30,313 nucleotides of DNA from Halieaceae bacterium (GTDB lineage: Bacteria > Pseudomonadota > Gammaproteobacteria > Pseudomonadales > Halieaceae): contig WTHO01000141.1 in assembly GCA_011523115.1 (NCBI GenBank), positions 1-30,313 on the forward strand. Direction: 5' to 3'. The notes under the pieces were generated by a model. That model saw only the letters and a program-made list of their open reading frames with translations. It was not told the DNA's origin and ran no database searches. This document shows, one piece after another, positions 1 through 30,313 of the stretch; position 1 is the stretch's first letter, and every line of letters starts with the position of its first letter. A program made the position numbers and the translations under genes.

Positions 1-31
1 CAGTCCGCGTCGAATAACCTGAGTCACTGAG

Positions 32-1561
32 ATGTCCATTGATCCCAATACGCCCGTTTTGCTGGGCGCAGGTCAGTTTACCGAGCGTCTCGACGACCAG
101 TTCGAAGGACTGATGCCAGAGGACTTGGCGGCGCGCGCGTGTGAAGCTGCACTGGCCGATACTGGCGCGGCTGAGTCGCTGAGCCCGCTGATAGATCGTC
201 TCGCTTGCGTAAGAATGTTCGCTCACTCCGTGCCCGATTTTATCGTGCCCGTCATCGCTCCCTTTGGGCGCAGCAGTAGCCCGCCGTTGTCGATTTTGAG
301 TCGGCTCGCATTGCCGAATGCTGCCGCTATCTACTCGCGGGCCTGCGGTGATGAACCGCAGCGCTTGGTCTTCGAGCTCGGTGATGCGCTGGTGCGAGGT
401 GAAATCAACGGCGCGATCATCTGCGGTGCTGAAGCGCTGGCCACCTCCCGTCAGTTTCAGCGACAGGGTCTGTCGGTGGACTGGAGTGACGAGCCCGAGG
501 GTGACACCGACGATCGTGGCGCCTGCACTGAGCTGCTCTTCGATGCCGAGCTCAATCGGCACGGTGCATGGAATCCTGTCGATATCTATCCCTTACAAGA
601 ACAGGTGAGGCGGAGTGAGCTCGGCCTCAGTAAGTCGGCCTATCGGTCGCTGTTAGCAGAGCTGATGGCCCGCTTTAACGCCGTGGCGGCGGCCAACTCG
701 TATGCCATGTTTGGCGATGTCATGACGGCGGCAGAGATCGGCGAGGAGTCGGGCAAAAACCGTCTGATGGGTGATCCACACCTAAAATCGATGGTGGCCA
801 AAGATGGCGTGAATCAGGCCTCGGCCCTGGTACTCACTCGCTGGGAGACGGCGCAAGCCCTCGATGTTGCGGAGCGGGCGATTTTCCTCCATGGGCATGG
901 GACCGGCACAGAGCCCCAGGTCTTGAACCGACGCTCGATAGGACAGTCAGAGGCGATGGCGGCGGCCTATCGCAGCGCGTTGGCGGGTGCAGGTATCGAA
1001 AGTGAGCAGATTGGCGCCGCGGATCTGTATTCTTGTTTTCCGATTGCCGTATGGGTGGCGATGGATGCCTTGGGCATGAGCCTTAATGACCCAAGGCCGC
1101 TGACATTGACCGGTGGTTTACCCTTCTTTGGCGGGCCGGGTAACAACTACTCGACCCATGGGATCGCCGAGATGGTGCATTGGTTGCGAGCGCAGTCTGC
1201 ACCGTCGTACGGCATTGTCGGTGCCAATGGTGGTTATCTTTCCAAGCATGCCGTGGGCATTTATGCCAACATTCCCGCCGAGTTTCCTGAAGCGGTCCCG
1301 GAATTCAAGGCCCCCGAGGTTGTTGAGGTTGTCTCGGACCCGGAGCCCGATGGGGTCATTGAGAGTTATACCTTTCAGCCACAGAAAGGCACGGCAAGGG
1401 CGGTTGTTGTGGGCCGACAGGTGTCCGACGGGCGCCGTTGGGTCGCAGTGGCTGACCCCGAGGATGCCGAGCTGCTTGACTGGTTCAAGCAGGCGGACCC
1501 ATTGGGTGAGCAGGTCGTGGTGACAGCAGGTGAGCGCAATATCGTGCGCCGGCGGGCCTAG
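32..1561 (+). CDS. Thiolase-like acetyl-CoA acetyltransferase family protein
   Basis: 509 aa, thiolase superfamily (acyl-CoA C-acyltransferase / SCP-x-like). The family forms or cleaves carbon-carbon bonds in acyl-CoA metabolism. Visible landmarks are an N-terminal VLLGAGQF strand, a Cys at about residue 105 in an ACGDEPQRL segment that lines up with the nucleophile loop of thiolases, DLYSCFP (331-337), and GGPGNNYSTHG (367-377) carrying the conserved His376. The usual C-terminal catalytic Cys (CxGGG type) is replaced by ANGGYLSKH (398-406). Beyond residue 430 is an extra C-terminal domain of about 80 residues that resembles the appendage of this subfamily rather than a classic degradative thiolase. 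The ATG has only a weak ribosome-binding site. The SDR and crotonase genes immediately downstream point to an acyl-CoA degradation operon. Family is confident; exact substrate and even catalytic competence are open. Confidence 0.85.
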   Translation: MSIDPNTPVLLGAGQFTERLDDQFEGLMPEDLAARACEAALADTGAAESLSPLIDRLACVRMFAHSVPDFIVPVIAPFGRSSSPPLSILSRLALPNAAAIYSRACGDEPQRLVFELGDALVRGEINGAIICGAEALATSRQFQRQGLSVDWSDEPEGDTDDRGACTELLFDAELNRHGAWNPVDIYPLQEQVRRSELGLSKSAYRSLLAELMARFNAVAAANSYAMFGDVMTAAEIGEESGKNRLMGDPHLKSMVAKDGVNQASALVLTRWETAQALDVAERAIFLHGHGTGTEPQVLNRRSIGQSEAMAAAYRSALAGAGIESEQIGAADLYSCFPIAVWVAMDALGMSLNDPRPLTLTGGLPFFGGPGNNYSTHGIAEMVHWLRAQSAPSYGIVGANGGYLSKHAVGIYANIPAEFPEAVPEFKAPEVVEVVSDPEPDGVIESYTFQPQKGTARAVVVGRQVSDGRRWVAVADPEDAELLDWFKQADPLGEQVVVTAGERNIVRRRA

Positions 1562-1601
1562 CCAAAAGAGATTAATCTGAGTGAGAAATAGGAGTTAACA
1601 C

Positions 1602-2375
1602 ATGGATATCAATGGAAAAGTTGCCGTCGTCACCGGGGGTGCCTCGGGCATCGGTCAGGCGGTGACACGTCGGATCGCCGCGGCGGGCGGCAAGGTCGTT
1701 ATTTTTGACTTGAATGAGGATGCGGGGCAGGGAATGGTCGCCGAGCTCGGGGCCGACAACTGCGTCTTCGCCAATGTGAATGTGGTGGACGAAGCGTCCG
1801 CAAAAGCGGGTGTTGAGGCCGCTGTAGGCGCATTTGGCACCATCCATATCAACGTAAACTGTGCGGGTATCGGCAACGCGGCGAAAACCCTTGGCCGGGA
1901 CGGACCGTTCCCGATGGACGTCTGGAATAAAGTCATATCAGTGAACCTGACGGGCACCTTCAATGTGCTGCGATTGTGTGCGGAGGTTATGGCAAAGCAT
2001 GATCCTGTCACCGACGACGGTGCTCGTGGCGTCATTATCAACACGGCTTCCGTGGCTGCCTATGAGGGTCAGATGGGGCAGGCTGCCTACAGTGCCAGTA
2101 AGGGGGGCATCGTCGGGATGACACTGCCTATCGCACGAGATCTCTCAACCCTTGGCATCCGCGTCAATACGATTGTACCGGGCCTGATCAACACACCCTT
2201 GTTCAATGGTCTGACACCGGAGTTCGTCGAATCGCTGTCGCAGTCAGTGCTGTATCCCAAGCGTCTGGGAAGGCCTGAGGAAATCGCGCAGCTGGCGACC
2301 TCAATAATTGATAATGATTACATCAATGGTGAATGCATCCGCATGGACGGCGGCATCCGCATGCAACCCCGTTAA
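1602..2375 (+). CDS. SDR-family NAD(P)-dependent dehydrogenase (3-hydroxyacyl-CoA type)
   Basis: 257 aa, classical short-chain dehydrogenase. The Rossmann motif TGGASGIG is at 11-18, and an acidic residue (D36) ends beta-2, favouring NAD over NADP. NCAG is at 86-89, and the catalytic residues are S150, Y163 and K167 (YSASK). The long insert around GRDGPFPMDVW and overall pattern resemble type II 3-hydroxyacyl-CoA dehydrogenase (HSD17B10-like), which oxidises 3-hydroxyacyl-CoA to 3-ketoacyl-CoA. The start ATG has a good AGGAG about 8 nt upstream. It lies 40 nt after the thiolase-like gene and 14 nt before the crotonase gene, so the three probably form consecutive steps of a beta-oxidation-like pathway. 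Substrate specificity cannot be read from sequence. Confidence 0.9.
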   Translation: MDINGKVAVVTGGASGIGQAVTRRIAAAGGKVVIFDLNEDAGQGMVAELGADNCVFANVNVVDEASAKAGVEAAVGAFGTIHINVNCAGIGNAAKTLGRDGPFPMDVWNKVISVNLTGTFNVLRLCAEVMAKHDPVTDDGARGVIINTASVAAYEGQMGQAAYSASKGGIVGMTLPIARDLSTLGIRVNTIVPGLINTPLFNGLTPEFVESLSQSVLYPKRLGRPEEIAQLATSIIDNDYINGECIRMDGGIRMQPR

Positions 2376-2389
2376 CAAGGAGCGTCACG

Positions 2390-3160
2390 ATGTCAGACGA
2401 AGCAACAGTTTTAACCGAAGAGGCCGATGGCGTGCTCGTCATCACCATCAATCGCCCGGAAGCTAAAAATGCGGTGAACCTAGCGGTCGCGCAGGGCGTT
2501 GCCGCAGCGCTTGAGCGTCTTGATAGCGATGACTCGCTGCGGGTTGGGGTATTGACCGGTGCCGGCGGCACGTTTTGCGCAGGCATGGACCTGAAGGCCT
2601 TCGTATCCGGCGAGTTTCCGCACATCGATGGACGAGGTTTTGGTGGCATGACAGAACGCTCCGCCGATAAGCCTTTGATCGCAGCGGTCGAGGGTTACGC
2701 CCTCGCCGGTGGCTGCGAGCTGGCAATCGCTTGCGACCTTATCATTGCTGCCGATAACGCTAAGTTTGGCATCCCCGAAGTGAAGCGGGGCCTTGTCGCT
2801 GCCGCGGGTGGTCTGGTCCGTTTGCCGTCCCAGATTCCCTATCGGGTAGCGATGGAGTTGGCCCTGACAGGCGAATTCATGGCCGCAGACCGCGCGTTGG
2901 CCATGGGTTTGGTCAATCAACTGACCGAGGCAGGCGGCGCATTAGACGCCGCCAAGTCATTGGCCCAGCGAATCGCCGAGAATGGCCCGATGGCCGTCAA
3001 GGTGAGCAAAGCCATCATCAAGGCGTCCCGCGACTGGAGTGATGATGAGGCCTGGACGAACCAAAACGCACTCACTCAACCCGTTTTCACCAGCGAGGAT
3101 GCGATCGAGGGCGCGACGGCTTTTGCAGAAAAACGCAAGCCGGAGTGGAAGGGGCGTTGA
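2390..3160 (+). CDS. Crotonase-family enoyl-CoA hydratase
   Basis: 256 aa from the ATG at 2390, chosen because AAGGAG lies just upstream. The open frame extends further upstream into the SDR gene but without a ribosome-binding site. Crotonase fold: ITINRPEAKNAVN (19-31), the first oxyanion-hole segment TFCAGMDLKAF (61-71), and the second ALAGGCELAIACD (104-116). Both catalytic glutamates of enoyl-CoA hydratase appear present (E110 and E130 in GIPEVKRG). The likely reaction is hydration of a 2,3-enoyl-CoA to the 3-hydroxyacyl-CoA, the substrate the upstream SDR would oxidise. Other crotonase activities (isomerase, dehalogenase) cannot be excluded. Confidence 0.9.
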   Translation: MSDEATVLTEEADGVLVITINRPEAKNAVNLAVAQGVAAALERLDSDDSLRVGVLTGAGGTFCAGMDLKAFVSGEFPHIDGRGFGGMTERSADKPLIAAVEGYALAGGCELAIACDLIIAADNAKFGIPEVKRGLVAAAGGLVRLPSQIPYRVAMELALTGEFMAADRALAMGLVNQLTEAGGALDAAKSLAQRIAENGPMAVKVSKAIIKASRDWSDDEAWTNQNALTQPVFTSEDAIEGATAFAEKRKPEWKGR

Positions 3161-3259
3161 GTTAACCAATCTCGGTTTGATCTTTGCAGAGTCCATGGCA
3201 CATTTAGCCAACTAGGCTCTGCGCAATAGTCAGGGGCACGAAGTGGGGACGAAGTAGCG

Positions 3260-4384
3260 GTGAACGAGAGCGACCTTGGAGTTATCAGAAAACTACTGGC
3301 GCATGATCTTATGCAGGTCTACGTGCGGTTGTTTTTACTACTCAGTGTCGCTTGGTTTTCAGTTGAGATCTTCGCGCCGTTCCTCGCCCTGATGCTTTGG
3401 TCTGTCATTCTGGCCGTGTCCCTGTACCCGCTGAATCAATGGTTGTCGCTGCGTCTGCACCTGAGCGAGGGGAAGGCGGCGATTGTTTTTGTCGTGATGG
3501 CCTTTGTCATCGTGGGGGCGCCTACCGTAGCTTTGGGCGTTTCGCTGGCAGAGCACGTCCGGGAATGGGTCACGATTCTGGGAGATCAGCAGGTGCAGGT
3601 TCCGGAGGCTAATCCTGCGGTGGCTGAGTGGCCGCTCATTGGGCCAGCCATATATGACCTGTGGCAGCGAGCCCACGAGGATCTGATGTCAGCGGCGCGG
3701 ATGATCCAGCCGCAATTACTGTCTGGCGGTCGCATTTTGCTCGGTGCTGCTGCAAACACTCTTCTAGCGCTGATCCTGTTTTTCGTCGCGCTACTGATCG
3801 CCGGGCTTATGATGGCCAACGCGACAGCGGGTGCGAACCGAAGTCGGCAACTGCTGGGCACCTTTGCCGACCATGAACGGGGCGACGAGATTCAGACGTT
3901 GGTTGTTGCCACTATCCGCTCCGTCTCGAACGGGGTGGTAGGCGTGGCATTTTTGCAGGCTCTGGCACTGGGTGTCGGCTTTCTGGCCCTGGGCGTTCCG
4001 GCGGCAGGCGTGTTGGCGCTCCTCGTGCTCTTCCTCGGGGTCTTGCAACTTCCCTCAGCGCTGGTTGTGCTCCCCGCTTTGGCCTGGGTATGGCTGGTAG
4101 GCGATGGTGGCACTGTCGGTAATGCCATCGGCACGCTTTATTTGCTTGCTGCGGGGATGGCAGATGGTCTTCTCAAGCCGTATCTCCTGGGGCGTGGTGT
4201 CGATACGCCGATGCCCGTGGTGTTGATCGGCGCCCTGGGTGGTATGGCCGCGGAGGGCTTGATCGGTCTTTTCGTCGGTGCAGTAACGCTGTCGGTGGGT
4301 TACAAGTTGCTCATGTCGTGGGTTGACCATAGCGTCGCCGAGCAAGAGGCGCTTGAGCAATCCGAGGGCAACTCTGGAGCCTGA
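3260..4384 (+). CDS. AI-2E family transporter (PerM/YdiK-like)
   Basis: 374 aa integral membrane protein of the AI-2E/UPF0118 family. Hydrophobic segments occur at about 22-56, 72-96, 160-188, 222-280, 290-310 and 318-352, separated by a polar loop (100-155). The C-terminal GVDTPMPVVLIGALGG segment (313-328) is characteristic of this family. Despite the family name only some members export autoinducer-2; others act in ion or sodium/proton transport, so substrate is unknown. It starts with GTG at 3260. The 99-nt gap after the crotonase gene holds no clear terminator, and its position suggests an independent unit. Confidence 0.85.
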   Translation: MNESDLGVIRKLLAHDLMQVYVRLFLLLSVAWFSVEIFAPFLALMLWSVILAVSLYPLNQWLSLRLHLSEGKAAIVFVVMAFVIVGAPTVALGVSLAEHVREWVTILGDQQVQVPEANPAVAEWPLIGPAIYDLWQRAHEDLMSAARMIQPQLLSGGRILLGAAANTLLALILFFVALLIAGLMMANATAGANRSRQLLGTFADHERGDEIQTLVVATIRSVSNGVVGVAFLQALALGVGFLALGVPAAGVLALLVLFLGVLQLPSALVVLPALAWVWLVGDGGTVGNAIGTLYLLAAGMADGLLKPYLLGRGVDTPMPVVLIGALGGMAAEGLIGLFVGAVTLSVGYKLLMSWVDHSVAEQEALEQSEGNSGA

Positions 4385-4477
4385 GCGACCCGTCGACCTT
4401 TGAGCCCTCGCCGTGTGGTCCGTAACGAAATTCGTGGCGTAATGCTCTCAGTTCATTGTCACCAGCGGCTTCACACC

Positions 4478-6271
4478 ATGTCTCGTCTCGTCATCCCGAA
4501 CCCATCAGTCACCCTGTTGCTACTGTTGCTCGCGGCCTGCGCGGGGCCTGACTACCGGGCCATAACGGATGCCTCGATCGCAACCACTACCGGTGTGGTC
4601 AGTGCCGAGGCCGGCCCGGAGGGGGCGATGAGGTATCGGGATATCCCGTTTGCCAAGCCGCCGGTTGCGGGGCGTCGCTGGGCGGCGCCAGAGACGCTAC
4701 ACAGTCCAGAGAGCCAGATCATACCGTTGCCGGACATGGTGATGTGCCCGCAGCCTCAAAGCATGGCGTCTGGCGGTGCCGTTGGGGCGTATCTCGGTTC
4801 TGAAGATTGCCTTTATCTCGATGTCTACACCCCGGGTAATTTGGCTGTCGACGCTCCTTTGCCCGTGATGCTATGGATCCACGGGGGGAGTAATCTGACT
4901 GGCCATAAGGGTACTTATGACTTTTCTCGGTTAGCCGCTAGAGAGAAGGTGGTGGTCGTGGTGATCAACTATCGATTGGGTCCCTTCGGCTGGTTCGCTC
5001 ATCCCGCCTTGAATGGCGAGAATCTGACCGAGCCCGCATTGGCAAATTTCGGCACGCTGGACATGATTGAGGCACTGCGGTGGACGAAAACCAACATTGC
5101 CCAATTTGGCGGTGACCCGACCAACGTCACGGTTTTCGGGGAGAGTGCCGGTGGTCGAAATGTCTTTAGCCTGTTGGCGTCACCGCTTGCCGATGGACTG
5201 TTTCACAGAGCGATCGCGCAGTCGGGGCATGTCAGGAGCGTTACGCTGGATGAGGCGTATAACGGTGAGCGGCAGTACCCTATGGTGGATAGGGGCAGTT
5301 GGGAGGTCGTCGGTGCGCTGGGCCTGGAGCCTGAGTCTGCGACAGCGCGAGCCTTACGAGAGGTGTCGACCAGTGACCTGCTCGAGGCTTACTTTGAGCT
5401 TGATGAGGATCACATCCAGCCGCTGGTTATCCGCGATGGGGTTGTGATTCCCAAAGCCGGTATTTTGGCGGCATTGGCGGATCCAGAGTACGCCAAAGAC
5501 GTTCCGGTGATGGCGGGTACGACGCGGGACGAAATCACACTTTGGGTAGGTTTGAGCCGGTATTTCGTCGACATCAGTTACCCACTGACACGCTCTTTGC
5601 CGCCGAAAATTCGTATTAAAGACCCGCTGCTGTACGCCTTTTGGGTTGATATGCGCTCGCGTGGCTGGAAGTTGGGCGCGGTGGACCTGCCCTTCACTGC
5701 GATGCAGGCGGCGGGGTATGACCAACTTTATGCCTATCGCTTTGATTGGGATGAACAAGCCGATACCTATCTCGTACCCTTTTCAGAAATTTTGGGAGCC
5801 TCCCACGCGAGTGAGATCGCCTTCGTGATGGGCGCCCCAATGTACGGCTCTATCGGAAAATACATGTACCCCGACACGGAGTCTGCGGCAGAGATGACCG
5901 AGATCATGATGACGGGCTGGGCCGAATTTGCTCGCACAGGATCGCCCTCGTTGCCCGATGGCACACCGTGGGCCCCTTATGACGCGGAGAGGCCTGAATT
6001 CATGCGGCTGGATGCGGGCGGTGTGGGCATGAGTGATGATGTGCCGTCACGGGATGAGCTCCTTGAGCAGGTCGCGCGCACCGAATTGTTGTCGCCACTG
6101 GAGCAGTGTTTGCTGGTGTGGGAATTGGTCACGGCGGTGGGTGTGCCGGACTACGAGGCTTACGCCCTCTGGAATGCTGGGCGCTGTGCCGAGACAGACG
6201 CACCTGCTGAAAAGCGTCGCATTCGTGAGGCGCTCGAGGCAGAGTACGGCAGTGTCTATTTTTCGGGATAG
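4478..6271 (+). CDS. Type-B carboxylesterase, probable lipoprotein
   Basis: 597 aa from the ATG at 4478. The frame is open upstream to 4400, but only the ATG at 4478 places a signal peptide at the N-terminus. A run of six leucines followed by LAAC gives a lipobox with Cys21 as the lipidation site, so the enzyme is probably anchored in the envelope. The carboxylesterase type-B pattern is clear: EDCLYLDVYTP (109-119), oxyanion HGG (135-137), nucleophile elbow FGESAGG with Ser223, an Asp/Glu in TTRDE, and His in GASHASE. It hydrolyses carboxylic esters; the natural substrate is unknown. The protein is larger than typical bacterial members and carries a C-terminal extension after the usual end of the fold (about 545 onward). 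Confidence 0.85.
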   Translation: MSRLVIPNPSVTLLLLLLAACAGPDYRAITDASIATTTGVVSAEAGPEGAMRYRDIPFAKPPVAGRRWAAPETLHSPESQIIPLPDMVMCPQPQSMASGGAVGAYLGSEDCLYLDVYTPGNLAVDAPLPVMLWIHGGSNLTGHKGTYDFSRLAAREKVVVVVINYRLGPFGWFAHPALNGENLTEPALANFGTLDMIEALRWTKTNIAQFGGDPTNVTVFGESAGGRNVFSLLASPLADGLFHRAIAQSGHVRSVTLDEAYNGERQYPMVDRGSWEVVGALGLEPESATARALREVSTSDLLEAYFELDEDHIQPLVIRDGVVIPKAGILAALADPEYAKDVPVMAGTTRDEITLWVGLSRYFVDISYPLTRSLPPKIRIKDPLLYAFWVDMRSRGWKLGAVDLPFTAMQAAGYDQLYAYRFDWDEQADTYLVPFSEILGASHASEIAFVMGAPMYGSIGKYMYPDTESAAEMTEIMMTGWAEFARTGSPSLPDGTPWAPYDAERPEFMRLDAGGVGMSDDVPSRDELLEQVARTELLSPLEQCLLVWELVTAVGVPDYEAYALWNAGRCAETDAPAEKRRIREALEAEYGSVYFSG

Positions 6272-6291
6272 CACTTCAGTGTCAGGGCATC

Positions 6292-6945
6292 GTGGGGTCT
6301 AGGGCGCAGGTCCTCGCCATCGCTGGTGGCTCCGGTAGCGGAAAGACGACGCTTGCGGGTGCGTTGCTGGAGGTGTTAACGCCCGACCGCGTGGCCCTTG
6401 TGCCACTCGACACCTATTACCACGACCTGTCTCACCTCCCACTGAAAGACAGAGAGTCAATAAACTTTGATCACCCCGAGGCGCTCGATTTGGCGTTGTT
6501 CTGCTGCCACCTTGAATGCTTGCGCAGGGGCGAGCCCGCAGAGTGCCCTGACTATGATTTCACTGCCCATTGTCGGCGGTCGGCGACCAGACGAGTTGAG
6601 CCGAGGCGGCTGATCGTGGTCGAGGGGATTTTCCTCGCAGCGACTCCCGCACTGCGCGACCTCTATGATCACTTGGTGTTTATTGAGACGCCCGCAAAGT
6701 TGAGGCGTGACAGGCGTCATCGGCGGGATCAATTTGAGAGGGGCCGCGATGCGGCCTCCATCGAGCGTTTTTGGATGAGGGCCGAAGAAAGCTTTGCCGA
6801 TTGGGGCCCTGTTGCAAGGGAATCGGCGGATCAGGTGATCGACGGGGCACAATCTCCGCAAGCGATGCTGGCGGATCTGACCGCTACGTTCGAGCTGGGA
6901 AAGCCTGCCAAAGCGGTAGCCAGCATCGCTGCTGCCCGCGGCTGA
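6292..6945 (+). CDS. udk: Uridine kinase family protein
   Basis: 217 aa P-loop kinase. The Walker A motif AGGSGSGKTT is at 11-20, LDTYYHD (39-45) carries the substrate-binding Asp/Tyr cluster of uridine kinases, FDHPEALD (59-66) is a family hallmark, and VVEGIF (108-113) is the Walker B-like strand. Length matches Udk (about 210 aa). The RRDRRHRRDQFERGR segment corresponds to the lid region. The expected reaction is phosphorylation of uridine or cytidine to the monophosphate in pyrimidine salvage. The GTG start lies 20 nt after the esterase stop and may be cotranscribed with it. Phosphoribulokinase-like relatives share the fold, so the symbol is a family call. Confidence 0.8.
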   Translation: MGSRAQVLAIAGGSGSGKTTLAGALLEVLTPDRVALVPLDTYYHDLSHLPLKDRESINFDHPEALDLALFCCHLECLRRGEPAECPDYDFTAHCRRSATRRVEPRRLIVVEGIFLAATPALRDLYDHLVFIETPAKLRRDRRHRRDQFERGRDAASIERFWMRAEESFADWGPVARESADQVIDGAQSPQAMLADLTATFELGKPAKAVASIAAARG

Positions 6946-6962
6946 GGTGCGCCAGAGATCGC

Positions 6963-7268
6963 TCAAGCTTCCCGCTGTTTGGCTGCCCACTCGAAATGAC
7001 GGGCTAGGACGGGGTCACTTCGCAGAGCCTCCAGCGAACAAAATTGCCTCGCCAGCGTCATCTCGTCGTATTCCCGATGTATGCCGCGGTGGCAGAGCCG
7101 GCAGACTCGCACCCCCGCCTGCAGTTTCTCCTTACTGAAATGCCGTCTGAAATGCGCCCGGCGATGTACCTTTTTGGGAATCAGGTGATGAAAGGTGAGC
7201 GGCACGACGCGCCCGCAACATGCGCATTGCCGCGAGACTTCGTGCGTGGGCTCTACGATGCGGGCAAT
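6963..7268 (-). CDS. Small HNH-family protein with CxxC zinc ligands
   Basis: About 101 aa if translation begins at the ATT at 7268. The only standard start in frame (GTG, 7205) would give 80 aa and delete a QCACCGR segment. The protein has HNH-nuclease features: CACC near residue 18-21, TFHHLIPKKVHRR in the middle, then CRLCHRGIHREYDE, where CxxC plus H..H would bind zinc and a metal ion. Small stand-alone HNH proteins of this type are widespread in Gammaproteobacteria and have no firmly assigned role. With the long form the gene would overlap the end of the glutathione peroxidase gene by 16 nt, suggesting translational coupling. It converges with the uridine kinase gene. Coding status is well supported; the start is uncertain. 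Confidence 0.7.
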   Translation of the reverse strand: MARIVEPTHEVSRQCACCGRVVPLTFHHLIPKKVHRRAHFRRHFSKEKLQAGVRVCRLCHRGIHREYDEMTLARQFCSLEALRSDPVLARHFEWAAKQREA

Positions 7269-7798
7269 GCCGCTTCAATCGCAGATCTGATTTCCTCTCC
7301 GTCGGGTTTGGCGCTGCTGGGAAAGTGGCCCACGATGTCACCAGAAGAGGACACAACGTATTTGTTGAAGTTCCAGCGCGGATAACCAGACGCTTCGCCA
7401 AGGCCCTTGAAAACCGGATTCGCGTCTGAGCCGCGGACGGGTGAGGTGGCCAGGACCGGGAAGGTCACGTCGTACTTCTCGAAGCACACTTCAGCGGCGT
7501 CGCCCTCATCGTTATCCTCCTGAAAAAAGTCGTCGCTGGAGAAGCCGAGCACAACCAGCCCACGGTCCTCGTACTCCCGGTGGATCTGCTCAAGACCTTC
7601 AAATTGGGAGGTATAGCCGCAGTAGCTGGCGGTATTCACGATGAGTAGTGCCTTGCCCTCGTAGGCCTCGCAAAACTGAATGTTCTCGGTTGAAGCCAGC
7701 TGGCGCATCGAGTGATTCAGAAAACTTGGACAAGAAGCAGACGCTCCAGCGGAGAGGGCGATGAGCAGTGTGGCTGCAGTGAGCGAGAGGGCTTTCAT
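7253..7798 (-). CDS. Secreted glutathione peroxidase family thiol peroxidase
   Basis: 181 aa from the ATG at 7798. The N-terminal stretch MKALSLTAATLLIALSAG then SASC is a signal peptide, so the enzyme probably acts in the periplasm. The peroxidatic Cys60 sits in NTASYCGYTSQ, equivalent to the (Se)Cys site of glutathione peroxidases, and WNFNKYVV retains the catalytic Trp/Asn. The usual FPCNQFG block is GFSSDDFFQE, so the Gln of the tetrad is Asp. Cys105 in EVCFEKYDVTFP stands about 45 residues after the peroxidatic Cys, the position of the resolving Cys in thioredoxin-type members, so thioredoxin-like rather than glutathione reductant is likely. It reduces hydrogen or lipid peroxides. The downstream HNH gene overlaps its 3' end. 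Confidence 0.85.
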   Translation of the reverse strand: MKALSLTAATLLIALSAGASASCPSFLNHSMRQLASTENIQFCEAYEGKALLIVNTASYCGYTSQFEGLEQIHREYEDRGLVVLGFSSDDFFQEDNDEGDAAEVCFEKYDVTFPVLATSPVRGSDANPVFKGLGEASGYPRWNFNKYVVSSSGDIVGHFPSSAKPDGEEIRSAIEAALPAS

Positions 7799-7941
7799 AG
7801 CGCATATTCCTTGGGTTGTGCGCTTTATACGACGGGGCAAAGGCCGCAGATCGCAGCCGTCACCGATTGCCCTCTCGGAGGACGACTTAGGCCTTGGTGA
7901 TGCCACAGGCGTGGGTCAGCACGAGATGGGTGTGCCCGCGT

Positions 7942-8880
7942 TCATTGAGTGAGCGCGTCGATGAACGAGGAGAGTGTTACTTGCACCCAGTCTGGGTGGC
8001 AAACATGCGCCGCCACATGCGACCCCCAACGGCCTTTGCCGGCTAAACAAGGATCGGCTGGCTGGATCGGAGGGACGGGTTTCAGCATGACCTGCCGGTT
8101 GCTACCCGCCAGTTCAGCGGCAAAGGGCGACCTCGTCACCGGGTCGTCCCAATCCTGTAAGAGCAGAATGGGTATATCGAGTTGGGCGGCCAGACGGAGT
8201 GGGCTCTTTGGCCCATGAGGCAGGGCATAGCGGTGAATGGCGGCGCGCGCGGCGACCGCAAAGAAAGGCGCAGGAATGCCGGTATTCACCTGGCCGCCTG
8301 TCATCAGGCTATCGAACACGTCGAGCTGAGGGTCCAGAAGAATCATCCCATCGATGCGTAACCCGTTTGCGGCTGCATGAATGGCAGCGCTGCCCCCCAT
8401 GGAAGCCCCCAGAACGAGACGTGGCAGCTCAGAAGCCTGATGGGCGTCGAGCCAGTTGCCGGCCGCGATCACATCACGCCACTCTGTGGCACCCATGCGC
8501 AACCTGCCGTCGGTGACGGGCGACTTGCCGTGGTTGCGCAGGTCCATTGTGACGACCGATACGCCCAGTTCGTTCAGGGTGCGGTAAAAGTCAAGGGAGC
8601 CGACGAACTCTGATATGCGGTTCGAACCTGCGCCGTGCACAAAAATCAGTTCGGCCCGCGGCCGTTCAGCGGGGATCCACCACGCTCTGAGAAGCAGCTC
8701 ATCGCTGGGTATCAGCGTTGATTCGAACGCCAGCCCGCGGTCGCCGGGATCGACATCGATCCAATAGGGTGAGGTGGCCACCATATAGGGCGGCGCTAAC
8801 ACGAGGGATAGCCCGACCCAGCTGATAAACAGACCGACACCACCGAGGCTCAGCCATCGAGGCAACTGCTGGCTATGCAT
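7942..8880 (-). CDS. Membrane-anchored alpha/beta hydrolase
   Basis: 312 aa. An N-terminal hydrophobic segment (about 11-32) would anchor the protein in, or send it across, the inner membrane. The hydrolase core shows HGAGSNR (82-88, oxyanion loop), DLRNHGKS (113-120), nucleophile elbow LGASMGG with Ser160, a probable acid in QDWDDP (about D245/246), and His288 in GSHVAAH. This is the FrsA/serine aminopeptidase-like hydrolase group; the substrate is unknown. It follows the acyltransferase gene by 6 nt on the same strand, so a shared role in lipid or acyl-ester turnover is inferred. No strong ribosome-binding site is visible, consistent with coupling to the upstream gene. Confidence 0.8.
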   Translation of the reverse strand: MHSQQLPRWLSLGGVGLFISWVGLSLVLAPPYMVATSPYWIDVDPGDRGLAFESTLIPSDELLLRAWWIPAERPRAELIFVHGAGSNRISEFVGSLDFYRTLNELGVSVVTMDLRNHGKSPVTDGRLRMGATEWRDVIAAGNWLDAHQASELPRLVLGASMGGSAAIHAAANGLRIDGMILLDPQLDVFDSLMTGGQVNTGIPAPFFAVAARAAIHRYALPHGPKSPLRLAAQLDIPILLLQDWDDPVTRSPFAAELAGSNRQVMLKPVPPIQPADPCLAGKGRWGSHVAAHVCHPDWVQVTLSSFIDALTQ

Positions 8881-8886
8881 GCCCGA

Positions 8887-9753
8887 TCAGGCTGAGAGGA
8901 CGCGTCTGAGCCAGCTATCCTGATGACGCTCCTGCTCGCGTAATAACAACAGCCGACTGATTTCGCTTTCGATGGCTGAGGCGAATTTTTTCCTCAGCGC
9001 GCTGAGTTTCCTCGTGGAGAGTTCGACGCCTTTGTATTCGGACAAGTCGATAGGCTTACCAATGGCAAAGTAGGTGCTCTTGGGTTTGGGCAACGGCCCG
9101 CCCAGTAATCCGGTCGGTATGGGCGGTACAAGGTCAGTCCTGAGATCAGCGGGTAACACCCCGGCCTTCATCAGCCAGTGCGCCAATGGTGAATTCACCA
9201 AGGATTCTGAAGAGATTGCGTGATCATAGTATTCGTCAGGCCCCACTGATGCGACCGGCACCACGGTGTAGCCCGCGCTCGCTGCCAACCTGACGAAACC
9301 ATAGCGCTGCTTCCACTGCAGCTGATAGCGCGCTTCGGGGGGTTTCACCGACTCATAGGCACCGCCCGGATACAGTAACAGGTCATCACCGCGGGCCATC
9401 AATCGTTCGACGATGGCTGCCTGCCCGGACACGCCACCCATAGCATGCGCGACTGCCGCATAGTAGGGGTTGGCGAACAGAGATTTGTCTCCCAGACCTT
9501 TCACATAGCGACCATGGTCGTAATAAAGGTAGAGATGAAAAAGTGCCGCATCGATCGCCATGAAAGCATGATTACCGATGAACAGAGCGGGCTCTTCCGG
9601 CAGATTCTCTAATCCGACAAATCGCGGCTTGAACCAGGCGCGCCCCAGCCCTGCCGCTGCAGCGACCTGAGGGGCAATAGGCATGCCATAACGGGATATG
9701 TACTCGACGTACCCATCGGGTTCTGCCTGTGGACAAGGAGCTCGACTGACCAT
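8887..9753 (-). CDS. Lysophospholipid acyltransferase (LPLAT/PlsC-like)
   Basis: 288 aa acyltransferase of the PlsC superfamily, closest in layout to the DGAT/TMEM68-like subgroup. GNHAFMAIDA (60-69) is the catalytic block; spacing is H-x5-D rather than the canonical H-x4-D, which fits that subgroup. LLYPGGAYES (126-135) matches the phosphate/glycerol-binding FPGG.RE block. VPVASVGPDEYYD and a late PxPTGLLGG segment also fit. The enzyme would transfer an acyl chain onto a glycerol or lysophospholipid acceptor at the membrane surface. It has no obvious transmembrane helix but several amphipathic stretches. A GAGG is about 10 nt before the ATG. It is the promoter-proximal gene of a pair with the alpha/beta hydrolase. 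Confidence 0.8.
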   Translation of the reverse strand: MVSRAPCPQAEPDGYVEYISRYGMPIAPQVAAAAGLGRAWFKPRFVGLENLPEEPALFIGNHAFMAIDAALFHLYLYYDHGRYVKGLGDKSLFANPYYAAVAHAMGGVSGQAAIVERLMARGDDLLLYPGGAYESVKPPEARYQLQWKQRYGFVRLAASAGYTVVPVASVGPDEYYDHAISSESLVNSPLAHWLMKAGVLPADLRTDLVPPIPTGLLGGPLPKPKSTYFAIGKPIDLSEYKGVELSTRKLSALRKKFASAIESEISRLLLLREQERHQDSWLRRVLSA

Positions 9754-9903
9754 GAATTACTGCCTCTGTGACGGTATTGAGCTTAGCAAAACTGCCGGAC
9801 TATTTTAGGCGTAGTAATGCAAGTCTCAGTTGAAAGCAAAAGCCTTCAGTGCAAACCCTCATCCTTGGCTCTCCCCTAAATCCATGCCTCAAGCCACTTC
9901 TCG

Positions 9904-10809
9904 ATGACTGAACCCGGATCCTCGGTGACTGGACCAGGGCTCAAGCATTGGGCGCTACTCGGTTACCTCGTGCTCGTGTGGGGCTTCGCCTTCGCCCTGA
10001 TTGCGGTGGCGCTGGAACGCTTTCACCCGATTTTTATTGTTTGGAGTCGCCTGCTTATGGGGGCGCTGGTGATGTGGTGTGTGTGGCGGTGGCACGCTGG
10101 CGTATGGACGCTGGGGCGAGAGTGGTGGCCGCGCCTCGCCATGCTCAGCATGACCGGCAATATCATTCCATTTTCTCTGATCGCCTGGGCCGAGCAGTCT
10201 GTGCCTTCTGCCGAGGTTGGCATCCTCATGGCGTTAATGCCTATTGCGACTCTGATCCTTGCGCACTGGTTGCTTGACCACGAGCCTTTGACTTTGCACC
10301 GCTTGGCGGGGGTGGCAGTGGGCTTCGTCGGCGTTCTGCTACTGGTGGGAGAGGACCTGTTCTCCCAAACGGCGAGTGGACAATGGCCCGGGCAGGTGGC
10401 AACGTTACTGGCGACGCTGAGTTACGCCTTCAACGGTGTTTATGCCAAAAGGCTTCCGCCCGCAAATCCCGTTGCGCTGTCCCTCGGTAGCCTGCTAGTC
10501 GGTAGCTTGGTCTTGGCGTTGCCGGCGCTGTGGCTGCAGCTCAACGGGCCGGGTTGGGCGCCCACTGTGCCATCTGTTACGGCGTTGCTGGTGCTCGGCG
10601 CGCTGGGCACGGGCGTTGCTACGTGGTCCTACTTTATTGTGGTGACTGAGCGCGGTCCCGCTTTTCTCTCGACCATCAATTACTTGATACCTGCGGTGGC
10701 GTTTATCGCCGGCACGGCGCTGCTGTCAGAACCTTGGGGCTGGGAGCATTTATTGGCATTGGCGCTGATCCTGACTGGGGTGTGGCTGATTCAGGCTCGC
10801 AGAGCATAA
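9904..10809 (+). CDS. EamA/DMT-family transporter
   Basis: 301 aa with about ten evenly spaced hydrophobic helices in two repeats (about 15-150 and 155-298), the RhaT/EamA drug-metabolite transporter layout. LVLVWGFAFALIAVAL near the N-terminus and NIIPFSLIAWAEQ around 79-91 are typical of the family, as is the second-half TGVATWSYFIVV with GPAFLSTINYLIPAVAF. It probably exports a small metabolite such as an amino acid or a purine; substrate cannot be assigned. It starts at the ATG at 9904 with no clear ribosome-binding site. It is divergent from the acyltransferase gene and converges with the HAD gene. Confidence 0.85.
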   Translation: MTEPGSSVTGPGLKHWALLGYLVLVWGFAFALIAVALERFHPIFIVWSRLLMGALVMWCVWRWHAGVWTLGREWWPRLAMLSMTGNIIPFSLIAWAEQSVPSAEVGILMALMPIATLILAHWLLDHEPLTLHRLAGVAVGFVGVLLLVGEDLFSQTASGQWPGQVATLLATLSYAFNGVYAKRLPPANPVALSLGSLLVGSLVLALPALWLQLNGPGWAPTVPSVTALLVLGALGTGVATWSYFIVVTERGPAFLSTINYLIPAVAFIAGTALLSEPWGWEHLLALALILTGVWLIQARRA

Positions 10810-10844
10810 GCACAGCGTGGGCACGCGCACACAGGCAGCGGCAG

Positions 10845-11699
10845 CTACTCTAAATCGAATCGCTGTCGTAAAAATCGCGCAACACCATCTTCATCATGAT
10901 GGCCGATCACCTCGTCCGCCGCATCGAGAATGACAGGGTCTGCGTTGGCGGGTGCGTAGCACTCCGTGGCGCATTCGAACATGCTGAGATCATTGTCACC
11001 GTCTCCAAAGGCGATGACATGCTCCACATCCAGCTCTGACCGCAAATGATTGATTGCATTGCCTTTGCTGCCCAGGCTGTGGTGGATATCAACCCAGTGG
11101 AGGGCGGCGTTTTGGGCCGCGTGCTCGCCCATTTCTCGCTCATGAATCGCAACGCCAGAATAGGCAACAAGATGCTGCTCCTCCGCGATGCTTGCTCTCA
11201 CTTTGTCCACTGCCAGTGCACTCCCCAACGAGAAAACATTAATGACGCTGATTTCGTCGGGCATTTCAGTGAGAGGCATTAATGGGAGGTGCCGCTCCGC
11301 CTCAAACAGGTCGGCCAGCTTATGCTCGCTCTTGCTTTTAAGCGGGCCGTGATAGAGCACGTGCCGCTGCCCCGCCTGCAAGGAAAAAACGAAAGGGGTG
11401 AGGTCGTTGAGCGTGAAGGCTGCCAAAACATGCCACACCTCCTCGCGGGTCAGTAAATGATGGTGGCTATAGCGCTCTTCTGCGGGCGACCAAATAATCG
11501 CGCCGTTCTTGAGGATCATTGGCAAGGTGAAGTAGTGGTCCCTGAGGGGAGCGGCGGCTGCCTGAAGCGTCCGCCCCGTGGCCACGGTGTAGGGGATGCG
11601 CTTAGCTCTCATCAGGGCCAGCGTGTCCGCGGTGTAGCCGGATATTTTCGAGGTTTTATCCAGCAGGGTACCGTCGAGGTCGAAAACGACCAGCGTCAT
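10845..11699 (-). CDS. Cof-type HAD-IIB phosphatase
   Basis: 284 aa haloacid-dehalogenase-superfamily hydrolase. Motif I is VVFDLDGTLL, with nucleophile D7 and acid D9. Motif II is the Thr/Ser of VATGRT (39-44), motif III is the Lys in GSKGNAI (about K212), and motif IV is FGDGDNDLSMFE (231-242). A large cap domain (about 80-190) of Cof/YbiV type lies between motifs II and III. Members dephosphorylate sugar phosphates, phosphorylated cofactor intermediates or pyridoxal phosphate; substrate is unknown here. GGAG about 8 nt upstream supports the ATG at 11699. It begins 45 nt after the DUF3501 gene on the same strand with no terminator visible, so it may be cotranscribed with that module. Confidence 0.85.
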   Translation of the reverse strand: MTLVVFDLDGTLLDKTSKISGYTADTLALMRAKRIPYTVATGRTLQAAAAPLRDHYFTLPMILKNGAIIWSPAEERYSHHHLLTREEVWHVLAAFTLNDLTPFVFSLQAGQRHVLYHGPLKSKSEHKLADLFEAERHLPLMPLTEMPDEISVINVFSLGSALAVDKVRASIAEEQHLVAYSGVAIHEREMGEHAAQNAALHWVDIHHSLGSKGNAINHLRSELDVEHVIAFGDGDNDLSMFECATECYAPANADPVILDAADEVIGHHDEDGVARFLRQRFDLE

Positions 11700-11744
11700 C
11701 GTCTCGACTCCGACGATAGATTCACTAATGGTATCAAGCTGCGC

Positions 11745-12341
11745 TCAATGTTCGGTCACCACCAGGTCCGCCACGAGAGAGTCTCTGATTGCCGACGGCA
11801 CTTCGTACCGCTCCAGAGGGTAGCTAGGGTGATCGATTCCCGCATAAAGGGTTGCCCCATCTTTCAGCGCATTGATCTGTTCCGGCGTCACCTCGAAACG
11901 GAGAAAGTGCACCGATGCGGTTTTGTCCGCCGTGGTGCGATCGAGATCCTCGTCAGCAATCGGCACAATCCGGTCCATATCATCCACTTGTAACCACACT
12001 TGGTCCTCTATGCCGATCATCTCGCCCAAACGCACGGCGCGTTGTGCCGGGTCAGGAATTTCAATCATGAAGGTGGCTTTCCAGTTATGGCCATCTGGGA
12101 TCAGCGGGTTGTAGGCGCTCAGTTCCTCTTCAATCCCCTCAGCTTCAAATACTCGCTCAATGCGCAGCATTTCCTGTATCTGGTAGCGAATGGTCGTTGC
12201 GTCTTCAAAGTAAAGTCGCGCGTGTTCGCCGAGCGCCAGCTGGCGATTCTTTTTGTGGGCCATGACCTCAGCGCGAAAATCGGCGCGCCGGGTCGCATAC
12301 TCCTCGAGGCTCCACAGGTCGTCGCGTGTCAGGTGTGTCAT
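11745..12341 (-). CDS. DUF3501 family protein
   Basis: 198 aa from the ATG at 12341, chosen because GAGGA lies 7 nt upstream. An in-frame ATG at 12371 would add ten residues but has no ribosome-binding site. The protein matches the DUF3501 family: an N-terminal MTHLTRDDLWSLEEYATRR-like opening, a KKNRQLALGEHARLYFED segment, and a C-terminal HFLRFEVTPEQI region. It has no cysteines, signal peptide or membrane helix and is acidic. Function is not established. The family is typically found beside a rubrerythrin and a GlpC-like iron-sulfur protein, exactly the neighbours here, so it is probably a partner in that redox module. It lies 39 nt after the iron-sulfur gene. Confidence 0.85.
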   Translation of the reverse strand: MTHLTRDDLWSLEEYATRRADFRAEVMAHKKNRQLALGEHARLYFEDATTIRYQIQEMLRIERVFEAEGIEEELSAYNPLIPDGHNWKATFMIEIPDPAQRAVRLGEMIGIEDQVWLQVDDMDRIVPIADEDLDRTTADKTASVHFLRFEVTPEQINALKDGATLYAGIDHPSYPLERYEVPSAIRDSLVADLVVTEH

Positions 12342-12380
12342 CACAGGTTCCTCAATTTTGCGGATGTTCATTGTAGGGGA

Positions 12381-13703
12381 TTACAAGCCGTACGCTTCTC
12401 TGAGAAGCGTCATGGGGTGTTCTGCTTTGGAGACCTTTTCAGCGAGATGCGCGATGTGCTCCCCAGCCATGGGACAGTCGCTGATGAACCGGTCGGGCGC
12501 TTGCTCATCGACTTTACGCACGGTCGGCCGCGCTATTTTCACGGATTTGTCTCGAGTCTCTTTCTTCACTGCATAGGTGCCGTCGTGCCCGGAGCATCGC
12601 TCATACGCTGTCACGTCGCTGTCCGCGATCAGATTCAGCACGTCGCGGGTTTTGAGCCCAATGTTTTGCACGCGCTGATGACAGGCAACCTGATAGGCGA
12701 CGTTGCCAAGGGCCGATTGAAAGTCCGTGTTGAGCGCATCACCCTTATGCCGCGCCCACAGGTACTCAAAGGGGTCGTAGAAGGCTTTCTGTACTTTGAT
12801 GACGTCCGGGTCATCGGGGTACATCAGCGGCAATTCCTGTTTGTACATCAGCACACAGGAGGGGATGGGGGCAGTGAGGTCGTAGCCCTCGTCAACCAAT
12901 TTCGCCAATACCGGAATGTTGGCCTGCTTGAGCGCGTCGACGCTGTCGAGATCACCCAGCTCGAGCTTTGGCATGCCGCAGCACTTCTCCTTGGGCACGA
13001 TGTCAATGTGAATCCCGTTGTGTTGAAAAACCTTTACGAAATCCTCGCCGACATCGGGGCTGTTGTAGTTGCCGTAGCAGGTTGCGTAAAGCGCGACTTT
13101 ACCGGTGGTATTGCCCACCTTCTGAGGCTCCTGCGGGACCAATAGTGGCTTAACGCGCTTTCGCAGTGTCTTGCTGTGCAGCTTGGGGAGAGGTGCTTCG
13201 TGGTGGATGTCCATTCCCGCAGATAGCGCTTTTCGGAAAGCGCCCGTCTTGTTGAGCGCGTTCACGGTGATGTCCACCAAGGGAATGGAGGTTGTCGACA
13301 ACAAGCGGTCAGTGCTGGTCAACGTCCGGTCCCTCAGTGAGGCGCCCTCGGTTTTGAAACGCTGGGCTTTGGCGCGCAGCATCAGATGCGGGAAATCCAC
13401 ATTAAATTCATGTGGTGGCACATAGGGGCACTTTGTCAGGTAACACAGATCACAGAGGTAGCATTGTTCCGCCACCTTGCCGTAGTCGGCCGTGTCCACG
13501 CCGTCGACTTCCATAGTGTCTGATTCGTCAATCAGATCAAACAAAGTGGGGAAGGCATCGCACAGACTGACGCAACGCCTGCAGCCGTGACAAACGTCAA
13601 AAACCCGCTCTAATTCCTTGTTTAGGGATGACTTGTCCCAAAAATCATCGTTTTTCCAATCCAACGGGTGGCGTGTGGGTGCGTCGATGCTGCCTTCTCT
13701 CAT
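12381..13703 (-). CDS. GlpC/HdrD-like (Fe-S)-binding oxidoreductase subunit
   Basis: 440 aa. The N-terminal ferredoxin-like domain carries two cysteine clusters, C38/C41/C44/C48 (CHGCRRCVSLC) and C81/C84/C87/C92 (CYLCDLCYLTKCP), each suited to a [4Fe-4S] centre. The C-terminal half has two cysteine-rich (CCG-type) units: TCYGNY with EKCCGMP, and ACHQR with ERCSGHDG, as in GlpC, heterodisulfide reductase subunit D and LutA-like proteins. It has no membrane helix and no FAD/FMN domain, so it is an electron-transfer subunit needing a partner. It sits between rubrerythrin and DUF3501, and by inference shuttles electrons to rubrerythrin. The ATG lacks a clear ribosome-binding site. The gene follows two hairpins downstream of rubrerythrin. 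Confidence 0.87.
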   Translation of the reverse strand: MREGSIDAPTRHPLDWKNDDFWDKSSLNKELERVFDVCHGCRRCVSLCDAFPTLFDLIDESDTMEVDGVDTADYGKVAEQCYLCDLCYLTKCPYVPPHEFNVDFPHLMLRAKAQRFKTEGASLRDRTLTSTDRLLSTTSIPLVDITVNALNKTGAFRKALSAGMDIHHEAPLPKLHSKTLRKRVKPLLVPQEPQKVGNTTGKVALYATCYGNYNSPDVGEDFVKVFQHNGIHIDIVPKEKCCGMPKLELGDLDSVDALKQANIPVLAKLVDEGYDLTAPIPSCVLMYKQELPLMYPDDPDVIKVQKAFYDPFEYLWARHKGDALNTDFQSALGNVAYQVACHQRVQNIGLKTRDVLNLIADSDVTAYERCSGHDGTYAVKKETRDKSVKIARPTVRKVDEQAPDRFISDCPMAGEHIAHLAEKVSKAEHPMTLLREAYGL

Positions 13704-13751
13704 GGCAATAAAAACTCTTAATTCAAAAAAACGTCAAGACAGTCTTTTCAG

Positions 13752-13774
13752 TACGAGCGGGGGGCGGGCTCGTA
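13752..13774 (-). other. Second hairpin upstream of the iron-sulfur gene
   Basis: A 7-bp inverted repeat (TACGAGC 13752-13758, GCTCGTA 13768-13774) with a G-rich 9-nt loop lies between the rubrerythrin terminator and the iron-sulfur gene. On the minus strand it is not followed by a T-run, so it is not a clear terminator. It could protect or process the downstream mRNA. Function is unknown. Confidence 0.4.
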
Positions 13775-13790
13775 TTAAAAACTGATGGGT

Positions 13791-13824
13791 AGAAAAAGCG
13801 AGGGGAGCGAATACGCTCCCCTCG
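13791..13824 (-). terminator. Intrinsic terminator after rubrerythrin
   Basis: A perfect 11-bp inverted repeat (13799-13809 and 13814-13824, CGAGGGGAGCG paired with its complement) encloses an AATA loop. Read on the minus strand it is followed by C then TTTTT (13797-13793), the form of a rho-independent terminator. It starts 23 nt past the rubrerythrin stop. The iron-sulfur gene lies beyond it on the same strand, so it would reduce expression of the distal genes relative to rubrerythrin. Confidence 0.8.
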
Positions 13825-13847
13825 GTGCCTTCGAGCGATATGCTCAA

Positions 13848-14267
13848 TTAGTCTTCGAGATTATCCAGCGCCTTCTGGAAACGATTGGCGTGACTACGCT
13901 CAGCCTTGGCCAGTGTCTCGAACCAGTCGGCAATCTCGTCGAAACCTTCGTCGCGCGCGGTCTTGGCCATGCCAGGGTACATGTCGGTGTACTCATGGGT
14001 TTCGCCGGCGATAGAGGCTTCAAGATTCTTTTTCGTGTCGCCCATTGGCAGGCCCGTGGCGGGATCGCCCACAGCCTCGAGGTACTCGAGGTGACCATGC
14101 GCATGGCCTGTCTCACCTTCTGCAGTTGAGCGGAATACGGCGGCCACGTCGTTGTAGCCCTCAACGTCCGCCTTCGATGCGAAGTAAAGGTAACGTCGAT
14201 TTGCCTGCGACTCGCCCGCAAATGCGTCCTTCAAATTCTGCTCTGTAGCACTGCCTTTCAATTCCAT
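13848..14267 (-). CDS. Rubrerythrin lacking rubredoxin domain
   Basis: 139 aa from the ATG at 14267, which has AGGAG about 8 nt upstream; the frame is open further upstream but without coding character. It is a four-helix ferritin-like diiron protein. Likely iron ligands are E19 (AGES), E52 with H55 (GETGH), E89/E92 (GETHEY) and E123 with H126 (ERSH). Rubrerythrins reduce hydrogen peroxide to water in the cytoplasm. The C-terminal rubredoxin domain with CxxC pairs is absent and there is no cysteine, so electrons must come from a separate donor. It is first in the run with the iron-sulfur and DUF3501 genes, divergent from oxyR, and followed by an intrinsic terminator. Regulation by OxyR is inferred. 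Confidence 0.9.
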
Positions 14268-14340
14268 TTCACACTCCTGATATTTTCGAGTTGGGAAGAT
14301 GAGGTCGGCCCAGAAAAGGACCATTGATCTCTCACAGCCC

Positions 14341-14417
14341 AATATACCGAGTTTGCTGAACTTTGGCTTACTGAAAATATAAAAAAAAATGATCGAAAAA
14401 ACCGATTGAGGTAATCT
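14341..14417 (-). promoter_or_regulatory. Probable rubrerythrin promoter with possible OxyR site
   Basis: In the 218-nt gap between rubrerythrin and oxyR, the minus strand reads TATATT (14346-14341), a good -10 hexamer, about 70 nt before the rubrerythrin ATG. No good -35 is seen, as expected for an activator-dependent promoter. Upstream is an A/T-rich stretch (nine A at 14381-14389). At 14392-14417, half-sites ATCG, CGAT and ATCT are spaced exactly 7 nt apart, resembling the OxyR pattern ATAG-N7-CTAT-N7-ATAG with one or two mismatches each. The -10 is moderate and the OxyR site is weak evidence. Confidence 0.35.
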
Positions 14418-14485
14418 GCCGTCGCGCCTCCGTATCAGGCGCGCCAGTGGCGTCAACGCCTGACGTCGAACCGCAAGGAAAAGTC

Positions 14486-15385
14486 ATGCGCCAACCTACG
14501 CTCAAACAACTCCGCTATCTCTGCGCAGTGGCCGAGTATCAGCATTTTGGTCAGGCGGCCACTGCCTGTCATGTCAGCCAAAGCACCTTGAGTGCCGGTG
14601 TTTCGGAGTTGGAGGAGTCGCTCGGCGTCAGTTTGGTGGAGCGCAATAACCGCAGAGTGTTCCTGACATCGCTTGGAGAGGAAGTGGTCGAGCGTGCCCG
14701 GGATTTGCTGGTCAGTGTTGAGGATATGGTCTCGCTCTGCGCCGGCGCCGGTGTGCCTTTTCAGGGTCGTATGCGGATGGGCGTCATTCCCACTGTCGCG
14801 CCCTACCTATTGCCGGGTTTGCTCGGTCAGATCAGGGCGCGTTATCCCGATTTCAAACTGTTTATCCGTGAGGATCTCAGTCAGCCGCTGGTGGACAGCC
14901 TGCTGAGTGGCGAGTTGGACGTTTTGCTTCTCGCGCTGCCTTTCCCTGCCGAACAGGTGGAGGTCATGACACTGTTTGAAGATGAGTTCATGCTGGCCTG
15001 CCCAACAGGCCACCCACTCGCGGCGCGTGCCAGTTTGAGAAGCGCCGATCTCAGAGGCGAATCCCTGCTGCTTCTCGAGGAGGGGCACTGTCTCAGGGAC
15101 CACGCGCTTGAGGCCTGCAAGCTTCGGGACTCTCAAGTTACCGTCCCTTATCAGGCAACCAGTTTGGCCACTATCGTGCAGATGGTGGCCAATGACATTG
15201 GCGTCACGCTGCTACCCGGCATGGCCGTCAGTGCTGGCATCGTCGGTAACGCGCCGCTGACAGTCAGGTCATTTGAACAACCTAATGTCACCCGAAAAAT
15301 CGGGCTCATGTGGCGCAAAAAGACGCCGCGCAGGGTCGAGTTTCGGCAATTGGGCGAGCTGATTGCGGGCCTTATCGGGGCTTAA
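14486..15385 (+). CDS. oxyR: OxyR-type hydrogen peroxide sensor and regulator
   Basis: 299 aa LysR-family regulator from the ATG at 14486 (AAGGAA upstream). The N-terminal winged helix (1-60) contains MRQPTLKQLRYLCAVAEYQH and HVSQSTLSAGVSELE. The C-terminal sensor domain carries the two OxyR redox cysteines, C202 and C211 in GHCLRDHALEAC, with the same 8-residue spacing as C199/C208 of Escherichia coli OxyR. PTVAPYLLP and the TSLATIVQMV segment also match. Oxidation to a disulfide by peroxide activates transcription of defence genes. It is divergent from the rubrerythrin module, its probable local target, and converges with ygiQ 9 nt away. Confidence 0.93.
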   Translation: MRQPTLKQLRYLCAVAEYQHFGQAATACHVSQSTLSAGVSELEESLGVSLVERNNRRVFLTSLGEEVVERARDLLVSVEDMVSLCAGAGVPFQGRMRMGVIPTVAPYLLPGLLGQIRARYPDFKLFIREDLSQPLVDSLLSGELDVLLLALPFPAEQVEVMTLFEDEFMLACPTGHPLAARASLRSADLRGESLLLLEEGHCLRDHALEACKLRDSQVTVPYQATSLATIVQMVANDIGVTLLPGMAVSAGIVGNAPLTVRSFEQPNVTRKIGLMWRKKTPRRVEFRQLGELIAGLIGA

Positions 15386-15394
15386 GCGATCGTA

Positions 15395-17503
15395 TCAGCG
15401 TCTCCGACCTTTGCCCTTGTGTTCTCCCGTATGCTGAGTCCGGAAAGTCCGACCATCGGGCCTGACGATCCGGTGTCGTTTGGGGGGCTGTCGCAGCGGA
15501 ATCAGATGTTGAGTGCCATTGCCGATCAAGTCGCGCCGCCCCATTTGTTTAAGCGCTTTCCTCAGCAATGGCCAGTTGTCCGGGTCGTGATAGCGCAAGA
15601 AAGCCTTATGGAGGCGTCGTTGGTTGAGACGCTTAACGGTGGGGACTTGGTGGCTGTCTCGTTTGACGCGTTGCAGCGGGTTGAAACCCGTGTGGTACAT
15701 CGCAGTCGCGGTGGCCATGGGTGATGGATAGAAAGTCTGTACCTGATCGGCTTTGAAACGATGCTTCTTCAGCCACAACGCTAACTCCACCATGTCCTGA
15801 TCCGTCGTCCCCGGGTGCGCGGCAATGAAGTACGGGATCAGGTACTGCTTTTTCCCGGCTTCCTTGGAGAAGCGTTCAAACATTTCCGCGAACCGATCGT
15901 AGCTGCCGATACCCGGCTTCATCATCTTAGATAGCGGGCCGTTTTCGGTGTGTTCTGGCGCGATCTTCAGGTAGCCGCCAACATGATGCGTGACCAGTTC
16001 CTTCACGTACTCCGGGCTCTCTACCGCGAGATCGTATCGAAGGCCGGAAGCGATCAGGACTTTTTTAACGCCGGCTGTCTCCCTCGCCTTGCGGTAAAGA
16101 TCAATCAATGGTTGATGGTCAGTGTTCAAGTTCTTGCAGATGCCCGGGTAAACGCAGCTCAATTTGCGGCACGCGGCTTCTGTCTCTTTATCTTTGCAGG
16201 CCAGTCGCCACATGTTCGCGGTCGGGCCACCTAAATCCGAGATGACGCCGGTAAAAGCAGGGCTGGTATCGCGGATACGCTCAACCTCGCGGATGATTGA
16301 GTCCTCCGACCGGCTCTGGATGATGCGGCCTTCATGTTCGGTGATGGAACAGAAGGTGCACCCACCGAAACAGCCCCGCATAATATTGACGGAGTGCTGG
16401 ATCATCTCCATCGCCGGGACGGCGGCGTCGCCGTACATCGGGTGCGGCAGGCGCTGGTAGGGCAACTCAAACACCCAGTCGAGTTCCTCCGTTTCCAGCG
16501 GAATCGGCGGCGGATTCAACCAGACCTCTCGGTCCCCATGCGCTTGCACCATAGCTAGGGCGTTATGCGGATTGGTCTCCTTGTGAAATACCCTCGAAGC
16601 ATGCGCGTAAAGCACGGGGTCCTCTGCGACGGCCTCTGCGGAGGGAAGTCTGATCGCATGGGTATGGGGTTTCGGGCTGGCCATCAAGCGAATGGGTGTT
16701 TCGGTCTCCGGTTCAGCTCGCGCCTGTTCACAGGGCTCCGGCTCCATGCCTTCGTAAGGATTGGGATGGGCTTCGACTGTGCCCGGTTTATCCACAGAAG
16801 TGGAATCGATCAGCACTCGACCCTCAGGTGGCGTTGGGCTCACGTATGCCGTACCCCTGATATCAGTTAACTCGCCGATAGGTTCGCCGCCAGCCAATCT
16901 ATGCGCCACCTCAACGATGGCACGCTCGGCGTTGCCGAATAAAAGCAGATCGGCACGGCTATCCAGCAGCACCGAGCGCCGGATGCGATCACTCCAGTAG
17001 TCGTAGTGAGCGATGCGTCTCAGGCTCGCCTCAATTCCGCCGATCACAATGGGCACGCCCTTGTAGGCTTCACGTAAGCGTTGGCTATACACCGTGACCG
17101 CGCGGTCAGGACGTTTCCCGGGCACATTGCCTGGGGTGTAGGCGTCGTCATTGCGTCGTTTTTTATCGGCGGTGTAATGGTTAATCATCGAATCCATGTT
17201 GCCGGCGGTGACGCCGAAAAACAGGTTCGGCTTGCCGAGCGCCTCGAACGCCTCTGCCGATTGCCAATCGGGCTGGGCGATCATGCCCACCCGGAAACCC
17301 TGCGCTTCCAGCACTCTGCCTATCACCGCCATGCCAAAACTGGGGTGATCAACGTAGCCGTCTCCGGATACGATAATGATGTCGCAACTGTCCCATCCCA
17401 GTTGCTCCATCTCGTTCCGTGACATCGGCAACCACGGTGCCGGGCCAAGACACTCGGCCCAAAACTTGCGGTAGCTGAATAAAGGGGTGGGCTTGGGGTT
17501 CAT
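15395..17503 (-). CDS. ygiQ: YgiQ family radical SAM protein
   Basis: 702 aa, UPF0313/YgiQ. The radical-SAM cluster motif is [11 protein letters not shown] with C378, C382 and C385 binding the [4Fe-4S] cluster that cleaves S-adenosylmethionine. Long N-terminal domain features [13 protein letters not shown] (45-57), [18 protein letters not shown] (155-172) and [11 protein letters not shown] are diagnostic. The C-terminus is basic and low-complexity (HKGKGRRR). The biochemical role is unassigned. The ATG overlaps the channel gene stop by 4 nt (ATGA), indicating translational coupling. E. coli YgiQ is slightly longer. Identity is confident, function is not. Confidence 0.93.
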
Positions 17504-18423
17504 GTTTTTTGCGCGCGCTCCCTGATGTCTCGGGGCACGTCCAGTTCGCTACCGCAATACTTGCAGTGAAGCGCGTCAACGCTGTGGCCCTGCTTGGCGC
17601 ACACTGGACAGTTCCAGGGTAGGGGAGGGTCCGGGCTCTGCCTTTGGTTGATGCGTTCCCAGAGTTCGCGGGTAATGATGGCTGTGGGCACCGCGATGAT
17701 GCTGTAGCCGACGAGCATGCCGAATCCTGCCACGAAGCGACCCGCTGGTGTTTGCGGGACCAAATCACCGTAGCCCACGGTCGTGATCGTCACGACCGCC
17801 CAATAAATGCTCATGGGGATACTTTCGAATCCGCTACCCGCGCCCTCAATGACATACATCACGCAGGCGAAGACCACGACCACTACCATCACCATGATCA
17901 AAAAAACAAAGATAGAGCGCGCCGTATTTCTCAGTGCGCTGAGTATTTCATTAAGCTCGGTAAACAGGGACATCAGACGCAGGATTCTGAACACCCGAAC
18001 TACGCGCAACAGTCGCACAACGACAAGCGGTGCGGCCTCTGGCATCAGAATGGCAATGTAGGTGGGAAGGATCGCCAGCAGGTCGATAACGCCCCAAAAA
18101 CTCAGTAGATATGCGCGCCTGTGTTGAGTGCACCAAATCCTCGTGACGTATTCTGCGGTGAAGACGGCGGTGAAGAAAATTTCGCACTTCCAGAATATGT
18201 CCTCGTAGGCTGCGTGGATATGCGGTACCGAATCGATCATGACCACCACAACGCTGGCCAGGATCAGCACTAACAGCGCGATATCAAAATTGCGTCCGGC
18301 ACGCGTGCTCGTGCCAAAGATAATGACTTCCAGCTGGTGGCGAAGCGTGTCTCCCGCGCCCGAGTTCGGCCCCTCAGTCTTTTCTGCTTCAGTCGTCACA
18401 GGAGAGATTGAAGCGTTTGCCAA
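17500..18423 (-). CDS. Voltage-gated-type potassium channel with C-terminal zinc ribbon
   Basis: About 307 aa, six-helix ion channel. S1-S3 lie at about 46-125. S4 (about 132-152) has arginines at roughly three-residue spacing ([16 protein letters not shown]). S5 is at about 170-192, the selectivity filter TTVGYGD at 213-219, and S6 at about 228-250. TVGYGD indicates K+ selectivity. The cytoplasmic tail ends in a zinc ribbon: C271/C274 (CPVC) and C286/C289 (CKYC). The start is TTG at 18423, with GGAG 5 nt upstream. An alternative GTG at 18399 overlaps the tesA stop as GTGA. It overlaps tesA by 28 nt and ygiQ by 4 nt, giving a three-gene run. Confidence 0.87.
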
Positions 18424-19040
18424 ACGCTCTCCATGATCAGGGGCTGTGCCGCTTCGGTGGGGTGGATGCCATCGGCCTGCATCAATTCTTGATCAAGCGC
18501 GACTGACTGCAGCGGGAATTCACCCAGCTCTGCGCGCGTGCCTTCCACGGCCTCCCTGAAGCTGGCTCGGAACGCATCCGTATAATATTTGCCAAAGTTG
18601 GGAGGTATTTCCATCGGCAGCACGAGTACCGCTGCACCTGTCTCCTCGGAGAGCGAGATCATTTGTCTCAGATTGCTTTGAAGTTGCCCGACAGGATAGC
18701 CGCGCAGCCCGTCATTGCCACCCAGTTCAATGATCACGGTATGGGGTTGATGAGAGCGGAGCAATTCAGGTAACCGGCGCAGGCCCCCGGCAGACGTCTC
18801 TCCGGATATACTGGCGTTAACGGTCCGATAGGGTTGACCCTCCTGCTGCAGGCGGGTATCGAGCAGCGTGACCCAGCCACGCTCGATGGGCATACCGTAG
18901 GCAGCGCTAATGCTGTCGCCCAGTACCAAAATAGATGCTTTGTCTTGAGCGTTGGTGGCACCTGACGCACCGATTAACAGTAGCAATCCAAGCCCGGCCA
19001 ATGCCCGTAACCGTGGGGCGAGGGCCCTCAATATGATCAA
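18396..19040 (-). CDS. tesA: TesA-like multifunctional arylesterase / acyl-CoA thioesterase
   Basis: 214 aa SGNH/GDSL hydrolase with a signal peptide (hydrophobic about 13-25, Ala-rich cleavage region near 28-32), so periplasmic. Block I is VLGDSISAAYG with Ser43, block II Gly80 (ISGETS), block III GGND with Asn110, and block V DGIHPT with D190 and H193. TesA hydrolyses acyl-CoA thioesters, aryl esters and lysophospholipids. The start is TTG at 19040, supported by AAGGAG 10 nt upstream on the minus strand. Its first codons overlap the start of the divergent ABC ATPase gene by 8 bp, a tesA/ybbA arrangement also known from enterobacteria. Confidence 0.88.
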   Translation of the reverse strand: MIILRALAPRLRALAGLGLLLLIGASGATNAQDKASILVLGDSISAAYGMPIERGWVTLLDTRLQQEGQPYRTVNASISGETSAGGLRRLPELLRSHQPHTVIIELGGNDGLRGYPVGQLQSNLRQMISLSEETGAAVLVLPMEIPPNFGKYYTDAFRASFREAVEGTRAELGEFPLQSVALDQELMQADGIHPTEAAQPLIMESVWQTLQSLL

Positions 19041-19695
19041 AGTCAGTCAACTCCTTAAAACAGTGTCCACCGCCGACGGCGAACTCGAAATTCTACGAGG
19101 GATTGACTTTGAGGTCCCCTCTGGCGCCTCTGCCGCAATCGTCGGTGCCTCTGGCTCGGGTAAGTCTACCCTGCTGGGTCTTCTCGCGGGGATGGATGTC
19201 GCCTCCAGTGGCAAGATTTGGTTAGACGGGGAGTGTCTCAGCGACCTTGACGAGGATCAGCGTGCTCGCTTGCGCGCTGAAAAGGTGGGGTTTGTATTCC
19301 AAAGCTTTCAATTGTTGCCGGCGCTGACAGCGCTTGAGAACGTGATGTTGCCACTGGAGTTAGCGGGCATGTCCGATGCAGCGGCGACAGCAGAACGCTT
19401 TCTTGGGGAGGTCGGGCTTGAAAACCGCCTCAATCACTACCCGACCACATTATCGGGTGGTGAGCAGCAGCGAGTCGCCATCGCCAGGGCCTTTGCGCGC
19501 CAACCCCGCATCCTTTTCGCCGATGAGCCAACGGGCAATCTGGATACCCGAACGGGTGAGCGAGTGATTGAGTTGTTATTCGAACTCAATGACCGTATCG
19601 AGACGACGCTCGTTCTGGTCACCCATGACCAGCGACTGGCCGAACGGTGTCAGCGCTGTTTCAACATGAGTGCGGGTGAATTGCGTGAAGCCTGA
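19033..19695 (+). CDS. ybbA: ABC transporter ATP-binding protein (YbbA/LolD-like)
   Basis: 220 aa from the ATG at 19033, with GAGGG 8 nt upstream; the frame is open further left but that DNA encodes the TesA signal peptide on the other strand. Walker A GASGSGKST (38-46), Q-loop FVFQSFQLLPALT, signature LSGGEQQR (140-147), Walker B RILFADEPTGNLD (159-171), and H-loop VTHD are all intact. It belongs to the MacB/LolD/FtsE group of ATPases that drive FtsX-type permeases mechanically rather than by classical transport. Its partner is the permease immediately downstream. Symbol assigned from context and family. Confidence 0.88.
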   Translation: MIKVSQLLKTVSTADGELEILRGIDFEVPSGASAAIVGASGSGKSTLLGLLAGMDVASSGKIWLDGECLSDLDEDQRARLRAEKVGFVFQSFQLLPALTALENVMLPLELAGMSDAAATAERFLGEVGLENRLNHYPTTLSGGEQQRVAIARAFARQPRILFADEPTGNLDTRTGERVIELLFELNDRIETTLVLVTHDQRLAERCQRCFNMSAGELREA

Positions 19696-19722
19696 GATCG
19701 CCGTTGCAGTGGAGCATTGCCC

Positions 19723-22206
19723 TTGAGTCATTCGCTGAGTGGCAAATTTCTCGTCCGTGAATGGCGGAGCGGTGAGCTGGGGATCCTGTTGCTGGCTCTG
19801 GTGCTGGCCGTATCGGTTGTCGTGGGGGTCAGCAGTTTTGTTGGCCGGCTGCAGTCTGCGTTGCTCTCCGAAAGCGCGCGGTTTCTCGCCGCAGATTTAG
19901 TTGTTGTCAGCCGCAGCTCGCTTCAAGACGACTGGGTGGAGAGAGCTGAGGCGCAGGGACTGACGACCAGTCTCAGCGTCGGCTTTCCCTCGATGACGGT
20001 TGCAGATCCGGATCACATGGCGCTGGTGTCAGTTAAGGCGGTGTCTGACGGATATCCTCTGCGGGGAACATTGCAGTGGTCCTCCGAGGCCTACGGGCAG
20101 TTGCAAAGCGATGGAGCCATTCCTCCACCGGGCGAGGTCTGGCTGGCGCCCCGGCTGTTCTCCCTGCTCAATGTGACGTTGGGCGATAGCTTGCTGGTGG
20201 GAGAAGCGGGACTGACTGTTTCTGGGGCAGTCAGGAGCGAGCCGGACGCGACAGCCGCCGTCTTCGGTTTTGGCCCGCGTCTTTTGATGAACACCAAGGA
20301 TATTCCCGATACGGGTGTCGTTCAGCCAGGTAGTCGCGTGGAGTATCGACTCTTGGTCAGCGGCTCTCCGGAGGCCGTTACGGCCTATGAAGAATGGCTG
20401 ACGCCGCTGCTGGGTCAGGGGCAGCGTCTAGACACCATCGAGGGCGCTCAACCCCGAATAGGCAATACTCTGGATCGCGCACAGGGCTTTTTGCTGCTCG
20501 CAGGCAGTCTCGCCGTCGTGTTGGCGGCGGCAGCGATTACGCTGGCGAGTCGCCGGTTCGGTGAGCGTCACACGCAGTACGTCGCGATTCTCAAAAGCCT
20601 TGGCGCGCAGTCTGAAAAGATATCGCGGTTATATGGCGCTAGCCTGGCCACGCTGGGCGCGGGCGGCACCCTGGTAGGCTGCGTCGTCGGCTGGGGACTG
20701 CAGGAGGGTTTCATCAGGGCACTGGGCGACCTGCTTCCCGTGACACCGGGACCAGCGGGTTGGGAGCCCATCATGATCGGGGTGGTAACCGCGGCCGTGT
20801 GTATGCTCTTTTTTGCCTGGCCGCCGTTGAGGCGGCTCGGGCAAGCCTCTCCATTGAGCGTTTTGCGAGCTGACATTGGTATTGAGGAGTCCCAGCGTGC
20901 CGGCGACTACGTCATCGGTGCAGCGTCCATTGTCGGTTTGATGTGGTGGTACAGCGGGAGCGCTGCCGTCACTTTCGCCGTCGTGTCCGGGCTGTCAGTG
21001 GTGGTTGGTCTGGGTTTCTTCGTCGCCAGAGCGCTACTCTCCGGTGGAAGACGCGCGGGAGGCTTCGCTGGCAGCATTTGGCGGGTTGCCCTCGCGGGAT
21101 TACAGCGCAGAGGCCGAGCTAACGCGTTACAGATGGTGATTTTCGCGATGGCGATTATGCTGATGTTGCTGCTCTCCGTAGTCCGCTCCTCGTTGATAGG
21201 GCAGTGGCAGGCTCAGCTTCCCGCAGATGCGCCTAACCACTTTCTGCTGAATCTGGCTCCGGAGGAGACCCCAGTGCTGGAGGCATTCTTCTCGGAGCGC
21301 GGTGTGCCAGCGGAAGCGCTCTATCCCATGACCCGAGGCCGGGTTTTCAGCGTGAATCAGGAGGCGTTGCCCGAGTGGCGGGAGGTTGAGTCGGAGGATA
21401 CCCCCCGTCAACGCGAAGCCAATTTCACCTGGTCTGACACACTGCCGGAGGGCAATCTTTTGGTGGAGGGAGATTGGTGGAGCGCCGATGACGCAGGTGC
21501 CTGGGTTTCGCTTGAGGAGGATTTTGCGGATGACATTGGCGCCGGTGTCGGCGACACGCTCTCGCTGAGAATCGGGGCTGAGGTTTTTGAAGCAAAGGTG
21601 CGAAGCATTCGACAAGTGGATTGGCAGTCCATGCGACCGAATTTCTTTGTCGTCTTTCCGCGTTCGGTTCTTGAGTCGTACCCAGGCATGTATATGACCA
21701 GCTTTCGTCTGATGCCCGATCAAAAGACCGTTCTGAATCAGCTGATTGAAATTTTGCCCACCGTCACGGTGATCGAGCTCGATATCGTGATTAGGGAAAT
21801 GCGGGCCGTGATAGATCAAGTGGCGCGGGCGCTGGAATTAGTGCTCGCCGTCATCCTGCTGGCTGGCGGACTGGTATTGGTATCGGGCGTCCGATCCAGC
21901 TTGGATGCCCGGATGAAGGAGAGTGCCCTGATGCGAGCTCTGGGCGCTGGCAGGCGGACGGTTTTGGGAACCCTGTGGATTGAGTTCCTGGTTTTGGGCG
22001 CGATGGCGGGCATACTGGCCACCGCGGGCGCAGAAGTAGCAGCCTGGGCGTTGCAGCGTCAGGTTTTCGATATGAATTGGGCGCCGACCTTCACTCTCTG
22101 GTGGCTGGGGCCGTTATTGGGTGCCGTGTTCGTAGCGACGCTGGGGTTATGGTCTTGCAGAAGGGTGGTGAGCACGCCCCCGGTTGTGTTGCTCAGGGAG
22201 GTCTAG
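19723..22206 (+). CDS. ybbP: FtsX-like ABC permease (YbbP-like)
   Basis: About 827 aa. N-terminal helix at about 20-45, followed by a large periplasmic domain, then a FtsX helix cluster (about 255-375), further helices (about 395-440 and 470-495), a second periplasmic region (about 495-700) and a C-terminal FtsX cluster (about 710-825). SRRFGERHTQYVAILKSLGA and ARMKESALMRALGAGRR are the cytoplasmic coupling segments repeated in the two halves. E. coli YbbP is about 800 aa. Two in-frame TTG codons compete as start: 19717 (2 nt after GGAG) and 19723 (8 nt after GGAG), and I prefer 19723. Proposed role is moving lipid or lipoprotein cargo out of the inner membrane with YbbA; unproven. Confidence 0.87.
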   Translation: MSHSLSGKFLVREWRSGELGILLLALVLAVSVVVGVSSFVGRLQSALLSESARFLAADLVVVSRSSLQDDWVERAEAQGLTTSLSVGFPSMTVADPDHMALVSVKAVSDGYPLRGTLQWSSEAYGQLQSDGAIPPPGEVWLAPRLFSLLNVTLGDSLLVGEAGLTVSGAVRSEPDATAAVFGFGPRLLMNTKDIPDTGVVQPGSRVEYRLLVSGSPEAVTAYEEWLTPLLGQGQRLDTIEGAQPRIGNTLDRAQGFLLLAGSLAVVLAAAAITLASRRFGERHTQYVAILKSLGAQSEKISRLYGASLATLGAGGTLVGCVVGWGLQEGFIRALGDLLPVTPGPAGWEPIMIGVVTAAVCMLFFAWPPLRRLGQASPLSVLRADIGIEESQRAGDYVIGAASIVGLMWWYSGSAAVTFAVVSGLSVVVGLGFFVARALLSGGRRAGGFAGSIWRVALAGLQRRGRANALQMVIFAMAIMLMLLLSVVRSSLIGQWQAQLPADAPNHFLLNLAPEETPVLEAFFSERGVPAEALYPMTRGRVFSVNQEALPEWREVESEDTPRQREANFTWSDTLPEGNLLVEGDWWSADDAGAWVSLEEDFADDIGAGVGDTLSLRIGAEVFEAKVRSIRQVDWQSMRPNFFVVFPRSVLESYPGMYMTSFRLMPDQKTVLNQLIEILPTVTVIELDIVIREMRAVIDQVARALELVLAVILLAGGLVLVSGVRSSLDARMKESALMRALGAGRRTVLGTLWIEFLVLGAMAGILATAGAEVAAWALQRQVFDMNWAPTFTLWWLGPLLGAVFVATLGLWSCRRVVSTPPVVLLREV

Positions 22207-22241
22207 TCCGCCCGGGGGGCGGTCGCCAGTGCTATCCGCCC

Positions 22242-23222
22242 CTAACTCAGTAGGTGCGAGACCGCGTCGCGTTCTTCGATTAATTCCTGCGCAGTCGCGT
22301 CCATCTTTTCCCGGCTAAACTCAGAGATCTCGAGTCCCTGAACGATCTCCCATTCACCGTCTTGACACCGACAGGGGAAGGAATAAATCAAGCCGGGCTC
22401 GACATCGTAGGATCCGTCGGAAATCACGCCCATCGATACCCAATCATCCTTGGGCGAACCCAGCGCCCAACTGCGCATGTGATCGATGGCGGCATTCGCT
22501 GCTGAAGCCGCTGACGACGCACCCCGGGCCTCGATAATCGCTGCCCCTCGCTGCTGAACAGTGGGAATGAATTCGGCGCGATACCATTCCATGTCTACAT
22601 CTCCCATCGCCGAGTCACCCCTCACCAGCGCATGATGCAGATCAGGGTACTGAGTGGCGGAGTGGTTACCCCAGATGGTCATCTGCCGGATATCGTTGAC
22701 GGTGGAGCCGGTCTTTTGTGCCAGCTGCGTTTTAGCGCGGTTATGGTCGAGGCGCGTCATCGCGGTAAACTGACGCGGGTCGATGTCCGGTGCATTGCGC
22801 TGCGTGATCAGCGCATTGGTATTGGCGGGGTTCCCAACGACCAAAACCTTGATGCTGCGGCTGGCAACGCTATTGATCGCCTTGCCCTGAACGCCAAAGA
22901 TGGCGGCGTTGGCCTCCAAAAGATCCTTACGCTCCATGCCGGGCCCGCGCGGCCTGGCGCCCACCAACAGCGCATAGTCGCTGTCTTTGAAAGCCACGTC
23001 AGGGTCATCTGTGCACACCACGCCCGCCAGAAGGGGAAAGGCACAGTCGTCGAGCTCCATTTTCACGCCGTTTAGCGCATCCATGGCGGGCGTAATATCC
23101 AAAAGCTGAAGAATGACTGGTTGATCTTCACCAAGCATCGATCCCGACGCAATGCGAAAAAGCAGGGCGTAGCCAATTTGTCCGGCTGCACCGGTGACCG
23201 TGACGCGAACAGGCGTTTTCAT
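22242..23222 (-). CDS. mdh: Malate dehydrogenase (NAD-dependent, type 2)
   Basis: 326 aa from the ATG at 23222, which has GAGG about 9 nt upstream. Rossmann motif [21 protein letters not shown] at the N-terminus, [18 protein letters not shown] as the substrate loop with arginines, [19 protein letters not shown], and the catalytic His in [12 protein letters not shown]. These are signature features of the cytosolic-like type-2 malate dehydrogenases found in many Proteobacteria. It interconverts malate and oxaloacetate in the TCA cycle. It converges with ybbP across 35 nt, which contain a short GC hairpin (22208-22222) without a T-run. It is divergent from ttcA. Confidence 0.95.
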
Positions 23223-23347
23223 AGTGGGGTACCTCAAATACTGGGTGATGTGATGCGTTATCGAGCGGGGCGGATTGTCCTGTCTGATCGCTGAAAAAAC
23301 AAGCTTCCACTCCCCGTTTTGGTCTGGGGAAACCCGACAGCGCCTTT

Positions 23348-23376
23348 TTGCGCGATAGCGCAGGGTCTCCTATTAT
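23348..23376 (+). promoter_or_regulatory. Predicted sigma-70 promoter for ttcA-ccm
   Basis: TTGCGC (23348-23353) and TATTAT (23371-23376) are separated by exactly 17 nt, a good sigma-70 match. The predicted start lies about 80 nt before the ttcA start. A short palindrome, TGCGC-GATA-GCGCA (23349-23362), overlaps the -35 and spacer and could be an operator. Confidence 0.5.
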
Positions 23377-23462
23377 CCGCCGTGTCGGAGAGGGTGCGTA
23401 AGCTCATCCTCTTGGTCATGGCACATAGCGGGTAGCAGAGCGGCTACCGGGAGACATTGAAG

Positions 23463-24332
23463 TTGAAAGAGGGCGCAGTGGGGCACGGCCCCAGTCGGGA
23501 TTCGAGACGGGACCGGCTGGAGTTCAACAAGTTGCGCAAGCGACTCCGGAGACTGGTGGGCAAAGCGATCGCAGACTTCAATCTGATCGAAGCGGGCGAC
23601 CGCATCATGGTGTGTATCTCCGGCGGCAAGGACTCCCATGCGATGCTGGAACTGCTGATTTCCCTGAGGGACAGCGCGCCTGTAGATTTTGAGCTCGTTG
23701 CGGTGACGCTGGATCAGAAGCAGCCAGACTATCCAGAGGAGGTTTTGCCTGCCTACCTCGAGACACTCAATATCCCGTTCTACATCCTCGAACGAGACAC
23801 CTATAGCGTGGTCCGCTCGGTGATCCCCGAAGGTAAAACCACCTGTGGGCTATGTTCCCGTTTGCGTCGAGGGACACTGTATGGGTTCGCTGAGCAAATT
23901 GGCGCGAACAAAATTGCCCTGGGACACCATCGAGATGACATTGTCGAGACAGCATTTTTGAATATGTTTTTCGGCGGCAAATTGAAAGCGATGCCCGCCA
24001 AGCTGAGAAGTGACGACGGGAAGCATATCGTTATCCGCCCGCTGGCTTATTGCAGCGAGTCTGACTTGGCGGCCTATGCGCAGGCCAAGCAATTCCCCAT
24101 CATTCCGTGCAATCTCTGCGGCACGCAGGAAAATCTACAACGCCAGGAAATCAAACAGATGCTGCGGGCCTGGGAGCGGCAATACCCCGGTCGCACTGAG
24201 ACGATCTTTCGGGCGCTGGGTAATGTAGCGACCTCGCACCTCATGGATCGGGATTTGTTTGATTTCGAGACATTACAGGGCGAGGGCGACAACTCCATCG
24301 GGCTACCCGATATCCGGGTTGTCAATCTTTGA
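23463..24332 (+). CDS. ttcA: tRNA 2-thiocytidine(32) synthetase TtcA
   Basis: About 289 aa. PP-loop SGGKDS near residue 53-58 activates C32 of certain tRNAs by adenylation. CxxC pairs TTCGLCSR (about 128-131) and PCNLCG (about 216-219) bind the [4Fe-4S] cluster used for sulfur transfer. [20 protein letters not shown] and [13 protein letters not shown] are TtcA signatures. Start is ambiguous between TTG 23457 (3 nt after GGGAG) and TTG 23463 (9 nt after); spacing favours the latter. It ends in TGATG, its stop overlapping the ccmA ATG by one base, so it may head the cytochrome maturation operon. Confidence 0.93.
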
Positions 24333-24925
24333 TGCCATTGTTAACCGCTTCGGATGTAACGATTGAGCGGGGAGACAGGCGCCTGCTTGCTGACGTCAAT
24401 CTGACTGTGTCGGCGGGAGAGATTTGGCAATTGGTGGGCGCAAATGGAGTGGGTAAGACCAGCCTGATGCGCGCTCTGGCCGGGCTCGCGCGACTGGGAG
24501 TCGAGGGGCAGATCGAGCGTCAGGCAGAGTTGCTCTACCTGGGACATGCCTCGGCGCTGAAGCCCAGTCTGAATGCGATGGAAAATTTGCGCTGCCATCC
24601 TGCCTGCGACGTGATGGCAAGCGACGATGACATCGAGCGGGCGCTGGCGGCGGTTTCTCTGGCGGGCCACGAGGAGCGTCCCGTCGGTGCGTTGTCAGCG
24701 GGTCAGCAGCGCCGGGTGGCGTTGGCGCGTCTCCTTGTCAGTTCTGCGCGACTATGGCTTCTCGATGAGCCGTTTACTGCGCTGGATAGTAGCGGGTGCG
24801 ACTGGCTTGACGAACAGATTCAGCAGCACGTGGAGGCGGGCGGCGGGCTGATTTTTACCAGTCATCAGCCGAGCCGCTTTGGGTCCCGACAGATTGATCT
24901 GGAGTTGGCACGTTTTGCCTGCTAG
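24332..24925 (+). CDS. ccmA: Heme exporter ATP-binding protein CcmA
   Basis: 197 aa from the ATG at 24332. ABC ATPase with Walker A GANGVGKT (36-43), Walker B LWLLDEPFTALD and signature LSAGQQRR. The short length, LSAGQQRRVALARL signature and PFTALD are typical of CcmA. With CcmB it uses ATP to release heme-loaded CcmE from CcmC in System I cytochrome c biogenesis. It overlaps the ttcA stop by 1 nt and the ccmB start by 11 nt. Confidence 0.93.
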   Translation: MPLLTASDVTIERGDRRLLADVNLTVSAGEIWQLVGANGVGKTSLMRALAGLARLGVEGQIERQAELLYLGHASALKPSLNAMENLRCHPACDVMASDDDIERALAAVSLAGHEERPVGALSAGQQRRVALARLLVSSARLWLLDEPFTALDSSGCDWLDEQIQQHVEAGGGLIFTSHQPSRFGSRQIDLELARFAC

Positions 24926-25613
24926 CGAGTCCAATCTGACGCTGCATGGGGCTTTTGCTAGGCAGTTCTCCCGGCATGCACGCGCGATTATCCGAAGCCC
25001 GGCAGAGGTGGCCAACCCACTCTTGTTTTTCTTCATGGTTATCACATTATTCCCGCTGGGGCTGGGGCCTGATCCGCAGCGATTGGCCGAGATGGCGCCG
25101 GGCATACTCTGGGTCGTCGCCTTGCTGTCGAGTCTCATGGTGAGCGGCAAGTTATTCGCGTCGGACTACGAGGACGGCAGCCTCGAGCAGCTCGCTATCG
25201 CGCCGTTCCCCTTAGCGGTGCTGGCTCTGGGCGAGGTCTCCGCTTATTGGTTGGCGACAGGCTTTTTGCTGGCGCTGGCCTCGCCAATTTTTGCCCTCAT
25301 GCTGGGCTTGCCGGCCACAGGGATTTTCACGCTGATGGTCAGCCTTTTACTCGGCACAACTTGTCTCACCTTGATCGGCGCGGTAGGCAGTGCGCTGACC
25401 GTCAGTATTCGGAGGGGCGGAATGCTGCTGTCTCTGTTGATCATCCCGCTCAACGTGCCCGTGTTGATCTTCGGCACGACAGCCGTGTCGGAAGCTGTGA
25501 TGGGTGGTAACGCCACGAGCTGGCTGGCTTTAATGGGTGCGCTGGCGCTTGGATCGCTGGCGGTAATGCCCGTCGCGATTGGCGCTGCCCTGAGGGTTTC
25601 GCTGGATCAGTAA
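24915..25613 (+). CDS. ccmB: Heme exporter membrane protein CcmB
   Basis: 232 aa from the TTG at 24915 (GGAG 10 nt upstream, 11-nt overlap with ccmA). Upstream TTG codons at 24879 and 24894 are in frame, but the residues they add do not look like CcmB. Six hydrophobic helices, with the hallmark NPLLFFFMVITLFPLGLGP and MAPGILWVVALLSSLM near the N-terminus and LIIPLNVPVLIFG later. Membrane partner of the CcmA ATPase, acting with CcmC and CcmD. E. coli CcmB is 220 aa. Confidence 0.92.
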   Translation: MPASESNLTLHGAFARQFSRHARAIIRSPAEVANPLLFFFMVITLFPLGLGPDPQRLAEMAPGILWVVALLSSLMVSGKLFASDYEDGSLEQLAIAPFPLAVLALGEVSAYWLATGFLLALASPIFALMLGLPATGIFTLMVSLLLGTTCLTLIGAVGSALTVSIRRGGMLLSLLIIPLNVPVLIFGTTAVSEAVMGGNATSWLALMGALALGSLAVMPVAIGAALRVSLDQ

Positions 25614-25686
25614 CCGCATGCCGGCTGCTCGGGCATAAGCGAGACAAGCGCCTCAAAACAGGCGGTTAGACGCTATACTACGGGCC

Positions 25687-26424
25687 ATGTGGACGATTAT
25701 TCACAAAATGGGGTCGCCGCCGTGGTTTTTTCGGTTCAGTGGCGGTTTGGTCAAGTGGTTGTTGCCGCTGACCGTTTGCCTGCTGCTTGTTGGCGCTGTC
25801 TGGGGACTGCTTATCGCGCCACCTGATTTCAGACAGGGCAACTCGTATCGCATCATCTACATCCACGTGCCGTCTGCGGTGGTGGCGCTGGCGGGATATT
25901 ACGTCATGGCTTTTGCGGGTGCGGTGAGTCTGGTCTGGCGCATCAAGATGGCGGACGTGACGATGCGCGCAGTCGCGCCGGTAGGTGCCGCTTTGACGGC
26001 AATAGCATTGGTCACGGGCGCGATATGGGGTAAGCCCACTTGGGGTACCTGGTGGGTTTGGGATGCGCGTATCACGTCCATGTTGATTCTGCTCTTTCTG
26101 TATTTGGGTGTTGTGGCGTTGTTTGAGGCCTATGAGAACAAGAGCGCGGCAGCGCGTGCCTGCGCGGTGCTAACCTTGGTAGGCACTGTCAACATTCCCA
26201 TCATTTATAAGTCGGTGGATTGGTGGTACTCGCTGCATCAGCCCGCATCGATCAAGTTTACCGGGGAGTCTGCGATCGACCCCAGTATGCTTTACCCGTT
26301 ACTGCTGATGATCGGCGCGTTCTACTGCCTCTTCGCAGTGACTGTTTTGCTCAACATGCGTGCCGAGCTCGCTTGGAATCATCGTGACGCCAGCTGGTTG
26401 AAGCAACTGGTGCAGGGTACCTGA
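25687..26424 (+). CDS. ccmC: Heme ligation chaperone/transporter CcmC
   Basis: 245 aa with six transmembrane helices. The WWD heme-handling motif WGTWWVWD is at 119-126, flanked by periplasmic histidines H60 (IYIHVP) and H184 (SLHQPAS), the expected axial heme ligands. CcmC presents heme to CcmE in the periplasm. It follows a 73-nt gap, the only sizeable one in the ccm block, that contains TATACT (25674-25679) just before the ATG but no clear ribosome-binding site. Its stop overlaps the ccmD ATG by 1 nt. Confidence 0.95.
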   Translation: MWTIIHKMGSPPWFFRFSGGLVKWLLPLTVCLLLVGAVWGLLIAPPDFRQGNSYRIIYIHVPSAVVALAGYYVMAFAGAVSLVWRIKMADVTMRAVAPVGAALTAIALVTGAIWGKPTWGTWWVWDARITSMLILLFLYLGVVALFEAYENKSAAARACAVLTLVGTVNIPIIYKSVDWWYSLHQPASIKFTGESAIDPSMLYPLLLMIGAFYCLFAVTVLLNMRAELAWNHRDASWLKQLVQGT

Positions 26425-26630
26425 TGTATTTTGAATCCTTAGCTGCGCTCTGGGATATGGACGGCCACGGCATCTACGTCTGGCTGGCCTATTTGCTGAC
26501 CCTATGCCCCATCATCGTGATGGTGTGGCTACCCATTAAGCGATTTCGTCAGCATTGGCGATGGATCGAGGCCGAGTCGCGTCGGAGCGGTATCGACGTG
26601 GGAGGGGCGGCGGGCGAGTCCGCGAGATAA
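26424..26630 (+). CDS. ccmD: Small membrane protein CcmD
   Basis: 68 aa. One transmembrane helix (about 17-38) followed by a basic, charged cytoplasmic tail; DMDGHGIYVWLAY is the CcmD hallmark. CcmD helps release holo-CcmE from CcmABC. It starts within the ccmC stop codon (TGATG) and ends 6 nt before ccmE. Confidence 0.92.
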   Translation: MYFESLAALWDMDGHGIYVWLAYLLTLCPIIVMVWLPIKRFRQHWRWIEAESRRSGIDVGGAAGESAR

Positions 26631-26636
26631 CCCATC

Positions 26637-27089
26637 ATGCACCCAGCTCGAAAACAACGTCTCATCCTTGTCAGCCTGGTGGTGGTGCTCTCAAGCGCTG
26701 CCATTGGGCTGGTGGCCTTTGCCCTCAGAGATAACATCAATCTGTTTTACCCGCCGGCCGATGTGGTGGCAGGAAAGGCGCCGACTGATCGGAGCATCCG
26801 CCTTGGCGGCATGGTAGTGGCGGGTAGCATTGAGCGGAGCAACAGCGAGCTCGATACGATTTTTTGGGTGACCGATTACGAAGCGTCGGTGCCCGTTCGT
26901 TACAGCGGGATACTGCCTGACCTGTTTGCCGAGGGAGAAGGTGTCGTCGCTGAAGGAACACTGGATGAGAGCGGCATGCTGATTGCCACCCAGGTCCTGG
27001 CAAAGCACGACGAGAACTACATGCCGCCTGAAGTTGCCGCGGCGCTTGAGGGTAAAACCGCCCCTGCTGAACAGCCGGTGTTGCCGTGA
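26637..27089 (+). CDS. ccmE: Periplasmic heme chaperone CcmE
   Basis: 150 aa with an N-terminal membrane anchor (about 9-29) and a periplasmic OB-fold. The heme-binding histidine H124 and Tyr128 lie in LAKHDENYMPPE, the HxxxY pattern of CcmE. It covalently binds heme and passes it to CcmF. It overlaps ccmF by 4 nt (GTGA). Confidence 0.95.
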   Translation: MHPARKQRLILVSLVVVLSSAAIGLVAFALRDNINLFYPPADVVAGKAPTDRSIRLGGMVVAGSIERSNSELDTIFWVTDYEASVPVRYSGILPDLFAEGEGVVAEGTLDESGMLIATQVLAKHDENYMPPEVAAALEGKTAPAEQPVLP

Positions 27090-29062
27090 TCCCGGAGCTC
27101 GGTCATGTGGCGCTGATTATCGCCTTCTGTTTGGCGGTTGGCTTGGCGCTGATTCCGATGTGGGGCAGTATGCGTCGCGACGTGACTGCCATGAATTTGG
27201 CGCCTACACTGGCAGTCGCTGTCGCATTATTTGTGGCAGTGGCCTTTGCGTTGTTGGCAGTCAGTTTTCTGCAGGATGATTTTACCGTCGCAGTGGTGGC
27301 GGCGAATTCGAATAGCTTGTTACCACCGATATTTAAATTCTCCGCACTGTGGGGTAACCACGAGGGCTCATTGCTGCTGTGGGTGTTGATCCTCTCGGGT
27401 TGGATGACCGCTGTGGCCTTGTTCAGTCGTGGCTTGCCGCTACTGATGGTCGCTCGCGTGTTAAGCGTCATGGGGATGATCGCGGTCGGTTTTTTGGCTT
27501 TTTCACTGCTTACCTCGAACCCCTTTGAGCGGCTTCTGCCCAATACGCCTTTGGACGGGAACGATCTGAATCCGCTCCTTCAAGACCCGGGCTTGATTAT
27601 CCATCCACCGCTCCTTTACATGGGCTACGTCGGCCTCTCAGTGCCGTTTGCATTTGCGATTGCGGCGCTTCTGGGCGGGCGGCTCGATGCGTCGTGGGCT
27701 CGCTGGTCGCGACCATGGACTAACGTGGCATGGGGATTTTTGTCTCTGGGCATCATGTTGGGCAGTTGGTGGGCTTACTACGAATTGGGCTGGGGTGGCT
27801 GGTGGTTCTGGGACCCGGTTGAGAACGCGTCTTTCATGCCGTGGCTGATGGGTGCTGCCTTGGTTCACAGTTTAGCGGTGACGGAGAAGCGTGGGGTCTT
27901 CCGTTCGTGGACGGTGTTGCTCGCCATCTTTGCGTTCTCTTTGTCGCTGCTTGGCACGTTTCTCGTGAGGTCAGGTGTTCTCACCAGTGTCCATGCCTTT
28001 GCGGCTGACCCCGAGAGGGGGTTGTTCATACTTATTTTTCTGGCCTTGGTTGTAGGGGGTTCACTCCTGCTTTATGCCTTGCGCGCGCCTGCGGTGGCCA
28101 GCCGCGTGGTTTATTCGGCGGTGTCTCGAGAGTCTCTGCTCATGGCCAATAATTTGGTGTTTACGGTGGCGACGGTGGTTGTGTTGTTAGGCACCCTGTT
28201 CCCACTCGTGATGGATGCTTTCTCGCTGGGGAAGTACTCTGTTGGGCCTCCCTATTTCAATGCTGTGTTCGTGCCTTTGATGGCGCTGGTCATGCCGTTT
28301 ATGACCGTTGGTCCATTGTCACGATGGCGCGATGACACGGCGGCGCGATGGCTTCACGAGCTATTGGTCCCCGGGATCGCGATCGTCGCGATTGCGGTGA
28401 GTCTCGGCTTCCTGGGTAAAGAGGGCTTCAACCTCTGGATCGCGCTCGCGGTCTTACTCGCGGGGTGGGTTGCACTCGGCGTTGTTAAGGACGCTTGGCG
28501 TCGCCTCGCCAATCCAGGCGGGTCATTGCGCTGGCGGAGTTTGACTCCGAGCTTTATGGGTATGGCGGTCGCGCACATCGGATTTGCCGGCGTCGTGCTG
28601 GGTGCCGTCGTCGTGACGCAGCAAAATGTCGAACGGGATCTCCGGATGGCCGTAGGAGACCAGCAGGAGTTGGGAGGTTACCGGTTCGAGATGCTCAGTG
28701 TCGGCCAGCAAGCGGGCCCAAATTATCTTGCGGATCAGGCGGTCTTCGCAGTGACTCGGGACGGACAGCCTGTGGCGACGCTGATCCCCGAGAAGAGACG
28801 CTACTTTGCCAGCGGTCAAATCATGACGGAAGCAGCAATCGACGCCAGCATTTGGAGGGATCTTTATATCGCGCTTGGGGAGCCTATCGGTGAGGATGCA
28901 TGGGCAGTGCGATTGCAATACAAACCCATGGTCCGCTGGCTCTGGCTCGGTGCCCTGATGATAGGTTTGGGCGCCTTGCTGACAGTGGCTGATCGTCGGT
29001 ACCGGACCCAGGTGCAGCGACGAGACGCCCCGGTCGTCGGAGTGGCAGGCGTTGCGCCTTAA
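27086..29062 (+). CDS. ccmF: Cytochrome c heme lyase subunit CcmF
   Basis: 658 aa, starts GTG at 27086. Many transmembrane helices. The WWD domain WGGWWFWDPVENASFMPW (236-253) is intact, with histidines H173 (IIHPPLLY) and H261 (ALVHSLAV) positioned to bind heme. FKFSALWGNHEGSLLLWVL (84-102) and the GTFLVRSGVLTSVHAFA segment are family signatures. CcmF takes heme from CcmE and, with CcmH and CcmI, ligates it to the reduced CxxCH of apocytochromes. The C-terminus overlaps ccmG by 11 nt. Confidence 0.96.
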   Translation: MIPELGHVALIIAFCLAVGLALIPMWGSMRRDVTAMNLAPTLAVAVALFVAVAFALLAVSFLQDDFTVAVVAANSNSLLPPIFKFSALWGNHEGSLLLWVLILSGWMTAVALFSRGLPLLMVARVLSVMGMIAVGFLAFSLLTSNPFERLLPNTPLDGNDLNPLLQDPGLIIHPPLLYMGYVGLSVPFAFAIAALLGGRLDASWARWSRPWTNVAWGFLSLGIMLGSWWAYYELGWGGWWFWDPVENASFMPWLMGAALVHSLAVTEKRGVFRSWTVLLAIFAFSLSLLGTFLVRSGVLTSVHAFAADPERGLFILIFLALVVGGSLLLYALRAPAVASRVVYSAVSRESLLMANNLVFTVATVVVLLGTLFPLVMDAFSLGKYSVGPPYFNAVFVPLMALVMPFMTVGPLSRWRDDTAARWLHELLVPGIAIVAIAVSLGFLGKEGFNLWIALAVLLAGWVALGVVKDAWRRLANPGGSLRWRSLTPSFMGMAVAHIGFAGVVLGAVVVTQQNVERDLRMAVGDQQELGGYRFEMLSVGQQAGPNYLADQAVFAVTRDGQPVATLIPEKRRYFASGQIMTEAAIDASIWRDLYIALGEPIGEDAWAVRLQYKPMVRWLWLGALMIGLGALLTVADRRYRTQVQRRDAPVVGVAGVAP

Positions 29063-29606
29063 ACGGTTCGCCCCGCTGCTGGGGTTTGTGCTTCTGGCCG
29101 GGCTCCTTTACAAAGGGTTGTCTATCGACCCCACTGCGCTACCGGCCGCGAGAGTGGGTCAACCGTTTCCGTCTTTTACTCAGCTGGAATTGACAAGCGG
29201 TCGCGAGATCACCGAGCAGTCACTGTCACCGGGACCCGCACTGGTCAATGTTTGGGCCACTTGGTGCTATTCCTGTCGACTAGAGCATCCCTACCTGTTG
29301 GCTCTGGCGGCCCGGGGCGTGCCGATCTTCGGGCTCAATTACAAAGATGATTCTGTCAAGGCGCGGGAATGGCTACTGCAGCTTGGCGACCCCTATCGAC
29401 TTAACGTCGCCGATGAGCAGGGGTTGGTCGGTCTGGACTTGGGGGTCTATGGCGCACCGGAAACCTACGTGATCGGCGCGGATGGTCACATTAAGCACCG
29501 TCATGTGGGGATATTGGATGAAGGCGTTTTCGATCGGGATTTTGTTAAGTATTTTCCCGACATGGGCGTAAGTGGCAGCGTCGGCGCTGCAGCGGGTGAT
29601 TCATGA
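29052..29606 (+). CDS. ccmG: Thioredoxin-like CcmG/DsbE
   Basis: 184 aa from the TTG at 29052 (GGAG 9 nt upstream, inside ccmF). N-terminal membrane anchor (about 7-22) and a periplasmic thioredoxin fold. The active site WCYSC (C72, C75) with ATW before it, and the cis-proline loop GAPET (134-138), are present. It reduces the cysteines of apocytochrome c or CcmH. CYSC is less usual than the CPTC/CPSC of well-studied CcmG. Overlaps ccmH by 4 nt (ATGA). Confidence 0.94.
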   Translation: MRLKRFAPLLGFVLLAGLLYKGLSIDPTALPAARVGQPFPSFTQLELTSGREITEQSLSPGPALVNVWATWCYSCRLEHPYLLALAARGVPIFGLNYKDDSVKAREWLLQLGDPYRLNVADEQGLVGLDLGVYGAPETYVIGADGHIKHRHVGILDEGVFDRDFVKYFPDMGVSGSVGAAAGDS

Positions 29607-30064
29607 GGCGATTGGCGTTACTGGTGCTAGTCAGCGGGCTTTTTGCGCCCGCCGTTGTGTGGGCAGTGATTGAGACCTACCAGTTCAGCTCGCCGGACCT
29701 CGAGGCGCGTTATCACACCCTCAGTCAGGAGCTTCGCTGCCCAAAATGCCAGAATCAAAACATTGCTGACTCCAATGCGCCGATTGCGCGAGATTTACGC
29801 GTGGTGCTCTACGAGCAGTTAGAGACGGGTGCCAGCGATGAGGAGATCCTGGCGTACATGGTCGCGCGCTACGGCGAGTTCGTTCGTTATCGTCCCGGCG
29901 TGGACCGTAACACCCTTTTTCTCTGGGCTGCGCCGGCATTACTGCTGGTAGCCGGGGCGGGCCTTGTGGTGCGGCAGGCACGCAGAGGTGGCAAGCGGGC
30001 TGAGCCGTTGAGCGCCACAGAACAAGAGGAGATCAGTCGCCTGCTCCGGGAGCAAAACGGTTGA
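29603..30064 (+). CDS. ccmH: Cytochrome c maturation thioreductase CcmH
   Basis: 153 aa. Signal peptide (about 1-21), then the redox motif LRCPKCQNQNIADS (C46, C49), the defining LRCxxCQ of CcmH, and a single transmembrane helix (about 105-124) with a basic tail. It is the short form, without the TPR domain of E. coli CcmH; that part is encoded separately as CcmI. Its stop overlaps the ccmI TTG (TTGA). Confidence 0.95.
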   Translation: MRRLALLVLVSGLFAPAVVWAVIETYQFSSPDLEARYHTLSQELRCPKCQNQNIADSNAPIARDLRVVLYEQLETGASDEEILAYMVARYGEFVRYRPGVDRNTLFLWAAPALLLVAGAGLVVRQARRGGKRAEPLSATEQEEISRLLREQNG

Positions 30065-30313
30065 GCTCCACGTTTGCCCTGTCCACTCTGGCGTTACTGT
30101 TGTTCGCTTCGAGTTTGGTGTTGGTGCTGCCGCGCATTTGGCAGCGGCGAGAGCAGACTGAGACCAATATCGATTGGCTCCGCCTCCGTCAGGCAGAGTT
30201 GCCCCCGGACGCCGTTGCGTTGCGGGAGGAGGCAGCGCTTCGTCTCATGGAGGAGGGTGAGCTCGATGCGGCAGTAGCGCTGGCTGATCGTCCTCGATAT
30301 ACGTGGGCTGGGC
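30061..30313 (+). CDS. ccmI: CcmI N-terminus (partial, runs off window)
   Basis: The frame is open from a TTG at 30061 to the window end, about 84 codons. GGGAG lies 8 nt before it. It encodes a hydrophobic helix (about 5-25) followed by a charged segment (QRREQTETNIDWLRLRQAEL) like the N-terminal helix-plus-coil of CcmI, the TPR protein that delivers apocytochrome c to CcmF/CcmH. The TPR domain is outside the window. Identity rests on position and this short match. Confidence 0.75.
   Translation, partial: MSSTFALSTLALLLFASSLVLVLPRIWQRREQTETNIDWLRLRQAELPPDAVALREEAALRLMEEGELDAAVALADRPRYTWAG

Follow-up and report, generated by a model that had tools for sequence, protein, structure and literature searches.

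The window, i.e. the whole stretch of 30,313 nucleotides analysed here (contig WTHO01000141.1 of a Halieaceae bacterium), carries three genes on its minus strand, in the same order as in relatives. The first, rbr (13848..14267, minus strand, best start ATG at 14267), codes for an aerobic-type rubrerythrin of 139 residues (PF02915, 104.5 bits) that has two ExxH motifs, no cysteine and no rubredoxin domain, and that can be aligned almost end to end with one-domain rubrerythrins of solved structure, for example 4di0 (E 3.6e-77). It is followed, after a gap of 144 bp, by the gene of RFO, a GlpC-like Fe-S protein (12381..13703, minus strand) with a CCG domain (PF02754, 50.2 bits; COG0247-type, an assignment made by Pfam only), then by a gene (11745..12371, minus strand) for a DUF3501 protein of 208 residues (PF12007, 239.9 bits) with no cysteine and no recognisable cofactor site. 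Divergent from this run, oxyR (14486..15385, plus strand) codes for a protein of 299 residues with the helix-turn-helix and substrate domains of the LysR type, its best start being the ATG at 14486, preferred over a GTG at 14447. Its two redox cysteines (CLRDHALEAC) fall on those of the E. coli protein in an alignment. Profile matches and alignment thus confirm what had been read from the letters alone: a rubrerythrin devoid of rubredoxin domain, an Fe-S protein and a DUF3501 protein on the minus strand, facing away from an oxyR that has its two redox cysteines.

The trio itself is already known, probably as a unit for hydrogen peroxide defence in bacteria. It was described in 2016 by Cardenas et al. 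as the "aerobic-type" RBR/RFO/DUF3501 module (PMC5114695), to which the window is alike in its three adjoining genes and in the absence of a rubredoxin domain. The prediction that the association is recurrent was right in this respect and also by count: the order rbr-rfo-DUF3501 is kept in 132 of 141 DUF3501 neighbourhoods, so that the linkage is not due to chance. In seven of the nine exceptions the contig ends 138-1615 bp upstream of DUF3501, rbr being absent from the remaining stretch; of the other two, one shows rbr and DUF3501 but no scored rfo, and the second has rfo ahead of rbr. The family sample comprised 60 of the 62 further DUF3501-bearing genomes of the family (the two omitted, G072 and G090, gave split hits), and the class sample 80 of 118 other class genomes, hand-chosen with better matches first. 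The main addition of the present work is the regulation of the module, on which nothing was found in the part covered of PMC5114695, and the window differs from the module described there by its divergent oxyR and by an operator-like dyad common to katG. An oxyR-linked DUF3501/RBR operon was noted in 2020 in Sideroxydans (PMC7852563), with OxyR adjoining the same genes; while that case concerns one organism, linkage is here counted over many loci, two arrangements are found and an operator is proposed.

How is the rubrerythrin re-reduced? RFO was predicted to be a two-cluster Fe-S protein with CCG motifs. It does have two ferredoxin-type cysteine sets, but a single true CCG motif: its second CCG-type domain has CSG and CPMA where E. 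coli GlpC has CCG and CETC, keeping three cysteines and missing two that GlpC has (S371, A413). The predicted structure (pLDDT 90.9) matches LutA, EtfD and HdrB, from which, as from GlpC, RFO differs by this three-cysteine domain and by scores under the GlpC cut-offs. That RFO might serve a metabolic dehydrogenase as a GlpC-type subunit, and be linked to rbr by accident, would agree with 27% identity to E. coli GlpC and with a GlpC profile score of 210 bits. We regard this as highly improbable: the equivalog scores fall below their cut-offs (210.3 against 278 bits, 134.4 against 279.9 bits), two of the GlpC cysteines are missing, the neighbours in the window are the rubrerythrin, DUF3501, a HAD hydrolase, OxyR and YgiQ, and the link to rbr and DUF3501 is that of the 132 loci.

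A more serious contender would have a general ferredoxin/FNR pathway re-reduce the rubrerythrin, with RFO and DUF3501 building or repairing the di-iron site. Ferriperoxin of Hydrogenobacter thermophilus, a one-domain rubrerythrin like that of the window, is reported to reduce H2O2 and organic hydroperoxides, is driven in vitro by NADPH and FNR, and its disruption abolishes aerobic growth (PMC3317640). In this organism the RFO gene lies apart from the rubrerythrin and DUF3501 genes, unlike in the window, and 25 organisms are reported to have RBR and DUF3501 only (PMC5114695). The cysteines of RFO nevertheless argue the other way: they comprise two ferredoxin-type cluster sets and seven others, none of the 15 varies when 38 relatives are aligned, and this fits electron transfer better than assembly. 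In addition, rfo follows rbr with the constancy noted above. We therefore think this pathway unlikely, and RFO remains a plausible electron donor to the rubrerythrin, as judged from its sequence and model fold.

The OxyR of the window is 38% identical overall to that of E. coli and, at 233.4 bits, falls short of the 329 bits required by the NCBIfam OxyR equivalog, although OxyR is the best of 51 families; we therefore call it OxyR by its cysteines and its operator, and not as an equivalog of the E. coli protein. It is the sole close OxyR found in its own genome (79% complete); identity drops to 24 and 23% in the next matches. Within the family Halieaceae, oxyR is divergent from the module in 32 of 61 loci; in 3 of the 26 unlinked family loci less than 1.2 kb precedes rbr, so that oxyR could be cut off there. 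Outside the family, no oxyR scoring above 250 bits adjoins the module in any of 80 loci; weaker-scoring OxyR proteins are linked to it in some, and both divergent and same-direction arrangements are found. The co-occurrence with oxyR thus holds in about half of the family loci and not beyond at this score: it marks a lineage and does not characterise the module at large. In 2 of the 52 OxyR-adjacent loci (L195, L304) CX8C was not matched in the frame taken as OxyR.

Between rbr and oxyR lies a dyad, ATCGAAAAAACCGAT (14392..14406, no strand), which is a candidate OxyR operator, with a -10-like TATATT of rbr (14341..14346, minus strand) 53 bp from its centre. The same type, ATCG-N7-CGAT, is common to rbr and katG: it is present upstream of rbr in 26 of 32 oxyR-linked loci (shuffle mean 0.12, maximum 1), and upstream of katG in 22 of 30 loci of the genus (shuffle mean 0.22, maximum 2), these 30 being the ones listed among 51 matching genomes; six further loci have it at one mismatch. 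In the own genome, katG matches TIGR00198 with 833 bits. The core of the dyad is A/T-rich (A+T 6.1 and 6.2 of 7, against 3.4 at 19 other sites in the loci), and a -10-like hexamer stands 52-54 bp from its centre in 12 of the 26 dyad-bearing loci, window included; for katG, no -10 was found at a fixed distance. A 4-7-4 dyad, with the half-site geometry of OxyR, is thus found at the promoter of OxyR itself and at those of peroxide genes, with a half-site, ATCG, that differs from the ATAG of the ATAG-n7-CTAT repeats reported in the E. coli oxyR-oxyS region (PMC5002191). The protein varies with the site: the recognition helix reads [ST]QSTLSA..xELE in 28/28 ATCG loci and ..[KR]KLE in 10/10 ATAG loci, the aligned position in E. 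coli OxyR being SQPTLSGQIRKLE. Most of the 28 proteins that have the changed helix are closely related.

Over all OxyR-adjacent loci, a set compiled by hand, 39/52 have an OxyR-type dyad and 13/52 lack a perfect one; among the family loci that have no oxyR linked to them, just 7 of 26 carry it. Outside the family it occurs in 13/19 adjacent against 12/111 non-adjacent loci (p 2.9e-7, uncorrected for ancestry); corrected for ancestry, the association of OxyR adjacency with the dyad stands at 7.0 for and 1.1 against (median p 0.07), which is only suggestive. These counts used rbr upstream regions of at least 100 bp, 134 in a first set and 54 in a second, from which ten repeats of earlier loci were dropped. 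Peroxide control of the module by the adjacent OxyR, as the original prediction had it, is well supported by sequence, through the dyad shared with katG and a recognition helix whose sequence follows the kind of operator. Three adjacent genes of another proteobacterium, annotated as hypothetical, ferredoxin and rubrerythrin, are up 3.3-3.4 with H2O2 (PMC4175613, Table 1), figures that we read as log-transformed fold changes, in genes listed there as sigma-E-dependent; we infer that these may be the RBR/RFO/DUF3501 trio.

Most sampled relatives appear to use a sensor other than OxyR. Outside the family, 60 of 76 rbr promoters have an Irr-box-like palindrome, which co-occurs with an Irr-like Fur paralogue in 55 of these 60; irr lies near the module at 10 loci, and at 5/16 of a wider sample; and in Rhodobacter sphaeroides Irr is reported to bind the promoters of mbfA, which is rubrerythrin-like, and of ccpA (PMC3413700). 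The table crossing DUF3501 with Irr over genomes, made from hand-compiled genome lists with the own genome left out, has cells 86, 32, 24 and 131. One might thus ask whether the module of the window obeys iron or heme through an Irr-like Fur-family regulator, oxyR being a mere neighbour. This is improbable: the short box TAGA-N5-TCTA is found in 0/32 OxyR-linked family loci, window included, and in 1/26 unlinked ones, the own genome (79% complete) has no Irr match at E 1e-20, and the paralogue, present in 10/10 box-bearing genomes tested, is present in 0/6 family genomes. The Irr box is likewise found in 0/52 OxyR-adjacent loci; corrected for ancestry, its association with OxyR adjacency stands at 0 to 5.3 (median p 0.06). 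That OxyR and Irr-like Fur replace each other as sensors is, after this correction, only suggestive.

The minus-strand genes had been taken as one run. Strand and order agree with this, but rbr and rfo are split by the 144-bp gap, which holds a terminator-like hairpin followed by a T-run (13799..13824, minus strand; 11 pairs, 9 of them G-C), a candidate partial terminator. A scan of the window gives 4 such sites against 4.7 in shuffles, and a single hairpin is therefore no evidence alone. Across loci, a terminator-like hairpin is found in 45 of 128 rbr-rfo gaps, against about 1.6 expected from shuffling and 6 in 150 control gaps, while 83/128 failed the test; a hairpin z below -2 is seen in 87/128 gaps against 26/150 controls. 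The test covered 128 of 133 gaps (40-240 bp, no N) and 150 of 214 control gaps. Such a gap, with its hairpin, makes it improbable that the three genes are expressed evenly as a single transcript.

We can understand the module of the window, and consider it likely, as an OxyR-activated, peroxide-inducible hydroperoxide reductase in which RFO re-reduces the rubrerythrin. Hydrogen peroxide would join the two conserved cysteines of OxyR in a disulfide, as in its E. coli counterpart. Bound at the dyad, whose centre lies some 65 bp before the presumed transcription start of rbr, the regulator would activate rbr as it would katG, and the same dyad, 79 bp ahead of the oxyR start codon, would allow it to repress its own gene. 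A good share of transcripts would then terminate at the hairpin past rbr, leaving the rubrerythrin in excess over RFO and DUF3501. The rubrerythrin would reduce hydrogen peroxide at its di-iron centre, as reported for relatives; the peroxidase activity of ferriperoxin and the growth defect caused by its disruption speak for this reading, its reduction by NADPH and FNR in vitro against it. Since the rubrerythrin has no rubredoxin domain, its electrons would most likely come from RFO, which, as a relative of GlpC, LutA and EtfD, would act as an Fe-S wire and may itself draw on the quinol pool; for DUF3501, a part in docking or assembly is the most likely one.

A bolder reading, which we put forward tentatively and hold to be rather doubtful as a whole, makes of the trio a cytoplasmic hydroperoxide reductase dependent on quinol, hence fed by the respiratory chain, whose control would have been repeatedly swapped between unrelated peroxide and heme sensors, Irr-like Fur and OxyR, while OxyR of the Halieaceae type and its operator would have changed jointly, from ATAG-N7-CTAT to ATCG-N7-CGAT. 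If true, this would be a regulator exchange with a matched change in protein and DNA site. What is gained is a set of testable claims: which sensor controls the module, through which base pairs, and in which ratio its parts are made. DUF3501, a family without known role, becomes tied to peroxide defence by a rubrerythrin lacking its own rubredoxin domain; members of this family are reported to be mitochondrial in some protists (PMC7050145).

Profile matches identify, on the minus strand of the window, a one-domain rubrerythrin gene (rbr, 13848-14267), the gene of a GlpC-like Fe-S protein (RFO, 12381-13703) and a DUF3501 gene (11745-12371). An oxyR gene, starting at 14486, lies on the plus strand, and the gene set of the original prediction is thus confirmed. 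This trio is the aerobic-type RBR/RFO/DUF3501 module described by Cardenas et al. (2016; PMC5114695), who report all three genes in 185 of 4461 genomes. Reported since as a mitochondrial system in protists (PMC7050145), in Acidihalobacter (PMC7760498) and, together with OxyR, in Sideroxydans (PMC7852563), and restated in PMC7465337, the association is indeed recurrent, as had been proposed, and it is therefore not new in itself. What we have not found described in the literature searched is the variant considered here, an OxyR-controlled form with a changed operator.

The rubrerythrin of the window lacks cysteine, contains two ExxH motifs and aligns along nearly its full length with solved one-domain rubrerythrins. 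Another one-domain rubrerythrin, ferriperoxin, is reported to reduce both organic hydroperoxides and H2O2 when supplied with NADPH and FNR, and its disruptant failed to grow aerobically (PMC3317640). Every one of the 15 cysteines in RFO is invariant when the protein is aligned with 38 relatives that share 44-74% identity with it: two ferredoxin-type groups of four, four in the first CCG domain and three in the second, where E. coli GlpC has two more. Its predicted model (pLDDT 90.9) could be aligned with EtfD over 368 residues; LutA and HdrB align with the C-terminal half. EtfD and GlpC pass electrons to quinones, and this is the one ground on which quinol might be proposed as the donor to RFO. 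As for DUF3501, the closest protein among the named-genome matches listed belongs to a Luminiphilus MAG (71% identical), and its model (pLDDT 90.6) has one close structural match, 3fjv, itself an uncharacterised protein. DUF3501 has invariant residues; any function for it would be a guess. Close behind the DUF3501 gene lies a HAD-IIB hydrolase gene (10845-11699, minus strand); a related gene is found in 15 of 141 neighbourhoods, the window counted, always after DUF3501 and in the same direction.

Of 100 genomes of the family (Halieaceae), 63 have DUF3501, and of 274 genomes of the class, 119 do; both figures include the own genome. Among 141 neighbourhoods, drawn from 60 of the 62 other family genomes and 80 of the 118 other class genomes in addition to the window, 132 keep the order rbr-rfo-DUF3501, and in seven of the remaining nine the contig ends before any rbr is reached; DUF3501 thus co-occurs with the other two families across many genomes. 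For OxyR proteins scoring above 250 bits, the proposed linkage to oxyR is confined to the family: such a gene stands divergently beside rbr at 32 of its 61 loci, as against none of the 80 others. Seven further loci of this set have a weaker-scoring OxyR near the module, including one (L195) whose candidate lacks a CX8C match. A second collection has OxyR proteins near the module in 15 of 80 loci, 13 of them new; here too one candidate (L304) is without a CX8C match. Two arrangements were observed, divergent and same-direction.

Within 300 bp before rbr, the dyad ATCG-N7-CGAT, which in the window occupies 14392-14406, is present in 26 of the 32 oxyR-linked family loci (shuffle mean 0.12, maximum 1); when 4-bp dyads spaced by 3 to 15 are compared, the runner-up reaches seven, and ATAG-N7-CTAT is found in none of the 32. 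The geometry is that of the reported OxyR inverted repeats, ATAG-n7-CTAT (PMC5002191). The same dyad precedes the catalase-peroxidase gene katG of the own genome (TIGR00198, 833 bits) and 22 of 30 katG genes in the genus (shuffle mean 0.22, maximum 2), six of the others having it at one mismatch and two having neither form. Its 7-bp core is A/T at 6.1 and 6.2 of 7 positions at rbr and katG promoters, as against 3.4 at 19 other sites of the same loci. In 12 of the 26 dyad-bearing rbr loci a -10-like hexamer lies 52-54 bp from the dyad centre, so that the dyad would sit near -65, the usual LysR-type site. The recognition helix of OxyR varies accordingly: its region reads [ST]QSTLSA..xELE in 28 of 28 proteins beside ATCG dyads, mutually related and hence far from 28 independent events, and ..[KR]KLE, the type of E. 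coli OxyR, in 10 of 10 beside ATAG dyads. In 13 further OxyR-linked loci with neither dyad, the first helix type occurs eight times and the second three times; the other two did not match the pattern. Regulation by OxyR, one half of the peroxide-reductase reading put forward earlier, is thus supported by dyad and helix, and the biochemical half is a proposal. No paper turned up when the literature was searched once for ATCG-N7-CGAT, as written here, together with OxyR, which is weak evidence of newness. The N-terminal stretch of the own-genome katG product (L206:3-1814, minus strand) resembles, by eye, a secretion signal, so that this enzyme may be periplasmic and the rubrerythrin cytoplasmic.

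Outside the family, 60 of 76 rbr promoters carry a palindrome of consensus atTTAGAcT.agTCTAAat, at a median of 64 bp before the start codon. The alphaproteobacterial Irr box is TTTAGAAnnnTTCTAAA. In a second set of 54 rbr upstream regions this Irr-like box occurs in 26, ATAG-N7-CTAT in 13 and ATCG-N7-CGAT in two. Nine of 12 genomes searched for its exact core, TTTAGA-N5-TCTAAA, contain it. Of the 12 sites, eight precede rbr and are spread over seven genomes; two others precede diheme peroxidase/MauG-type genes, one an oxyR and one a dihydroorotate dehydrogenase gene. For Rhodobacter, binding of Irr is reported at the promoter of a rubrerythrin-like gene and at that of ccpA (PMC3413700); rbr and the diheme peroxidase genes are much the same two kinds of gene. 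The box before the dihydroorotate dehydrogenase gene (L256:1501-1517) belongs to a genome without a DUF3501 match; that at L257:1501-1517, between oxyR and a divergent gene scoring as an arsenic efflux protein, hints at a link between OxyR and Irr-type sensors.

A second Fur-family protein of one kind, Irr-like, is encoded in all ten class genomes examined with the box before rbr, with an HHH stretch in nine and CxxC in none; for IrrA, the single protein scanned reached 135 bits, below the 150 cut-off. It is absent from the six family genomes tested, two of which have another, CxxC-bearing Fur paralogue. Weak Fur paralogues with CxxC pairs, in two of three genus genomes tested (G012:C22:150003-150377 and G067:C1:307857-308231), are probably Zur-like. 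Over the 76 loci, box and Irr-like gene track each other, with counts of 55, 5, 3 and 13 (p 2.5e-8), and eight of ten OxyR-type dyads occur in genomes without an Irr-like gene. This gene lies near the module in ten loci and, when the phylum was sampled more widely, in five of 16 loci, upstream and in the same direction; in none of these five does the box stand immediately before rbr, and one carries an ATAG dyad. If irr and rbr are co-transcribed there, the promoter would precede irr. Three other loci of that sample carry the box.

Taking 188 rbr upstream regions together, OxyR-type dyads number 39 in the 52 OxyR-adjacent loci, where no Irr box occurs. The ten Irr-adjacent loci have seven boxes and two dyads; in the other 126 there are 80 boxes and 17 dyads, with both present in three of them. 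Raw tests of adjacency against site give p about 1e-15, with related loci entering the count repeatedly. An RFO tree of 186 rows, 44 of which have neither site, shows at least 16 changes in OxyR adjacency; independent pairs then stand at 7.0 for and 1.1 against its association with the dyad (median p 0.07), 0 for and 5.3 against with the box (median p 0.06), and, for box with dyad, 1.0 for and 5.7 against (p 0.125). An exchange of OxyR and Irr-like sensors at the module is therefore likely, not proven. In a Burkholderia array (100 uM H2O2, 10 min; PMC4175613, Table 1), bpss1837 (hypothetical), bpss1838 (ferredoxin) and bpss1839 (rubrerythrin) are up 3.37, 3.31 and 3.36, apparently as log-transformed fold changes, and are listed as sigma-E-dependent; from order and names they would be DUF3501, RFO and RBR, and the portion of the text covered names neither OxyR nor Irr as their regulator.

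Between rbr and rfo, 45 of 128 loci have a terminator-like hairpin, as against about 1.6 expected from shuffling, and the folding z of this gap is below -2 in 87; among 150 control gaps, sampled from 214 other same-strand gaps of the same loci, the figures are 6 and 26. Partial termination, leaving an excess of rubrerythrin, would explain this most simply; stabilisation of the RNA would fit as well. Outside the family (L122-L201) the module often lies between dxs/ispA-type and topoisomerase IV-type genes: with one representative of each checked, its neighbours in 76 loci include a polyprenyl synthetase cluster (32), a gyrase-B-type subunit (30), dxs (24) and a topoisomerase A-type subunit (19).
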